From assembly GCF_000195575.1 (NCBI RefSeq), contig NC_015391.1, positions 1,232,501 to 1,296,500 of the forward strand: a stretch of 64,000 nucleotides of DNA, in the 5' to 3' direction. Made by a program: the position numbers and the translations under genes. This DNA is from Carnobacterium sp. 17-4 (GTDB taxonomy: Bacteria > Bacillota > Bacilli > Lactobacillales > Carnobacteriaceae). The notes beneath the pieces were generated by a model. The model was not told the DNA's origin, did not search any database, and saw only the letters and a program-made list of their open reading frames with translations. Below are positions 1 to 64,000 of the stretch, in pieces; the first letter of the stretch is position 1; every line of letters starts with the position of its first letter.

Positions 1-55
1 AGGAGAGCTATTTTAGAGTAGAGTATCTTTACTAAGTAAATAAGATAACATTTTT

Positions 56-116
56 TTGACAAATCATACATAGCGGCATATAATGAACGTGTAGACATAT
101 GAATGTTCATTCAAAT
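56..116 (+). promoter_or_regulatory. Sigma-A promoter and palindromic operator of the metal ATPase gene
   Basis: A consensus promoter is visible: TTGACA at 56-61, a 17 bp spacer and TATAAT at 79-84. Directly downstream, over the expected transcription start, lies an inverted repeat at 97-116 (ATATGAAT, GTTC, ATTCAAAT). ArsR/SmtB-family metal sensors typically bind such AT-rich repeats over the start site of metal-efflux genes. No regulator gene is in the window, so the assignment is inferred. Confidence 0.7.
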
Positions 117-174
117 GTAATTCGTAAACATTACGATTCCAAAAATAATAGTTTTATTAAGAAAGGTGATAAAA

Positions 175-2082
175 ATGAAAGAGATTCAAGCACAACACTC
201 ACACGAAAATCATGACCATGATCATGGCAATATGCCAGTTACTTTGTACTTTATTGGTTTAGCATTGTCGCTTATTGCGTTATTTTTAAACGGAGAAAAT
301 AGTTTATTACAAAATAGTTTATTTTTCATTGCTTCAATTAGTGCTGGCTATCATGTCATTGTTCTTGAAGGAATTGGAGAAACGATCGAGAACTCTCGAA
401 TCCAACACAAATTTACACCTAATTCTCATATTTTAATGGGAGTAGCTGCAATAGGTGCTTCTCTGATAGGAAATTTTTGGGAAGGAACGTTATTGATCCT
501 TATTTTCTCTGGTGCACACTTTCTTGAAGATTATGCTGAAGGAAGAAGTAAAAGGGAAATTACCAAGTTGCTAGAAATGAATCCAACAACTGCTAGGTTA
601 ATCATGCTAGATGGCAATACAAAAATTGTTAATGTTAATGAGTTAAAAGTAGGAGATAAACTCCAAGTTTTAAACGGTGACCAAGTACCTATTGACGGAG
701 TGATAGTATCTGGCTCTACGTCGATCGATGAGTCTTCTATTAATGGTGAGAGTATGCCTAAAGAGAAGTCAAAGGGAGACGGAGTTTTTGGGAGTACAAT
801 TAATGGAACTGGTACGTTTACTATGAAAGTTACAAAAGAGAATAACGATACTGTCTTTTCAAAGATTTTACAACTAGTGAATCAAAATCAAGAGAATCAA
901 ACAAAAGTGTCTAGTATTATCCAAAAGTTTGAGCCTAAGTATGTTAAATTTGTTTTAATTGCAATCCCGCTTGTCATTTTACTTGCTCCTATGCTTTTTG
1001 ATTTGACCTGGTCACAAAGTATTTATAGAGGATTAGTCCTTTTAGTAGCAGCTTCTCCGTGTGCTTTAGCAGCAGCTACCGTATCTGTAACGTTGTCAGC
1101 CACTTCTAATCTAGCAAAAAGAGGCGTACTTTCAAAAGGAAGTGCCTATTTGTCTCAATTAGCCGATATTCAAGCCATTGCCTTTGATAAAACAGGAACT
1201 TTAACTAATGGCAAACCAGAAGTAACAAATTATTATTTTGCTACTTCTGTGAATGAGGAAAATATTATTGATATCATAGTGGCTCTTGAAAAAGAATCAA
1301 ATCACCCGTTAGCAAGTGCTATTTTAGACAAGTTTGAGCCAAAAAATAAACTAGCAATTGAAGTGGAAAATCAGATTGGAAAAGGTTTAATAGGCGATTA
1401 TAACGGAAAAACTTATCGTATAGGCAAACCAACTTCCTTTGAAGCTGTATCGGATGACTATACACGTTTGAATAAAGAATGGGCTTCAGAAGGTAATACG
1501 GTTGTATACGTATCAGAAAATGAAAAAGTAATTGGTCTGATAGCATTAATGGATATTCCAAGTGAAAATGCGAAGGCAACAATAGAGCACTTTAAGAAGT
1601 GTGGTATCCATACCACTTTAATTACTGGGGACTCTGAAATGACAGGGCAAGCTGTTGGTAAACAATTAGGAATAGACCAAGTAATTGCGAACGTCATGCC
1701 AGAAGATAAATCTGAAATTATCAATGAACAAATGGAACACTATGGCATAACCGCTATGGTGGGAGATGGTGTGAATGACGCACCTGCTCTTGTGAAGGCA
1801 GATGTCGGAATTGCTATGGGTGATGGTACGGATGTTGCAGTAGATGTATCTGATCTAGTGTTGATGAAAAATGATTTATCCAAATTGGTAAAAGCTCATG
1901 AGATTTCTTTAAAAATGAATCGAGTTATTTGGCAAAATATCATATTCTCAATGATAGTCGTAGCTTTTCTAATTATCGTAAGCTTATTAGGATTAACGGA
2001 TATAGCAATTAGTGTGATCGTTCATGAAGGAAGTACTTTGGTTGTTATACTAAACGGACTTCGATTGTTAAAGATTAGCTAA
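175..2082 (+). CDS. P1B-type heavy-metal efflux ATPase (P1B-4-like)
   Basis: This is a membrane ATPase that exports transition-metal ions. The N-terminus is His-rich (HSHENHDHDHG, about residues 8-20) with no CxxC metal-binding domain. The phosphorylation motif DKTGTLT is near residue 338 and GDGVNDAP near 530. The transmembrane metal site reads SPC (about 294-296) rather than CPC, and the last helix has HEGST (about 617). SPC plus HEG(G/S)T is the signature of subgroup P1B-4 (CoaT/CzcP/PfeT type: Co, Zn or Fe(II)), so cadA or copA labels would be misleading. ATG 175 is chosen over the upstream GTG 166 because AAAGGTGAT lies just before it. The gene is monocistronic and ends at a strong hairpin. 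The exact metal is not determinable. Confidence 0.9.
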   Translation: MKEIQAQHSHENHDHDHGNMPVTLYFIGLALSLIALFLNGENSLLQNSLFFIASISAGYHVIVLEGIGETIENSRIQHKFTPNSHILMGVAAIGASLIGNFWEGTLLILIFSGAHFLEDYAEGRSKREITKLLEMNPTTARLIMLDGNTKIVNVNELKVGDKLQVLNGDQVPIDGVIVSGSTSIDESSINGESMPKEKSKGDGVFGSTINGTGTFTMKVTKENNDTVFSKILQLVNQNQENQTKVSSIIQKFEPKYVKFVLIAIPLVILLAPMLFDLTWSQSIYRGLVLLVAASPCALAAATVSVTLSATSNLAKRGVLSKGSAYLSQLADIQAIAFDKTGTLTNGKPEVTNYYFATSVNEENIIDIIVALEKESNHPLASAILDKFEPKNKLAIEVENQIGKGLIGDYNGKTYRIGKPTSFEAVSDDYTRLNKEWASEGNTVVYVSENEKVIGLIALMDIPSENAKATIEHFKKCGIHTTLITGDSEMTGQAVGKQLGIDQVIANVMPEDKSEIINEQMEHYGITAMVGDGVNDAPALVKADVGIAMGDGTDVAVDVSDLVLMKNDLSKLVKAHEISLKMNRVIWQNIIFSMIVVAFLIIVSLLGLTDIAISVIVHEGSTLVVILNGLRLLKIS

Positions 2083-2121
2083 ACAATAACTGTATCACTC
2101 TAAATTAATTTATAACTTAAT

Positions 2122-2172
2122 AAAAATAAGGATTCTACTGCCCAAAAGGTAATAGAATCCTTATTTTTTATT
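2122..2172 (+). terminator. Rho-independent terminator of the metal ATPase gene
   Basis: The inverted repeat AAAATAAGGATTCTA / TAGAATCCTTATTTT has a short loop and ends in a T-rich tract. It begins 40 bp after the ATPase stop codon. Confidence 0.85.
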
Positions 2173-2223
2173 AATAATCTTTATTCATTTGTGTATCTGA
2201 TGCGACAAGTGCATTTTCGATAA

Positions 2224-2406
2224 TATTTTATTAATTTACTTATCACTTATTTTGATTTAACAAAAGTAATTACATATGGGACAGAAGATTTCCCTGTAAT
2301 TAATGAACATATTAACTTCACAGGTGGATTAATCTGTTTATTCGCTTATTCTATTTTATGTATCCTTATCTCTAGTGTCCTGATAAGTAAAAAAAGTAAG
2401 ATTTAA
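2224..2406 (+). pseudogene. C-terminal remnant of a membrane protein
   Basis: An open frame of about 60 codons with no start codon or ribosome binding site runs to a stop at 2404-2406. It reads like the end of a permease: a polar stretch (FDLTKVITYG), then one strongly hydrophobic helix (GGLICLFAYSILCILISSVL) and a basic tail (ISKKSKI). The arrangement resembles the C-terminus of ABC-2 type permeases, but this is only a resemblance. The 5' part of the gene is gone. Confidence 0.45.
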
Positions 2407-2484
2407 ACTTTATTTTTCTTTAAACGTCACAAAGTGATAATCTAGATTCTATTATAAAAACTAGTTAATTTATATATTTTAAGT

Positions 2485-2541
2485 AATACATGAAATTGCT
2501 TAAAAGCGTGTTTTTAAAACCAGGTCTTAAAAAGTTTTTTT
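2485..2541 (+). repeat. Degenerate copy of the double-hairpin intergenic repeat
   Basis: AATACATGAAATT at the left end and AAAACC...T-tract at the right match the layout of the copies at 6428, 7102, 7967 and 8387. Pairing of the first stem is weak. It lies between the permease remnant and the Rrf2 operon promoter. Confidence 0.35.
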
Positions 2542-2577
2542 ATGACTGATTCATTTTCGTATCTTATAAAAAATGTG

Positions 2578-2606
2578 TTGACTTTAAGTTAGATTTACCT
2601 TATATT
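2578..2606 (+). promoter_or_regulatory. Promoter of the Rrf2 operon
   Basis: TTGACT at 2578-2583, a 17 bp spacer and TATATT at 2601-2606 lie about 40 bp before the start codon. Rrf2 repressors commonly autoregulate. No clear palindrome was found around this -10. Confidence 0.6.
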
Positions 2607-2648
2607 CAATTAAAGACAAAATGAATCTGTAATTAAAGGAAGAGCAAA

Positions 2649-3062
2649 ATGAAGTACTCAAAAGCTACAAACTATGCTTTACATTCTATGGTTCATTTGG
2701 CAATGGAATCTACCAGTGGAGCAGTCAGGGTAGAAGATTTAGCCAAACGCCAAAAAATATCCCCCACTTATTTGTCAAAAATACTGACAAAATTATCAAA
2801 AGCTGGATTGATCGTATCAACTCCGGGAGTAAAAGGTGGATACCGGTTACTGCGTTCACCAGAAGAATGTACATTTCTTGATATTATTCAAGCAATTGAA
2901 GGGTATGAATCATTACTGAACTGTACGATGTCTCATGATGGTAAGTGGAATAGACACTGTTTGATCGAACGTGCAGTAGCAGATGCAGAGGATAAGCTGA
3001 AAGATGAACTTGCACGCAAGACAATTGCGGATATTTTGAAGCAAAGGCAAGAAAAAAATTAG
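2649..3062 (+). CDS. Rrf2-family transcriptional regulator
   Basis: A 137-residue DNA-binding regulator. The N-terminal winged helix (about residues 1-70: LAKRQKISPTYLSKILTKLSKAGLI, then GVKGGYRLLRSPEE) is typical of Rrf2 proteins. The sensor half has cysteines at 92 and 104 plus C74; IscR uses three cysteines for its cluster, and here the middle one is absent (Gly98). A thiol-switch mode like that of HypR is therefore more likely than a classical Fe-S cluster. It is the first gene of a run with a thioredoxin-reductase-like flavoprotein and a methyltransferase, which suggests a redox or electrophile response. The ribosome binding site is AAAGGAAGAG. Confidence 0.88.
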   Translation: MKYSKATNYALHSMVHLAMESTSGAVRVEDLAKRQKISPTYLSKILTKLSKAGLIVSTPGVKGGYRLLRSPEECTFLDIIQAIEGYESLLNCTMSHDGKWNRHCLIERAVADAEDKLKDELARKTIADILKQRQEKN

Positions 3063-3131
3063 TGTTTCGCTAATTTTTATGCTAATTGTAGATATTAAAG
3101 GTCTTTAATAGAGTTTATAGGAGGAGAAAAG

Positions 3132-4034
3132 ATGATAGACGTTGTTGTAATCGGTGGAGGTCCAGCAGGTATGAGTGCTGCTTTAGTAGCCGGAAGAGGT
3201 AAAAATCAGGTGCTTCTTATCGATGAAGAAAAACCTAGAAATGCTGTGACACATGAAACTCACGCTTTTTTAACGAGAGATAGAATTAAGCCAGAAGATT
3301 TCAGAAAAGAAGGCAGAAGAGATTTACTAAACTATCCAACCATTTCTATCAAAAATGACAAAATTCTATTTATTGAAAAAACGCTGGAAAACTCATTTAA
3401 GTTGACCACCGAGTCAAGGGAAACAATTCAGACTAAAAATATCGTTTTAGCTACAGGAGTGAAAGAGACACTTCCGGATGTGAAAGGAATTGAACAGTAT
3501 TACGGAAATAGTATTTTCTCTTGTCCTTTCTGCGATGGATGGGAAATGAAAGACAGACCCTTGGTACTCATAGCAGAATCGATTCAGGCTATACATGTTG
3601 CTAAATTATTGAAAAATTGGACAGATGATCTGATTGTGGCCACTAACGGAAACAGCGTTTTTACTGCTGAGCAGAAGAAAGTTTTGGAAATAAATAATAT
3701 TCGCCTGATCGAAGAAAGTATCGTTGAATTAAAAGGTACAGGTGGAGAACTTCAGAGCATTGTCTTCGAAAACGGAGAAGAAAACAGCAGATCAGGTGGC
3801 TTTTGTACAACAGTATTGGATACTAACTTTCCTTTTGTTGAACAATTGGGCATAGAAGTCAACGAAGCAGGCTTTATTGTCACGGATATGATGGGACACA
3901 CGAATATCAAAGGTATTTACGCAGCTGGAGAAATAACAGGGCCTTCTCAATTAATTGTTTCTGCCAGTCAAGGTCATATGGCAGGCGCAGGGATTATAGC
4001 GGACTCTTGTGAGGAAGCTTTTCAAGAAATATAA
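3132..4034 (+). CDS. Thioredoxin reductase-like NAD(P)/FAD-dependent oxidoreductase
   Basis: A 300-residue soluble flavoprotein of the class II pyridine-nucleotide disulfide reductase fold. It has an N-terminal FAD dinucleotide site GGGPAG (residues 8-13), a redox-active CPFC motif near residues 131-134 and a C-terminal FAD-binding segment AAGEITGPSQL. The length fits the TrxB-like family (about 300-315), but several canonical TrxB segments differ, so the electron acceptor is unknown. A good site (AGGAGG) precedes the ATG. It follows the Rrf2 gene by 69 bp in the same direction, and the methyltransferase follows closely. Probably detoxifying or redox-balancing; substrate not predictable. Confidence 0.85.
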   Translation: MIDVVVIGGGPAGMSAALVAGRGKNQVLLIDEEKPRNAVTHETHAFLTRDRIKPEDFRKEGRRDLLNYPTISIKNDKILFIEKTLENSFKLTTESRETIQTKNIVLATGVKETLPDVKGIEQYYGNSIFSCPFCDGWEMKDRPLVLIAESIQAIHVAKLLKNWTDDLIVATNGNSVFTAEQKKVLEINNIRLIEESIVELKGTGGELQSIVFENGEENSRSGGFCTTVLDTNFPFVEQLGIEVNEAGFIVTDMMGHTNIKGIYAAGEITGPSQLIVSASQGHMAGAGIIADSCEEAFQEI

Positions 4035-4066
4035 ATAGATCTATAAAAAAGAGCGGAGTGAAAGCA

Positions 4067-4663
4067 ATGGGACATATAAATCAATTTAATCAATTGGCAG
4101 CAAAATACGATACAGCAAAAAATACGGATATGGCAAAACTTTCTACCGAAGCTATACGCAGTTTGTTAGATAAAAATCATACAAAGACAGCTATAGATTT
4201 CGGTTGCGGTACAGGAAATGTAGGACTAGATTTGTTAGAGGATTTTGAATCTATGTTGTTTGTAGATGCATCTCCAGCAATGATTGAACAGGTTGAGAAG
4301 AAATTAGCAGATATAGATACTAAAAAAGCGTCCGTACTTTGTCTAGATATTGAAAAAGACGGTCATCTTCCCTATAAAGCAGATACCATTATCCTTTCTT
4401 TAGTATTGCATCACATTTCCGACAGCCATAAACTATTAACAAAACTTTATGATGCCTTAAATGAAGATGGACAATTACTGATTATTGAAATGGAAAGACC
4501 AGAAGAAAAAGCAAGTGGACATGGAATAGATAGAGCTGTATTAACTGCTGATTTATCAGAGATAGGCTTTCAAAACATCCAGTCAGACATCTTTTATGAT
4601 GCGGAAAAAGAGAATGATGAACAAGAAACATCAAGGTTTATTCTAAGTGCTAGAAAAAATTAA
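4067..4663 (+). CDS. Class I SAM-dependent methyltransferase
   Basis: A 198-residue Rossmann-fold methyltransferase. Motif I is AIDFGCGTGNVGLDLL (SAM-binding GxGxG), motif II is the acidic residue in MLFVDASPAM, and motif IV/post-I is LSLVLHHISDSHKLL. ATG 4067 is preferred over GTG 4058 because GCGGAG lies 8 bp upstream. It is the third gene of the Rrf2 operon, 32 bp after the flavoprotein. The small-molecule or protein substrate is unknown. Confidence 0.85.
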   Translation: MGHINQFNQLAAKYDTAKNTDMAKLSTEAIRSLLDKNHTKTAIDFGCGTGNVGLDLLEDFESMLFVDASPAMIEQVEKKLADIDTKKASVLCLDIEKDGHLPYKADTIILSLVLHHISDSHKLLTKLYDALNEDGQLLIIEMERPEEKASGHGIDRAVLTADLSEIGFQNIQSDIFYDAEKENDEQETSRFILSARKN

Positions 4664-4722
4664 AATAAAGGGTTTTAATTCTTCGGATACAAAAATAATT
4701 TACTTTAAAAATTGACAGTAAA

Positions 4723-4780
4723 TTCCATAAAATCAGGTATTGATAAAACAGGCCACAAGGATATTTGTATCCTTGTGGCC
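4723..4780 (+). terminator. Hairpin after the Rrf2 operon, possibly a repeat copy
   Basis: The perfect 13 bp stem GGCCACAAGGATA / TATCCTTGTGGCC (4751-4780) has loop TTTG and follows the methyltransferase. The preceding 4723-4745 (TAAATTCCATAAAATCAGGTAT) resembles the left half of the repeat at 7102, so this may be a diverged copy with a different second stem. The T-tract is poor. Confidence 0.6.
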
Positions 4781-4811
4781 TAAAACACATTATTTTACAT
4801 AAAGTAGTGTA

Positions 4812-4889
4812 TTAAAAAAATTACGCGAAATCCATCACGAAGTATCTTTTGAAGAACGTGTGGAAATTTTGAGTGAAGATTTTGAATAA
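4812..4889 (+). pseudogene. 25-codon gene remnant
   Basis: An open frame encoding LKKLREIHHEVSFEERVEIL... has no start codon or ribosome binding site and ends in tandem stops (TAA, TGA) just before the terminator. The amphipathic, charged composition looks like the coding tail of a lost gene. No family can be assigned. Confidence 0.25.
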
Positions 4890-4904
4890 TGATCATAATG
4901 AAGT

Positions 4905-4950
4905 ACCCTACACGGTTTGAGTGAATTATCCAACCCGTGTAGAGTATTTT
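4905..4950. terminator. Bidirectional terminator between converging units
   Basis: CTACACGGTTTG and CAACCCGTGTAG form a 10-11 bp stem, followed by a T-rich tract on the plus strand. It serves the converging glyoxalase gene on the minus strand, whose stop is at 4959. Confidence 0.7.
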
Positions 4951-4958
4951 TGAATAGG

Positions 4959-5771
4959 TTAGTTCTTAAAATGATACAAAGTACCGTTTATTTCAACCGT
5001 TTTTTCTTCAGATGATCCAGTAATAGTAATTAGGAAAGGCCCCTCACCTTGTTCCTCTAAATAATGTTGAGCAATCCCCTCGCCTTTTGGTTCATAGAAA
5101 ACGAATGATTTATTCTCAACAATCAATGATTTTCCTTCTGCATTCAAATCATCGTTAATTATATTTTCACCAGTTTCAAACTCAAAAAACTGAGCCCATT
5201 TATTTGCAGCAGCTTCTGCATCTTTAACAGCAAATCCAACTGATTGAATGGCTAAATCACCAAGTTTGTGTGGTTTAATACTCCCTTGTTCCTTTAATTC
5301 TGCTTCGCGTTCTGAATTTGATCTTTTCCAATCAATGAAAAACGGTAAGGTGAGGTCACTATTTTTATCAATGGCATAGAGGAGTTCCCAATGGATTTCA
5401 TTTCCATCTGGTGTTTTACGGCTGTAAGGATATGGTCCGTAAACGTCTAAATTGAATTGTTTGAGACGTTTGGAAACGGCATTCAAGTCGTTATGACGCA
5501 GCGCAATACGTTCAAGATTATCTTGGTAATGGTGTTTGTCAAATTGATTCCATAAGGTATATGGTTCTTTTGCACTCTTCTTAACCAACTCTTTATCAAA
5601 CGAACCAATTAGTTCAATATAAGTTAAATTATCGAAATAGCTGAGAATATTGTAAGTTCCGAATTGTTCATGGCGGCCGCCTGGATTAGAATAGACTCCC
5701 AATTTTTCTAATGTTGAAGCAGCTTTTTCGGGATTATTTGTATAGTGAACAATATGATCTAATTCAAACAT
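4959..5771 (-). CDS. VOC-family protein (glyoxalase-like, two modules)
   Basis: A 270-residue cytoplasmic protein of the vicinal-oxygen-chelate superfamily. The N-terminus FELDHIVHYTNNPEKAASTLEKLG is the beta1-alpha1 unit with the first metal-ligand position. HYQDNLERIALR and AIQSVGFAVKDAEAAANKWAQFFEF mark the second half. It resembles the 'glyoxalase-like domain' group (Pfam Glyoxalase_3). AAGGAGGAGATAG lies 5 bp from the start. Substrate unknown. A membrane-protein remnant sits directly upstream on the same strand. Confidence 0.8.
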   Translation of the reverse strand: MFELDHIVHYTNNPEKAASTLEKLGVYSNPGGRHEQFGTYNILSYFDNLTYIELIGSFDKELVKKSAKEPYTLWNQFDKHHYQDNLERIALRHNDLNAVSKRLKQFNLDVYGPYPYSRKTPDGNEIHWELLYAIDKNSDLTLPFFIDWKRSNSEREAELKEQGSIKPHKLGDLAIQSVGFAVKDAEAAANKWAQFFEFETGENIINDDLNAEGKSLIVENKSFVFYEPKGEGIAQHYLEEQGEGPFLITITGSSEEKTVEINGTLYHFKN

Positions 5772-5783
5772 TCTATCTCCTCC

Positions 5784-5930
5784 TTAATCGAGTAAACCAA
5801 ATAAATTGGCGATAATCAGTGGTGCACTAAAAATAAACAGACTGATTTTCATATGGAAATCAAAAAATCCTTTATAATGGCTGGTAAGAGGACTTATCCA
5901 AGACCGCTATAAAGAACTGCTATTATGGAT
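5784..5930 (-). pseudogene. C-terminal remnant of a membrane protein
   Basis: The minus-strand frame ends at 5784 with a hydrophobic helix (MKISLFIFSAPLIIANLFGLLD). Upstream, in a shifted frame, lies AVLYSGLG (stop) VLLPAIIKDF, which reads like the preceding helix of the same protein. It ends 13 bp before the glyoxalase start, so it probably was the upstream gene of that operon. Family not recognised. Confidence 0.35.
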
Positions 5931-6093
5931 AAGTTTATACGGAAAAATTCCTTTTGTAAATGGATTGAATCGGTTTCTTTTGAAAATTTATCCAACCATT
6001 TACAGGAACAGATTAAACAGGCAAACGGCTAGAGCTTGAACAAAGAAAAGAATAGGCAACCTAATAACCTGTATTATCTAGAAATGTCATCTC

Positions 6094-6393
6094 TTGTTTT
6101 ACAGTAAAGGGCTTGGATTTGAAGTGGTTAGCCGCTATAGTGATCAGGTGCTATTCATCTCTACTGGTAAATACCATCACCATATCGCATTGAACACGTG
6201 GATGGGAGTTGGCGCACCAGCACCCTCTTCGAATAGTGTTGGTCTTGATTCGTTTACAACCATCTTAGCTGATGAGGAAGCAAGGAATAAGGTGATCGCT
6301 CAGTTGAAGAGTATTGGTGCACTTGTAACAGAAAAAAACGATTCTTTTGTAACTTATGAACCTTCTGGGAATTGTATTTATTTAGTGGTTTAA
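6094..6393 (+). pseudogene. N-terminally truncated VOC/CatE-like dioxygenase domain
   Basis: About 100 residues match a single VOC domain of the catechol-2,3-dioxygenase-like (YfiE/CatE) type: FYSKGLGFEVV, then KYHHHIALNTW (a metal-ligand His region) and YEPSGNCIYLVV. The first strand of the domain, with its metal His, is missing. An in-frame stop lies at 6079-6081, and the only starts are TTG without a ribosome binding site. Probably non-functional. Confidence 0.65.
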
Positions 6394-6427
6394 CTTCAGT
6401 TAATTGGAGTTCAGGCTTATCTCTAAA

Positions 6428-6490
6428 GATACATCAAATTAGATAGATTCATGTATCCAGAACCTTGCTTTAATAAGGTGATTTTTTGCG
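6428..6490 (+). repeat. Double-hairpin intergenic repeat, copy A
   Basis: Stem 1 is GATACAT (6428-6434) / ATGTATC (6451-6457). Stem 2 is ACCTT / AAGGT (6462-6479), followed by TTTTTT. It lies between the converging VOC remnant and mepB and could act as a terminator. Confidence 0.6.
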
Positions 6491-6513
6491 TTTATTCTTT
6501 ATTATTCTTTAAA

Positions 6514-7022
6514 TTACAAAGAGTAAAGGTTAATTATTTTATCTATAGACTCTTGATTAAGAGTACTCATGTCAACAAAATAAGGTAATTGCCATTTTTG
6601 AGTGTTCATTGCTTGTTTGCTAGTTGGTGTATCCAAAATAGGGTAGACTCTTATAGCCATTTTCCTGTAGTAGAGGGAGATCGAAGTATGTTTTTTTCAA
6701 CAAGAATTTCTTTTGGAAAAACAAATTGTCCAAATTCTTTATTATTTTTAAAAGTTGTTACAACTAATAACTCAGGTGATTCTTCAGATAAAAAAGGACG
6801 GTTTTTATTGTTGCTATCTTTTTCCCAGAAAGCAACAAACTGTCCTATTTTTGTAGGTGTGATTTTCGCAACTCTAAATCGAATAGTTTTAGAAGATAAA
6901 CTAAAAACACCAGCACCATATTCAGAATTTTGCTTTTCTTCTTGAATATATTCTACCGTTAATTGTTTTGGTTCATAAATTGTTTTATTTATATATCTTA
7001 AGGCTTCTTGAAACATATTCAT
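6514..7022 (-). pseudogene. mepB: mepB homologue interrupted by a frameshift
   Basis: The 5' frame gives 123 residues typical of MepB (VAKITPTKIGQFVAFWEKD, then EFGQFVFPKEIL) and stops at 6651. Reading continues in another frame with the expected C-terminus (MAIRVYPILDTPTSKQ, then TQKWQLPYFVD) to a TAA at 6514. One base missing from an A-run (four T at 6660-6663 on the plus strand) explains the break. MepB is a small protein of unknown biochemistry, first described beside the mepA efflux pump of Staphylococcus; no pump is here. AAGGAGTGATAAA precedes the ATG. It may be a real mutation or a base-calling error. Confidence 0.85.
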
Positions 7023-7101
7023 TTTATCACTCCTTAAAAATTTAATTGATAATACTTCATTACAAATAAAAGTAGTTCTTATTTTTTATATTCATTAAAG
7101 T

Positions 7102-7165
7102 GATACATGAAATTCCATAAAAATATGTATCTAAAACCTTGTTGATTCAAGGTTCTTTTTTTTCT
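7102..7165 (+). repeat. Double-hairpin intergenic repeat, copy B (best copy)
   Basis: Stem 1 is GATACAT (7102-7108) / ATGTATC (7125-7131). Stem 2 is AACCTTG (7135-7141) / CAAGGTT (7148-7154), followed by a T-rich run at 7153-7163 (TT, C, then eight T). It is located between the mepB start and the XRE promoter. Confidence 0.7.
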
Positions 7166-7202
7166 TTTAAATAATTTTTATTAACTAAAATTCAAATAAC
7201 TA

Positions 7203-7263
7203 TTGACAGTCTATCATATTATCATTAAAATGTGAATCAAGCTTCACGTGAAGTATGCTTCAC
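7203..7263 (+). promoter_or_regulatory. Promoter and operator of the XRE/DUF2178 pair
   Basis: TTGACA at 7203-7208, a 17 bp spacer and TAAAAT at 7226-7231. Just downstream, the palindrome CTTCACGTGAAG (7242-7253) overlaps a second inverted repeat TGAAG-TATG-CTTCA (7249-7262); GCTTCAC also occurs as a direct repeat. The position over the transcript start fits autorepression by the XRE protein. Confidence 0.65.
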
Positions 7264-7283
7264 AAAAAGGGAGAAGATTTATT

Positions 7284-7496
7284 TTGAAAAATAGAGTGAA
7301 AGAGTATAGGAATATACGCAATATGACTCAACAACAACTAGCTGATTTAGTATTTGTTTCTTCAAGAACCATTATTTCTTTAGAGAAAGAAAATTATAAT
7401 CCTTCTCTTATGCTCGCTTATAAAATAGCTCTTGTTTTTGGAACAACAATCGAAGAATTATATTGTTTGGAGGAGAATGTAGAAAATGAAAAATAA
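7284..7496 (+). CDS. Small XRE/Cro-CI-family regulator
   Basis: About 70 residues that are almost only a helix-turn-helix (MTQQQLADLVFVSSRTIISLEKENYNPSLMLAYKIALVFG, then TIEELYCLEE). This compact type (YgzD/YozG-like) usually sits beside a small membrane protein. The frame opens at GTG 7248, but that codon lies inside the operator palindrome; TTG 7284, 10 bp after AGGGAG, is the better start. It overlaps the next gene by 11 bp, so the two are translationally coupled. Confidence 0.85.
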   Translation: MKNRVKEYRNIRNMTQQQLADLVFVSSRTIISLEKENYNPSLMLAYKIALVFGTTIEELYCLEENVENEK

Positions 7497-7938
7497 AATT
7501 TATAATAAAAAAACGTTTTGGCTAGGAATATTTTTTTTATTGCTATCTTTAGTTTCTGTAAGGGAATTAATTTTTTTCTTTGACAGCATGAGCGGTGGGG
7601 AAATTGTAAAGGTCCTTATGCATCTAGTATTTGATACGTTTGTTGGCTTTTGGCTTGTTCAGGAAAGCTTAAGTTATAAGCAAGCAAAAAGAGCGGAACA
7701 AGAAAAAGACGAAAGAGAAGAACTCGTCAATTTAAAATCTGCTAATGCCTCGATTATAATTATTCAAATCGCTTCTTTTATTCTTGTGATTGTCGCTGTT
7801 ATTGTATGGTATCTAGGTAGAATAAATGGACTTATCGGTGCAGCTCTTATCGGTTCAGCTGTAGCTTTTGGGATTGTTTTCATTCTCACTTTTTTTTCAC
7901 AACTAGTTACATATCTTTATTACTATAATAAAATTTAG
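7486..7938 (+). CDS. DUF2178-like four-helix membrane protein
   Basis: A 150-residue integral membrane protein. Two N-terminal hydrophobic segments (about 11-28 and 45-60) are separated by a charged cytoplasmic loop KQAKRAEQEKDEREELVNLKS from two C-terminal segments (about 90-110 and 118-145). The DEREELVNLKSA loop is the hallmark of the DUF2178/XRE-partner family. It is co-transcribed with the XRE gene (11 bp overlap), suggesting the regulator controls or senses the membrane protein. Biochemical role unknown. Confidence 0.75.
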   Translation: MKNKIYNKKTFWLGIFFLLLSLVSVRELIFFFDSMSGGEIVKVLMHLVFDTFVGFWLVQESLSYKQAKRAEQEKDEREELVNLKSANASIIIIQIASFILVIVAVIVWYLGRINGLIGAALIGSAVAFGIVFILTFFSQLVTYLYYYNKI

Positions 7939-7966
7939 CTGTTAATCCATATTATTTTCAAAATTT

Positions 7967-8030
7967 AATACATAAAATTAGATGAAATCGTGTATCGGGT
8001 GCTGTAAAAACATTAACTAACGGATAACTA
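7967..8030 (+). repeat. Double-hairpin intergenic repeat, copy C (degenerate)
   Basis: AATACAT (7967-7973) and GTGTATC (7990-7996) form the first stem with one wobble or mismatch, and the spacer AAATTAGATGAAATC matches copy A. The second hairpin is decayed and lacks a T-run. Confidence 0.5.
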
Positions 8031-8053
8031 TTAGAATTGGAGTGAGTAGTTTA

Positions 8054-8380
8054 ATGAAATACGAAAATCAAGAACTATGCAATGACCTTAATTTAATAAA
8101 ATCTGTTTTATCACAAATTTGTGAGAAGCTCGAGATTGATTCCAGTCAATTATGGTATCTTGAAATGGATTTAACAACCGATCAAATAGCTGCTATTGAT
8201 AAAATACTAGCTATTTATAATATGCACAATGAAGTTCCAACTTTGGAAAAGGTAACAAAGGATATTAAAGATTCCATAGAAATAGAATTTCATGAAGATG
8301 TTGTTAAAAGGTTACTTATTTCATATAAAACAGAATCTTTATTGCCTGTAGCAGCAAAGATTCTTGATAATATAAAATAA
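8054..8380 (+). CDS. Hypothetical cytoplasmic protein, helical
   Basis: A 108-residue acidic, leucine/isoleucine-rich, all-helical protein (MKYENQELCNDLNLIKSVLSQIC...) with no membrane segment or recognised motif. ATG 8054 follows GGAGTGAG by about 7 bp; the longer GTG start at 8042 would overlap that site. It is flanked by repeat copies C and D. The size and helical character are reminiscent of bacteriocin-immunity or Abi-type small proteins, but this is only a size analogy. Confidence 0.6.
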   Translation: MKYENQELCNDLNLIKSVLSQICEKLEIDSSQLWYLEMDLTTDQIAAIDKILAIYNMHNEVPTLEKVTKDIKDSIEIEFHEDVVKRLLISYKTESLLPVAAKILDNIK

Positions 8381-8386
8381 TTCTTT

Positions 8387-8450
8387 GATACACTATCTCA
8401 TGTGAAATAGTGTATAGGGAATCCTATTAAAACAGAGTTCTTTTTTTAAA
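8387..8450 (+). repeat. Double-hairpin intergenic repeat, copy D
   Basis: ATACACTAT (8388-8396) / ATAGTGTAT (8407-8415) form a 9 bp stem with compensatory changes relative to copies A and B. A tail ending in TTTTTTT (8441-8447) follows. Confidence 0.55.
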
Positions 8451-8523
8451 GGTCTTCAATACACGATTATGTGGTATGTTAAACAAAATCAGGTATTCAA
8501 ATTTAAATTATGGAGGATTTGAG

Positions 8524-8748
8524 ATGAAGGAAAAAACAAAAGATATTTTATTAACAATTGTAACAGTTATTCTGGCTATTTTTTTAACCTTTCTCACTCA
8601 AAGTCAGTTACCTAGGCTAGATTTTTTAACAGTAGGAAATAGTTTAGTTCGTTGGGGATACTTTTTAATCTTCTATGTAATTTACTTTTACGTTATATCT
8701 AAAATTATTTTTTTTGTTAAAAGTAAGTGGGGTCATAATGAGTTATAA
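8524..8748 (+). CDS. Small two-helix membrane protein
   Basis: 74 residues with two hydrophobic segments (ILLTIVTVILAIFLTFLT, about 9-26; YFLIFYVIYFYVISKIIFF, about 46-65) and a basic C-terminus. TGGAGGA lies 7 bp before ATG 8524; the longer frame from 8476 is not supported. It overlaps the start of the broken recombinase gene. Function unknown. Confidence 0.6.
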   Translation: MKEKTKDILLTIVTVILAIFLTFLTQSQLPRLDFLTVGNSLVRWGYFLIFYVIYFYVISKIIFFVKSKWGHNEL

Positions 8749-9291
8749 CGTCCAACCATTACGCACGCAGCAAGAAATAAACGACTTTTTATTCTGTTTG
8801 AGACGCAACAAAAACGCAGATTGGGATGTTTTTTTATTTTTTGATTGGCATTAATAGCGGGTTACGCATGTCAGATATCGTGAAATTGAAGAAAAAAGAC
8901 CTTATTTCCTCGAAAAGTCCTTGAATCGTCGAGAAAAAAATAGGGGAAATTTGTATTTTGTATTTGAGTAGTCTTCAGGACTTGATCAAAGACTATACAA
9001 AAGACTTAGAATCAGAGGATTATTTGCTTCCTAGTACTAAAGGTGGGCATATAGAAGTCAATATGGTCTATCAGATGTTTCAAAAGGTCGCTAAGCTGTT
9101 AGGAAGAGACGATATTGGCACGCACACGCTGCGTAAGACGTTTGGTTACCACTTATTACAAGAAAACCAAAGACGTGGCCACACTGATGGAAATACTCGG
9201 TCACAGCAGCGAGAAAATAACAAAACACTATATTGGGATCAATGAAGATGAAATTAGCGAGACATTACTTAATTTTAGACTAGGTTTTTAA
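8738..9291 (+). pseudogene. Tyrosine recombinase (XerC/D-like integrase), multiply frameshifted
   Basis: The pieces lie in order but in different frames. They are an N-terminal segment from ATG 8738 (MSYNVQPLRTQQEINDFLF), the catalytic-domain start INSGLRMSDIVKLKKKDL, then DYLLPSTKGGHIEVNMVYQMFQ, the box II region GTHTLRKTFGYHLLQEN with its catalytic HxxR, and finally LMEILGHSSEKITKHYIGI with the His and nucleophilic Tyr. At least three frame changes and internal stops separate them. This is a dead integrase and evidence of a past mobile element. A second fragment of the same sequence lies near 12.83 kb. Confidence 0.85.
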
Positions 9292-9306
9292 TACTTTTGC
9301 AATAGA

Positions 9307-9345
9307 AAAAGCCGACAGATTAGTATCACTGTCGACTTTTTTTTA
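9307..9345 (+). terminator. Terminator after the recombinase remnant
   Basis: AAAGCCGACAG / CTGTCGACTTT has one mismatch in the stem and is followed by a run of T. It lies 15 bp beyond the recombinase stop and faces the converging small gene. Confidence 0.8.
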
Positions 9346-9347
9346 CC

Positions 9348-9566
9348 TTAACAAGCAAGAAAATTCGTTCTAATGTCATTATAAAGTTGTTGAGCCTCTT
9401 CCTGTTGTTGAATAAGATTTTGTTCTTGATCATGTGTTCCAAAAAAGACAATTTCAATGTCAGCTAGAACATTTCTAAGTAAGTCGTTCTTTTTACAGTT
9501 ACTTAATTTTTCTGAATGAATAATCGCTTTATAATTAGCATGGAAATCTCTAAGTGTTCCTATCAA
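9348..9566 (-). CDS. Hypothetical small soluble protein
   Basis: About 72 residues, mostly helical and Gln/Asn-rich at the C-terminus (HDQEQNLIQQQEEAQQLYNDIRTNFLAC). The ATG at 9575 directly abuts GGAGGA, leaving no spacing. A TTG three codons in (9566) sits 10 bp from that site and is the more likely start. No family recognised. It belongs to the block of small genes bracketed by recombinase remnants, where bacteriocin-immunity-like proteins would be expected. Confidence 0.45.
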   Translation of the reverse strand: MIGTLRDFHANYKAIIHSEKLSNCKKNDLLRNVLADIEIVFFGTHDQEQNLIQQQEEAQQLYNDIRTNFLAC

Positions 9567-9634
9567 AATAATCATTCCTCCTGGTTAATTTTCTCTTTTA
9601 AGTATAAATAATTTCAGTTATCATAGCTACCTAT

Positions 9635-9771
9635 TTAAGGTATAATCAATTTTTTTTGCAAACTATTAATTACTGTTCCTTTTGAATGTCTTGCAACCCA
9701 ATTAATAATCAGACTACCGGCAACTATTATAAGGAGATACTGTTAAATTTTCGATTAGTTTTTTTTATCAT
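9635..9771 (-). pseudogene. Frameshifted small membrane-protein gene
   Basis: ATG at 9771 opens MIKKTNRKFNSISL and then meets a stop. In the next frame the sequence continues IIVAGSLIINWVARHSKGTV... to a stop at 9635. Joined, they give a roughly 45-residue single-helix protein. A one-base change near 9730 separates the halves. Family unknown. Confidence 0.35.
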
Positions 9772-9792
9772 TTTAAAATAAACACAATCGAA

Positions 9793-10023
9793 TTATTTAT
9801 GCTTTTTTTCTCTATAATTAATGACAACTACTCTAATCAACACGATTATCATTAGCAAGGGAATAGTCCAAATTAAACTATAGAAAAATCCTGAAGTAAA
9901 TGTACTTTTTATAGTCTCTTTATTATTCAACATAACCATAAATTTAGTACCTGAAAGGACTAATATAAATGATAAATAGGAATAAGCGAATGTTTTAAGA
10001 AATTTTTTTACTTTATCTGACAA
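9793..10023 (-). CDS. Small two-helix membrane protein
   Basis: 76 residues with helices at about 14-32 (YSYLSFILVLSGTKFMVML) and 46-68 (FYSLIWTIPLLMIIVLIRVVVI) and a basic tail. TTG start at 10023, 7 bp after AGAAGG. It is divergent from the XRE gene at 10193, a common layout for regulator/target pairs. Function unknown. Confidence 0.55.
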   Translation of the reverse strand: MSDKVKKFLKTFAYSYLSFILVLSGTKFMVMLNNKETIKSTFTSGFFYSLIWTIPLLMIIVLIRVVVINYREKKHK

Positions 10024-10192
10024 ATGTTTTCCTTCTTTCTACTAGTTAACCTTACTATAATAAACTAAATAATGACTGTGTAAACGTTGGCTTTAAAGGA
10101 TTAGTAATCTCTTTCTATTGTTATCTATCTAGTTAGAAAGTAAATTTAATATCAGGATCAGTTATCCACTACAGAAACTTTAGGGAGGAACT

Positions 10193-10693
10193 ATGGAAAT
10201 TAATTTAATTTTGAAACAAAAAAGAAAAGAGCTAAAGTTAACTCAAGAACAAGTAGCACAAAAAATATTTGTCTCTCAAAAATCAGTTTCAAATTGGGAG
10301 ACCGGGAAAACATTCCCTGATATTTACAGTTTAATTCGATTAGCTCAATTATATGATTTATCTTTAGATAATTTATTGTTGGAGGAATCCGATATTGTTG
10401 AAGATATAGATAAAAAAATTAAAGTCGCTTCAATTTTTAACAATGTATGGTTTTTTATTATCGGAGGAACGTTAGGTTATGTGTTGCTAGTCCATACTCT
10501 TTTTAATGAGCCATTAAGTATTTTACATGTTATACGTGGAGTCATTATTTTTAGTGCCTATTATCTTTTCAACAACTATTCAAAATCAAAAAAATATAAG
10601 TATCTTTTTGATAGTTTATTTATTATTGGTTTAAGTGCTTTATTAACTATCTTATGGAGTTTGATTCGTTGGGCTGTTGTTTCTGGTCTATAA
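10193..10693 (+). CDS. Membrane-associated XRE-family regulator
   Basis: 166 residues. An N-terminal helix-turn-helix (about 1-62: LTQEQVAQKIFVSQKSVSNWETGKTFPDIYSLIRLAQLYDLSLDNLL) is fused to three or four hydrophobic segments (about 84-104, 108-125, 136-160). Such XRE-TM proteins are thought to sense membrane or envelope signals. AGGGAGGA precedes the ATG. It is divergent from the small membrane protein at 9793 and probably regulates it or itself. No sensor ligand can be named. Confidence 0.82.
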   Translation: MEINLILKQKRKELKLTQEQVAQKIFVSQKSVSNWETGKTFPDIYSLIRLAQLYDLSLDNLLLEESDIVEDIDKKIKVASIFNNVWFFIIGGTLGYVLLVHTLFNEPLSILHVIRGVIIFSAYYLFNNYSKSKKYKYLFDSLFIIGLSALLTILWSLIRWAVVSGL

Positions 10694-10833
10694 GTTTAAT
10701 ATATAGAGTTAGTCCTAGAAATACCTTCCATAATTGAGAGCTAGGTAACTAAAAACGTATAGTCATACTAAAATCGTTGTTAGTAGTTTGATCTTTCGTG
10801 TACTTTGTAAACTACTGTAGTAAATTAAAGTCA

Positions 10834-11076
10834 TTATCTTTTAGAGACATCTGAAATAATTAATACTCCTCCAATTAGTAAACCAATAAAGAGCCATAAT
10901 CCTAAGATAGTAAGGGTAACTACTCCAAGTACATACCTTGGTGCGTGGCTTAATTCAAGGAAAAGTTGACTCGTTTCTCCATAATCAAAAATGAGGTTTT
11001 TGGTTCCCTTGAATCCTATATAAAGCAAGGCATATAAAAACCCTTCTTTTAATCGGCTTAATTTAGTTTTTTTCAT
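10834..11076 (-). CDS. Small two-helix membrane protein
   Basis: 80 residues: a basic N-terminus (MKKTKLSRLKEG), a first weak hydrophobic segment (FLYALLYIGF) and a strong C-terminal helix (YVLGVVTLTILGLWLFIGLLIGGVLII). AAGGAG lies about 10 bp before ATG 11076; the GTG at 11088 overlaps it. A degraded XRE gene lies immediately upstream on the same strand, suggesting a former regulator-membrane-protein pair like the one at 7.3 kb. Confidence 0.5.
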   Translation of the reverse strand: MKKTKLSRLKEGFLYALLYIGFKGTKNLIFDYGETSQLFLELSHAPRYVLGVVTLTILGLWLFIGLLIGGVLIISDVSKR

Positions 11077-11119
11077 TTTTATTGTCACTCCTTTATCCTT
11101 TAGGCGGTTCTGTTTTTTA

Positions 11120-11300
11120 TTAGGGCTTATCTTTTAATAAATGGTCAATTGAAACTTGATAATAGGTACTCAATTTAACCAATTTATCTAAGTCAGGATA
11201 GCTGATGTCATTTTTCTATTTGGAAATAAATTGTCTTGAAATATGTAACTGTTCTGCTACATTTTTTGACTCGACTACTTTTTAATTTTCCGCCTAATAA
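11120..11300 (-). pseudogene. Degraded XRE-family regulator
   Basis: The minus-strand reading gives VAEQLHISRQFISK, a TAG, then KNDISYPDLDKLVKLSTYYQVSIDHLLKDKP and a stop at 11120. The TAG replaces the Trp of the usual ISxWE motif (TGG to TAG), and the next codon is AAA where GAA is expected. The N-terminal part (IGGKLKSSRVKK) is in another frame. This is a genuinely decayed gene, since base substitutions rather than homopolymer indels are involved. Confidence 0.7.
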
Positions 11301-11371
11301 CAAAGATCTTCTTTCTTACCTTTTACTTATCTCTATCATACTGAAAGTAAGGATCAATGACTATAACGCAT

Positions 11372-11414
11372 TGGTTTACATGGTAGCAACCATTGGTTGC
11401 TACCATGTAAACCA
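11372..11414. repeat. Perfect 20 bp inverted repeat
   Basis: TGGTTTACATGGTAGCAACC and its exact reverse complement are separated by ATT. No T-tract follows closely, so it is not a typical terminator. It lies between the XRE pseudogene and the next small gene. It could be a structured RNA, an operator or a mobile-element end. Confidence 0.75.
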
Positions 11415-11499
11415 GCACGTTCTTTTAGTTCTAGTAGATTAGATAGATAATTTGATTATGAACTACCAGGTTAGGAGAATGGTTATGGGAGATATCATA

Positions 11500-11655
11500 A
11501 TGAAAAAAATAACTAAAAGAAATTGTTATCAGGTTATATCGATTCTTATTTTTTGTGGGGCTATTTTGGCTGTATTAAATACAGAACTTATTTTTGGCTA
11601 TTTTTTAATTATTCTAGGTTATTATCTCCTGCGAAAATCAGATTTAGAGGACTAA
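11500..11655 (+). CDS. Small membrane protein
   Basis: 51 residues, MKKITKRNCYQV then two closely spaced hydrophobic stretches (ISILIFCGAILAVL, ELIFGYFLIILGYYLL) and a charged tail RKSDLED. GGGAGA lies 7-8 bp before ATG 11500; ATG 11485 is an alternative. Function unknown. Confidence 0.5.
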   Translation: MKKITKRNCYQVISILIFCGAILAVLNTELIFGYFLIILGYYLLRKSDLED

Positions 11656-11712
11656 AAAAAAATACTCCTTCCTTCACATCTATAAAGATCGCTAAGGTAT
11701 ATTATAAACTAA

Positions 11713-11987
11713 ATGAATAGAAGTAATTTAATGGCTCCAGTAAAACAAGCAGGTTCATTTTTAATAATTATGACTATCATTTTTACAATAGTTCTAATTT
11801 TCCCAGGAACCCCTGGTGAAGACAGTCTCTTAACTATTCTGTTTTTTTAATAGGTATACCTTCAGTTAGTTATAATATTTGGTTGAACTATAAAAAAATA
11901 CCTAAAATATATAGTGTACTTGAAATAGTTGTCGTTGTTATATGTGCTATCTTGCTGATATATACGATAATTAATTATTTAACATAA
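11713..11987 (+). pseudogene. Frameshifted membrane-protein gene
   Basis: The first frame (MNRSNLMAPVKQAGSFLII...) ends in a stop right after a run of seven T at 11842-11848. With one more T the frame continues LFFLIGIPSVSYNIWLNYKK... to a stop at 11987, giving a roughly 90-residue protein with three hydrophobic helices. This is another homopolymer-associated break. Confidence 0.55.
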
Positions 11988-12150
11988 AAAGGGTAAGAGC
12001 AAATATTTCTCATATAGAACTCCACAACACTTTAACTTCATTTTTTAAGATAATACCGTTTAAAGAAATAAAAAATTAGCATAATGTTAAACTAATCTTA
12101 TAATAAATACTTTTTTTAATAGCGATAGCGATAAAAAGGAGAGATGATTA

Positions 12151-12321
12151 ATGTTAAAATATATAGCCGTTAGTGGATTTATTCTTAGCACTTTGTTTGT
12201 CTTATCAGAAATGGGTGTCACCGTATTTGGGAATATGATAAAAACTAAGAGAGAAACAGGGGTTTCAATAGAAATTCAAGTCGCAAATGCAATAAAAAAA
12301 AGTGAGAATAAAATTAAGTAA
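12151..12321 (+). CDS. Small single-helix membrane protein
   Basis: 56 residues (MLKYIAVSGFILSTLFVLSE, one N-terminal hydrophobic helix, then a Lys-rich tail ending KKSENKIK). AAGGAGAG lies 8 bp before the ATG, better than most small ORFs here. No family recognised. Confidence 0.5.
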   Translation: MLKYIAVSGFILSTLFVLSEMGVTVFGNMIKTKRETGVSIEIQVANAIKKSENKIK

Positions 12322-12535
12322 CGTTTATGTTTCAACTAACAACAATTCTAAAAATAAATGAGACCTGCAGCATCAGGATGGATTAAACTAGGAGTTGCAG
12401 TTGCAAAAGAATGGGATATAAATGGTTGGGTATAATTTTATATGAGCAAATAGTATAATGCAGCAGAAAAACATGTTGCAACTAAATACAAAACGAAGTA
12501 GCTATGAAGTAACTATATAGGTTAGAGGTGAGTTT

Positions 12536-12754
12536 ATGTTTAATAAATATAAAGAATTTGCAGAAAAGCACCCGTATGCTAATATTATACTAATAATGGT
12601 ATTTACTAGTCTTATTGGTATTTCAATAGAGTATATAGTAAATCAAGACTTTATCGCCGGAGCATTATATACCGCTATAGCGCTTACTATAATTGAACTT
12701 ATCAGAGACAGAAGAAGAAATAAATTAAAAATTAATTTTTTAATTGTCATTTAA
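12536..12754 (+). CDS. Small two-helix membrane protein
   Basis: 72 residues: a short amphipathic start (MFNKYKEFAEKHPYAN), helix IILIMVFTSLIGISIEYIV, helix IAGALYTAIALTIIELI and a basic segment RDRRRNKLK. AGAGGTGAG precedes the ATG. It is the last gene before the second recombinase remnant. Function unknown. Confidence 0.5.
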   Translation: MFNKYKEFAEKHPYANIILIMVFTSLIGISIEYIVNQDFIAGALYTAIALTIIELIRDRRRNKLKINFLIVI

Positions 12755-12820
12755 AGTATGGTAGACACAATCTCCCTTAACAAAAGTGTCTGTCTTAAAA
12801 TAGTTAAGAAGAGAGGATAT

Positions 12821-12975
12821 AAGCACGCACACATTGCGGAAGAGATTTGGCAATTACTATTTACAAGAGAAATAAAGACGTGGCTACATCGATGAAAATA
12901 TGTGGACACAGCAGATAGAAAATTACTAAATGTTGATGGACTTTAAAGTAGGTTCCGAAATAGAGAGCAAAGTAA
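12821..12975 (+). pseudogene. Second tyrosine-recombinase remnant
   Basis: About 130 bp closely match the 3' part of the recombinase pseudogene at 9118-9220 (GCACGCACACATTGCGG..., AGACGTGGCTACATCGATGA...). In frame it reads HTLRKRFGNYYLQEK followed by a stop, so box II (HxxR) is recognisable and the rest is decayed. As a second copy in the same orientation, it brackets the 9.3-12.8 kb small-gene block. Confidence 0.7.
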
Positions 12976-13098
12976 CTAAAACAAAGAGTAGGCTAGCAAC
13001 AGATGTTAATAGATACATTACTTTTTCGAATGTTTGATGTATTCAATCATATATTATATTTAAATCAAAAAACAAACTAAACAACTAAAGTAGCTTTA

Positions 13099-14619
13099 CT
13101 ATTTTCTAGCTATTTTATAGTTAAACCAGTTGAATCGAGCTTCATTGCGGCTTTGTTCACCATTACCAGTTGCATATAACCCAAAGACATTCCCTGTAAA
13201 TCCACCTGCTACTTCGGTTGACAACAAGCCGCATTCTCCAGTCCCTAAACTAGTGACGTCACCAGTTGGCGAAACGATCTCAAAGCTATAGCATTCAGCA
13301 TCAGATATGATACGGAATTCAATTGTATTCTCTTCATAATCCAACTGTTTTTCAATAACACTTATTGAACCAATATTTTTTCTGAAAAAGACTTCTGTTT
13401 TTCCGTTCATATTTCTTAGACCGATTTCATAATGGAAATTTTCATTAGCAAAAATCGTCAGTCCAGCTTCTTCTGAATCTTGCGGTTTAAATTGAAGCGA
13501 TGTTGAAATTTCACAGTCAAAATGTTCTTGTCGGCGACCAACGAAAGTATGTGTCGCAGTATCTCTTAAGGTTGCTGACGAACCAATCAAACTTAAGAAA
13601 CCTTCTTCACCATTCAATAGATAATTTTCTTTAAGCAGGTTTCTTCTGAAGATCCACTTAAAATCTAATACAGATTGATCAAAATCATCTCGTTCTTTCC
13701 ATTCCACATGTTGTGCTGATGTAATAGACTCACTTTCAATTTCTTCACCAATAATGCCGTTGTCTCCAACTATTGGCCATCCAGCTTCTGTCCACGTTAT
13801 GGGAGCTAAGAATGTTTCGCGTCCTAAATGATGTTTCTTTGGATACCCAATTGGTCTAAATGCTAAGAAAACAGCCCACCAAGAACTATCTGTATGTTGT
13901 ACTAAATCAGCATGACCGGTTGCTTGTATCGGATGATTCTTACTACGATGGGTCATGATCGGGTTCCCTTCATAACTTTCAAAGGGTCCATAGAGATTCT
14001 TACTTCTAGAAATCGTCAGCATGTGCCCGTACTCTGTTCCTCCTTCTGAAATCATTAAGTAATAATACTTCCCTATCTTATAAAGATGTGGCCCTTCCGG
14101 GAAAGCTCCGCCAGTTCCTTCCCAAATAAATTTCCGTTCAGATAAGTATTTCCCAGTTTTTATATCGATTTCCACTTGATAGATACCAGATTTTTCATGG
14201 TTGCCACTTGTTCCAGTTAGGTAACATTTGCCGTCCTCATCAAAAAATAGCGACGGATCAATTCCTTGGCTATTTTCAAACCAAATAGGTTCTGACCATG
14301 GGCCGGCTGGATTGATAGCTGTAACGAAAAAGTTCCCACCCTCTAATACATTTGTTGTCACAACATAAAATACACCCTCATGATAACGAATCGTAGGTGC
14401 ATAAATTCCACAAGAACTTGGTGTATCATTCAAAGGTAACTGTTGTGTTGTCGTTAAACAATGACCTATTTGGTCCCAATTCACTAAATCGGTACTATGG
14501 AAAATCGGTACACCAGGAAAATACTCGAATGTACTGGTCACTAAATAAAAGTCGTTTTCCACTCTGCAAATGCTTGGATCTGGGTAAAAGCCGCTGATAA
14601 TCGGATTTTTAAATTTCAT
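13099..14619 (-). CDS. GH43 beta-xylosidase / arabinofuranosidase
   Basis: A 506-residue cytoplasmic glycosidase releasing xylose or arabinose from short xylo-oligosaccharides. The N-terminal five-bladed propeller starts NPIISGFYPDPSICRV, with the catalytic Asp in PDPS. QGIDPSLFFDEDGKCYLTG carries the pKa-modulating Asp, and FPEGPHLYK carries the acid Glu. A C-terminal beta-sandwich (about 320-500, DUF1349/GH43_C2-like) completes the XynB architecture (about 530 residues in Bacillus). There is no signal peptide, and AAGGAGATAGACT precedes the ATG. It is monocistronic, with no sugar transporter beside it. The cre-like site upstream suggests CcpA repression. Confidence 0.9.
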   Translation of the reverse strand: MKFKNPIISGFYPDPSICRVENDFYLVTSTFEYFPGVPIFHSTDLVNWDQIGHCLTTTQQLPLNDTPSSCGIYAPTIRYHEGVFYVVTTNVLEGGNFFVTAINPAGPWSEPIWFENSQGIDPSLFFDEDGKCYLTGTSGNHEKSGIYQVEIDIKTGKYLSERKFIWEGTGGAFPEGPHLYKIGKYYYLMISEGGTEYGHMLTISRSKNLYGPFESYEGNPIMTHRSKNHPIQATGHADLVQHTDSSWWAVFLAFRPIGYPKKHHLGRETFLAPITWTEAGWPIVGDNGIIGEEIESESITSAQHVEWKERDDFDQSVLDFKWIFRRNLLKENYLLNGEEGFLSLIGSSATLRDTATHTFVGRRQEHFDCEISTSLQFKPQDSEEAGLTIFANENFHYEIGLRNMNGKTEVFFRKNIGSISVIEKQLDYEENTIEFRIISDAECYSFEIVSPTGDVTSLGTGECGLLSTEVAGGFTGNVFGLYATGNGEQSRNEARFNWFNYKIARK

Positions 14620-14663
14620 AGTCTATCTCCTTTTCTATTTGATAATTCTATCTTTATTATCTA

Positions 14664-14692
14664 AGTAAACGCTTCCGAATAATACAGTCAAA
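14664..14692 (-). promoter_or_regulatory. cre-like (CcpA) site in the GH43 promoter
   Basis: AGTAAACGCTTCCG (14664-14677; reverse complement CGGAAGCGTTTACT) matches 11 of 14 positions of a TGAAAGCGTTTACA-type cre. It overlaps the spacer/-10 downstream of a minus-strand TTGACT (14687-14692). Catabolite repression of a xylosidase is expected. Confidence 0.6.
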
Positions 14693-14792
14693 ATAAGCTC
14701 TTTTGCAGTAAAAATAGGATTTTTTGAAGATATATAAAGTGTACATAATTTTTAATTATCAGAAGCTGTTTAAATACGAAGGAAGAGAATAC

Positions 14793-14832
14793 AGAGGATT
14801 CCGGTACTTTGGTCCGAAATCCTCTTTTTTTG
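14793..14832 (+). terminator. Terminator-like hairpin upstream of the sigma operon
   Basis: AGAGGATT-CCGG / TCCG-AAATCCTCT with a seven-T tail. No plus-strand gene precedes it, so it either ends an unseen transcript or insulates the sigma operon. Around it, 14640-14947 shows no coding potential. Confidence 0.6.
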
Positions 14833-14947
14833 TCGTTCGAAAGAGCTTGTTTTTAACCTTTGATTGAGATTCACAAAATATTTTTAAAACTTTCATTAAT
14901 AAAAGCTATAGAATGATAGGTAGAAGATAAATTATTTTTAAAAAATT

Positions 14948-14975
14948 TGTAACGAAATAGCTAGTCAAGGTATTA
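14948..14975 (+). promoter_or_regulatory. Candidate ECF-type autoregulated promoter
   Basis: TGTAAC (14948-14953), a 16 bp spacer and GTATTA (14970-14975) resemble the TGAAAC-N16-CGTA class of ECF promoters. The transcript would start just before ATG 15008, supporting that start over ATG 14981. Confidence 0.4.
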
Positions 14976-15007
14976 ATACTATGAACAGCAAGAAAGAGAG
15001 GGCAGTT

Positions 15008-15502
15008 ATGAATAGGCTTGAGGAAGAATACGAAAAGATCTATCCGAAAATATATGCGTTTTTCTATGCTAAGACAGGAAATCAGGCGACTGCTCAAGAT
15101 CTTTGCCAGGACACCTTTTATGAAGCGTGTAAAAATATAACATCTTTTAATAGTCATTCCACCTTATCGACATGGATATTTTCGATTGCCATTAATTTGT
15201 TGAAAAAGTATTACCGCAAAAATAAGTATCAGCAAAGCTTAATGCAAAAACTCGCACTAATTCCAGAAACTGAAATTCATTCATTAGAAGGGTTGACGGA
15301 AATCAATGAAGATACAAAAATACTTTTGCACCATATTTCAAAATTGGATGACGTTGCAAGAGAAATCGTATTGTTGCGCATATATGGAGAGCTGAGTTTT
15401 TTAGAAATCGGCGCATTGATTGGTAAATCAGAAAACTACGCGCGTGTGACATTTCATCGCTTGAAATTAAAAATTCAAAAACTAATGGAGGTGACACTAT
15501 GA
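15008..15502 (+). CDS. ECF-type RNA polymerase sigma factor
   Basis: 164 residues with sigma region 2 (EKIYPKIYAFFYAKTGNQATAQDLCQDTFYEACKN) and region 4 (VLLRIYGELSFLEIGALIGKSENYARVTFHRLKLKIQ). GAGAGGG lies 5 bp before ATG 15008. It overlaps the anti-sigma gene by four bases (ATGA), the usual coupling for a sigma/anti-sigma pair. It probably directs an envelope-stress regulon, including its own operon. Confidence 0.88.
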   Translation: MNRLEEEYEKIYPKIYAFFYAKTGNQATAQDLCQDTFYEACKNITSFNSHSTLSTWIFSIAINLLKKYYRKNKYQQSLMQKLALIPETEIHSLEGLTEINEDTKILLHHISKLDDVAREIVLLRIYGELSFLEIGALIGKSENYARVTFHRLKLKIQKLMEVTL

Positions 15503-16053
15503 ATAAGGATAAGGATTGTGCAATTTTGCAAGATCTGTTACCGTTATACGAAGAAAAATTATTGCATCCGGATACGGAAGAGTTTATCGAAGAGCATTTG
15601 AAAAGATGTCAAGAATGCCGGCATATCGCAAAAAATTCCCATATCCCTCTACCTGCTGAAGTGAAGACAGGTGAGCCTTCCAAAAAGATGATCCAAAAAA
15701 TAACCTTACGATTAACAACGATACAAATATTCTTTGTAACAATTGCGTTTGTATTAGCGCTCGGTACAACAGTTATGAATAATAGCTCAGGATTTATCTT
15801 GTCCTACACTATTTTAGGGGCAGTAACCTATCTGTTTTACCGTTCGACCCTCGTTGCTGTATTACTTGCAGTTGTGCCGACATTCGTCTGGAATTGCCTG
15901 ATATATATGACAGATTCGTTCGGTGAATTCTATACTGAAAGTTTTTCGGATGGAGTTCTGATAGTCCTGGTTTCACTGATCATGTATTTAGTGTTTACAA
16001 TTATCGGAGTCTTCATCGGCTATTGTATTCTTAAAATAAAGGAGGAAAATTAA
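15499..16053 (+). CDS. Zinc-type anti-sigma factor, membrane protein
   Basis: 184 residues. The N-terminal cytoplasmic zf-HC2 domain has C7 and the H33-x3-C37-x2-C40 motif (EEHLKRCQEC) that binds zinc and holds the sigma factor. Four hydrophobic segments follow (about 74-92, 97-115, 118-136, 147-180). It has a four-base overlap with the sigma gene, and the next gene starts 2 bp after its stop. The input signal is unknown. Confidence 0.85.
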   Translation: MNKDKDCAILQDLLPLYEEKLLHPDTEEFIEEHLKRCQECRHIAKNSHIPLPAEVKTGEPSKKMIQKITLRLTTIQIFFVTIAFVLALGTTVMNNSSGFILSYTILGAVTYLFYRSTLVAVLLAVVPTFVWNCLIYMTDSFGEFYTESFSDGVLIVLVSLIMYLVFTIIGVFIGYCILKIKEEN

Positions 16054-16055
16054 TC

Positions 16056-16739
16056 ATGAAAAAGAAAATAATATACAGTGTGGTGGCAATCTCATTAATT
16101 GCTATCGTAGGGTTCGCCTATATACAAATGAGCGGAAATCCAATTGAGAAAAACAGATCAAAGGAGAGTCTAGAGGAGTTTTTAGAACAAGCGTATCCGG
16201 ACATGGACTACGAGATCAAGCGGTTGGCAGAATATGGATGGGTTGATGACACTTTTCGGTTTAATGTAGTGGCAAGGGATTCGATAGGAGTTGAAACCAT
16301 CTATCCGTTCGATGTCTCCGCTTTCGAACCGTATGAAATCCTTGACGATACGATCCACGTATCCAGCATAGATAAAGAGGCGTCAAACAAATTAAATCAA
16401 GAGGCAGAGCAGTATATTTTAGCGCTTCTTCAGGAAAAAGTTCCAGAAATCGATGGAGTCTCAACAGATGTAGAGGTTTATGGTAATGTTGCTGAGGAAT
16501 GGACACCACAATTGAAAACCCCAAAGCCTATTCTCATTATGACGGGAATGGATAAAGGCGACTTGACAAAAGAGCAGATGCTGGAGCAGGGTAAGGCAAT
16601 CCAACAGCAATTGAATGATGAATCTATTGATTATTATTCAGCTGAAGTAGGGTATCGTAGCTTTATTGATGGTGAAGAAATTTATGATTATGTTAGTTTT
16701 ACGCCAGAAAAAAAGTTAACGATAAAAGATGTCAATTAA
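16056..16739 (+). CDS. Membrane-anchored extracytoplasmic protein (YfjL-like)
   Basis: 227 residues with one N-terminal anchor helix (IIYSVVAISLIAIVGFAYIQM) and a soluble extracellular domain rich in acidic and aromatic residues. It resembles the YfjL-like proteins encoded with sigma/anti-sigma operons, but the similarity was judged by eye. As the third gene of the sigma operon (AAGGAGGAAAATTAATC before the ATG), it is likely a sigma target or a sensor partner. Confidence 0.6.
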   Translation: MKKKIIYSVVAISLIAIVGFAYIQMSGNPIEKNRSKESLEEFLEQAYPDMDYEIKRLAEYGWVDDTFRFNVVARDSIGVETIYPFDVSAFEPYEILDDTIHVSSIDKEASNKLNQEAEQYILALLQEKVPEIDGVSTDVEVYGNVAEEWTPQLKTPKPILIMTGMDKGDLTKEQMLEQGKAIQQQLNDESIDYYSAEVGYRSFIDGEEIYDYVSFTPEKKLTIKDVN

Positions 16740-16912
16740 ATGAAAAACAGAAAAATCCCTAAGACAAATGGTGTTTGGTAAGAAGATAATCATTTCTAGT
16801 AAACGAATAGATTTAGTTGAAATAAAGAATGTCGCTTTACTGTAAATGGATTGGGTTTATAAAATGGAGAGTAAAGATGATAATACTCTTTAGTTTACAT
16901 ATCACTCAAAGT

Positions 16913-16947
16913 AAAGAACCCCCTCTAATTTTAGAGGGGGGTTCTTT
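16913..16947. terminator. Bidirectional terminator
   Basis: AAAGAACCCCCTCTAA / TTAGAGGGGGGTTCTTT is a GC-rich stem of about 16 bp between converging operons. Confidence 0.9.
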
Positions 16948-16980
16948 GTTTACAAATTCAAGAGATGAGAAACTGTCATT

Positions 16981-18192
16981 TTATTCCATATTGTAATTAA
17001 CGCCTTCAGTGTAGGTGTTGGATGCATCCCATAGTAAAAATTCATTTACGCCAGCATCGTGTAAGGCTCTTACTTGGTCTTCAACTTGAGGGGCACCATA
17101 ATTTTGGTAATTTCCTGCACCTAAGTATGAAGCTGTAAAATCTTGTATCCAAGGTCTGGATTGAGGAGGTGTTTCTAAGCCTGCTAGCAAGTTATTTTCA
17201 ACTTTCATGTATTCAGCAACTAATTTATAAGGTTCTAAATCAGGTTTGCTGATACCAAAGTAAGAATTCCAGTGACTTGGGTAGATCATTGATGAAATGA
17301 CATCGACATTTTCTGAGATTTTAGCAAAGTTTTGTCCAATACCAGGAGCTTCGGGAACTGTAGCTGCATAACCAAAAATATCTACGGATACTTCAACGTC
17401 ATACGGTTTTAACTCTTCGCGAGCGTATTCAACAAAATCAGTTACTGCTTCAACACGTTGTTGAATATCATCTAATTCGCTAGTCTCATAGTCGCCACGG
17501 GTATAGGTTAATGAATCACTTTCATTTTCGAAACCTTCTGGGAAACGAACATAATCAAATTGGATTTCCTTGAAGCCCATTTTAGCAGCTTGCTTAGCCA
17601 CTTCAACGTTGTAATCCCATACTTCTTTAGAAAAAGGATTAACAAAAGCGTCGCCATTGCCATTCTTCCAAACACTGCCATCCGCTTTTTTGAAAGAAAG
17701 TTCCGGTCTAGCTTCAGCTAGTAAAGTGTCTTTAAAGACAACGACACGAGCGATAGGGTAGACTTTATTTTCTTCTAATTGTTTCATCATAGCCGCTGGA
17801 TCAGTCACGAATTCTTCTGTACTTTTTTGAACAATTTCATTTTCAGATTGAAGATCCATTGTCATTTTTCCAACATCGTCTTTGACATCAATGACCATAG
17901 CATTTAGTCCACTGGTATTAACAAAATTAATCAATTCTTTCATTTTATCTGTTCCACCAGCTGAATAAGCTGTTACGTAAATTCCTTTTACGCCATTCTC
18001 AGGATACTCGATAGTGATGCCACTATCGTATGTAAACTGTGAAGGAAACTCAACAGGTGTTCTGAGGATTGGTTCTGAGTTGATTTCTAATAAAGTTGGT
18101 TCAGGATTTTCTTCAGCTGATACTGCAAGAGGAGCGAAACCAATGCTCGCTGTTGCTAGTAATCCCAGCCAAAATGATGCACTTTTTTTCAT
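16981..18192 (-). CDS. Secreted putative glycoside hydrolase (DUF4015 type)
   Basis: 403 residues with a Sec signal peptide (MKKSASFWLGLLATASIGFAPLAVSA, cleavage after AVSA). The mature part is a TIM-barrel-like enzyme of the putative glycosyl-hydrolase family PF13200: GVKGIYVTAYSAGG, NAMVIDVKDD, GFKEIQFDYVRFPEG, DVISSMIYPSHW, EFLLWDASNTY. Conserved acidic residues in DVKDD and QFDYVRFPEG are candidate catalytic groups. It is the last gene of a three-gene envelope operon. The polysaccharide substrate is not established. Confidence 0.82.
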   Translation of the reverse strand: MKKSASFWLGLLATASIGFAPLAVSAEENPEPTLLEINSEPILRTPVEFPSQFTYDSGITIEYPENGVKGIYVTAYSAGGTDKMKELINFVNTSGLNAMVIDVKDDVGKMTMDLQSENEIVQKSTEEFVTDPAAMMKQLEENKVYPIARVVVFKDTLLAEARPELSFKKADGSVWKNGNGDAFVNPFSKEVWDYNVEVAKQAAKMGFKEIQFDYVRFPEGFENESDSLTYTRGDYETSELDDIQQRVEAVTDFVEYAREELKPYDVEVSVDIFGYAATVPEAPGIGQNFAKISENVDVISSMIYPSHWNSYFGISKPDLEPYKLVAEYMKVENNLLAGLETPPQSRPWIQDFTASYLGAGNYQNYGAPQVEDQVRALHDAGVNEFLLWDASNTYTEGVNYNME

Positions 18193-18198
18193 ACTTTT

Positions 18199-19071
18199 TT
18201 ATTCCTCTCTTTCAGGTGATTCAATAAGATTAGGGTCAACTAGGGTAAACCCTTTTTCGATTAAGCCTTCAGCAATAGAAATGACGGCTCCATTCGTCCA
18301 TGAACGATCATGCATCAATAGGTTAGCTCCATTATTTAGGTATTCCGTGTTTAACATGATACCGGATAAAGCTTCACTTGTTTGGTAATCTGCTTCCCAA
18401 TCGTATCCATACGTCCAGTTCATTGAAACCATGTCTTCTTCAGCCATTATAGCATCAGATGTTTCCGTCGTTACGCCATGAGGGGCACGAAAGAAGCGCG
18501 GTTTTTCACCAGTTACTTCATAAATCAATTGATTGGTTTGTAAGATTTCTTCGCGTTGGTTTTCTGGACTGATGGTACTTAAATTAGGATGTGTTTGGGT
18601 GTGATTTCCAATTTCAAATCCCATATCATAAATTTGTTTCAACTTTTCTTTACCTTCATCTGATTCTATGTACATACCGTTAACAAAGAAGATGGCAGGT
18701 GCATTGATTGCTTTCAATTGTTCAGCTATTTCCACTGCGTGTTGATCAGGAGAATCGTCAAAAGTTAAAAGGGCTACTTTAGGGTCAACGGCCTCATCGA
18801 TTGGTTCTACAACTGAGGTGGTTGGGTTAATGTGGTACCGAAATGCTTCTTGTTTATCAGAAGGCTGCTCGGAAGACTCCATTGAACTTTGGACTTCACT
18901 GCTTTGTTCACTTGTAGAAGATTCTTCTGTGCTACTCGATTGAGTCTCACTTGTGTTAGAAGCAAGCGAAGAAGTGGTCGAATCGTCAGTTGACGTATCA
19001 GCAGTTTGACATCCGCTTAAGATAAGAGCGCTCATAAGAGATACTCCTAATAGAATAGGTTTCATTTTCAA
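18199..19071 (-). CDS. Polysaccharide deacetylase lipoprotein (NodB/CE4)
   Basis: 290 residues, lipobox LILSGC (lipidated Cys at about 21), then a Ser/Thr/Glu-rich flexible wall-spanning linker (about 24-75) and a CE4 domain. Metal and catalytic motifs are visible: LTFDDSPD, NHTQTHP and FFRAPHGVTT, with MNWTYGYDW near the end. Such enzymes remove N- or O-acetyl groups from cell-surface glycans and often raise lysozyme resistance. It sits between the YkyA-like gene and the putative glycosidase, so all three probably remodel wall polysaccharide. Confidence 0.88.
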   Translation of the reverse strand: MKMKPILLGVSLMSALILSGCQTADTSTDDSTTSSLASNTSETQSSSTEESSTSEQSSEVQSSMESSEQPSDKQEAFRYHINPTTSVVEPIDEAVDPKVALLTFDDSPDQHAVEIAEQLKAINAPAIFFVNGMYIESDEGKEKLKQIYDMGFEIGNHTQTHPNLSTISPENQREEILQTNQLIYEVTGEKPRFFRAPHGVTTETSDAIMAEEDMVSMNWTYGYDWEADYQTSEALSGIMLNTEYLNNGANLLMHDRSWTNGAVISIAEGLIEKGFTLVDPNLIESPEREE

Positions 19072-19090
19072 AGACTCCTTTAGTATGTGC

Positions 19091-19738
19091 TTATTTAGAT
19101 TTAGATGATTCGTTTAAATCGTTAAGAGACGCTGTTGATTGAGCTTGAGTATCTTGCACAGCAACAAGTTCTTGATCAAGTTTAGCCAATAATGCTTTTG
19201 TTTCAGCATCAGATTTATTAATGGTTTCGATACCGGCAGTAAGGGTCTCATAAGTGGCTTCTTCTTTGCCTAAATCTGAAAAATAGGTTTCCTGTTCGGC
19301 TAATACTGTTTCGTAATGAGCGATATACTCCTCTAAGCTAGCGGTCAGTTCTTCTATGTTTGTAGATAATGCCGTTAGTTCTTCTTGCGGCAGTTTATCA
19401 CTTGTTTTTTCTGCTAGGAGAACTTGTTCTTCTTTCATCGCAGAAACCGTCTCTTTTAATTCGGAAAGGGAAGAGGAACGAGTCTCAACATTTTCAAAAA
19501 CAGCAGAAGACTTATCCGCTAAAGTGCTTAATGAATCGTCTTCAGAAAGCGTCGTTTCAAACGTTCCCTGTAAACTTTTTTCTTGTTCTGAAATGGCATT
19601 TAAGTCATTTACGATCTGTTCATTTTGAGTCTCGACAGAGGTGGTGGATTCCAATGCTTTTGCAACATCATCGTTGCCGCAAGCTGTCAAGAATAAGGAA
19701 ACAGCAAATAAATTTGTGACTAAATATCTTTTTTTCAT
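19091..19738 (-). CDS. YkyA-like coiled-coil lipoprotein
   Basis: 215 residues, lipobox FLTAC (Cys at 20), followed by an almost entirely helical, acidic, heptad-rich region with no enzyme motif. Layout and composition fit the putative cell-wall-binding lipoprotein family (PF10368, YkyA). It is the first gene of the envelope operon. The cre-like site over its promoter suggests catabolite control. Confidence 0.72.
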   Translation of the reverse strand: MKKRYLVTNLFAVSLFLTACGNDDVAKALESTTSVETQNEQIVNDLNAISEQEKSLQGTFETTLSEDDSLSTLADKSSAVFENVETRSSSLSELKETVSAMKEEQVLLAEKTSDKLPQEELTALSTNIEELTASLEEYIAHYETVLAEQETYFSDLGKEEATYETLTAGIETINKSDAETKALLAKLDQELVAVQDTQAQSTASLNDLNESSKSK

Positions 19739-19839
19739 TGTACGAAAACTCCTTTTTTAATTTAGAAAACATCAAAGTAAAGAAAAAACAAACGAAAAAG
19801 CACATTTTTTTCGTTTTCATTTAATCAATAACTTTAACC

Positions 19840-19858
19840 ATTATAGCAAACGCTTCCT
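19840..19858 (-). promoter_or_regulatory. cre-like site overlapping a -10 element
   Basis: On the minus strand AGGAAGCGTTTGCT (19858-19845) runs straight into TATAAT (19845-19840). A CcpA dimer here would block the promoter of the lipoprotein/deacetylase/glycosidase operon. The core is nearly identical to the site at 14664. Confidence 0.6.
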
Positions 19859-19996
19859 GTTTTCTAAAGCAATATGACCCGTTATTTAATATTAAAGAGG
19901 ATAAGTAGGAAAAAATAAAAAACTATCTCTTACGTATAGAATCATGTAAAATGGGTAAGTAAGTGGAAAACAGAATGAGGTAAAGAGAGGGCTAAT

Positions 19997-20458
19997 ATGT
20001 TCATATATTATATCTTAGCAGCCATCATAGTGGCCGTTGATCAGTTCACTAAATTTTTAACCGTGCAAAACATTGACTTATATGAAATTGTAGAAGTTGT
20101 TCCAAATGTCTTATCATGGATGTACATTCAAAATAACGGAGCTGCTTGGAGCATTTTAGAAGGCCAAATGTGGTTCTTTTATATTATAACGATTATAGTA
20201 ATTGGCTTTGTTATTTATTATTTGCAAAAATATGGTAAGCAAAGTCGGTTATTTTCAATTGCTTTAGCACTTATTTTAGCTGGTTCAATAGGGAATTTTA
20301 TTGATCGTATTCGATTTGAATATGTTATCGACATGGTTCGTTTGGAATTTATTAATTTTCCGATTTTTAACGTAGCCGATATGTCATTAAGTATCGGAGT
20401 ATTTTTAATGATTATTTTTGTTTTCATAGACGAAAGAAATGAAAAAAAGAAACGCTAA
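19997..20458 (+). CDS. lspA: Lipoprotein signal peptidase (signal peptidase II)
   Basis: 153-residue membrane aspartyl protease that cleaves prolipoprotein signal peptides. It has four hydrophobic helices. The catalytic aspartates lie in GNFIDRI (D103) and FNVADMSLSIG (D128), with the conserved QNNGAAWSIL motif. AAGAGAGGGCTAAT precedes the ATG. The rluD gene follows 46 bp downstream, the usual lspA-rluD(-pyr) order of lactic acid bacteria. Confidence 0.97.
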   Translation: MFIYYILAAIIVAVDQFTKFLTVQNIDLYEIVEVVPNVLSWMYIQNNGAAWSILEGQMWFFYIITIIVIGFVIYYLQKYGKQSRLFSIALALILAGSIGNFIDRIRFEYVIDMVRLEFINFPIFNVADMSLSIGVFLMIIFVFIDERNEKKKR

Positions 20459-20504
20459 ACCATTATTTAAATATAAATTAAGGGTTTAAAGAAGGAGATC
20501 AAAC

Positions 20505-21410
20505 ATGTTACAAGAACATAATTTTATTATTAACGAAGAATCAGGTCGCTTAGATAAGGTCTTGACAGACTTATTGCCGTCTATTACACGTTCGCACATT
20601 CAACAATGGATCAAAGAAGGAAACGTCTCTGTAAATGGAGAAAAAATGAAAGCTAATTATAAAGTACAACCAGGAGACGAGATTGCTATCGTTGAACCAG
20701 AGCTTGTTTCTTTAGAGGTGCTTGCAGAAGATATCCCAATCGAAATCGTGTATCAAGATGAAGATGTCGTAGTCGTGAATAAAGCACAAGGAATGGTTGT
20801 CCATCCTTCTGCTGGTCATCAAACAGGAACATTAGTGAATGCATTGATGCACCACATCACTGATTTGTCTGGTATCAACGGAACGATACGTCCAGGAATC
20901 GTTCACCGTATCGATAAGGATACTTCAGGTTTATTAATGGTTGCTAAAAATGATGCTGCACATGAAAAATTAGCTGCTCAATTAAAAGACAAAACGTCAT
21001 TAAGAGAATACATTGCCTTAGTGCATGGTGTGATCCCTCATGAAAAAGGAACGATTGATGCTCCACTTGGCCGTTCAAAACAAGACCGCAAAAAACAAGA
21101 CATCATTGATGGCGGAAGAGCAGCTGTAACGCACTTTACCGTTCTTGAACGCTTTAAAGATTTTACATTGGTTTCATTGAAATTAGAAACGGGTAGAACA
21201 CATCAAATTCGTGTGCACATGAAATACATTGGTTATCCTTTAGCAGGAGACCCAATATACGGACCAAGAAAAACATTAGAAGGCAAGGGACAGTTCTTGC
21301 ATGCAACGACATTAGGTTTTAAACACCCAACGTCTGGTGAATTCTTAACTTTTGAAGCACCTTTACCTAAGTTGTTTGAAGATACATTAAACGACTTAAG
21401 AAATGTCTAA
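20505..21410 (+). CDS. rluD: RluD-family 23S rRNA pseudouridine synthase
   Basis: 301 residues. An N-terminal S4 RNA-binding domain (about 12-75: GRLDKVLTDLLPSITRSHIQQWIKEGNVSVNG) precedes the RluA/RluD catalytic domain, with catalytic Asp in HRIDKDTSGLLMVAKN (about residue 137) and the motif TGRTHQIRVHMKYIGYPLAGDPIYG. The Firmicutes member near the pyr operon is often called YlyB; the exact uridine targets in this organism are inferred. Confidence 0.92.
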   Translation: MLQEHNFIINEESGRLDKVLTDLLPSITRSHIQQWIKEGNVSVNGEKMKANYKVQPGDEIAIVEPELVSLEVLAEDIPIEIVYQDEDVVVVNKAQGMVVHPSAGHQTGTLVNALMHHITDLSGINGTIRPGIVHRIDKDTSGLLMVAKNDAAHEKLAAQLKDKTSLREYIALVHGVIPHEKGTIDAPLGRSKQDRKKQDIIDGGRAAVTHFTVLERFKDFTLVSLKLETGRTHQIRVHMKYIGYPLAGDPIYGPRKTLEGKGQFLHATTLGFKHPTSGEFLTFEAPLPKLFEDTLNDLRNV

Positions 21411-21419
21411 ATTTTTTGT

Positions 21420-21448
21420 TTGACTTTTTTAGAGACGTTCTATATAGT
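21420..21448 (+). promoter_or_regulatory. pyr operon promoter
   Basis: TTGACT at 21420-21425, a 17 bp spacer and TATAGT at 21443-21448, just after rluD and about 30 bp before the PyrR-binding element. Confidence 0.65.
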
Positions 21449-21481
21449 CATAAGTGACAGAAAAATAAACTTATCCTTTAA

Positions 21482-21600
21482 TCCTAGTCCTGTGAGACTA
21501 AGAAGGAGCATAGTAAGAAAAGGTGAACGTACCTTCTCTTATATTTACTCAACAGTAATATGCCCTCTTTGACCATTAAAGGTTAGGAGGGCATTTTTTA
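21482..21600 (+). promoter_or_regulatory. PyrR attenuator 1 (upstream of pyrR)
   Basis: The PyrR-binding stem-loop is CCTAGTCCTGTGAGACTAAGAAGG (21483-21506, including the conserved TCCTGTGAGA loop). It is followed by a terminator TGCCCTC...GAGGGCA with a T-tract at about 21560-21600. UMP-bound PyrR stabilises the binding loop and favours termination. Confidence 0.92.
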
Positions 21601-21627
21601 TTGGCCAATCCTATTAAAGCGATATGA

Positions 21628-22200
<573 letters not shown>

Positions 22201-22219
22201 AGCTAAGTGAAACTTTAAA

Positions 22220-22348
22220 TTAGTCCTGTGAGACTAATAAGGTCACTACTATAATCGTACCCTGATTCCATACTGGAAGTGCTGCACAAGCAGAAGGGAA
22301 TTATTCTAGAACCTAAAATTCTCCACAAAACTTTAGGTTCTTTTTTTA
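22220..22348 (+). promoter_or_regulatory. PyrR attenuator 2 (between pyrR and pyrB)
   Basis: A second PyrR-binding element TTAGTCCTGTGAGACTAATAAGG (22220-22242) and a terminator AGAACCTAAA / TTTAGGTTCT with seven T (22308-22347). There is no pyrP between the two attenuators. The open frame upstream of pyrB over this stretch is leader RNA, not protein. Confidence 0.92.
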
Positions 22349-22398
22349 TACAAATTTCCACTCCACTAGACTTTAAAAATGATAAGGAGGAAAAGACA

Positions 22399-23343
22399 AT
22401 GGAAAAAATTTCTGCAACAATTTCTTTAGACCATTTTGTCTCAGTAGAAGATCTAACAAATGAAGAGGTTCTAACGTTGATCAAGCGGGCGTCACAATTT
22501 AAAAAAGGGACGATCTCTGCTCAAGTAATGGAGCCACTTTACGCGGTGAATTTATTCTTTGAGAACAGTACACGCACACACAAAAGTTTTGAAATGGCTG
22601 AAAAAAAATTGGGCATCGAAATCATTGACTTTGAACCTTCAACAAGCAGCATCAAAAAAGGAGAGAGCCTTTACGACACGGTATTGACCATGTCCGCACT
22701 TGGAACGGAAATTGCCGTTATTCGTGACAGTAAAGAAGCTTTTTATACTGAATTAATCAATAGCCCATCCATTAAATGCTCCATCATTAACGGCGGAGAT
22801 GGAACAGGCCAACACCCCAGCCAATGTTTATTGGACTTAATGACCATTTACGAAGAATACGGTCATTTTGACGGCTTAAAGATCGCTATCATTGGAGATT
22901 TAAAACATTCCAGAGTAGCTAAATCAAATATGCATATGCTAAAACGACTGGGTGCAGAGGTTCTCTTCTCTGGTCCGACTGAATGGATAGATGACTCTTT
23001 TAAAGAGTACGGCCAATACGCGGCAGTGGATGACCTTATTTGTGAAGCCGACGTGATCATGCTCTTACGTGTACAGCATGAACGCCATGAATCTTATAAC
23101 GATGCGTTGATCGCCAGCTATCTAGATCAATATGGCATTAACGAATTACGCGAAAAGAATATGAAACCTTCCGCAATCTTGATGCATCCTGCACCAGTCA
23201 ACCGTGATGTGGAGTTACAAAGCTCACTGGTTGAGTGTGAACGATCACGAATCGTGACTCAAATGTCGAATGGCGTCTACGCCAGAATGGCAATTTTAGA
23301 AGCCATCATAGTGGGAAGAGCGAACAGCAAAACACCTTTATAA
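22399..23343 (+). CDS. pyrB: Aspartate carbamoyltransferase catalytic chain
   Basis: 314 residues, second step of UMP synthesis (carbamoyl phosphate + aspartate). The carbamoyl-phosphate motif is [20 protein letters not shown] and the C-terminal region is [17 protein letters not shown] 22399 after AAGGAGG is the start; the upstream open frame from 22279 covers the attenuator. There is no regulatory chain, as usual in Firmicutes. Confidence 0.97.
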
Positions 23344-23365
23344 ATTTACCTCAGGAGATGAAGCC

Positions 23366-24658
23366 ATGACGATCTGGATTAAAAATGCCATTATGTTAAC
23401 CAAAAATGAAGACTATCAGCCCATTGAACTGTTGATCGATGGAGAACAGATCCAAGCTATTGGATCAGATTTAACATCGCTTATCCAAGATACGGATAAG
23501 GTCATCGACGCTCGCGGAGCACTAGTTGCTCCCGGCTTGATTGATGTCCATGTTCATTTAAGAGAACCGGGGTTTTCGTATAAAGAAACCATTAAGACAG
23601 GAACGATGGCAGCCGCACGTGGCGGATTCACAACGGTTTGCGCTATGCCCAATGTTCAACCAGAACCGGATACAACTGAGAGAATGCAATCTCTTCAAGA
23701 AAAAATTGCTCGAGATGCTGTAGTAAAGGTCAAACAATATGCGCCAATTACAATGGGTCTACGTAGTGAAACATTAACCAATCAAAAAGAGTTGTTAGAA
23801 GCTGGAGCATTTGCCTTTACCAATGATGGAGTAGGTGTGCAGACAGCCGGTACGATGTATTTAGCTATGAAAGAAGCCGCAAAAAACAACACCATTATCG
23901 TGGCACATACAGAAGATGATTCCTTACTGTTTGGAGGCGTCATGCATGAAGGCACACGCAATCAAACATTAGGACTGCCAGGAATCTTAAATGTGGCTGA
24001 AGCGAGTCAAATTGCCCGAGATGTATTGCTTAGTGAAGCAACTGGCGCTCATTACCATGTCTGTCATGTCTCAACGAAAGAAAGCGTAAGAGTCATTCGG
24101 GATGCAAAACGTGCGGGTATCCATGTGACTGCTGAAGTTGCACCCCATCATTTATTGTTGACAGAAGATGACATTCCAAATGATACCAGTATCTATAAAA
24201 TGAATCCTCCGTTGAGAGGGAAAGAAGACCGCCAAGCATTAATCGACGGTTTGTTGGATGGCACGATCGATATAATCGCAACCGACCATGCCCCACATAG
24301 CAAAGAAGAAAAAGCTGGTGGAATGGTAGATTCGCCTTTTGGAATCGTAGGCAGTGAAACAGCTTTTTCCTTACTATATACACACCTAGTAGGAAAAGGC
24401 ATCGTATCCCTTGCTCAACTTATTGATTGGATGGCCTATAAACCAGCAAGACTCTTTCATTTAGACGGTGGAACGATTGAAGTCGGTCAAAAAGCCGATT
24501 TAGCCTTTTTCGATCTCTCAACGTCTAAAGAGATTTTAACCGAAGACTTTCATTCTTTGGCCACGAACACACCTTTTATAGGATGGTCTGCTAAAGGGAC
24601 GACCACAATGACATTCGTTGATGGAAAATTAGTTTATCAGGAGGGATCCGTACAATGA
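23366..24658 (+). CDS. pyrC: Dihydroorotase (class I)
   Basis: 430-residue amidohydrolase closing carbamoyl aspartate to dihydroorotate. Metal ligands are in [10 protein letters not shown] (about 56-65), HVCHVST and ATDHAPHS (about 307-314). It overlaps carA by four bases (ATGA). Confidence 0.97.
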
Positions 24659-25743
24659 ATCGATTATTGCTGCTAGAAGACGGAAGTGTTTTTAAAGGAA
24701 GAGGATTTGGGGCTGCAAGTGACGCAACCGGAGAAGTCGTTTTTTCAACCGGAATGACCGGTTACCAAGAATCTATTACGGATCAGTCCTACAATGGCCA
24801 AATGTTAGTCTTCACCTATCCATTGATTGGAAACGCAGGGATCAATCGTGACGATTATGAATCCATTGATCCCACCACAAAAGCGGTCATCGTAAAAGAA
24901 TTTGCCCGCGTTCCTTCAAACTGGAGAAGTCAAATGAGTTTAGATGAATTTTTAAAAAATAAAAAAATTCCTGGTTTAGCTGGCGTTGATACAAGGAAGC
25001 TAACACGGGTCATCCGAGAACACGGTACTATGCGCGGCATGATCATTGATGCAGAAGATGATATCAGACATGCATTTGATCAGTTGAAAGCGACAGTGCT
25101 GCCTTCTAATCAAGTTGCCCAAGTTTCTACGACTCGTTCTTATGTTAGCCCTGGAAAGGGAAAAAACGTCGTTGTCATTGATTTTGGACTGAAACACAGT
25201 ATCTTAAACGAATTAAACAAACGAGACTGTCACGTGACGGTTTTGCCATACAATACAAGTGCTGAAACCATATTGAGTCTACAACCAGATGGGGTCATGT
25301 TGACCAATGGACCAGGAGATCCTACATCATTGCCGCATGTATTAACCATGATCCAAGAAATCCAAGAAAAGCTTCCAGTATTCGGTATTTGTTTAGGACA
25401 TCAATTGATTGCTTTAGCAAATGGAGCCAGTACATTTAAAATGAAGTTTGGTCACCGCGGCTTTAATCATCCGGTGAAAGAGATCGCAACAGGAAGAATT
25501 GATTTCACCTCACAGAATCATGGGTATGCTGTTGATGCAGCCTCGATCGATAAAGAAAAACTGCTTGTGACGCACATCGAATTAAATGACGAAACAGTCG
25601 AAGGTGTTAAGCACCGCTATCACCCAGTCTTCAGTGTCCAGTATCATCCAGATGCAGCACCAGGACCACATGATGCAGCACACTTATTTGATCAATTTAT
25701 GGAATTAATGGACGCTTGGAAGGAGACAAAAAAGAATGCCTAA
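24655..25743 (+). CDS. carA: Carbamoyl-phosphate synthase small subunit
   Basis: 362-residue glutamine amidotransferase subunit that passes ammonia to CarB. The class I nucleophile is in [16 protein letters not shown] and the catalytic His in [13 protein letters not shown]. Its position inside the pyr operon marks it as the pyrimidine-specific copy (PyrAA). It overlaps pyrC by 4 bp and carB by 8 bp. Confidence 0.97.
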
Positions 25744-28700
25744 ACGGATAGACTTAACTAAAATCATGGTTATTGGATCAGGACCGATCATTATTGGTCA
25801 AGCAGCTGAATTTGATTACGCAGGTACTCAAGCGTGTCTAGCATTAAAAGAAGAAGGTTATGAAGTCGTATTGGTCAACTCAAATCCAGCGACCATTATG
25901 ACGGATAAAGAAATTGCCGACAAAGTGTACATCGAACCCCTCACATTAGAATTTGTTTCACAAATCTTGCGCAAGGAACGTCCAGATGCCATTGTACCCA
26001 CATTAGGTGGCCAAACAGGACTAAATATGGCTATGGAATTATCCAATTCTGGCATACTAGAAGAGTTGAGCATTGAATTGCTGGGAACAAAATTAAGTGC
26101 TATCGATCAAGCTGAAGACAGAGATCTGTTTCGGACACTGATGAAAGAACTGAATGAACCCGTTCCTGAAAGTGAGATCGTTCATACCGTTGCAGAAGCA
26201 TTGATGTTTGCTGAACAAATTGGTTTCCCCTTAATCGTTCGCCCGGCATTTACAATGGGAGGGACTGGTGGAGGAATTTGTGATAACGAGGAAGAGTTGA
26301 AAGAAATCGTTAAAAATGGATTGAAATTATCGCCAGTAAACCAATGTCTAGTCGAAATCAGTATTGCGGGATACAAAGAAATCGAGTACGAAGTCATGCG
26401 GGATAAAAATGACAATGCGATCGTCGTCTGTAATATGGAAAACTTTGATCCTGTTGGGATCCATACAGGAGATTCCATCGTCTTTGCTCCGACGCAGACC
26501 CTAACAGATAAAGAACACCAAATGTTGCGTGACTCTTCATTAAAAATCATTCGCGCTTTAGGTATTGAAGGAGGGTGCAATGTTCAACTAGCACTTGATC
26601 CAGATAGCTTTAACTACTACATCATTGAAGTAAACCCACGTGTCAGTCGTTCCTCAGCATTAGCAAGTAAAGCAACAGGCTACCCGATTGCTAAGCTAGC
26701 GGCAAAAATTGCTGTCGGTTTAACTTTGGATGAAATGAAAAACCCAGTGACCGGAACAACGTATGCTGAATTCGAGCCGGCTTTAGATTATGTTGTCGCA
26801 AAAATCCCGCGTTGGCCATTTGATAAGTTTGAACAAGGTGACCGTCGATTAGGAACTCAAATGAAAGCTACAGGAGAAGTTATGGCGATCGGCCGGACAA
26901 TTGAAGAAGCCTTATTAAAAGCGGTACGTTCACTCGAAATAGGTGTCTCTCATATCTTGTTAGAAGAAGCTTCACTAGCAACGGACGAAGTATTGATTGA
27001 AAAAATTATCAAAGCTGAGGATGATCGCTTATTCTATGTTGCAGAAGGTATTCGTCGTGGGTACACCATTGAAGACTTAGCCAATTTAACCAAGATCGAT
27101 TTGTTTTTCTTAGACAAAATGCTTCATATTGTGGAGTTGGAAGATGAACTGAAAGAAAATGTGAACGCTATTGATGTATTGGTTACAGCCAAAGAATATG
27201 GCTTCTCAGATAACGCAATTGCAAAACTATGGAATACCGATGAGCGTGCGGTAATGAACATGCGTTACAAAAATGACATCGTCCCTGTTTATAAAACAGT
27301 CGATACTTGTGCTGCAGAGTTTGATTCCAATACGCCTTATTTTTATAGTACGTATGAAGAAGAAAACGAGAGCATTGTCTCAGATAAAAAATCTGTCTTA
27401 GTACTAGGGTCAGGTCCCATTCGAATCGGACAAGGAGTTGAATTCGATTATGCGACGGTCCATTCTGTTAAAGCCATCCAACAAGCAGGATATGAAGCGA
27501 TTATCATGAACAGCAATCCAGAAACCGTTTCAACGGACTTCTCCATTTCAGACAAACTCTATTTTGAACCTTTGACACTAGAAGATGTCATGCATGTCAT
27601 TCGTCTAGAGCAGCCAATAGGTGTCATTGTTCAGTTCGGAGGGCAAACAGCCATTAACCTAGCAGAACCACTAACGAACATGGGTATTACATTATTAGGA
27701 ACGAGTGTAGAAGATTTAGATCGCGCAGAAAATAGAAATTTATTTGAACAAGCACTAAATGAACTACAGGTACCTCAACCTTTAGGGGATACGGCTACAA
27801 CCGAAAGTGAAGCAGTAGTCATTGCGAATCGGATTGGATACCCCGTTTTGGTTCGTCCAAGTTACGTTTTAGGCGGTCGGGGTATGCAAATTGTGGATAC
27901 TCAGCCAGATTTAGAAAATTACATGCGAAATGCTGTAAAGGCTTCTCCAGAACACCCAGTATTGATTGACCGCTACTTAGTAGGAAAAGAAGTTGAAGTA
28001 GACGCTATCTGCGATGGTGAAACAGTTCTTATCCCTGGGATCATGGAACACATCGAACGTTCAGGCGTCCATTCTGGGGATTCGATGGCGGTGTATCCTC
28101 CACAAACCTTATCAAAAGAGATTCAAGATACGATTGTAGATTACACCACTCGATTGGCACTCGGTTTGAATTGTATCGGCATGATGAACGTTCAATTTGT
28201 CCTGCATGACAACACTGTTTACGTCATAGAAGTTAACCCTCGAGCAAGTCGGACCGTGCCATTTTTAAGCAAAGTCACAGGGATCTTAATGGCTCAAGTT
28301 GCAACTAAAGCAATTTTAGGTCAATCTCTTAAGGAACAAGGTTACAATAATGGGTTATATAAAGAGTCGACTTTGATTCACGTGAAAGCTCCAATATTCT
28401 CATTTACAAAACTGCAAAAAGTAGATGCCATATTAGGACCAGAGATGAAATCTACAGGAGAAGTCATGGGAAGTGATACCACGATGGAAAAGGCGCTTTA
28501 TAAAGCTTTTGAAGGAAGCTACATGCATTTGCATGATCACGGAACGGTATTGTTTACGATTTCCGATGAAGACAAAGAAGAATCCCTGATTTTAGCTAAG
28601 CGATTTTACGACATTGGCTATACGATAGTGACGACTGAAGGAACAGGGGAGTTTTTTGCCGAACACCATCTACCGGTTCAAATTGTGGCTAAGCTACAGC

Positions 28701-28915
28701 AAGATGCCGATGAAACGGTCTTGGACCTCATTCAAGGAAATGCCATTCAAGTAGTGATTAATACGATGACTACAGGAATTGGAGTGGTCAATGATGGAGA
28801 AATCATTCGGAAAACAGCCATTGAACAAGGCATTCCCTTACTAACATCACTCGATACAGTATCGGCTATTCTTAAGGTCCTTGAATCGCGTAATTTTATG
28901 ACTAGTCCATTATAA
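25736..28915 (+). CDS. carB: Carbamoyl-phosphate synthase large subunit
   Basis: 1059 residues. Two homologous ATP-grasp halves are visible: [20 protein letters not shown] at the start of half 1 and [20 protein letters not shown] near residue 560 for half 2. A C-terminal allosteric (MGS-like) domain follows. It makes carbamoyl phosphate from bicarbonate, ATP and CarA-derived ammonia. It corresponds to PyrAB of Bacillus. Confidence 0.97.
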
Positions 28916-28967
28916 AGTAAGAATTTTTTGAAATAAGGATAAAAAAGAACTAAACGGGGGTTAGAAA

Positions 28968-29897
28968 ATGAATCGCTTAGCAGTAAAATTACCAGGATTA
29001 GATTTGAAAAATCCTATTATGCCAGCCAGTGGAACATTTGGGTTTGGCGAACTCTATTTGGATCAATATGACTACAATATATTAGGAGCCATTATTATCA
29101 AGTCAACGACAATTGATGCACGAGAAGGAAATGCGAATCCGCGTTATCATCATTTAGAAAATGGCGTTTTAAATGCGGTAGGCTTAAAAAATCCAGGAGT
29201 GGACGTAATCGTAGCTGAGAAATTACCGTTGTTAGCTAAATTTGATACACCCGTGATTGCTAGTGTTGCCGGTACAACAGTTGAAGAATATATTGAAGTT
29301 ACAAAAAAACTATGTCAATCACCAACCGTTCGCGCACTTGAAATCAATGTATCCTGCCCCAATGTCAAAGAGGGCGGGTTAACATTTGGTTCTAAACCTG
29401 AATCAGTGTATGACATCACAAGAGCAGTAAAAACTGTTTCTACGGTTCCGATTTATATTAAACTAACCCCAAATGTAACCAATATTGTCGAAATCGCTCA
29501 AGCTGCTGAAAAAGGTGGAGCAGACGGTATCAGCATGATCAATACCTTATTGGGAATGAGTATTGATGTTGAGACCAAAAGGCCGATCTTAGCAAATAAA
29601 ACCGGTGGACTTTCCGGTCCAGCTGTCAAGCCGATCGCTATCCGTATGGTCTATCAAGTATCTCGTGCAGTTTCCATTCCAATAATTGGAATGGGTGGTA
29701 TTTCAACCGTGGATGATGTGCTTGAGATGTTCATGGCTGGAGCTAGCGCAGTTGCAATCGGTACAGCTAATTATGCTAATCCAATGATTTGCAAAGAATT
29801 AATTGAAGCTTTACCTAAACGAATGGATGAACTCGGTATTGAGTCGATTGAATCATTAGTGAAAGAAGTAAAGGAGGGGCAAAGAGATGGAAAGTAG
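28968..29897 (+). CDS. pyrD: Dihydroorotate dehydrogenase, class 1B-like, without PyrK
   Basis: 309-residue FMN enzyme oxidising dihydroorotate to orotate. The catalytic base Cys is in [13 protein letters not shown], with FMN-binding [12 protein letters not shown] and [27 protein letters not shown]. Sequence style and length (about 305-312) fit class 1B (PyrDB), which normally works with the Fe-S/FAD subunit PyrK, yet only 52 bp separate it from carB and no pyrK is in the operon. Lactobacillus plantarum has a similar pyrK-less operon. The electron acceptor is therefore uncertain. It overlaps pyrF by 11 bp. Confidence 0.93.
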
Positions 29898-30612
29898 ACC
29901 AATCATTGCCTTAGATTTCTCAACGTTACCTCAAGTAACTCATTTCTTAGACCAGTTTAAGGATGAACCGTTATTTGTTAAAGTTGGCCTGGAACTGTTT
30001 TACCAAAATGGTCCTGAAATTGTAACGCAACTTAAACAATTAGGCCATGATGTTTTTTTAGATCTAAAACTGCACGATATTCCAAATACTGTTCAACGAT
30101 CAATGAAGGGAATAGCAGCTATGGGCGTCGATATGATCAATGTCCATGCTGCTGGCGGTAAATCCATGATGGAAGCTGCAATGGAGGGGTTACTTTCAGG
30201 TACTCCAACAGGCAACCAACCGCCTAAATTGATTGCGGTCACTCAATTGACATCTACAACACAAACTATGATGCAGCAATACCAGTTGATTTCTGTATCT
30301 TTAATGGAAAGTGTTCTTCATTATGCTAAATTAACTCAGTCTGCTGGTTTAGACGGTGTTGTTTGTTCAGCTCTAGAGGCGAAAAGTATCAGGGAAGCGA
30401 CTGGAAAAGAATTTTTATGTGTCACACCTGGTATACGTTTAGCTGGATCAGATGTTGGCGACCAAAAACGGATTGCTACACCGTCGAGTGCTAGAGAAAG
30501 CGGTGCATCTATGATCGTTGTTGGTCGTCCCATCACACAAGCAGCTGATCCGGTGGCTGCCTATCATGCAATAAAAGAGCAATGGCAAGGAGGCGATAAG
30601 AAACATGACTAA
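29887..30612 (+). CDS. pyrF: Orotidine 5'-phosphate decarboxylase
   Basis: 241-residue TIM barrel producing UMP. The active-site motif [10 protein letters not shown] (about 60-69) and the phosphate-binding [12 protein letters not shown] are present. Overlaps pyrD by 11 bp and pyrE by 8 bp. Confidence 0.97.
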
Positions 30613-31237
30613 TGAAAAACGAATTGCTGAACAACTATTATTAATTAACGCAGTAAGTTTAAATCCAACAGATCCCTTTACTTGGGCTAGTGGAATGAAA
30701 AGTCCGATTTATTGTGACAATCGTATTACGATGAGTTATCCAGCCGTAAGACGAGAAATAGCAAAGGGGTTAGCTGAAATGATTACTACCCACTATCCAG
30801 AAGTAGAAGTCATTGCTGGAACAGCTACTGCAGGCATTCCACATGCTGCATGGGTAGCCGAATTGCTGAATTTGCCTATGGTGTACATTCGTAGCAAGGC
30901 AAAAGATCACGGTAAAGGGAATCAAATTGAAGGTCGAATATCGGATAATCAAAAAATGGTTGTGATTGAAGATTTAATTTCTACAGGTGGAAGTGTCATC
31001 GAAGCTGCGCAGGCAGCAGCTAATGAAGGCGCAGATATTCTAGGTGTAGCAGCCATCTTTAATTATGAGCTGCCGCAAGGAATAGAAAATTTTGAAAAAA
31101 ATAGGCTTCCATTAGTTACGTTAACTCATTATTCTGCACTGATTGAAACAGCTTTTGAAAGAGGAATAATTAAAGAGTCTGAGATAGCACTGTTACAAGA
31201 ATGGAAAAAAGATCCAGTGAATTGGTTGAACAACTAA
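30605..31237 (+). CDS. pyrE: Orotate phosphoribosyltransferase
   Basis: 210 residues. The PRPP motif [18 protein letters not shown] is at about 118-135 and the catalytic-loop region is [15 protein letters not shown]. Last gene of the operon, with a terminator immediately after. Confidence 0.97.
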
Positions 31238-31285
31238 AAAAAGTAACGCATCCCTAGTATTCCAGTAGGGATGCGTTACTTTTAA
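31237..31285. terminator. Bidirectional terminator between pyrE and rqcH
   Basis: AAAAGTAACGCATCCCTA / TAGGGATGCGTTACTTTT is an 18 bp stem with A-run and T-run on either side. Confidence 0.92.
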
Positions 31286-31306
31286 GTTTAAAAATGAGTG
31301 TAAGAA

Positions 31307-33016
31307 TTATTCTTTTAAGCGATTAACTAACTCTTTATCTGGGGTAACATAGACTGTACGTTGACCTTCGTAGATAACAAAACCAGGTTTTGCTCCATTC
31401 GGTTTCTTAATTTTTTTCACGTTGACATAATCTACTGGAACAGATGCAGACAGCTGTGACTTAGAGAAGTAGGCAGCTATATTAGCCGCTTCTAAAATTG
31501 TTTCTTCGCTAGGATCAGCAGACTGAATGATCACATGTGAACCTGGAATGTTTTTGGTGTGCAACCAAATATCTGATTTCCGAGCAGTTTTAAGTGTTAA
31601 TTGATCATTTTGCAAATTGTTTTTCCCTACTAAAATTGGTGTGCCATCGGAAGAACGGTAAAGATCCGGTTGACTTAATTTAGCTTGTTTTTGTTTTTTC
31701 TTGGATTTCTTTTTCTTCATATAGCCTTGTTGTATTAATTCTTCTTTAATCTCAGCGATATCTTTTGGAGTAGCTAATTCTAGTTGTGTTGAGACAGACT
31801 CCAAGTAATCGATTTCTTCTTTAGTTAAGCGCATTTGCTCATTAACATAGGCAATAGCATTTTTTAATTTTTGATATTTTGAAAAATATTTTTGTGCATT
31901 TTGAGAAGGTGTTTTTCTAGGATCAAGAGAAATCGTCATAGGTTTTTCATTATCATAAAAATTGGTTAACGTAACTTCTTTTTGTCCTTTAGTCATCTTG
32001 TAGAGATAAGCTGTTAACAATTCACCTTGAACTCTGTATTCATCGGCTAATTCAGTTTCATCAAGCGTCTTTTGAAGTTTTTTCATTTTTTTCTTATTTC
32101 GTTGAAGTTCGACTTGAATCAAATGAATTAAATCTGATCCTTGCTGCTGAACACGGTCTCTATCTGCTTTACTCTCGTAATACTTATCAAGCAGTTTGCT
32201 TAAAGAAGGATAACCCACATGTTCTCCTTCGATACTTAGATAAGGAAGTGGGGTAAAAAATTCTTTTTTAGAACCGATCGTTAAGGTCGGAGAGATATTT
32301 CCACTGCGCACAGTATCCATAAATGAATCAAATAAGACCGATAAATTTTCCACATTATTTTCACTACGGTAAAAGAGTTCTTTTGCCGTATCCGCACCGA
32401 TTCCTTGATAAATTTGCTGCAATCTTTTTTCATAAGGCAAATCTGGATCTTCAAAAGCTGTTATTAGTTCAGCTAATTCAGAACTGCTTGTTTCAAAGGG
32501 ATTCAATTTATCTTGGTGAGGTGGAGATTGGTAGGTAGCACCGGGCATAATAAAACGAAATGAATTTTGACTCGTCGGTACATGTTTGATCGTATCTAAA
32601 ATACGCTGTGTATCTTGCTCTATCAGAAGAATATTACTGTGTCGGCCCATCAACTCTACAATCAAGATAACATTTTGAACATCGCCAATTTCATCACGGC
32701 TCTTGAACCTAAAATGAATGACACGGTCATTGCCTACTTGTTGAATGTCTTCTAAGATAGCTCCTTCAAGATGTTTCCTCATAATCATACAAAAATTTGG
32801 AGGAGAGCTAGGATTTTCATAAGGAATCTCTGTTAGTTGAATACGTGCATAGCTTGGGTGAGCAGATAAGAGTAATTTGTGATTCTTCCCATTTGCTCGC
32901 ATAACAACAACTATCTCATTTGGATAAGGTTGATGGATTTTTGACACTCGTCCATTTTTTAATGCTTCGCTTAACTCATTTACCATCGCATGGGTAAAAA
33001 TACCATCAAATGACAT
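31307..33016 (-). CDS. rqcH: RqcH (NFACT family; formerly FbpA fibronectin-binding protein)
   Basis: 569-residue homologue of eukaryotic Rqc2/NEMF. It binds stalled 50S-peptidyl-tRNA complexes and recruits tRNA-Ala for alanine tailing. NFACT-N domain (MSFDGIFTHAMVNELSEAL) with the DR pair in GNDRVIHFRF, central coiled coil (about 280-430, Lys-rich KKKKSKKKQKQAK near its end), and C-terminal NFACT-R domain (DIWLHTKNIPGSHVII). ATG 33016 follows AGAAGGGAAATAC; the frame upstream of it is untranslated. Older annotations call it adhesin/FbpA. Confidence 0.92.
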   Translation of the reverse strand: MSFDGIFTHAMVNELSEALKNGRVSKIHQPYPNEIVVVMRANGKNHKLLLSAHPSYARIQLTEIPYENPSSPPNFCMIMRKHLEGAILEDIQQVGNDRVIHFRFKSRDEIGDVQNVILIVELMGRHSNILLIEQDTQRILDTIKHVPTSQNSFRFIMPGATYQSPPHQDKLNPFETSSSELAELITAFEDPDLPYEKRLQQIYQGIGADTAKELFYRSENNVENLSVLFDSFMDTVRSGNISPTLTIGSKKEFFTPLPYLSIEGEHVGYPSLSKLLDKYYESKADRDRVQQQGSDLIHLIQVELQRNKKKMKKLQKTLDETELADEYRVQGELLTAYLYKMTKGQKEVTLTNFYDNEKPMTISLDPRKTPSQNAQKYFSKYQKLKNAIAYVNEQMRLTKEEIDYLESVSTQLELATPKDIAEIKEELIQQGYMKKKKSKKKQKQAKLSQPDLYRSSDGTPILVGKNNLQNDQLTLKTARKSDIWLHTKNIPGSHVIIQSADPSEETILEAANIAAYFSKSQLSASVPVDYVNVKKIKKPNGAKPGFVIYEGQRTVYVTPDKELVNRLKE

Positions 33017-33213
33017 GTATTTCCCTTCTTTCATGATCGATTAGTTGAATCGATTCTATTTAACTTTTTAACTAAATCAGCCTTAATCGTGCTGTATTTA
33101 TCAGTATACCATTTTTTTATTAAAAATGGTTAGTAGAAAGTTGGATACAAATAGTTGCATATTAAGAATAAAAAAAGATACAATAACTATTGGAAACTCT
33201 AGGAGGGAAACAA

Positions 33214-33912
33214 ATGGAATGGAATTACCAAGGAGATAGAGGTCCAGGCAATTGGAAAACCATTTGTTCGGCCTTTTATCAAGCAGAAACAGAAAGTTTG
33301 CAATCGCCAATCGCATTAGATGATAATCAAGCAAACTTAACTATCTCACAGTATTCACTGAGATTTGATTACAATAGAACGTTATTTGAATCATCGTTTT
33401 TTAACCATACGGTTCATTTATCGCCAAAAACAAATGAAAAAGTAAACTTTGTTACCTTTAAGCATAAAAAATATTTTTTAGAAGATCTTCATTTTCATTT
33501 GCCAAGTGAGCATGAAATTAACCAAGAATCTTTTCCATTAGAATTTCATTTGGTGCACCGTTCTGTGAAAAATGATCTTCTCGTTGTAGGAGTCACTGTA
33601 TTGCCTTCAGAACGCCCGATGAATACTACATTAGCAGCAATAGATGAGAAGGCTTTACATCCGCGTATCGCGGAAAGAGGCTTGACTGTTCCAATCGAAT
33701 TGTCCCGTCTATTGCCAGAAAAAAAACAGTTTTATCATTATACTGGATCATTAACCACACCTCCAACGTCAGGCCCAGTAGATTGGATTGTGTTCCGGCA
33801 CCAAACATATATGAGACAAGGTTTACTCCAAGCATTTAAACGAAATGTTGGGAAAACAAATAGACCACTACAACCTAGATCAGACAGACCGATCTATTTA
33901 TCAGATTGTTAA
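33214..33912 (+). CDS. Alpha-class carbonic anhydrase, cytoplasmic form
   Basis: 232 residues interconverting CO2 and bicarbonate. Zinc ligands are the two His of HFHLPSEHEI and the His in LEFHLVH; the substrate pocket is YTGSLTTPPTSGPVDWIVF, and QSPIALDD is typical of the N-terminus. Unlike many alpha-type enzymes there is no signal peptide. ATG 33214 follows AGGAGGGAAACAA. Being next to the pyr operon, it may help supply bicarbonate for carbamoyl phosphate, but it has its own transcription unit. Confidence 0.92.
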   Translation: MEWNYQGDRGPGNWKTICSAFYQAETESLQSPIALDDNQANLTISQYSLRFDYNRTLFESSFFNHTVHLSPKTNEKVNFVTFKHKKYFLEDLHFHLPSEHEINQESFPLEFHLVHRSVKNDLLVVGVTVLPSERPMNTTLAAIDEKALHPRIAERGLTVPIELSRLLPEKKQFYHYTGSLTTPPTSGPVDWIVFRHQTYMRQGLLQAFKRNVGKTNRPLQPRSDRPIYLSDC

Positions 33913-33939
33913 TTGTTCATGTAATTCTCATTTTATTGC

Positions 33940-33968
33940 TTGACACGTCACTATACAACTAGTAAGAT
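33940..33968 (+). promoter_or_regulatory. trpXYZ leader promoter
   Basis: TTGACA (33940-33945), 17 bp spacer, TAAGAT (33963-33968). It drives a leader of about 370 nt before trpX. Confidence 0.7.
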
Positions 33969-34003
33969 TGTCGTAATAGAAAAACAGCAAAGGAGTTCTC
34001 AGG

Positions 34004-34066
34004 ATGCTAAATAACTTATCTTATAATGGACAATTGAATAGCAGTTGGCAAAGCCAAGATAGATAG
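34004..34066 (+). CDS. 20-codon leader peptide upstream of trpXYZ
   Basis: AGGAG sits 8 bp before an ATG that opens MLNNLSYNGQLNSSWQSQDR and a TAG. The one Trp codon (34046-34048) lies in the 5' arm of the hairpin TTGGC-AAA-GCCAA (34045-34057). The stop codon lies in a segment that can pair with 34119-34130. This layout resembles ribosome-mediated attenuation, although a single Trp codon is fewer than in classical trp leaders. Confidence 0.5.
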   Translation: MLNNLSYNGQLNSSWQSQDR

Positions 34067-34252
34067 GTTGATCCATGAGAACGCTCATAGATGCAACCTT
34101 CAGTGTACTGAATGTATGTATCTATGTTGGTTTATTTGAAGACAGGCTAGACTTCCAATCCACGTAGAGAGAATACTTAATTCTATTTCTATGTGGATTT
34201 TGTTTTGCATAAAAACAGCTTCCACGGATTATTTGTGGCAGCTGTTTTTTTA
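34045..34252 (+). promoter_or_regulatory. Structured leader RNA with tandem terminators (putative attenuator)
   Basis: Predicted pairings: P1, 34054-34065 with 34119-34130 (11 of 12 pairs). P2, AGGTTG...CATGAG with CTCAT...CAACCT (34065-34099). P3, TTCAG/CTGAA (about 34099-34112). Together they form a three-way junction. Two terminators follow: 34157-34207 (AATCCACGTAGA / TCTATGTGGATT, T-rich tail) and 34214-34252 (AACAGCT.CCAC / GTGG.AGCTGTT, seven T). An alternative pairing of CATAGAT (34086-34092) with ATCTATG (34120-34126) could switch states. No T-box motif is present. Confidence 0.6.
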
Positions 34253-34347
34253 TTTTGATTACTGGGGTGTGTACAATGGAAATGAAACGATGGCGCTTTT
34301 GTTGGTAAGGCTAAATAAAATTTAATCATTATTGGAGGATGAAGGAA

Positions 34348-35325
34348 ATGAAAAAAATGATTGGCTTCATTATTTGTTTAGTAGCACTTTTAACGGTTGC
34401 TTTTTTTACTACTAAAACTGAAACAGTTACAAAAAAGGAAAAACCGATGGTTGGTATTCTACAACTGACAAGTCATCCAGCTCTTGACCTCATTTATAAA
34501 GGAATTGTAGATGAGCTAAACGATGCGGGTTATATTGACGGGGAAACGATGACATTGGATTTTCAAAATGCTCAAGGTGACCAAAGCAACTTAAATTCGA
34601 TGAGTACTCGATTTGTTAGTAGAGGAGCTGATGTGATGGTCGGTATAGCAACTCCTTCGGCTCAAGCATTAGCGAACAGCTCTCAAGATATTCCTATCGT
34701 ATTAGGTGCTGTTACGGATCCTGAGGGCTCTGGTTTAGTCAAAAGCAATGAAGCTCCTGGTGGGAACATTACAGGGGTGAGTGACCTAACACCCATTAAA
34801 GAACAATTTTCCTTGATCAAGGAAATTCTACCAGAAGCTCAAACAATCGGTATTTTATATTCATCAAGTGAAGACAATTCAATTGTGCAAGCTGAACAAG
34901 CCATTGAGATTGCTGAAGAAATGGGATTGGATACTCAAGTCATGACGGTTTCTTCAACGAACGATGTTGCTCAGGTGGCATCTACCTTAGCTGCACAAGT
35001 TGACGCTATATGGGTTCCTACTGATAATACTATAGCTAGTGCAATGAACACATTAGTGTCCGCTGCAGATTCAAATCTGATTCCAGTTTTTCCAGCTGTA
35101 GATACTATGGTAGAAGAAGGCGGCTTAGCAACTGTTGGATTAGATCAATACGAATTAGGTCGTTTGACCGGTGAAATGGTAGTAGCCATTTTAAATGGTG
35201 ATACAAATCCTGCAACTACTCCTATTCGCTATCTCGATCAAGGGGATATCATCATCAATGAAGAAAAAGCTGAACAGCTTGGTCTTACTATTCCAACTCA
35301 GGTATTGGAAAAAGCCAAAGAATAG
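34348..35325 (+). CDS. trpX: TrpX-like ABC transporter substrate-binding protein
   Basis: 325 residues, an N-terminal membrane/signal segment (MIGFIICLVALLTVAFFTT) and a periplasmic-binding-protein fold of the COG2984 type: VGILQLTSHPALDLIYKGI, then TPSAQALANSSQDIPIVLGAVTDPEG. No lipobox Cys is visible. In streptococci the orthologous trpXYZ system is associated with tryptophan uptake. ATG 34348 is 9 bp after GGAGG; ATG 34339 overlaps that site. Likely controlled by the leader RNA upstream. Confidence 0.85.
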   Translation: MKKMIGFIICLVALLTVAFFTTKTETVTKKEKPMVGILQLTSHPALDLIYKGIVDELNDAGYIDGETMTLDFQNAQGDQSNLNSMSTRFVSRGADVMVGIATPSAQALANSSQDIPIVLGAVTDPEGSGLVKSNEAPGGNITGVSDLTPIKEQFSLIKEILPEAQTIGILYSSSEDNSIVQAEQAIEIAEEMGLDTQVMTVSSTNDVAQVASTLAAQVDAIWVPTDNTIASAMNTLVSAADSNLIPVFPAVDTMVEEGGLATVGLDQYELGRLTGEMVVAILNGDTNPATTPIRYLDQGDIIINEEKAEQLGLTIPTQVLEKAKE

Positions 35326-35353
35326 CTTAATTAACTAGAATGGGGGAAATCAA

Positions 35354-36244
35354 ATGGATTTAATTGTTACAGCAACAGCACAAGGATTATTGTGGGGCAT
35401 GATGGCTTTAGGCATATTCATTACTTATCGTATTTTAAATTTACCAGATATGACAGCAGAGGGTTCCTTTCCTTTAGGAGCTGCAGTATGTGCTCAACTT
35501 ATTATTTCAGGCGTTCATCCTTTAATTGCAACCGCCATTGCCTTCGTCATAGGAGCTTTGGCTGGAGCAGTTACCGGGTTTCTTATTACAAAAGCTCATA
35601 TTCCTGGATTATTAGCAGGAATATTAACAATGACTGGTTTATATTCTATTAATTTGCGTATCATGAAACGAGCTAACTTGAGTTTACTTGGAGAGGCTAG
35701 ATTAACCGATTTCTTTACTGGATTTAATCTACCTAGCCAATTTGATACGATTTTCTTAGGAATCATTCTTGTTTGTATCGTGATTACATTGTTGGTCTTA
35801 TTTTTCAAAACAGAATTGGGTCAAGCTGTTATCGCAACTGGTGATAATGAAAAAATGGCACGTTCATTGGGAATTTCTACCAATCAAACTAAAATACTCG
35901 GACTTATGCTTTCAAATGGACTGATTTCCGCTGCAGGAGCACTTATTGCTCAAGACAATGGTTATGCTGACATCAGTATGGGCATTGGGACAATCGTTAT
36001 CGGTCTAGCTTCAGTTATTATTGGTGAAGTGATTTTTGGAAATTTATCTTTTGTTAACCGTCTGATTTGTGTCATTTTAGGAGCGATTATTTATCGTTTT
36101 ATCATCATGTTCGTCTTACTGATCGGATTACAGCCAAATGATTTGAAACTTATTTCAGCAATCATTTTAGCTTTCTGTCTAGCATTACCAAGTATACGTA
36201 CAAAATATAATTTGAATTTCTTCCAAAAAAAGGAGTTGTTGTAA
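35354..36244 (+). CDS. trpY: TrpY-like ABC transporter permease
   Basis: 296-residue permease of the COG4120 family with about eight hydrophobic helices (GLLWGMMALGIFITYRILNLPD, then AGSFPLGAAV-type loop EGSFPLGAAVCAQ). It forms the membrane channel for TrpX/TrpZ. AATGGGGGAAATCAA precedes the ATG. It lies 28 bp after trpX and 1 bp before trpZ. Confidence 0.88.
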   Translation: MDLIVTATAQGLLWGMMALGIFITYRILNLPDMTAEGSFPLGAAVCAQLIISGVHPLIATAIAFVIGALAGAVTGFLITKAHIPGLLAGILTMTGLYSINLRIMKRANLSLLGEARLTDFFTGFNLPSQFDTIFLGIILVCIVITLLVLFFKTELGQAVIATGDNEKMARSLGISTNQTKILGLMLSNGLISAAGALIAQDNGYADISMGIGTIVIGLASVIIGEVIFGNLSFVNRLICVILGAIIYRFIIMFVLLIGLQPNDLKLISAIILAFCLALPSIRTKYNLNFFQKKELL

Positions 36245-36245
36245 G

Positions 36246-37064
36246 ATGACTACTAATACACCAGTTTTATCATTAAAAGGACTAACAAAACAATTCAATA
36301 AAGGAACACCTAATCAAAACACCGTGTTGAATGATTTAAACTTAGAAGTAAAAAAAGGTGATTTTATTACGATTATTGGTGGAAACGGAGCTGGGAAATC
36401 GACGTTGTTAAACAGCATTGCTGGTAATTTTATGATCGATAAAGGCTCTATCCTGTTGGGAGAGAAAGATTTAACTCCTTTGAAAGAAGAAAAACGTGCG
36501 GAATCAATTGGTCGTGTCTTTCAAGACCCTGTTATGGGAACAGCTCCTCGAATGACTGTAGGTGAAAATTTGGCTATTGCTTATCGTAGAGGAAAGAAAC
36601 GTTCTCTTCGAAAAGGAACATCGGATAAGGAGCGAGAGTACTTTAAACAGGTCTTAGCTGAATTAGGCTTAGGTTTAGAAAATCGTTTGGATAGCGAAAT
36701 GGGATTACTGTCTGGTGGTCAACGCCAATCTATTGCACTGTTAATGGCAACGATGAATAAACCAGAACTTTTATTATTAGATGAGCATACAGCAGCGTTA
36801 GATCCCAAAACAGCAAAAGTTGTTTTAGAACTGACTAAAAGACGAATTGAGCAAGAAGAATTGACAGCTCTGATGATCACACATAATATGAACGATGCGT
36901 TAAAATATGGCAATCGATTAATTATGCTAGATGGTGGAAAAGTGATCGTTGATTTATCTGGAGAAGAAAAAAAGAGCTTAACCGTTCCAGATGTACTGGT
37001 TCTTTTTCAAACAGCCACAGACTCTAATAGTCAATTATCGGATGAACTTTTATTAAGTCGTTAA
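36246..37064 (+). CDS. trpZ: TrpZ-like ABC transporter ATP-binding protein
   Basis: 272 residues with Walker A GGNGAGKST (about 42-50), signature LSGGQRQSIALLMA, Walker B LLLLDEHTAALD and switch His in MITHNM. Energises the TrpXY transporter. It is followed by a terminator at 37097. Confidence 0.9.
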   Translation: MTTNTPVLSLKGLTKQFNKGTPNQNTVLNDLNLEVKKGDFITIIGGNGAGKSTLLNSIAGNFMIDKGSILLGEKDLTPLKEEKRAESIGRVFQDPVMGTAPRMTVGENLAIAYRRGKKRSLRKGTSDKEREYFKQVLAELGLGLENRLDSEMGLLSGGQRQSIALLMATMNKPELLLLDEHTAALDPKTAKVVLELTKRRIEQEELTALMITHNMNDALKYGNRLIMLDGGKVIVDLSGEEKKSLTVPDVLVLFQTATDSNSQLSDELLLSR

Positions 37065-37096
37065 ACAAATTACAATACCAAAATACAATGATAACG

Positions 37097-37132
37097 AATA
37101 GTTCAGGGCATGTGCCTTGGACTATTTTGTTT
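37097..37132 (+). terminator. trpXYZ terminator
   Basis: AATAGTTCAGGGCA / TGCCTTGGACTATT stem with wobble pairs, followed by TTTGTTT. Confidence 0.75.
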
Positions 37133-37155
37133 CAGTGTACAATTTCAATCGATAG

Positions 37156-37190
37156 TTGTATAATACATATATATTAGTTGTATAATGCAA
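37156..37190 (+). promoter_or_regulatory. Two palindromic sites over the marR promoter
   Basis: TTGTATAATACA (37156-37167) and TTGTATAATGCAA (37178-37190) are near-identical imperfect palindromes 22 bp apart, each containing TATAAT. This fits autoregulatory binding of a MarR dimer at its own -10 region. Confidence 0.55.
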
Positions 37191-37214
37191 CAGACCCTAG
37201 ATAGGAGTGTTTAA

Positions 37215-37660
37215 ATGGATAATCATCCTGAAATTCCAATACATTCGTTGATCCAACGTTTCACAAAATTTAGTCAAAGTTATGCTAAATTAGAAAAACA
37301 ATTACTTGCTAAACATAAGATAACTAAATCAGGATTCTTGATTATGTCTTTTATAAAAGATGAAAAAATAACCTTAAATGAATTGACCAACCATTCTGAA
37401 TTAGATAAATCAACTTTAAGTCGTCAAATTAAAGCATTAGAAAAAAAGGGTTTATTTTAAAGGAACAAGGAATCGACAAAAGAGTTAGTCAACTCTCAGT
37501 AACTCCTGAAGCACGACAATTGCTTTTAATGGTTTCATTTGAACTTGAGAAAGCATACAGTACTATTTTTAAAAGCTGGCCTGATGATGAAAAACAACTT
37601 TTACTTGTTTTAATGGGCAGGGTCAATCGAAGCATTCAATCTTTCCAAGTAGAAAAGTAG
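37215..37660 (+). pseudogene. MarR-family regulator with a frameshift
   Basis: The first frame gives 81 residues up to the recognition helix (LNELTNHSELDKSTLSRQIKALEKKGLF) and stops. The remainder of the wing and the C-terminal dimerisation helix (LKEQGIDKRVSQLSVTPEARQ..., ending FQVEK) continues in the next frame to 37660. Adding one T to the four-T run at 37455-37458 restores a roughly 148-residue MarR protein. It could be a real inactivation or a base-calling error. Confidence 0.85.
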
Positions 37661-37730
37661 AAGTTTTTTGCAATTCGCTCAAAAGCAGTTACAATTATGA
37701 AGGAAGATTGAAACCGAAGGAGATGAATAC

Positions 37731-38045
37731 ATGGATCCAAAAACACTTAATGGTTTAACGAAAGATGAATTGATAGAACTTATCATCAATCAGAGTGAAG
37801 AACTGAAAGAACAAGATATTCATTTAGAAGCTGAAGTAGAAGAAAATCGATTTATAAAAAGTTTAGGATTTGTAGATGGATACAAAAATTATCAAAATTA
37901 TTTTATTCGTTTTTTTGAAGATGAAAGCGAAGGAACTGCTAAAAAAGGAAGCATCTTTTTAGGTATTTTAGAAGATTTTATCAACGATTATGGAAGCGAA
38001 CCCGTTCGGGAGTTAATGGAAGAGTTTATTGAAGATAAGATTTAA
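37731..38045 (+). CDS. Hypothetical acidic helical protein
   Basis: 104 residues, strongly acidic, no membrane segment. A coiled-coil-like N-terminus (ELIELIINQSEELKEQDIHLEAEVEENRFI) is followed by a more globular aromatic part (GFVDGYKNYQNYFIRFFEDE). AAGGAGATGAATAC precedes the ATG. Family not recognised. It may be controlled with the preceding regulator, which lies in the same direction. Confidence 0.7.
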   Translation: MDPKTLNGLTKDELIELIINQSEELKEQDIHLEAEVEENRFIKSLGFVDGYKNYQNYFIRFFEDESEGTAKKGSIFLGILEDFINDYGSEPVRELMEEFIEDKI

Positions 38046-38127
38046 GTTCTCCAAGATTTGCAGTCCTTTAGTAGAATTGATAAACTAATGATAGTCATAT
38101 ATTGAATTGTTGAGGAGGAATAAAAAG

Positions 38128-38646
38128 ATGTCTGTAGAAAATAAAAAAATTATTGCTTTAGTCAGTGATGATTTTGAAGATTTAGAGTTGTGGTACCCGG
38201 TCCTGCGTTTAAGAGAAGCTGGAGCTGTTGTACATTTAGTAGGCGAAAAGAAAGATACCGTTTATCATGGGAAATATGGAGTGCCGGTAACGTCTGATTA
38301 TAGTTTTGAAGAAATTACTAAAGAAGAATACGATGGCATTTTAGTTCCCGGAGGATGGTCGCCGGATAAATTAAGACGTTTTCCAAAAGTTATTGAATTC
38401 GTTCAATATTTTGATCAACAAAAGAAACCTATCGGACAAATTTGCCATGCTGGTTGGGTACTGATCTCAGCAGGAATTCTTAATGGCGTAAACGTTACAA
38501 GTACTCCTGGAATTAAAGATGATATGACTAATGCCGGAGCCATTTGGCATGATACTGCAGCTATTACAGATGGACATATTGTTTCAAGTCGCAGACCGCC
38601 AGATCTTCCTGATTATATGAAACAGTACATTGCATCATTTGAATAA
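38128..38646 (+). CDS. DJ-1/PfpI-family protein
   Basis: 172-residue class I glutamine-amidotransferase-like protein. The nucleophile elbow is GQICHAGWVLISAG, with YDGILVPGGWSPDKL as the oxyanion/Gly region and acidic DDFEDLELW at the N-terminus. Family members act as deglycases, chaperones or proteases in stress protection; the activity here is unproven. ATG 38128 follows GAGGAGGAATAAAAAG. Confidence 0.9.
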   Translation: MSVENKKIIALVSDDFEDLELWYPVLRLREAGAVVHLVGEKKDTVYHGKYGVPVTSDYSFEEITKEEYDGILVPGGWSPDKLRRFPKVIEFVQYFDQQKKPIGQICHAGWVLISAGILNGVNVTSTPGIKDDMTNAGAIWHDTAAITDGHIVSSRRPPDLPDYMKQYIASFE

Positions 38647-38669
38647 ACAAACTTAATTGTATTTGTTTT

Positions 38670-38704
38670 AAAAGGAGTAAGACAAATGTCTTACTCCTTT
38701 TTTA
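38670..38704 (+). terminator. Terminator after the PfpI-like gene
   Basis: AAAGGAGTAAGAC / GTCTTACTCCTTT with a six-T tail. Confidence 0.9.
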
Positions 38705-39098
38705 TTGGACTTTTTAGCACCTAGACCGTTTAAATAATGAGAAATACTCAATAAAATTTGCTAAAGAAATAGGAATATTAGTATTTCTAGGTTCACTACA
38801 TTAAGATAGATGACTTTAAAAGACTATTAGGAACAACATTGTTTTTATAGCATTATATTTAAGAAAAAGTAAGCTGAAAAAACGCTCTACTTCAAGTTTT
38901 ACTAAATTTTATTTTTTTAGCCATTTAAAAAATTAGACCTTTTATTGCTTCTAGTTTTGAAAAAAACTATACTAATTTTTGTGTGAAAGAACAGAATGCT
39001 ACTTAAGTTCTCTAGTTTAACGAGATGAAATGACCCTTGCGCTAGTTATCTATCTTAATGAACAGGAACAGTTTCATAACAATAGGAGGTGTTTCTAA
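38705..39098. other. Intergenic region before metNIQ with candidate promoter
   Basis: 394 bp of AT-rich sequence with no credible ORF. A promoter candidate is TTGCTT (38945-38950), 17 bp spacer, TATACT (38968-38973), giving a leader of about 120 nt. I looked for S-box, SMK-box and T-box (Met) signatures and saw none, so regulation is unclear. Confidence 0.4.
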
Positions 39099-39836
39099 AT
39101 GATTGAGTTGAAAGGGGTCTCAAAAGGATTCATTGGACAAAATGGAGCATTCAAAGCTGTTGATCAGGTGAGTTTGTCTATTGAAAAAAATGAACTTTTT
39201 GGTGTTATTGGAGAAAGCGGAGCAGGAAAGTCAACCTTATTGCGGTTTATTAATGCCCTAGAAAAGCCGGATGAGGGTCAAATAATCGTTGACAATGTAG
39301 ATATTCAGCAACTATCTAAAAAAGAATTACGACTCTATCAAAAAAAAATCAGTATGATCTTTCAACAATTTAATTTACTCAGCAATAAAACTGTTGAAGA
39401 AAATATCCTGTTGCCTTTAGAACTATATGATTACAAACACACTTTACCGATTGAAACCGTATTGGATTTTGTTGGATTGAATGATAAACGCATTAGTTAT
39501 CCTGCTGAGCTTTCCGGTGGACAAAAGCAACGTGTCGGTATCGCGCGCGCATTGATTACACGACCCACCATCCTACTTTGTGATGAACCAACGTCTGCTT
39601 TAGACCAGGGAACAACGAAGGAAATCGTCGATGTGCTAAAGAGGGCTCATCAAGAATTCGGAATGACTGTAGTAATCGTGACGCATGAGTTAGAAGTGAT
39701 TAAAGAATTATGCACACGTGCTGCAGTGATCGAAAAGGGACGATTGATTGATACTATTCAAGTAACACGTAAAAATGAGCAGAAAGTCTTTAAGTCTTAC
39801 CACCAAAGGGCGTTGGAGGTGTTAGGAAATGTCTGA
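39099..39836 (+). CDS. metN: MetN-like ABC transporter ATP-binding protein, short form
   Basis: 245 residues with Walker A GESGAGKST (about 39-47), Q-loop MIFQQFNLL, signature LSGGQKQRVGIARALI and Walker B TILLCDEPTSALD. With the permease and NlpA lipoprotein downstream, this is a methionine-type importer. Typical MetN is about 340 residues and ends in a NIL substrate-sensing domain; this one stops after the nucleotide-binding domain, so inward methionine feedback is probably absent. GATAGGAGGTGTTTCTAA-like site before the ATG. Overlaps the permease gene by 8 bp. Confidence 0.85.
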   Translation: MIELKGVSKGFIGQNGAFKAVDQVSLSIEKNELFGVIGESGAGKSTLLRFINALEKPDEGQIIVDNVDIQQLSKKELRLYQKKISMIFQQFNLLSNKTVEENILLPLELYDYKHTLPIETVLDFVGLNDKRISYPAELSGGQKQRVGIARALITRPTILLCDEPTSALDQGTTKEIVDVLKRAHQEFGMTVVIVTHELEVIKELCTRAAVIEKGRLIDTIQVTRKNEQKVFKSYHQRALEVLGNV

Positions 39837-40515
39837 TTCGCTGGAAATTTATCTTGAGCGCATGATTGATCACGCTCCAAATTTGATAGAAAGCCTCTAC
39901 GAAACCGCCATTATGATGGGCTTTTCTATGGTTGCTGCTATTCTTTTAGGACTGCCTTTGGGGACCTTGCTCTTTTTAACGGCAAAAGGAAGACCAATGG
40001 AAAATAATTTTCTCTATCAATTAGCCAATATTTTTGTCAATATTATCCGTTCATTTCCCTTTTTATTATTAGTGATTGCCATGCAGCCAGCTATTCGTCA
40101 CTTTTATGGACGTGCAACAGGGGATCCAATAGCTGCTTCATTTCCAATGATGCTTATTGCGATCGTACTTTATGCACGTTTTGTTGAGCAGTCCTTGCTT
40201 GACGTGCCTAAAGGTGTATTAGAAACGGCTCAGTCTATGGGCGCAACTATCCCACAACTGGTATGGAAATTTTTATATGTAGAAGCACGAAGTTCGTTAT
40301 TGATTGGGTTCACTACAGCTTTTGTTAGTTTTATTTCCTATTCTACTATTATGGGAGTTGTTGGCGGAGGGGGAATTGGTGACTTTGCGATTCGCTATGG
40401 CTATCAACGATATGAAACCGATATTATGTATACAGCAATCATCATTATTATTATTTTTGTCGTCTTAGTGCAATGGTTAGGACTAAAAATTGCGCACAAG
40501 ATCGATAAAAGGTAA
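39829..40515 (+). CDS. metI: MetI-like ABC transporter permease
   Basis: 228 residues with five to six hydrophobic helices and the typical EAA-like loop (YARFVEQSLLDVPKGVLETAQSMGATIPQLVWKFL). Partner of the adjacent ATPase and lipoprotein in D/L-methionine-type uptake. Confidence 0.9.
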   Translation: MSDSLEIYLERMIDHAPNLIESLYETAIMMGFSMVAAILLGLPLGTLLFLTAKGRPMENNFLYQLANIFVNIIRSFPFLLLVIAMQPAIRHFYGRATGDPIAASFPMMLIAIVLYARFVEQSLLDVPKGVLETAQSMGATIPQLVWKFLYVEARSSLLIGFTTAFVSFISYSTIMGVVGGGGIGDFAIRYGYQRYETDIMYTAIIIIIIFVVLVQWLGLKIAHKIDKR

Positions 40516-40545
40516 CACAATTTATTTTCAAAAGGAGAGAATTTA

Positions 40546-41406
40546 ATGATAAAAAAAGGGTTGTTTTTAAGTAGTTTGGCATTAGTTTTAGCAGCATGCG
40601 GTACAGGTAATTCAGATTCAGGCAGTTCATCAGAGGTTGCAACTACTGATGGATCAGCTGAACAAGAAGAGATTGTCATCAAAGTAGCATCACATTTGCC
40701 ACCAATGACCGATATTGTTGACATTGCCGGAGAGGTAATTGCTGAACCTTACAAAGTGGAGTTAGTCGAAGTATCTGATAACATTCAATACAACGAAGCT
40801 TTACTTAATGATGAGGTAGATGCGAACTTTGCGCAACATAAACCATTTATGGAAAAATTCAATACTGAACGAGATGGAAATTTGGTGGCTCTTCAAACTA
40901 TTTATAATCCAGTTGTAGGATTTTATTCACCTGTTTATGATTCAATCGAAGAACTTGAAGATGGGGCTGAAGTAGCGATTCCTAGTGACGTTTCTAATGA
41001 AGCTAGAGCATTATCTATATTAGATCACTACGAAGTGATTACACTGGATCCCGAAATAGACAACCATGAAGCAACCGTAGAAGATATCACAGAAAATCCT
41101 AAGAATTTAACTTTTACACACATTGATTTATTAAACTTAACAGGTGCATATGAAGACGGAGTAGAATTGGTTTTTAACTACCCAACTTACATTGATAGTA
41201 TTGGACTGAAAACAGAAGATGCTGTTTTATTAGAAGAGGACGAAGACTATACCTTTGCGCTACAATTGATTGCTCGTGAAGACAATCAAGATTCAGCTGA
41301 AATTCAAGCGTTGCTTGAAGCTTTTACATCTCAAGAAGTTTATGATTACTTGGATGAATTATCAAAAATCGGACATCTAGAGCCAGCATTTGAGCCAGCT
41401 AAATAA
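40546..41406 (+). CDS. metQ: MetQ-like substrate-binding lipoprotein (NlpA family)
   Basis: 286 residues with lipobox LVLAAC (Cys at about 19), a Ser/Gly-rich linker and an NlpA-type solute-binding domain: IKVASHLPPMTDIVDIAGEVI, NDEVDANFAQHKPFMEKFN, IAIPSDVSNEARAL-like segment, and LTFTHIDLLNLTGAYEDG. The family binds methionine, its oxides or dipeptides; the ligand here is not determined. Confidence 0.88.
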   Translation: MIKKGLFLSSLALVLAACGTGNSDSGSSSEVATTDGSAEQEEIVIKVASHLPPMTDIVDIAGEVIAEPYKVELVEVSDNIQYNEALLNDEVDANFAQHKPFMEKFNTERDGNLVALQTIYNPVVGFYSPVYDSIEELEDGAEVAIPSDVSNEARALSILDHYEVITLDPEIDNHEATVEDITENPKNLTFTHIDLLNLTGAYEDGVELVFNYPTYIDSIGLKTEDAVLLEEDEDYTFALQLIAREDNQDSAEIQALLEAFTSQEVYDYLDELSKIGHLEPAFEPAK

Positions 41407-41435
41407 ATAAAGCTCACAGAATATTTTTTAATGAA

Positions 41436-41520
41436 ATGGGAAAAGTTCCTAAAGTTATGCTTCAAAAATATGAGCAAATGCTTAATTTTGAAGCTCAATA
41501 TATTAGGACTTTTCTTTTTT
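41436..41520 (+). terminator. Long imperfect hairpin after metQ
   Basis: AAAAGTTCCTAA pairs with TTAGGACTTTT, and GCTTCAAAA with TTTTGAAGC in between, followed by a T-rich run. A second stem, AAATCTCTC (41602-41610) / GAGAGATTT (41635-41643), lies upstream of the next gene without a T-tract. Confidence 0.65.
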
Positions 41521-41724
41521 TGTACGCGCAAAGACATTGTATGTTTAATAAAAGAGTAATATTAACGGTAGAAATTAATAGTTAAATCATACTCAGATAG
41601 GAAATCTCTCATTCTTTAGACGAGTTGAGGACTAGAGAGATTTATAATGATATTATGTACAAATTAATGTAAAATAACAGTATATACACTGAATGTAGAT
41701 TTTTCCAAAGAAAGAAGGGTTAAG

Positions 41725-42318
41725 ATGTACAAAAAAAATAGGAATGCTTATAGAACAGCTATCTTAGGTATTCTTACAGCTATTATTATTATTCAAAATT
41801 TCGTTCCATTATTAGGGTACATTCCTATTCCTCCCTTAAATCCTACAATCATTCATATTACGGTTATTGTAGTATCCATTACACTTGGAACAAAAGATGG
41901 GATGATTATTGGATCGGTTTGGGGAATTACCCGTATGATTAAAGCCTTTACAATGCCTGCTTCGCCATTTGATTATTTTTTATGGAGGAATCCCATTATT
42001 GCGATCCTTCCGCGTATTCTTGTTGGTTTTGTAGCTGGGTATACGTATAATGTATTAAAAAAAAGAGTAGCTAAAGATTCAACAGCAATGATTATTTCTT
42101 CTATCTTAGCTTCATTAACAAATACAGTAATGGTATTAGGGTTAATCTATGTTATTTATGGTGAGACTTATGCTTCTATGTTAGAGGTAGACTACTCAAA
42201 CCTGTTAGGAGTTTTAGGGACAGTTGTCTTAACAAATGGAGTAGGTGAGGCGATAGCAGCAGCTATTATTGCACCTATTATCGCACGCCCCTTAAAGAAA
42301 TTTAGTACGCAAAATTAA
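41725..42318 (+). CDS. ECF transporter S component
   Basis: 197 residues, about six hydrophobic helices (TAILGILTAIIIIQNFVPLLGYIPIPPLNPTIIHI at the start). This is the substrate-capturing subunit of an energy-coupling-factor importer that uses a shared EcfAA'T module encoded elsewhere. The N-terminal Ala-rich helix and the P-x-P loop are typical. The vitamin is not predictable, and no riboswitch with known consensus was seen upstream. AAAGAAGGGTTAAG precedes the ATG. Confidence 0.8.
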   Translation: MYKKNRNAYRTAILGILTAIIIIQNFVPLLGYIPIPPLNPTIIHITVIVVSITLGTKDGMIIGSVWGITRMIKAFTMPASPFDYFLWRNPIIAILPRILVGFVAGYTYNVLKKRVAKDSTAMIISSILASLTNTVMVLGLIYVIYGETYASMLEVDYSNLLGVLGTVVLTNGVGEAIAAAIIAPIIARPLKKFSTQN

Positions 42319-42358
42319 AAAATCCTTAGAAGAGTTAACCTCTTCTAAGGATTTTTTA
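42317..42358. terminator. Bidirectional terminator between the S component and ddh
   Basis: AATCCTTAGAAGAG / CTCTTCTAAGGATT is a 14 bp stem with A- and T-runs outside, directly at the ends of both genes. Confidence 0.92.
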
Positions 42359-42361
42359 TTA

Positions 42362-43339
42362 TTATAGCAATTCTTTTCTTAATTGTGCAGGAGATTTATC
42401 TGACAAGTAAGTCATTGGAACATCCAATACACTAAAAGCACCAGTTTTTCCTTCTTGTTTAAACTTAACTGCAGCTCTTGCGTAAGCCACCAAGATAGAA
42501 GAAGTAAACTCAGGATTACTTTCTAATTCAAGTTGGAATTCAGCTTTTTGCTTACTTCCGGTCTCAGATTCTCCAGTTCGGATAACAAATCCACCATGAG
42601 GCATTTTCTGATGATCTTTTTCAAATTGTTCTTCATCAATAAAGTGAACGACTGTTTCGTAAGGTTCAAAATAATTTGGCATAGTTTTGATCGTATTTTC
42701 GATCTCTGCTTGATTTGCTCCTTCATCAGAAACAATGTAACAAATCCGCATATGTTTTTCTCGAGTTGTAAGTTCAGGATTTTGACCTGTGCGGACTTCA
42801 TTTAAAGCTTGATCAAGAGGGACAGTATATTGAACCCCTTTGTTTACTCCCGCAACACGACGAATAGCATCTGAATGTCCCTGACTAAGGCCTTTTCCCC
42901 AGAAGGTATACGTTTGTCCAACGGGTAGGACAGCTTCAAATAATGCACGGTTAAGCGAAAATAAACCTGGATCCCAACCTACTGAGATAATACTAACATT
43001 TTGACCGCTATTAGCAGCAAGATCTATTGATTCAAAGTATGCTGGAATTTTCCCATGATTATCGTAACTATCAATGGTCGAAAAATGTTTTGCTAACTCT
43101 GGCCCTTGTTGTGGCAAGTCAGTAGCTGATCCGCCACATAGTAGTAAAACGTCAATAGCATCTTTATAATTTAAAATATTGTCTATACTTACTGTAGGCA
43201 AGTTTGAGTCTACATCCTCAGGATTACGTCTAGTAAAGACCGCAACACCTTCCATATCGTTAAATTGATTGATTGCTAGTTCAACACCTTTACCAATATT
43301 ACCGTAGCCAACCAATCCAATTCGAATTTTCTGAGTCAT
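42362..43339 (-). CDS. ddh: meso-Diaminopimelate D-dehydrogenase
   Basis: 325-residue NADPH enzyme making meso-DAP from tetrahydrodipicolinate in one step, for lysine and peptidoglycan. N-terminal Rossmann site IRIGLVGYGNIGKGVELAI, and family motifs LLLCGGSATDLPQQ, SVGWDPGLFSLNRALFEA and WGKGLSQGHSDAIRRVAGV. ATG 43339 sits after GGAGATAAATAAA; the longer frame starts with TTG inside that site. Supports a meso-DAP-containing wall. Confidence 0.93.
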   Translation of the reverse strand: MTQKIRIGLVGYGNIGKGVELAINQFNDMEGVAVFTRRNPEDVDSNLPTVSIDNILNYKDAIDVLLLCGGSATDLPQQGPELAKHFSTIDSYDNHGKIPAYFESIDLAANSGQNVSIISVGWDPGLFSLNRALFEAVLPVGQTYTFWGKGLSQGHSDAIRRVAGVNKGVQYTVPLDQALNEVRTGQNPELTTREKHMRICYIVSDEGANQAEIENTIKTMPNYFEPYETVVHFIDEEQFEKDHQKMPHGGFVIRTGESETGSKQKAEFQLELESNPEFTSSILVAYARAAVKFKQEGKTGAFSVLDVPMTYLSDKSPAQLRKELL

Positions 43340-43384
43340 TTTATTTATCTCCAATCTATAGTTGAAATGTCATCGTTCACTTTT

Positions 43385-43413
43385 AGTATAATAGATATTA
43401 GAAGATATTCCAA
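43385..43413 (-). promoter_or_regulatory. ddh promoter
   Basis: On the minus strand TTGGAA (43413-43408), 17 bp spacer, TATACT (43390-43385). Confidence 0.55.
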
Positions 43414-43470
43414 TAAAGGGATTTAAAACGAACAAACGTTTCGTCTTCATTTTATTTTTGTTTTCGCCTA

Positions 43471-43479
43471 TGGTATAAT
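43471..43479 (+). promoter_or_regulatory. Extended -10 promoter of the toxin mRNA
   Basis: TGGTATAAT is an extended -10 without a clear -35. It would give a roughly 90 nt leader before the small toxin ORF, as is usual for type I toxin mRNAs. Confidence 0.5.
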
Positions 43480-43573
43480 TTAAAACGTAGAAAAGTTTAA
43501 GGCGGTGGCTAACTCTTGTAAAATGGGGTGATGCCAATGTTTTTGTTTGGGCTTTCCCTAGAAAGGAAAACTC

Positions 43574-43654
43574 ATGAGCATTTATGAGGCACTGATGTTT
43601 GCATTAGCTTTTGCAACTCTTGTTTTAAAAATCTCGTCAAACAAAAAAAAGTAA
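43574..43654 (+). CDS. Putative holin-like type I toxin peptide
   Basis: 26 residues, MSIYEALMFALAFATLVLKI then SSNKKK: one membrane helix and a basic tail. It matches the form of the 'putative holin-like toxin' family (Hol_Tox; M-S-x-Y/F-E-A-L-M start), relatives of TxpA/BsrG. AAAGGAAAA lies 5-7 bp before the ATG. The 3' end of its mRNA overlaps a convergent antisense RNA. An overlapping 16-codon frame (MFLFGLSLER...) lies upstream. Expected effect on overproduction is membrane damage; inferred from the family. Confidence 0.65.
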   Translation: MSIYEALMFALAFATLVLKISSNKKK

Positions 43655-43768
43655 CCGTCTAAGCTTTAGCGAGTAGGACGATTACTTTTTGTATTATGTT
43701 CTATAGTAGCTGCCGTCTTTAACGGTTCTATTCTAAAGAGGGGTATGTTGACGCATATCTCTCTTTTC
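43643..43768 (-). ncRNA. Candidate antisense antitoxin RNA
   Basis: The minus strand has TTGAAA (43803-43798), a 17 bp spacer and TAAACT (43780-43775). Transcription from about 43768 would end at the hairpin AGTAATCGTC / GACGGTTACT with eight T at 43650-43643. The roughly 125 nt RNA would be complementary to the 3' end of the toxin mRNA, the arrangement seen in txpA/ratA and bsrG/SR4. The hairpin also terminates the toxin mRNA. No ORF is found in it. Confidence 0.55.
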
Positions 43769-43983
43769 ATGTATAGTTTAGCATGGATCTTTTACTTTTT
43801 CAATTAAAATCACTATTCAAGCCTTATTACAAACTAAATTACAAACTAACAAAAAAATGAAAAAACGAAATAGAATAGTAATGCTAGCTTAACGTAATTA
43901 ATCCAATTCAATGGTATACTAGCTTAAGAAGTTTTCAAAAAATAAAAACAGAATAAATCATTTCAAAGATTGGGGAATTACGT

Positions 43984-44649
43984 ATGAAGGATCCTAAAGG
44001 CAATAAAAAAAGTACACGTTCAAATAAATATGATAAAGAAAGAAAAACGATAAAAATATTAACTTTTGCAGTCGTAGTCGCTGCACTGGTTGTTGTCGTA
44101 CTAATCATCATGTCACTTTTCAGTGGCGGAGATGAGCCACAAGAAAGCACAACTGAAAGTTCTAGCATGATTGTAAAAGACAGCGCTGAATCAACTCAAA
44201 GTGACTCTCAAAGTTCTGAAAGCAGTTCTGAAAGTAGTTCTGAATCAGAGTCATCTGAAAGTGAATCAAGCGAGTCAGAAGAAAGTGAAGAATCTGAATC
44301 CGAGTCGGTTGAAACAAATGAAACCGAACCTTCTGATGAGAATGTGACAGAAGCTTACACCGGTGACTGGGATCCAATAGCTACGGAACAACAAGGAGAA
44401 CATACAACAGACTTTAATAATGGTTCTCAAGATCGTGCCGAAATCAAAAAAGCTGCTGCAGTGGCAACAGGTTTAAGTGAATCAGATATGATCGAATGGT
44501 GGGTTGAAAATGGTGGGGCAGAGCAGGTAGTAGCAACTGTTTCAGATAGTAGCCAAACAAAAACTTACCGCGTTTACTTGAATTGGGTAGATGATCAAGG
44601 ATGGCAACCAACGAAAGTAGAAGAACTAAAAGAAAATGATAAACAATAA
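43984..44649 (+). CDS. YrrS-like membrane-anchored protein (DUF1510)
   Basis: 221 residues: a basic cytoplasmic head (KDPKGNKKSTRSNKYDKERK), one helix (ILTFAVVVAALVVVVLIIMSLF), a long Ser/Glu low-complexity wall-spanning linker (about 48-118) and a C-terminal DUF1510-type domain (DRAEIKKAAAVATGLSESDMIEWWVENGG, then YRVYLNWVDDQGWQPTKVEEL). Homologues are linked to cell-wall genes; function is not established. Terminator at 44658. Confidence 0.8.
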   Translation: MKDPKGNKKSTRSNKYDKERKTIKILTFAVVVAALVVVVLIIMSLFSGGDEPQESTTESSSMIVKDSAESTQSDSQSSESSSESSSESESSESESSESEESEESESESVETNETEPSDENVTEAYTGDWDPIATEQQGEHTTDFNNGSQDRAEIKKAAAVATGLSESDMIEWWVENGGAEQVVATVSDSSQTKTYRVYLNWVDDQGWQPTKVEELKENDKQ

Positions 44650-44657
44650 AAAATTTA

Positions 44658-44698
44658 AAAAAACCTAACTGCAAAACTATTTGCAGTTAGGTTTTTTT
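44658..44698 (+). terminator. Terminator after the YrrS-like gene
   Basis: AAAACCTAACTGCAAA / TTTGCAGTTAGGTTTT with a seven-T tail. Confidence 0.92.
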
Positions 44699-44712
44699 GT
44701 AGGTAATAAATG

Positions 44713-44728
44713 ATAGATACGTATCTAT
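44713..44728. promoter_or_regulatory. Perfect 16 bp palindrome upstream of the GTPase gene
   Basis: ATAGATACGTATCTAT, 77 bp before the GTPase start codon. It may be an operator, but the protein is unknown. Confidence 0.35.
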
Positions 44729-44804
44729 TTCTTCAGAATAGAGATAATGGTAAGATAAACTATATAGATCTATAAGATAGTTTTTTAATAAATGGAGGGG
44801 TAAG

Positions 44805-46025
44805 ATGAAAAATTTAGATAAGAATTTTAATATGGTACAAGATATTTTAAATAAAACTGAAGACGAATTAAAAAAAATGACCCCTGTTAATGTTATGGTC
44901 GTTGGGAAGACTGGGGTAGGGAAGAGTACCTTAATTAATAATGTTTTTAGAGAGAATCTTGCTTTGACCGGAATTGGAAGACCGATTACGAAACATTTAA
45001 GACGTATTTCTAAAGAGGGAGTACCATTGGTGTTATATGATACCAGGGGGTTGGAACTAAGTCTTGAAGTTCAAAAAGAAATTAAAAATGAAATTTTTGA
45101 GACGATTAATGAAAATAAAAAATTAGGTATCAAAGAAGAAATACACTTAGCTTACTACTGTATTAATGCAAATTCATCGCGTATAGAACCCACAGAGCTT
45201 GAATTGATCAGCGAATTGAGTGAAAAAATTCCTGTAGTTATCATTTTAACTCAATCAATCGGAGAACCTGCAAAACTATTTAAAGAGTATATTGAAGCTC
45301 TTAATCTGCCAATCTATGGCGTAATATCTATTATGGCTGAAGAGTTTAAAGTAACTGAAGAGTTTTCTGTTCCAGCATTTGGTTTAAAAGAATTGATTGA
45401 AATGAGTCTTGAAATTATACCTGAAGAGGCAAAAAAAGCTTTTAATAACGCCCAACAAGTAGATATAGCACGAAAAGCTAATGCTGCTCGTACTTGGGCG
45501 TTGAGATACATTGCGACATCTTTCGGTGTTGGATTTTTGCCAATACCTTTTTCTGACGCATCTGTTCTTGTTCCTATGCAAGTAACCTTATTGGCTCATA
45601 TCACAGCTATTTTTGGTATTTCAATGGACAAATCTACCATTGCAAGTCTTGTCGCAGCAATAGGAGGGACAGGGGGAGCAACTTTTGCAGGAAGGTACAT
45701 CGTTTCAAATGTGATAAAAATGATACCTGGAGCCGGTACAGTTGTTGGAGGAGTCATTAGCGGTTCAACCGCAGCAATCATCACAACAGCGCTTTCTATG
45801 AGCTATATTGAGGTGTTGGCTATCATAGCTGCAGGAGAAAAAGATGGAAAATACCCAGATCTTAAAAATATTGAAGTTTTAATGAAAGAAAAATTCCAAG
45901 CTCGTCTTAAAAAAGGTTCTAAAATCAATAAGAATCTTGATTTAACAACTGATTTATCAAAAGAAAACTTAGACTTAGACGATTACAAAAAAGATTCGTT
46001 TTTTAAAGTAAATTTAAAAGGTTAA
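44805..46025 (+). CDS. Era/YcjF-type GTPase with C-terminal DUF697-like hydrophobic domain
   Basis: 406 residues. G1 is VVGKTGVGKSTLINNVF (P-loop about 34-42), G3 is YDTRGLE (DxxG), and G4 is degenerate, ILTQS in place of NKxD. The C-terminal half (about 225-345) has several hydrophobic, Gly/Ala-rich helices (DASVLVPMQVTLLAHITAIFGI, GAGTVVGGVISGSTAAIITTAL) like DUF697 in YcjF-type proteins, so it probably associates with membranes. A Lys/Asp-rich tail follows. Monocistronic. The role is unknown; relatives have been linked to stress or membrane remodelling. Confidence 0.8.
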   Translation: MKNLDKNFNMVQDILNKTEDELKKMTPVNVMVVGKTGVGKSTLINNVFRENLALTGIGRPITKHLRRISKEGVPLVLYDTRGLELSLEVQKEIKNEIFETINENKKLGIKEEIHLAYYCINANSSRIEPTELELISELSEKIPVVIILTQSIGEPAKLFKEYIEALNLPIYGVISIMAEEFKVTEEFSVPAFGLKELIEMSLEIIPEEAKKAFNNAQQVDIARKANAARTWALRYIATSFGVGFLPIPFSDASVLVPMQVTLLAHITAIFGISMDKSTIASLVAAIGGTGGATFAGRYIVSNVIKMIPGAGTVVGGVISGSTAAIITTALSMSYIEVLAIIAAGEKDGKYPDLKNIEVLMKEKFQARLKKGSKINKNLDLTTDLSKENLDLDDYKKDSFFKVNLKG

Positions 46026-46098
46026 CTAAGACGAAAAAAATCTAAAAATAATTCATAAATACATTTTGTCCTAAATTAAAAGAATAGCAAAATACTTT

Positions 46099-46126
46099 AA
46101 AACCAAAATAATTATTTTGGTTTTTT
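46099..46126 (+). terminator. Terminator after the GTPase gene
   Basis: AAAACCAAAATAAT / ATTATTTTGGTTTT with T-tail. Confidence 0.85.
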
Positions 46127-46340
46127 CATTAATTATAATAATTCAGCAGTAATTCCTCTCAAGAAAATTTTACTCTTAATCACCGCAACCTCTACATCAT
46201 GTTGAAAAATATTCAGTTCAACAACGATATAAAATTTACAGTATTTACGAAAAACGTAATGTATTAGAGCCTTTTTTAAGAAAGTAGACACTTTTCTCAA
46301 GTACTAATAGGAAGAGGTAAAGGATCTGAATTTTTTTACA

Positions 46341-46386
46341 GTTCTATGTAGTTAACATAATTAAATTATGGTTAACTACATAGAAC
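46341..46386. repeat. Long inverted repeat
   Basis: The 16 bp arms GTTCTATGTAGTTAAC / GTTAACTACATAGAAC are perfect, and inner ATAATT / AATTAT extends them to about 22 bp with one bulge. There is no T-tract. The rest of 46127-46440 shows no coding potential. Confidence 0.7.
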
Positions 46387-46446
46387 GATTTAGCGCTAAT
46401 TAATAAAGTTTCCTCTAAAGATTCAGTCTTAGATGAATTTTATATA

Positions 46447-46480
46447 AAGATTCACTTTAAGGTGAATCTTATGGTATAAT
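46447..46480 (+). promoter_or_regulatory. satD promoter with 24 bp palindromic operator
   Basis: AAGATTCAC-TTTAAG-GTGAATCTT (46447-46470) is followed at once by extended -10 ATGGTATAAT (TATAAT 46475-46480). The palindrome occupies the -35 position, so a repressor bound here would block the promoter, or an activator would replace the missing -35. Confidence 0.65.
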
Positions 46481-46499
46481 CAAAGAAAGAGGTGATCAG

Positions 46500-47186
46500 A
46501 TGACCAGAAAAACTGTAAGGACTCCATATGCAGCCATTATAGGAGATATTAAAGACTCTCGTAAAATTGCGGATCGAAAAGAAGTGCAAGAACAATTTCA
46601 TTCTATTTTGCAAATAATAAATGAGAAATATGCAGAGGACATTGCTTCTAATTTCATTATTACTTTAGGAGACAGCTTCCAAGGATTACTAAAAAATAAA
46701 CAAGTGATTTTAAGCATTATTTTTGAAATCGAATTGGCCTTGTCTCCAATTGAACTAAGATTTGGCATTGGCTTAGGCGATATCAGTACAACCATCCAAC
46801 GAGATAATTCTATGGAGATGGATGGCACAGCCTACCACCGCGCAAGGCAAATGATTGAAACCATTGAAGGAAATGAAAATAAATATACCACAAGAGAGAC
46901 CAATATGATGATTTGTTCCGGAGAAGGCTACCAACAAACAGATCAGCTATTGAATACTATTCTGTCACTGGCCACAGCATTGAAATCAAAGTGGTCCGCT
47001 AGACAAAAAGAAGTTATGTATGCTTATTTCACGCATGGAGAAAATCAGTATAAGACAGCTGAAGAATTAGGGATTGGCCAATCTAGCGTTAACAAAGCTC
47101 TGAATACAGCGAAATATTATACCTATAAAACAGCTTTGATAGAAGCTAGCCACTTTTTAGTTCAGGATATTGAGGAGGATGAGTAG
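46500..47186 (+). CDS. satD: SatD family protein
   Basis: 228-residue cytoplasmic protein. N-terminal part (YAAIIGDIKDSRKIADRKEVQEQF, then TLGDSFQGLL and FGIGLGDISTTI) is typical of the SatD family (PF16264); the fold hints at a degenerate nucleotidyl-cyclase-like domain. The C-terminal part is a helix-turn-helix (YKTAEELGIGQSSVNKALNTAKYY). satD was named in the Streptococcus mutans sat (secretion and acid tolerance) operon. AGAGGTGATCAG precedes the ATG, and it is directly joined to the next gene (0 bp gap). Confidence 0.88.
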   Translation: MTRKTVRTPYAAIIGDIKDSRKIADRKEVQEQFHSILQIINEKYAEDIASNFIITLGDSFQGLLKNKQVILSIIFEIELALSPIELRFGIGLGDISTTIQRDNSMEMDGTAYHRARQMIETIEGNENKYTTRETNMMICSGEGYQQTDQLLNTILSLATALKSKWSARQKEVMYAYFTHGENQYKTAEELGIGQSSVNKALNTAKYYTYKTALIEASHFLVQDIEEDE

Positions 47187-47933
47187 TTGAATCAAGTCGT
47201 AGGGATAGTATTATTTATCGGACATATCTTGGGAGACTTTTATTTCCAATCGTCTGTGTTAGCTAGAGAAAAGGAAGTATCTGGTAAGAAATTAGTGCTC
47301 CATTGTTTTATTTATTTGATCACTATGGTAGGGGTGATTATTCCTATTTTTAGTTGGCCTTTATTAAAAGTGGCTATAGGGGTCTCAGTGCTGCATTTCA
47401 TGATTGATGGTCTGAAATTTATTATTACGAATCGCTTTTTCATTCATAATAATAAAGATACGGCTATCTTTCTAGTAGACCAAGGGTTACACATCCTTGT
47501 ATTACTTGCGGCAGTTGTCTCTATCACAATATCTTCTATAGAGATTGAATATATGCCAGGATTAGAAACCTTGTCGAGCAGTTTAGGTTTGGATATGAAA
47601 AATATATTGTCATGGATATTGATTCTATTGTTGATGATCCGGCCATGCAGTGTAACTATAAAAAAAGTATTGAATCACTATCGCCCAACCAATGAAAATC
47701 AAGTAGATGAGGGAATCCCAAGTGCGGGGGCGTTGATTGGTGTTTTTGAACGCTTCTTTATTTTGCTGATGCTGTATGCTAATCAATTTACTGCCATTGG
47801 ATTTGTTCTGACAGCGAAGTCGATTGCTCGGTACAATAAAATTTCAGAAAATCCTCAGTTTGCAGAATACTATTTACTGGGAACCTTATTGAGCACTTTG
47901 TTGATTATCGTCAGTTACTTCTTTATTTTCTGA
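47187..47933 (+). CDS. DUF3307-domain membrane protein (SatE-like partner)
   Basis: 248 residues with about seven hydrophobic helices. The N-terminus VGIVLFIGHILGDFYFQSSVLAREK and the motif HFMIDGLKFIITN define DUF3307 (PF11750). TTG start after GAGGATGAG, contiguous with satD. Such SatD/DUF3307 pairs recur in Firmicutes; biochemical role unknown. Confidence 0.8.
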   Translation: MNQVVGIVLFIGHILGDFYFQSSVLAREKEVSGKKLVLHCFIYLITMVGVIIPIFSWPLLKVAIGVSVLHFMIDGLKFIITNRFFIHNNKDTAIFLVDQGLHILVLLAAVVSITISSIEIEYMPGLETLSSSLGLDMKNILSWILILLLMIRPCSVTIKKVLNHYRPTNENQVDEGIPSAGALIGVFERFFILLMLYANQFTAIGFVLTAKSIARYNKISENPQFAEYYLLGTLLSTLLIIVSYFFIF

Positions 47934-48101
47934 TGATGCAGCTGTAAAGGAATCAATTGTTGAGATTCGCTTTTTGTTGAATCATTGGGCTTTGGAATAG
48001 GTACTTAAATAATCAAGGTAGCTTTTATTCCCTTATATATTATAAACTATAAGGACAAGGTGTAGAATAAAGTCATTATGCATAAGGAAAAGGAGAATTC
48101 T

Positions 48102-50996
48102 ATGGCATTTAAGCAAATTGAGACACAAGAGTTACCGGATATTCAATCCGTGGGAACCATTTATGAACACGTTGAGACAGGAGCAAAGGTTCTTTATCTC
48201 GCAAATGACGATTCCAATAAGGCGTTTACGATTGGGTTTAAGACGCCTCCGTATAACGATAACGGGATTGCTCATATCATAGAGCATTCAGTTTTAAATG
48301 GATCTGAAAAATACCCTTCAAAAGAACCATTTGTTGAATTAGTCAAAGGGTCATTGAATACGTTCGTCAATGCAATGACTTTTTCAGATAAGACAATTTA
48401 TCCAGTTGCTTCAACTAATAAAAAAGACTTTATGCATTTAATGAATGTTTATTTAGATGCTGTGTTCAAGCCGAATTTTTACGATAATGCACAAATATTA
48501 GCACAAGAAGGTTGGCATCATCATTTAGAGTCAGCAGAAGATGACCTGATTTATAAAGGCGTTGTTTACAATGAAATGAAAGGGGCGACAGCCTCTCCTG
48601 AAAGACAAGTTCAACAGCATTTGACTCATCAGTTGTATCCCAACAGTATTTACCGTCACGAATCTGGTGGAAATCCAAAAGCCATCCCTAGTTTAACACA
48701 AGAAGAATTTGTTGCTTTCCATCAAACTTATTACCACCCAAGTAATTCTCTGACTGTCTTATATGGAGACATAGATGAAAAAGAAACTTTTGCTGCATTA
48801 GAGGACTATTTCAGTGGCTCAGGCAAACAGAGTGAAAAAGTCGACTTATCTTTTGAACCAGCTGTACCTGATGATGCGGTATTTGAAGATACTTACTCAA
48901 TAACTGCAGGGGACAACCCTAAAGGAAAAGATTATTTGGCTTTAGGGTGGCATGTGTCTGAACCGAATGATGTACTGGATAAGTATGGACTAGAGGTTTT
49001 GGAAGAAATTTTATTTGGCAATAATCAATCACCGCTTAAAAAAGCTTTATTGGATGCGGATATAGGTGGGGACATAGTAGGTGGCGTTGCTGATTTTGGC
49101 TATCCAACGGGGTTTATAATCACTGCTAAATATTCTGATGCCTCTAAGATGACTCGATTCAAAGAAGTTGTTCAAGAGACTTTAAAGCAGTTAATGACTG
49201 AAGGAATCGATGAAGGGCTGATTAATGCAGCATTGAATAAAATTACTTTTCAAACGAAAGAAGCCGCTATTTCGGAAGACAACCCACGTGGAGTCATTTA
49301 TGCCATCAATGCTTATCAATCTTGGCTGTATGATAAGAGTCCTTATGTGAACTTGCAATTTTCAGGCTATTTGAAAGAACTAGGAGAATTGGCAGGTAGG
49401 GGGTATTTTGAGCAACTGATCAAAGAAAAACTAGTAAACAATCCTTTGCGTACTGCAGTGATTCTAAAAGCTGAACCTGGTAAAAGCGATCAATTTGAAG
49501 CGAAAACTCATCAGCAATTGCAAGAATATAAAGCTAATCTATCAAAAGAAGAAATCGACAAAATGATAGCTCAAACACAAGAGTTGATCAAGCGTCAAGA
49601 AGCGCCGGATAAACCGGAAGATTTAGCAAAGATTCCAACATTGACAAAAGAAGATTTAAGCACACAGGTAGAAGAGTATCCACTAACAGAAATTCCTTTT
49701 AATGAAGGAACTCATTTTTATCAGGCTGAACAATTCACTTCTGGCATTGACTACCTTAGTTTGTACATTGATTTGAAAGATGTTGCAGCTGAAGAATATC
49801 AGTGGTTGAGTTTATTGAGTCATCTGCTTGGTAAGCTAGCCACTGATAAATATGATGTCGCAACTTTGCAACGTCAAAAAGATCTGTACACAGGCGGCAT
49901 TTACGGAAAGCTAGACATTTATGAAGATAAAGCAGGACAGTTGCAACCTTATTTTATTTTACGCGGAAAATCTTTGGAGTCTTCTTTTGAAGAGTTGGTC
50001 ACATTAATGCAAGAAATCATGTGCCACACGCAATTTGAAAATAAAGATGAGATTTTGAAAATCACTCAACAGCTGATTTCTAATTTCGAACGACGCATTA
50101 ATTCCAGTTCTCATGTTCTAGCTGCAAATCGGGCATTGAGTCAAGTAAAATATTCGGCCAAATTAAATGAACTGATTAGCGGAATGGATCAATTCCATTT
50201 TTTGAAAGACATTCGTGCTGATTTGCAATCCGATAAGTCAAAAGAGGTAACAGAGCGTATCCTGCAGACAGTAAACGGTTTACTGAATAAAAATCGCTTG
50301 AACATTTTATACGTCGGTGAGAAAGATCGAGGAGTACTGGTCAAAGAAAAATTACAAGCAGCATTTTCTGAGTTGCCTAGTGCTGAATTAGGTGAACCAG
50401 CCGTCATTAAGCCGGGTGCAAAGCAACATGAAGCTTATGTCACTGCTCAAGACGTGAATTATGTAGCTGTTGCTTCAAATGCCAACGATAAATTTGATTA
50501 CACTGGAGCAGCGAAAGTATTGGCAACAGCTATTCGTTACAGTTACTTGTGGAATGAGATCCGTGTCAAAGGTGGTGCTTATGGTTCGCTGTATAACCAT
50601 CAACGAACTGGTCAGTTTGCCTTGAGTTCTTATCGTGACCCCAATATCCGTAAAACGTTGGAAACTTATAAAGGTTTGCCTAACTATGTAGCACAAATAA
50701 AGTTGTCTGACAGCGAGCTATTAAAATACATTATTGGCACGATTAGTCCCATGGAACAGCCGAAATCTGCTTTCAGCAAAGGTTTAACCGCATTCAATCG
50801 TCTGAAAACAGGCGTGACTCGCGAAGAGTTAGTTCATTTGAAGGAAGAGATTCTAGCGGTTGATTCAAATGCCTTAAAGATGCTTAATAAGGGCCTAGAC
50901 AGCGTATTGGAAGAGAGCACGGTGGTCGTAATAGGGAATAAGGGCCAAATCGAAACTGAAAAGGACTTGTTTGATAAGGTATATGAACTGTATTAA
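48102..50996 (+). CDS. M16C metalloprotease (PreP/presequence-protease-like)
   Basis: 964-residue cytoplasmic zinc peptidase that degrades short peptides inside a closed chamber. The inverted zinc motif HxxEH is in GIAHIIEHSVLNGS, with the distal Glu in VVYNEMKGA. The M16C hinge helices lie in the middle (about 460-520), and the C-terminal half carries the RVKGGAYGS motif. Length matches the family (about 970). ATG 48102 follows AAAAGGAGAATTCT; the longer frame to 48078 lacks a ribosome binding site. Confidence 0.92.
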   Translation: MAFKQIETQELPDIQSVGTIYEHVETGAKVLYLANDDSNKAFTIGFKTPPYNDNGIAHIIEHSVLNGSEKYPSKEPFVELVKGSLNTFVNAMTFSDKTIYPVASTNKKDFMHLMNVYLDAVFKPNFYDNAQILAQEGWHHHLESAEDDLIYKGVVYNEMKGATASPERQVQQHLTHQLYPNSIYRHESGGNPKAIPSLTQEEFVAFHQTYYHPSNSLTVLYGDIDEKETFAALEDYFSGSGKQSEKVDLSFEPAVPDDAVFEDTYSITAGDNPKGKDYLALGWHVSEPNDVLDKYGLEVLEEILFGNNQSPLKKALLDADIGGDIVGGVADFGYPTGFIITAKYSDASKMTRFKEVVQETLKQLMTEGIDEGLINAALNKITFQTKEAAISEDNPRGVIYAINAYQSWLYDKSPYVNLQFSGYLKELGELAGRGYFEQLIKEKLVNNPLRTAVILKAEPGKSDQFEAKTHQQLQEYKANLSKEEIDKMIAQTQELIKRQEAPDKPEDLAKIPTLTKEDLSTQVEEYPLTEIPFNEGTHFYQAEQFTSGIDYLSLYIDLKDVAAEEYQWLSLLSHLLGKLATDKYDVATLQRQKDLYTGGIYGKLDIYEDKAGQLQPYFILRGKSLESSFEELVTLMQEIMCHTQFENKDEILKITQQLISNFERRINSSSHVLAANRALSQVKYSAKLNELISGMDQFHFLKDIRADLQSDKSKEVTERILQTVNGLLNKNRLNILYVGEKDRGVLVKEKLQAAFSELPSAELGEPAVIKPGAKQHEAYVTAQDVNYVAVASNANDKFDYTGAAKVLATAIRYSYLWNEIRVKGGAYGSLYNHQRTGQFALSSYRDPNIRKTLETYKGLPNYVAQIKLSDSELLKYIIGTISPMEQPKSAFSKGLTAFNRLKTGVTREELVHLKEEILAVDSNALKMLNKGLDSVLEESTVVVIGNKGQIETEKDLFDKVYELY

Positions 50997-51007
50997 TAAA
51001 AGAGAAG

Positions 51008-51214
51008 ATGAGTGTATTGGATAATAAATTTAAAAAAGAAGAAACAGATGAAGACTATATCGTTGCCGACCATACATTAGTAGATGAAAGTTTAAGAGGT
51101 CATGGAATCGCCGAACAGTTATTGGACAAATTAGTTACTGATGTTGTTTGGAAGTTTCAAGAGAACCCAGATAAATACGATCATATTAATTACGAGAAAC
51201 AAAAACAAGCATAA
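51008..51214 (+). pseudogene. Remnant of a YjdJ-type GNAT acetyltransferase
   Basis: 68 residues. DYIVADHTLVDESLRGHGIAEQLLDKLVTDVV matches the acetyl-CoA-binding core of the small GNAT_acetyltr_2 (PF14542) family. The N-terminal strands and the segment normally reading like IPLCPFAK are absent, and the tail WKFQENPDKYDHI corresponds to the family's C-terminus. An internal deletion has therefore removed the catalytic-site region. Confidence 0.6.
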
Positions 51215-51220
51215 AAGTAG

Positions 51221-51258
51221 GGGGGAGAGAGGAGAAATAACCTTCTCTCCTCTCTTTT
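51221..51258 (+). terminator. Purine/pyrimidine hairpin terminator
   Basis: GGGAGAGAGGAGAA / TTCTCTCCTCTC with TTTTT, after the GNAT remnant. Confidence 0.6.
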
Positions 51259-51349
51259 TACGTCGAATAGTAGGAGAGAGCTTCACTAATTAAGGAATCT
51301 CGTTTCTCATTGTGGTAAAATTTAAAGAAAAGACAAGGAGGTATGGTCA

Positions 51350-51748
51350 TTGTCAACAGGATTGCTTCACCATATTGAGCTCTACGTATCCGACTTAAGC
51401 AAAACGGTAACATTTTGGGGTTGGTTTCTGGAAGATTTAGGCTACGTACCTTTTCAAGATTGGGAAAACGGGCGAAGTTGGAAATTAAAGGATACTTATA
51501 TCGTTTTTGTACAAACAGAAGACCGATTTTTAGATGTTCCATATCATCGTAGTAGAGTCGGTCTTAATCATTTGGCTTTCCATGCAGAATCACGGTATCA
51601 GGTCGATGAAATGACGAAAAAACTGGAAGAAAAAGGCATTACAATTCTGTATCCTGAAAAACACCCATTTGCAGGAGGAACAAATTATTATGCTGTTTTC
51701 TTTGAAGATCCAGACAGGATTAAATTGGAGTTGGTAGCTCCTGAATAA
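51350..51748 (+). CDS. VOC/glyoxalase-family protein
   Basis: 132-residue single-module VOC protein: LLHHIELYVSDLSKTVTFWGWFLEDLGY (first metal His), VGLNHLAFHAESRYQVDEM (second His), and YYAVFFEDPDRIKLELVAP (Glu ligand). TTG start, 8 bp after AAGGAGG. Resembles the lactoylglutathione lyase/fosfomycin-resistance-like group, but substrate is unknown. Confidence 0.82.
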   Translation: MSTGLLHHIELYVSDLSKTVTFWGWFLEDLGYVPFQDWENGRSWKLKDTYIVFVQTEDRFLDVPYHRSRVGLNHLAFHAESRYQVDEMTKKLEEKGITILYPEKHPFAGGTNYYAVFFEDPDRIKLELVAPE

Positions 51749-52383
<635 letters not shown>

Positions 52384-52437
52384 AACAAAAAAAGCTAGTT
52401 CACAACTAAATTAGTCATGAATTAGCTTTTTTGTTTT
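52384..52437. terminator. ppaC terminator (bidirectional shape)
   Basis: AAAACAAAAAAAGCTAGTTCA pairs with TGAATTAGCTTTTTTGTTTT. On the minus strand it ends ppaC. Confidence 0.8.
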
Positions 52438-53365
52438 ATTTTGTTAATGCTTCAGTTAATTGTGGCACAACTTGTTTTTTTCGTGAAACCACACCTTTTA
52501 ATAAAGCACGATTATTTTCTAAAGAAATATTAAAAGCTTCTTCTACTGCGTTGATTGGATTTCCTAATGCTAAGATTACTGAATCACTGTCTAAGATGTT
52601 TGTCACAACTAAAATAAATAAATCATAATTTTTAGCTTGATTTTCCTTTAACATCTCTTGTTCCAATTCTGATTGGATTGAAAGAACATCATTCACATCT
52701 ACTACATTAATTTGTGCAATACGAACATTTTTATCCGCCATTGGGAAACTTTTAGCATCCATATCTAATAATTCTGCTGCTGATTTATCGCTTAAGTTTG
52801 TTCCAGCTTTCAACATTTCTAAGCCATATGAATCAATGTCAACATCAGCAATAACTGCAAGTTCTTTTGCAATAGAGATATCTTCATCTGTACATGTTGG
52901 TGATTTGAATAGTAACGTATCTGAAACAATGGCAGATAACATTAATCCAGCAATTTCTTTAGGAATCGTGATGTCTTTTTCTTTAAATAATTTAGCAATG
53001 ATTGTATTTGTACATCCTACAGGTTCTGCACGATAATACAACGGATTTGCTGTTTCGAAATTAGCAATACGGTGATGATCAACTACAGATAAAACTTCCA
53101 CATCCGCAATGTCTTTTACGCTTTGTTGGAATTCGTTGTGATCTACCAGCATAACCTTATCTGTTTCATTTGCAACTGTCTCTACAACACGTGGAGCTTC
53201 AACTTTAAAGTGGTCTAAAGCATATTGTGTCTCCTCGCCTACTTCTCCTAATGCAACGGCTTCTGCGTCAAAACCTAGTTTTTTTTGCAGGTAAGCAAAT
53301 GAAATGGCAGATGTAATCGCATCTGTATCTGGATTTTTATGACCAAAAACTAAAACTTTACTCAT
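52436..53365 (-). CDS. ppaC: Manganese-dependent inorganic pyrophosphatase
   Basis: 309-residue class II (DHH family) pyrophosphatase. Metal motifs are [14 protein letters not shown] (about 6-19), MLVDHNE and VDHHRIANF (about 96-104); the C-terminal substrate domain ends with [10 protein letters not shown]. Lacks CBS domains. AGGAGAGATAATAAT precedes the ATG. Confidence 0.96.
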
Positions 53366-53513
53366 ATTATTATCTCTCCTTTAAACTATAACTAACACTA
53401 AAATTTTATCTCAAATGAGCGATTTTAGCTAGTATTATGTTAATTTTCAATAAAAAAATGAAAAAAAGAAGAAATGAAACTGAAAAACATCAGCCTATTT
53501 CTCCTCTTTGTCT

Positions 53514-54275
53514 CTATAGTGTTTGGTAGCCTATATACTCGTGCACACGTAGTAGACGATTCGCATTTTCTACACGTTCAAGTGTTGGTGGTTCAATATC
53601 TTTTAATTTATAAGGAATATTTAAAGCAGCATATTTATAAACACCTAGTTTATGATAAGGTAATATTTCAACTTTATAGACATTTCCCAAAGAATGAATG
53701 AATTCACTTAAACGGATCAAGTCATCATCATCATCTGAACGCTCAGGTACCAATACATGACGGATCCAAACCGGTTTATTTATTTTTGATAAATAACTAG
53801 ACATATTTAAAATGTTTTCATTACCGTGCATCGTTAAACGTTTATGCTTTTCATTGTCAATGTGTTTGATATCAAATAGAAGCAGATCTGTATACTTCAT
53901 GAGTTCTTCAAAACGACTAAAAAAAGGTTCTTCATAGGTGAACGGTTGCCCGCAAGTATCTAAAGTTGTGTGTATTCCCTCTTCTTTGGCCTTTCTAAAG
54001 TACTCAATAAGAAAATCGATATGCAAGAGCGGCTCTCCTCCACTTACGGTGATACCACCCTTTTTGCCCCAATAATCTTTATAGGATAAAGCTTCTTCTA
54101 GTAATTGATCTGCTGTATAAGGTGTTCCGCCTCCCATGTTCCATGTATCAGGATTATGGCAAAACTCGCACCTCATACGGCATCCTTGCATAAAGGTTAC
54201 AAAACGAATACCTGGTCCATCAACCGATCCAAAACTCTCAGTTGAATGTACGTACCCAATTGCTGGCTCAGTCAT
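53514..54275 (-). CDS. pflA: Pyruvate formate-lyase activating enzyme
   Basis: 253-residue radical-SAM enzyme that installs the glycyl radical on PflB. The cluster motif CRMRCEFC (Cx3Cx2C) is at about 31-38, with the SAM motif TVSGGEPLLH. It lies 29 bp after pflB in the same direction, so the two are likely co-transcribed. Confidence 0.96.
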   Translation of the reverse strand: MTEPAIGYVHSTESFGSVDGPGIRFVTFMQGCRMRCEFCHNPDTWNMGGGTPYTADQLLEEALSYKDYWGKKGGITVSGGEPLLHIDFLIEYFRKAKEEGIHTTLDTCGQPFTYEEPFFSRFEELMKYTDLLLFDIKHIDNEKHKRLTMHGNENILNMSSYLSKINKPVWIRHVLVPERSDDDDDLIRLSEFIHSLGNVYKVEILPYHKLGVYKYAALNIPYKLKDIEPPTLERVENANRLLRVHEYIGYQTL

Positions 54276-54304
54276 GTCGACGACTCCTTTTTTTATTTTA
54301 AACG

Positions 54305-56533
54305 TTACATGCTATCATGCATTGTACGATTAATAACATCTAATTGTTGTTCACGCGTTAGTTTAATAAAGTTAACTGCATAACCTGACACACGGATAGT
54401 TAATTGTGGATAATTTTCCGGATGATCCATCGCGTCAACTAATGTTTCGCGGTTAAAGACATTAACATTCAAATGGTGACCGCCTTTTTTAGCATAACCA
54501 TCTAATAGACTTGCTAAGTTTTCTTGTTGGATGTCGTCTTCTTTACCTAAAGCTTTAGGAATAATAGAGAACGTATTTGAAATACCATCTAGTGAGTATT
54601 TATAAGGAATTTTAGCTACAGAAGTTAAACTTGCTAAAGCTCCATGTGTATCTCTGCCATGCATTGGGTTCGCACCTGGTGCAAATGGTTCTCCAGAACG
54701 ACGTCCGTCAGGTGTATTTCCTGTCTTTTTACCATAAACTACATTAGATGTAATCGTTAAAATTGAAGTAGTATGAACGGCATTACGATATGCTGGATGT
54801 TTTTTCACTTTTGACATGAATGTTTTTAACAACCAAATTCCGATATCATCTACACTGTCATCATTGTTCCCGAATTTAGGATAATCGCCTTCGATTTCAT
54901 AATCGACTACCAAGCCATTTTCATCACGGATTGTTTTTACTTTTGAGTGTTTGATTGCAGATAATGAGTCAACTGCTACGGAGAAACCTGCAATACCTGT
55001 TGCCATTGTTCTCATAATATCACTGTCATGTAACGCCATTTCAATGCGTTCATATGAATATTTATCATGCATAAAGTGAATGATATTTAAAGTATTTAAA
55101 TACAATCCGGCAATCCATTCTAATAATACATCGTATTTTTCCATTACTTCGTCATAGTCTAAGTACTCTGAAGTAATTGATTGGTATTTTGGAGCAACTT
55201 GATCTTTTGTTTTTTCATCTACCCCACCATTGATTGCATACAAGAGCGTTTTGGCTAAGTTAGCACGTGCTCCGAAGAACTGCATTTGTTTCCCAATACG
55301 CATAGCTGAAACACAACAAGCAATTCCATAATCATCGCCCCACTCTAAGCGCATGATGTCATCATTTTCATATTGGATCGCACTTGACGTAATAGAAGCT
55401 TTTGCACAAAACTTTTTAAAGTTCTCAGGAAGTCTTGTAGACCATAATACTGTTAAGTTTGGTTCTGGAGCAGGTCCTAAGTTAGAGAGTGTGTGTAAGA
55501 AACGGTAACTGTTTTTTGTTACCAGATGTCTTCCGTCATCACCTAATCCAGCAATTGCTTCCGTCACCCATGTAGGATCACCTGAGAATAAATCATTGTA
55601 TTCTGGAGTACGTGCAAATTTTACTAAACGTAATTTCATAATAAAATGGTCTGTGATCTCTTGTGCTTCAGCTTCAGTAAGGATGCCTTGTGCTAGATCA
55701 CGTTCAATGTAGATATCCAAAAATGTAGATGTACGTCCTAGAGACATTGCAGCTCCATTTTGTTCTTTTACAGCAGCTAAATAACCAAGATATAACCATT
55801 GGAAAGCTTCTTGTGCAGTTTGAGCTGGTCGTGAAATATCAAATCCATAAATTCTTCCTAACTCATTCAATTCATTCAAAGCACGAGTCTGCTCATTTAA
55901 TTCTTCACGATCGCGTATGATGTCTTCACTCATAGTGCCGTATCCTTTATCGGCTAAATCTTTTTTCTTTTCTTCAATCAAACGATCAACACCATACAAA
56001 GCAACTCGTCTATAGTCACCAATGATACGTCCACGTCCGTAGGCATCTGGTAAACCGGTAATTACACCACTACGTCTTGCAGCACGAATTTCAGGTGTGT
56101 AAGCATCGAATACTCCTTGGTTATGTGTTTTACGGTAATCTCTAAAAATATGAGAAACTTCCGGATCGATTTCATACCCATATGATTCTGCTGCTAGTTC
56201 ACTCATTCGGATACCACCAAAGGGTTGTAGCCCACGTTTAAAAGGTTTATCGGTTTGGAATCCTGTAATACGTTCTAGTTCTTTATTTAAGTAACCGGCT
56301 TCATGAGAAGTGATAGAGGAAACAACTTTAGTATCCATATCTAATACTCCGCCTGCATCACGTTCTTTAGTATTCAGTTCCATTACTTGTTTCCATAATA
56401 ATTCAGTAGCTTCTGTAGGACCTTCTAAAAATTCATCTGTCCCATCATAAGGTTTGTAATTCTGTTGAATGAAGTCACGTACATTGATTTCTTCTTGCCA
56501 TACTCTTCCTTTAAAGCCTTTCCATTGTTCCAT
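54305..56533 (-). CDS. pflB: Pyruvate formate-lyase (formate acetyltransferase)
   Basis: 742-residue glycyl-radical enzyme that splits pyruvate into acetyl-CoA and formate under anaerobic, sugar-limited conditions. The active-site Cys pair is in [13 protein letters not shown] and the glycyl-radical loop in [12 protein letters not shown] near the C-terminus. ATG 56533 lies 10 bp after AAGGAGG; a TTG two codons upstream is less likely. Confidence 0.97.
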
Positions 56534-56588
56534 ATTCAAACATCCTCCTTTTTATCTGTTGAACTAATCTAACAGATTCTTCATGCTC

Positions 56589-56616
56589 ATTATAACACGA
56601 ACTAAAAACAAATCAA
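56589..56616 (-). promoter_or_regulatory. pflB promoter
   Basis: On the minus strand TTGATT (56616-56611), 16 bp spacer, TATAAT (56594-56589). Confidence 0.6.
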
Positions 56617-56710
56617 TTGATTTTAGTTACTAAAATGATATTTAATCATTAATAAACATTAATTTAAAGGGTTTAAAGGTATTTTTGTTGTTTTTAATAT
56701 CTTTTTATTT

Positions 56711-56728
56711 TTGTACACTTTTTCACAA
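56711..56728 (-). promoter_or_regulatory. Possible Rex operator upstream of pflB
   Basis: On the minus strand TTGTGAAAAAGTGTACAA resembles the Rex consensus TTGTGAA-N4-TTCACAA: the left half is exact, the right half has two mismatches. Rex (NADH-sensing) commonly controls pfl. It lies about 95 bp upstream of the -35, which is far for simple repression. Confidence 0.35.
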
Positions 56729-56764
56729 AAATACAAACTGTACTACTAAATTATAAAACAGACC

Positions 56765-56797
56765 AAAAAAGGTGTAGCTGTTAGGCTACACCTTTTC
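56765..56797 (-). terminator. parC terminator
   Basis: AAAAGGTGTAGC / GCTACACCTTTT with loop of six; T-run on the minus strand after parC. Confidence 0.9.
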
Positions 56798-56798
56798 T

Positions 56799-59253
56799 CT
56801 ACTTCGTTTCTTTAACTAATAAATCTTTTTTGATCTCGATAGGTGTTCCATCGGCTACTTCATCCAAAATAAATGATCCATTTGAATAACGATCACTTAT
56901 GGCATAGGATGCACTAGATAACGGAATTTCTTTCCCTTTTGAGGTTAAGATAACATAATGGTCTTCTTTAGATACTTCAAAAGCAAAAGCTACACGATGA
57001 GGATTTTTCTTTAATTCTCTTAAGAGCAGTAACCCTCGTTTAGCTCTGCCTAGTGATTCAAAATCAAGAATGTTCATTTTTTTAATTGATCCACGATGCG
57101 TTAAAATCATTAACTCTTTTTTAGAAGCTTCAACATCTATTAAAACGCCATTTATAACATAGTCGCCCTCTTTAAGATTGATTGATTTTACACCAGCCGC
57201 TTTTGAACCGACAACTGGAACTTCTTCTAAAGAATAACGCAAGCCAAATCCTCTATGAGTGACTAAGAAGACATCTTTTAACAATGGATTTTCTGTATGA
57301 ATAATATTTATCAGTTCATCCGTAGCTGTTTTAAGTTTTATTGCTGAAAAAGATTTATTCTTATAATTACGCCCAATAACGTATTCTGAAACAGCTGTTT
57401 GTTTAATGTACCCCTCTTTAGTAATAAAGGTAAATGTTGCTTGAGGTAGTTGCTGCGTAATACCAAAAACTTTCACAACTGTTTCATCGGCAGAAAAAGC
57501 AATATTTTGTGATAAATGCTCTCCCATGTCCTTCCATCTTAAATCAGAAATTTCATTAACTGGACGGTAAATGATATTCCCTTTGCTAGTAAATATCAAA
57601 AGATGATTCAATGTATTCAGCTGTTGAATATAGAGTGGGTAATCTCCTTCTTTAATTCCTAACTCATTAGGTTTAGAAGCACCATATGAACGCAGACTGG
57701 TTCTCTTAATGTATCCTTCTTTTGTAACTGAAACAATAACCTCTTCTGAAGCAATCAAAACTTCAGTATCAATTTTCAATTCTTCGATTTGATCTTGAAT
57801 AACAGTAAGTCGAGGTGAAGCGTAATTTTTCTTCACTTCAGCTAATTCCTTTTTCATCACTTTATCTAACTCTTTAGAACTTGATAAAATTTTGTTATAA
57901 GATATGATAGCTCTGCTTAAAGCAGCTGCTTCATTCTCTAACGCTGTGATATCGGTATTAGTCAATCGGTACAGTTGCAAAGAAACAATCGCTTCAGCTT
58001 GGATTTCAGTGAAATCAAAACGTTCAATCAAATTTTCTTTTGCATTTTTTTTATCTTTACTGCTGCGAATAGCGTCAATTACTTGATCTAAAATAGATAA
58101 AGCTTTAATTAGTCCAGAAACGATGTGTTGTCTACTTTCAGCTTTACGAAGATTGTAATTCGTTCTTCTAGTAAGCACTTCTCGTTTATGCTCTAGATAG
58201 GCCTCAATCATTCTATTGATTCCAGATTGCTTAGGTCTTTTTTTTATCAATGGCAACCATATTAAAATTGTAAGCAACTTGTAAATCAGTATTTTTCAAT
58301 AAATAATTTAAAATTCCTTTTGCATTTGCTTCTTTTTTTAATTCAACTACAATTTGAAGACCGTTACGATCGGATTCATCACGGACTTCGGCAATACCGT
58401 CAACTTTTTTATTCAACCGAATTTCATCCATTTTACGAACTAAAACAGCTTTATTTACTTCATAAGGAATTTCATTGATAACGATCTGTTCTTTACCGCC
58501 TCTAACTTCCTCGATTCGGGTTTTAGAACGGACAATGATTTTTCCTTTTCCAGTTTCATAAGCTTGTTTTATTCCAGCTACACCTTGTAGAATAGCTCCA
58601 GTTGGAAAATCAGGTCCTTTAATATGCTGCATTAAATCTGATACAGATGCATCTGGATGATCAATTAAGTGAACCGTTGCATCAATTACCTCTCCTAAAT
58701 TATGAGGAGGGATATCTGTTGCATAACCTGCAGAGATTCCAGTAGCCCCATTTACAAGTAAATTAGGGTAGCTAGCTGGAAATACGGTTGGTTCTTCGTC
58801 TGTATCATCAAAGTTTAAAACAAAATCAACGGTTTCTTTGTCGATATCCCTTACTAACTCAGCAGATATTTTTGATAAACGTGCTTCAGTATACCGCATA
58901 GCTGCAGGTGGATCTCCATCCATACTCCCGTTGTTCCCGTGCATTTCAATCAAAACTTCTCGTTGTTTCCAATTTTGACTCAATCGGACCATCGCCTCAT
59001 AGACACTGCTGTCCCCATGCGGGTGATAATTCCCGATTACGTTTCCCACTGTCTTAGCCGATTTTCTAAATCCTTTGTCTGACGTATTGCCTTCTACGTT
59101 CATTGCATATAAAATGCGACGTTGAACCGGTTTTAAACCATCCCGAATATCTGGTAAAGCTCGTTCTTGAATAATATATTTTGAATAGCGTCCAAAACGA
59201 TCTCCCATTACTTCTTCCAGGGTCAATTCCTGAATATCCGCTCTATTCTCCAT
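56799..59253 (-). CDS. parC: DNA topoisomerase IV subunit A, split by a frameshift
   Basis: Subunit A of topoisomerase IV, which decatenates chromosomes. The N-terminal part (59253 to about 58245) has [20 protein letters not shown], the QRDR helix [16 protein letters not shown] and the catalytic Tyr in [11 protein letters not shown]. It ends [12 protein letters not shown] and a stop. The C-terminal part resumes in another frame with [23 protein letters not shown] and the beta-pinwheel repeats. Removing one base from the eight-T run at 58238-58245 restores a single roughly 818-residue protein. parC is essential, so a base-calling error is most likely. ATG 59253 overlaps parE by 11 bp. The QRDR shows Ser and Glu, no resistance-type change. 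Confidence 0.92.
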
Positions 59254-61243
59254 CTTCGACACTTCCTTCATCTACTGTTTCAATTTGATCCATAATTTGA
59301 CTGTTTTCTAAAATACTGCCGCCTTCTTCGAAAGTAAACTCTACGTGAGATTCGATCCATTTACGTCTAGGTTCTACTTTATCTCCCATTAAGACGGAGA
59401 CACGTTTTTCAGCTTGGGCAGCATCGTCAATTTTCACTCGGATTAATGTGCGAGTTTCTGGGTTCATTGTTGTATCCCATAGTTGGTCCGCATTCATTTC
59501 ACCTAGCCCTTTGTAGCGTTGCAAAATATAATTTTTGCCAAAATCTTTTGTGACTTGAACTAACTCGTCATCTGTCCATGCATAAGCAATTTTTTCTTTT
59601 TTACCAATACCCCTTGATAATTTATATAACGGTGGTAAAGCTAAATAGACTTTTCCCGCTTCAAAAAGAGGTTTCATGTAACGATAAAAGAACGTTAGCA
59701 ACAGTGTTTGAATATGCGCTCCATCGGTATCCGCATCGGTCATGATGATGATTTTATCGTAGTTGCAGTCTGCAATATCAAATTCTGGTCCAACACCTGC
59801 ACCGATCGTATAGATCATAGTGCTGATTTCTTCATTTTTCATAACGTCTTGCAATTTAGCTTTTTCCGTGTTGATTACTTTCCCACGAAGAGGTAAGATG
59901 GCTTGAAATTTACGGTCTCGGCCTTGTTTTGCCGAACCACCAGCTGAATCTCCCTCAACCAAGTACAATTCATTACGCTTAGCATTCTTACTTTGAGCTG
60001 GCGTTAGTTTGCCAGACAAAAGGGTGTCATTTTTTTTGCGTTTTTTTCCATTACGACTTTCTTCACGCGCTTTTCTAGCTGCGTCACGCGCTTCTCTTGC
60101 TTTTAGTGCCTTACGGATCAATTGTTGGCTAAGATCGCCATTTTCGATCAAATAAAAGTTTAGTTGATCACTTACAACCGTCTCTACAGCCGACCTTGCT
60201 TGCGGAGTACCCAATTTACTTTTCGTTTGACCTTCAAATTGCAAAAGATTCTCTGGTATACGAATGGAAATAACGGCTGCTAGACCTTCTCTAAAGTCTG
60301 TACCTTCTAAATTTTTCTCTTTTTCTTTCAGTAAATTAACTTTACGCGCGTACTCATTAAAAGTCTTCGTGATAGCTGTCTTCATACCCGCTTCATGGGT
60401 ACCACCATCTTTTGTCCGTACGTTGTTAACAAAAGATAAAATCGTTTCAGAATAGCCGTCATTGTATTGAAAAGAAAATTCAACTTCAATCTCGTTATTT
60501 TCGCCTTCAAAGTAAGCTACGGGTGTTAAATTGTCTTTGTCTTCATTCAAATAGCTGACAAATTCTTTAATTCCTTCTTCGTAATAAAAAACTTCTGATT
60601 GTTCGTTTCGTTCATCGGTTAGGGTTATGCGCAAACCTTTTAATAAGAAAGCCGATTCTCTTAAACGTTCTGCCAATACATCGTACGATAAATTAGTCGT
60701 GGTAAAAATCGTAGGATCAGGCTTGAAGTGCACAATGGTTCCATTTTTTTCATTATTGGTTTTAATTTTCTTTAGAGATCCTTTGGCTTTTCCACCTTCA
60801 ACAAATTTTTGTTGGTAATGGACGCCTTCACGAATGATGGTAACGGTAAGCCATTCAGATAATGCGTTAACCACACTTGCTCCCACACCATGCAGACCTC
60901 CTGAAGTCTTGTAGCCGCCTTGGCCAAACTTACCTCCTGCATGCAATACCGTGAAAATAACTTGGACAGTAGGGATGCCAGATGAATGCATTCCAATTGG
61001 CATACCGCGCCCATTATCTTTGACACTGATGCTATTGTCTTTATGCAATGTTACATCGATTTCAGTTCCAAAGCCAGATAATGCTTCATCAACTGAATTA
61101 TCCACTATTTCATAAACTAAATGGTGCAAACCACGTGCATCCGTAGATCCAATGTACATACCCGGTCTTTTTCTTACCGCTTCTAATCCTTCTAGTACTT
61201 GGATCGAATCATCGTTATACTCTTTATTTAACTCTTTTGGCAT
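59243..61243 (-). CDS. parE: DNA topoisomerase IV subunit B
   Basis: 666-residue ATPase subunit. GHKL motifs [13 protein letters not shown] and [12 protein letters not shown]-lid [15 protein letters not shown], and TOPRIM motifs [34 protein letters not shown] and [12 protein letters not shown] 61243 follows AAGGAGTTTTAGT. It overlaps parC, so the two are translationally coupled. Confidence 0.96.
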
Positions 61244-61706
61244 ACTAAAACTCCTTAAGGCTTTAAACATAAAGTGATTCCTACTTATCTATTCAACAAA
61301 ACAATGGGTATTATTTTAGCTGGACACAAGTAGTTTCTTGCTTTATCTTAAAGTTTTCTCTAGTCTCTTTTTAATTCTCCAGTAAGGTTAACCCATACTA
61401 GCATCAATCAACTGCTTCATTTTAGTGAAGCACCTTTTTAATCATACTCTATATTTTAAGGAATAGAAAGCACTAAACAGTAGTTTTTTTTATAAAAACC
61501 GAAAATACGTTCGCCTTAAAACAAGAAGAATTCTCTTCTCATTAAACTATTTATTTTTTTGAATTGCAAGCCAGCGGAGAAAAGGTCCTTATTTAGCGTT
61601 CATTGGCCTTTGTGAATAAAACGGTTTTTATCTAGCCTTCTAATACGATAAATGGTAAAATGATGAATACGTTAATCTATGTATACTGCATTTCAAGGAG
61701 AGAAGT
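61244..61706. other. Divergent parE-plsY intergenic region
   Basis: 463 bp with promoters for both genes but no ORF of note. An inverted repeat TGCTTCA-TTTTAG-TGAAGCA lies at 61413-61432 and might be an operator or weak terminator. Nothing else is recognised. Confidence 0.4.
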
Positions 61707-62327
61707 TTGTTGATTAAAATCATACTCATGTTTATTATTGCTTATTTACTAGGTTCAATTCCTTCAGGTGTTTGGGTTGGGAAAAAGATTTACGGAAAAG
61801 ATATCCGTCAGTTTGGCAGTGGAAACTCTGGAACAACAAATACATTTAGAGTATTAGGAAAAACTGCTGGAACAGTCGTATTGTTGGCTGATGTATTAAA
61901 AGGAACACTGGCTGCTTGTTTGCCTTTATTGTTTCATGTGCCAATCAATCCAATGGTTATCGGTTTAGGAGCTATAGTTGGTCATACTTACCCCTTATTT
62001 GCTCAATTTAAAGGTGGCAAAGCGGTGGCTACAAGTGCAGGTGTTTTATTAGCCTACAACCCACCATTCTTTATTTACAGTGTGTGTCTATTCTTAGTCT
62101 TATTATTCTTAACCAGAATGGTAAGTCTGTCAAGTATGATCTCATTACCACTCATTACCCTTTCGAGTTTATTTATCGGGGATTGGATCTTAACAACAAT
62201 TGCGTTTATCTTGACCCTCTTTATTATTTATAGACATCGAGAAAATATTAAACGTATCCGGAATGGTACAGAAAGTAAAGTTCCATTTGGTTTAGGGTAT
62301 AAAAAAGACGAGAAAGATTCTTTTTAA
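61707..62327 (+). CDS. plsY: Glycerol-3-phosphate acyltransferase PlsY
   Basis: 206-residue membrane enzyme transferring acyl groups from acyl-phosphate to glycerol-3-phosphate, the first phospholipid step. Motifs are [33 protein letters not shown] and [15 protein letters not shown], with six to seven helices. TTG start 6 bp after AAGGAG (a second TTG follows directly). The parEC-plsY divergent arrangement is common in Firmicutes. Confidence 0.95.
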
Positions 62328-62342
62328 TAGAACGTAACATCA

Positions 62343-62375
62343 AAGGAACTGGGACATCATGTCTCAGTTCCTTTT
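62343..62375. terminator. Bidirectional terminator
   Basis: AAAGGAACTGGGACA / TGTCTCAGTTCCTTT between plsY and the converging epimerase gene. Confidence 0.9.
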
Positions 62376-62384
62376 TGTCTGCAT

Positions 62385-63260
62385 TTAAGTTAGAGAGATC
62401 GTATAGTTAGCAGAAAATGACTCTGCACCCTCTAGTTGTTGTATACCAAGTTTGTCATTCAACTCACCTGTAAACTCACTTGAATCTGCAATCCCATACC
62501 ACGGCTCAATACAAACAAAAGGAGCCTCTTTTTTAGGAGGGGACCAAATACCTGTATAGGGAAAGCCTTCAAAAGTGATTGATACGGAATGAGTTGTTTT
62601 TTCAGAGTTGATTGAAAAAACATTTTTTCCTTTGGTTTCATAAATCAAAGCGTCATTATCAAATAAAGCTCTTTTTAAGTCGATCTCTGTATTGGTTTGA
62701 GCTAATGTGGTACTTTCTAAGTCTAAGTATGGACCGACTAATGGAATTTGACGGCGAGATCGTCTAGGTAAGAAAGCTAAATAGTAATCTTCAAACGTGG
62801 TATTACTAGTCAGTGGAACATTGAATCCAGGATGGCCTCCAATAGAAAAATACATTACTTCAGATTCGTCTGTGTTTTTTACAAAATAGCTGACGTTAAC
62901 CGTGTTTTTTTTCAGGGTATACGTTAACGATAATTGAAAATCAAATGGATAGTGTTCTTTTGTTTGCAATGAAGAAGTGGTCGTTAACCGCACAGTCGTC
63001 TCTGTTTGTTCTTCTACTTGAAAATCACTGTCTCTTGCAAATCCGTGTTGATTTAATGCATAGGTTTTTCCATTGTAACGATATTCATCATTTTTTAAAC
63101 GCCCAACAATTGGAAATAAAACAGGAGCTTTTCTACCCCAAAAATCTGGGTCTCCTTGCCATAAGTATTCTAACCCTTCATCTGTACGTTTGATACTTTG
63201 AAGTTCAGCACCCTTTGTAGAAATAGATACCGTTAACAGCTCATTCTTTAATGTGATCAA
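62385..63260 (-). CDS. Aldose 1-epimerase family protein (LacX-like)
   Basis: About 291 residues of galactose-mutarotase-like beta-sandwich: TVSISTKGAELQSIKR, LFPIVGRLKNDEYRYNGKTYALNQHGFARDSDF (with the His of NQHGFARD), FSIGGHPGFNVP (catalytic His) and FVCIEPWYGIAD (catalytic Glu). It most resembles the LacX/YeaD branch, whose sugar substrate is uncertain. A TTG start at 63260, 9 bp after AGGAGG, is preferred because the longer ATG starts overlap that site. Confidence 0.85.
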   Translation of the reverse strand: MITLKNELLTVSISTKGAELQSIKRTDEGLEYLWQGDPDFWGRKAPVLFPIVGRLKNDEYRYNGKTYALNQHGFARDSDFQVEEQTETTVRLTTTSSLQTKEHYPFDFQLSLTYTLKKNTVNVSYFVKNTDESEVMYFSIGGHPGFNVPLTSNTTFEDYYLAFLPRRSRRQIPLVGPYLDLESTTLAQTNTEIDLKRALFDNDALIYETKGKNVFSINSEKTTHSVSITFEGFPYTGIWSPPKKEAPFVCIEPWYGIADSSEFTGELNDKLGIQQLEGAESFSANYTISLT

Positions 63261-63319
63261 TTTTATCTGCCTCCTCATTTGCAACTCATTCTTTCTATTG
63301 TTACGGAATTATACGGATG

Positions 63320-63367
63320 TAAAAAAGCAATCCTTTAATACTGTTAAGTTAAAGGATTACTTTTTAT
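63320..63367 (-). terminator. codY terminator
   Basis: AAAGCAATCCTTTAA / TTAAAGGATTACTTT with runs of A and T outside; directly after codY on the minus strand. Confidence 0.85.
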
Positions 63368-63380
63368 ACTTTAAAATTCA

Positions 63381-64000
63381 TTAATAGATCGATTCTTTCT
63401 CTAATGCATCAATAAATTTTTCATTCTGTACTTTAATATAGGTGCCTTTCATTCCTAATGATCTGGATTCAATAATGCCGCCAGATTCTAACTTACGCAA
63501 GGCATTAACAATGACCGAACGGGTGATTCCAACTTTATCCGCCACATTAGAAGCTGTTATGCGACCTTCAGTACCATCTAATTCTTCAAAAATAGCCTTG
63601 ATAGCCTTTAGTTCACTATAAGACAGCGTCTTGATCGCCATCTGAACAGTTGCCGTATTGCGAGCAGATTCAGCGATTTGAGTAGACTTCTTAAATAAAA
63701 TCTCTATTCCAACAACCGTTGCTGCATGCTCACCCAAGATTAAATCAGCGTCGTCAAACACTGGTTGCAAACGTGCGAGTAAAAGTGTCCCTAATCGCTG
63801 CCCTGCTACAAAAACAGGAATGACTGTTGTCAAGCCTTCTACAAACATATCTCTTGTTTCAATTGGAAAGACGGTATAGTCACTTTCAATATCAATATTG
63901 GCTCTTGTTTCATAAATTTCTAACATACTGCGTGTATACTTTTCGGAGAATTTTTCATCCACGAGCATTTGTTTCACACGTTCGTTATTGATTTCATGTT
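63381..64000 (-). CDS. codY: CodY global nutrient regulator, 5' end beyond the window
   Basis: The C-terminal 206 residues of CodY are present and the frame remains open to the window edge ([17 protein letters not shown]), so about 50-55 N-terminal residues are missing. The GAF-domain end ([36 protein letters not shown]) binds branched-chain amino acids. The winged helix [45 protein letters not shown] is the conserved DNA-binding part. It represses amino-acid and other starvation genes when BCAA and GTP are high. Confidence 0.95.

Follow-up and report, generated by a model that had tools for sequence, protein, structure and literature searches.

In the enterobacterial trpL attenuator a short upstream open reading frame (uORF) carries Trp codons, and a ribosome stalled at these codons favours an antiterminator. 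The leader described here resembles trpL in its Trp-codon uORF and in the antiterminator that a stalled ribosome would favour, but it has another sequence, an added step before and after in the pairing chain, and two terminators that are predicted to be switched together. Leader-peptide attenuators with a uORF carrying a run of His codons, an antiterminator and a terminator before his genes have been predicted in Firmicutes; the accessible parts of these reports describe them per gene and per lineage, for his genes only, and report no scaffold shared across amino acids (PMC2965389, PMC9413887). In S. suis, trpXYZ is controlled by an experimentally tested T-box and induced at low Trp (PMC9382623). 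That T-box serves the same operon as our leader, but it reads tRNA by its specifier loop, has no uORF and is unrelated in sequence. Finally, Narunsky et al. (2024, PMC11109978, SRC-39-1) published the trpB motif (RF04312), of which more than 900 instances are known from Firmicutes and Fusobacteria, and proposed it as a strong candidate for a riboswitch; they describe a terminator, place an antiterminator within the right shoulder of the P1 hairpin, and left a classic attenuator possible.

We report on the leader upstream of trpX in Carnobacterium sp. 17-4, analysed in a window of 64,000 nucleotides (contig NC_015391.1, positions 1,232,501 to 1,296,500). Our data make it very probable that this leader is a ribosome-mediated transcription attenuator in which a leader peptide serves to sense charged tRNA-Trp. 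Moreover, we consider it likely that one scaffold, present in Lactobacillales and in a second class of Firmicutes, is recoded for Trp, Phe/Tyr, His and Leu via the codons of the uORF with matching changes in the pairing strands, that a chain of pairings switches two terminators together, and that the first hairpin of many Phe/Tyr leaders serves solely to pass on the signal. The mechanism class is already known, while the superfamily and the layout are apparently new; in a search of mainly open-access literature we did not find the superfamily described as leader-peptide attenuators, and an earlier report may exist.

Layout of the trpX leader and its surroundings

Within the 380 bases upstream of trpX we find a promoter-like site, a Shine-Dalgarno (SD) sequence, a 20-codon ORF, mutually exclusive helices and two terminators (Table 1). 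A sequence-only reading had placed a promoter, a uORF with a ribosome binding site, competing helices and tandem terminators before trpXYZ, and all of these were found where it had put them. Its claim that the uORF stop codon lies in one strand of a long-range helix was confirmed (34054-34065 with 34119-34130), and the competing pairing that it proposed (34086-34092 with 34120-34126) was recovered as 34084-34098 with 34118-34132. The TTGGC/GCCAA hairpin that it drew around the Trp codon is present at 34045-34057, but it is no feature of the family; leaders with two Trp codons read TGGCAAAACTGG. Three promoter-type matches were found in the region compared with 3.5 expected in shuffled sequences, which makes the promoter-like site weak evidence when taken alone. 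The leader RNA folds better than 100 of 100 dinucleotide shuffles (z = -5.0).

Table 1. Features of the trpX leader and operon in the window, and of the second leader in the same genome
Feature	Coordinates	Strand	Remarks
Sigma-70-type promoter-like site, TTGACA-N17-TAAGAT	33940-33968	+	10/12 matches
SD of the uORF, AAAGGAG	33989-33995	+	SD in 121/125 Trp-type homologues
Leader-peptide uORF, MLNNLSYNGQLNSSWQSQDR-stop	34004-34066	+	Frame test in homologues
Control Trp codon, sixth before stop	34046-34048	+	Position -6 in 88/122 Trp leaders
Segment A (uORF end and stop)	34054-34066	+	Pairs with C
uORF stop TAG	34064-34066	+	
Segment A'	34066-34080	+	Would pair with B with the ribosome at the Trp codon; covered with the ribosome at the stop
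Segment B (left shoulder of RF04312 P1)	34084-34098	+	Partner A' or C
Segment C (right shoulder of P1)	34118-34132	+	Partner A, B or D (C:D, antiterminator)
Terminator 1 (D:E)	34157-34199	+	-18 kcal/mol, then TTGTTTTG
Segment E with U-rich tail	34186-34207	+	Partner D (terminator 1) or F (relay)
Terminator 2 (F:G)	34211-34249	+	-18.8 kcal/mol, then TTATTTTG
Segment F (left arm and loop of terminator 2)	34211-34231	+	
trpX, tryptophan ABC transporter substrate-binding protein	34339-35325	+	NF041285 equivalog, 463 bits, cut-off 390
trpY-like permease	35354-36244	+	PF02653
trpZ-like ATPase	36246-37064	+	PF00005
Second leader (locus L221), before a TrpX-like binding protein	G000:C2:651847-653071		Tyr/Phe-rich peptide MNNHLINQTQLNTFYFSYFRSCL-stop; first hairpin without U run

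The start region of the uORF (33994-34006, GTTCTCAGGAT) can pair in this genus with 34072-34084 just past the stop (ATCCATGAGAAC), and in this way an untranslated leader might mask its own SD; by eye, such a pairing was not seen in other genera.

The start of trpX is probably the ATG at 34348 rather than that at 34339, since an SD (GGAGG) abuts the latter. Among named genomes the nearest trpX locus is that of C. jeotgali (88 % identical). A gene for a eukaryotic-type (alpha) carbonic anhydrase (33190-33912) adjoins the leader upstream on the same strand. Further downstream lies a MarR-like ORF (37215-37460) of just 81 amino acids, below the usual MarR length, which may be truncated or frameshifted. 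Rfam matches elsewhere in the window are the Listeria sRNA rli28 (43464-43647, + strand, 115 bits) and, adjoining it on the opposite strand, the RatA antitoxin RNA (43688-43780, - strand, 52 bits), together a possible type I toxin-antitoxin locus, and a PyrR binding site (RF00515, 21471-21601) barely over its cut-off.

Relatives of the leader and exchange of the uORF codons

In the leader, the Rfam scan proposed with the sequence-only reading gave no family at its own cut-off; with lax thresholds the best match of the leader was RF04312 (45.1 bits versus a cut-off of 59, E 2e-5). The alignment spans the full length of the model (positions 1-107 of 107) and takes in the P1 hairpin and the terminator that follows, with trpX next. 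As judged by sequence the leader is a homologue of RF04312, and not a curated member because 45.1 bits falls under the cut-off. The two are alike in the P1 hairpin, the antiterminator in its right shoulder, the first terminator and the type of downstream gene, whereas RF04312 was published without the uORF, segments A and A' and the second terminator.

In searches with E up to 0.01 or 0.001, where the upstream DNA was read for approximately 140 loci, RF04312 matched all 18 genomes of the family, 160 of the 295 in the order and 5 of the 398 in the phylum sample; two matches outside the order (L087 and L088) are without a uORF and were judged to be chance. A model built from seven non-Trp leaders (R1) matched 165 of the 295 genomes in the order, and also 15 of 78 around a genome (G651) that belongs to another class. 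Without any Carnobacteriaceae in its making, a covariance model recovered the leader at 34030-34145 with E = 3e-11 and gave the next match elsewhere in the window at E = 1.1, E-values that are rough, as for all models built in this analysis.

For the 80 trpX loci from named genomes that are closest to the query, a leader ORF was found by rule in 59 and in the printed sequence of 13 more, another gene lies directly upstream in 6, and at least one is ended by a contig edge. One of the 59 (L289) is doubtful by rule, and the covariance model places the element further upstream there. The genera represented among these loci include Enterococcus, Vagococcus, Trichococcus, Desemzia, Lacticaseibacillus, Secundilactobacillus, Limosilactobacillus, Ligilactobacillus and Latilactobacillus. 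A trpX without leader, with a different gene directly upstream and an altered operon layout, was seen in Lacticaseibacillus (L267, L269, L270, L271) and Agrilactobacillus (L313, L317). The sequence-only reading had noted that the T-box sequence is absent, and this held: 33900-34400 gave no match to RF00230 with a threshold as lax as E 10, and no T-box core motif was seen before the 80 related trpX genes. This argues against direct reading of uncharged tRNA-Trp by a T-box, as occurs at the same operon in S. suis (PMC9382623), and we assign such a reading a negligible probability, even with 18 T-box matches elsewhere in this genome.

A TGG codon lies upstream of P1 in all 125 Trp-type RF04312 hits and is in frame with an ATG and SD in 121 of them (control frames, 0 and 2 of 125), and the check on conservation of the leader ORF thus came out in its favour. 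The Trp peptides end in W-Q-N-W-R-R-stop or, with a single Trp, in W-Q-S-Q-D-R-stop (as in the window) or R-W-Q-S-R-stop, and their N-terminal parts are freely variable. A few RF04312 hits bear Y-F-S-Y-F-R-stop or H-H-N-H-H-R-stop in the same register. Specifically, on the shared scaffold WQNWRR-stop precedes trpX and trpB; YYFSYFR-stop precedes aroE, the DAHP synthase gene and a separate TrpX-like clade; HHNHHR-stop and HHHH precede hisZ and hisS; and LLLLANLR-stop precedes an NSS transporter gene.

We matched codons to genes for 216 compiled leaders. Trp leaders precede genes for a TrpX-like binding protein (114) and trpB (5), and Phe/Tyr leaders, a tally that includes the spurious L087, precede aroE (34), TrpX-like genes (30), NSS transporter (13), permease (5) and DAHP synthase genes (3); His leaders precede hisZ (3) and hisS (2), and Leu leaders NSS transporter genes (3). 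HisZ, AroE, TrpB and the sodium-dependent transporter were checked against NCBIfam, and hisS, DAHP synthase and the permease were identified by reading the sequences. Leaders and genes may be co-inherited, such that these counts are non-independent events; independence applies at the level of the gene families, i.e. trpB, aroE, DAHP synthase, hisZ, hisS, NSS and the two TrpX clades. In the tree of TrpX-like proteins those with a W leader (114) and those with an F/Y leader (30) are split by a single branch (aLRT 100), compared with 27 changes in shuffles. The genome itself holds one TrpX-like operon per leader type: the window operon (W) and a paralogue (C2:652160), which at 348.7 bits is below the TrpX cut-off of 390 and whose leader ends in FYFSYFRSCL. 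That NSS genes stand behind differing codons is consistent with the B. cereus group, where NSS transporters are paired with Leu, Phe or Trp T-box specifiers (PMC2494555). Among the relatives of G651, outside the class of the window, there are Leu-rich leaders LLLLANLR-stop before NSS transporters (L216, L219, L220) and a His-rich leader LHHHHRKHL-stop before hisS (L213, L217).

The exchange of codons bears on the proposal made for RF04312, namely a metabolite riboswitch that here would bind tryptophan or a related compound. The core of the leader matches that strong candidate (45.1 bits), and B, C and the intervening loop are well conserved. Against this, Trp, Phe/Tyr, His and Leu leaders all share this core, with the specificity sitting in the uORF codons; with four specificities on one core, the core cannot hold an amino-acid-specific pocket, and translation of the uORF would account for the switch without a ligand. 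A riboswitch is therefore highly unlikely in our view. Of the two options raised by the sequence-only reading, the undescribed riboswitch found no support, as the core is constant whichever amino acid the uORF codes for and matches a published family, and the ribosome-stalling attenuator is favoured by the comparative data.

A second Rfam family, RF02863 (sRNA_2410, 'Enterococcus sRNA 2410'), has its entry among small RNA genes, whereas Phe/Tyr leaders on the same scaffold exceed its cut-off at two of the loci tested (L169 and L172, 70.7 and 66.8 versus 61); the trpX leader itself scores 17.8 bits, below 61. In the G651 group, the Phe and Leu leaders score just under the cut-off of RF04312. 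Because Phe/Tyr leaders match RF02863 and leaders of the G651 group come near the RF04312 cut-off, the two families appear to be parts of one superfamily. The scores above RF02863's cut-off could also speak for a trans-acting small RNA with its own terminators that lies before trpX by chance. This we regard as extremely improbable, in that the relatives directly precede amino-acid genes that fit their codons and a terminated leader would appear as a small RNA anyway. RF02863 rather seems to correspond to terminated leaders from Phe/Tyr attenuators (loci L169, L172, L221) that precede aromatic genes.

Competing helices, ribosome position and the second terminator

In 73 aligned leaders 95.8 % of the cells are paired for B:C, 84.5 % for A:C and 87.6 % for A':B, compared with 18-52 % for slid controls. 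Covariation, a check on which the sequence-only reading could have failed, was found for all three helices with scores above 500 of 500 shuffles. By eye, A:C is kept by unlike sequences, e.g. CTGGCGTAGATA/TATCTATGTTGG, GCCACATGGA/TCTATGTGG, GCCGGTA/TACCGGC and CCATCATAG/CTATGATGG. In an alignment-free test, where the own duplex of each leader was set against duplexes swapped between leaders, the own pairing prevailed for B:C (p = 1e-16), A:C (2e-16), C:D (6e-7) and E:F (1e-13). Since the control pairings C:F and A:D and the slid partners gave no signal, the relay is no by-product of composition.

Each leader was then folded to the end of D with a ribosome masking 13 bases from the first base of the A-site codon. 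Over 173 leaders, the mean equilibrium (not kinetic) probability of the antiterminator C:D was 0.58 with the ribosome at the first sensed codon, 0.23 at the stop and 0.18 with the ribosome absent (p = 2e-23). For the window the values are 0.61, 0.08 and 0.04 for C:D, and 0.02, 0.81 and 0.70 for B:C. Counted back from the stop, the computed read-through window spans codons -7 to -4 for Trp leaders and codons -9 to -2 for Phe/Tyr leaders, and both W and F/Y codons fall inside it; W stands at -6 in 88 and at -3 in 61 of 122 Trp leaders. In silico we thus see an SD and uORF, pathway-matched codons at the switch position and exclusive hairpins that depend on the ribosome. Some observations count against the attenuator. 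The Trp codon is the sole one in the uORF, the lowest-energy fold without a ribosome has B:C and a helix over the SD and not A:C, and some relatives failed the stall test (Leu L216, Phe L201 and L205, Trp L057).

The computed segments, covariation, codon placement, shift of pairing with ribosome position and E/F complementarity suggest a scheme in which we infer translation of the uORF, stalling, and a read-through that depends on Trp. When charged tRNA-Trp is short, the ribosome would wait at the Trp codon, cover the start of A and leave A' free; A' would pair with B and release C, C:D would block terminator 1, and with D occupied E would be free to form E:F, which would block terminator 2 and let trpXYZ be transcribed. 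The predicted ON state is A':B, C:D and E:F, and the OFF state B:C, D:E and F:G. When charged tRNA-Trp is plentiful, the ribosome would reach the stop and cover A', giving B:C and the tandem terminators. If the uORF is untranslated, C would be taken by B, or by A alongside A':B, and the operon would be off. With other codons on the same scaffold, leaders before Tyr/Phe, His and Leu genes would be expected to respond to the corresponding amino acids.

A ribosome that is kept at the stop yields the OFF fold here as well, as would be the case if free Trp stalled it near the uORF stop in a TnaC-like arrest; at high Trp A' would then stay covered and both terminators would form. The conserved C-terminus of the uORF, W-Q-x-(W)-R-R-stop, would fit such an arrest, and is also accounted for because A pairs with C. 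The N-terminal peptide parts vary freely, there is no Pro before the stop, and the codons change to YFSYFR, HHNHHR and LLLLANLR on the same scaffold, often in runs of four as for starvation codons, all of which makes the arrest unlikely compared with an attenuator that senses charged tRNA.

Two terminators are present in most Trp leaders. In the window the E:F duplex, which contains internal loops, reaches -13.6 kcal/mol versus -9.0 for swapped partners. Across the family the own pairing of E (with its U tract) and F beats swapped ones in 101 of 107 Trp leaders (p = 5e-16) and 65 of 77 Phe/Tyr leaders (p = 7e-12), with those few leaders excluded or handled that were mis-called by the terminator finder, which misses hairpins without a U run; the C:F control gave no advantage. 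In many Phe/Tyr leaders, including that of the paralogue in this genome, the first hairpin has no U run, and for this reason we can best account for it as a step that hands the signal over from C:D to E:F. The relay A':B / B:C / C:D / D:E / E:F / F:G, in which E:F would also govern terminator 2, is inferred from complementarity and is apparently new.

Meaning for amino-acid control in lactic acid bacteria

In lactic acid bacteria, attenuation in response to amino acids is usually ascribed to T-boxes; here a peptide-based system precedes the trp uptake genes in most of the sampled genera and is found before aromatic, his and leu genes as well. The codons of the uORF predict Phe/Tyr as substrate of a clade of TrpX-like transporters. 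Our data offer a testable function for a riboswitch candidate with more than 900 published examples and for a database small RNA, which would spare a hunt for a ligand. Finally, the leader would provide a natural case of one signal relayed via successive hairpins to two terminators.
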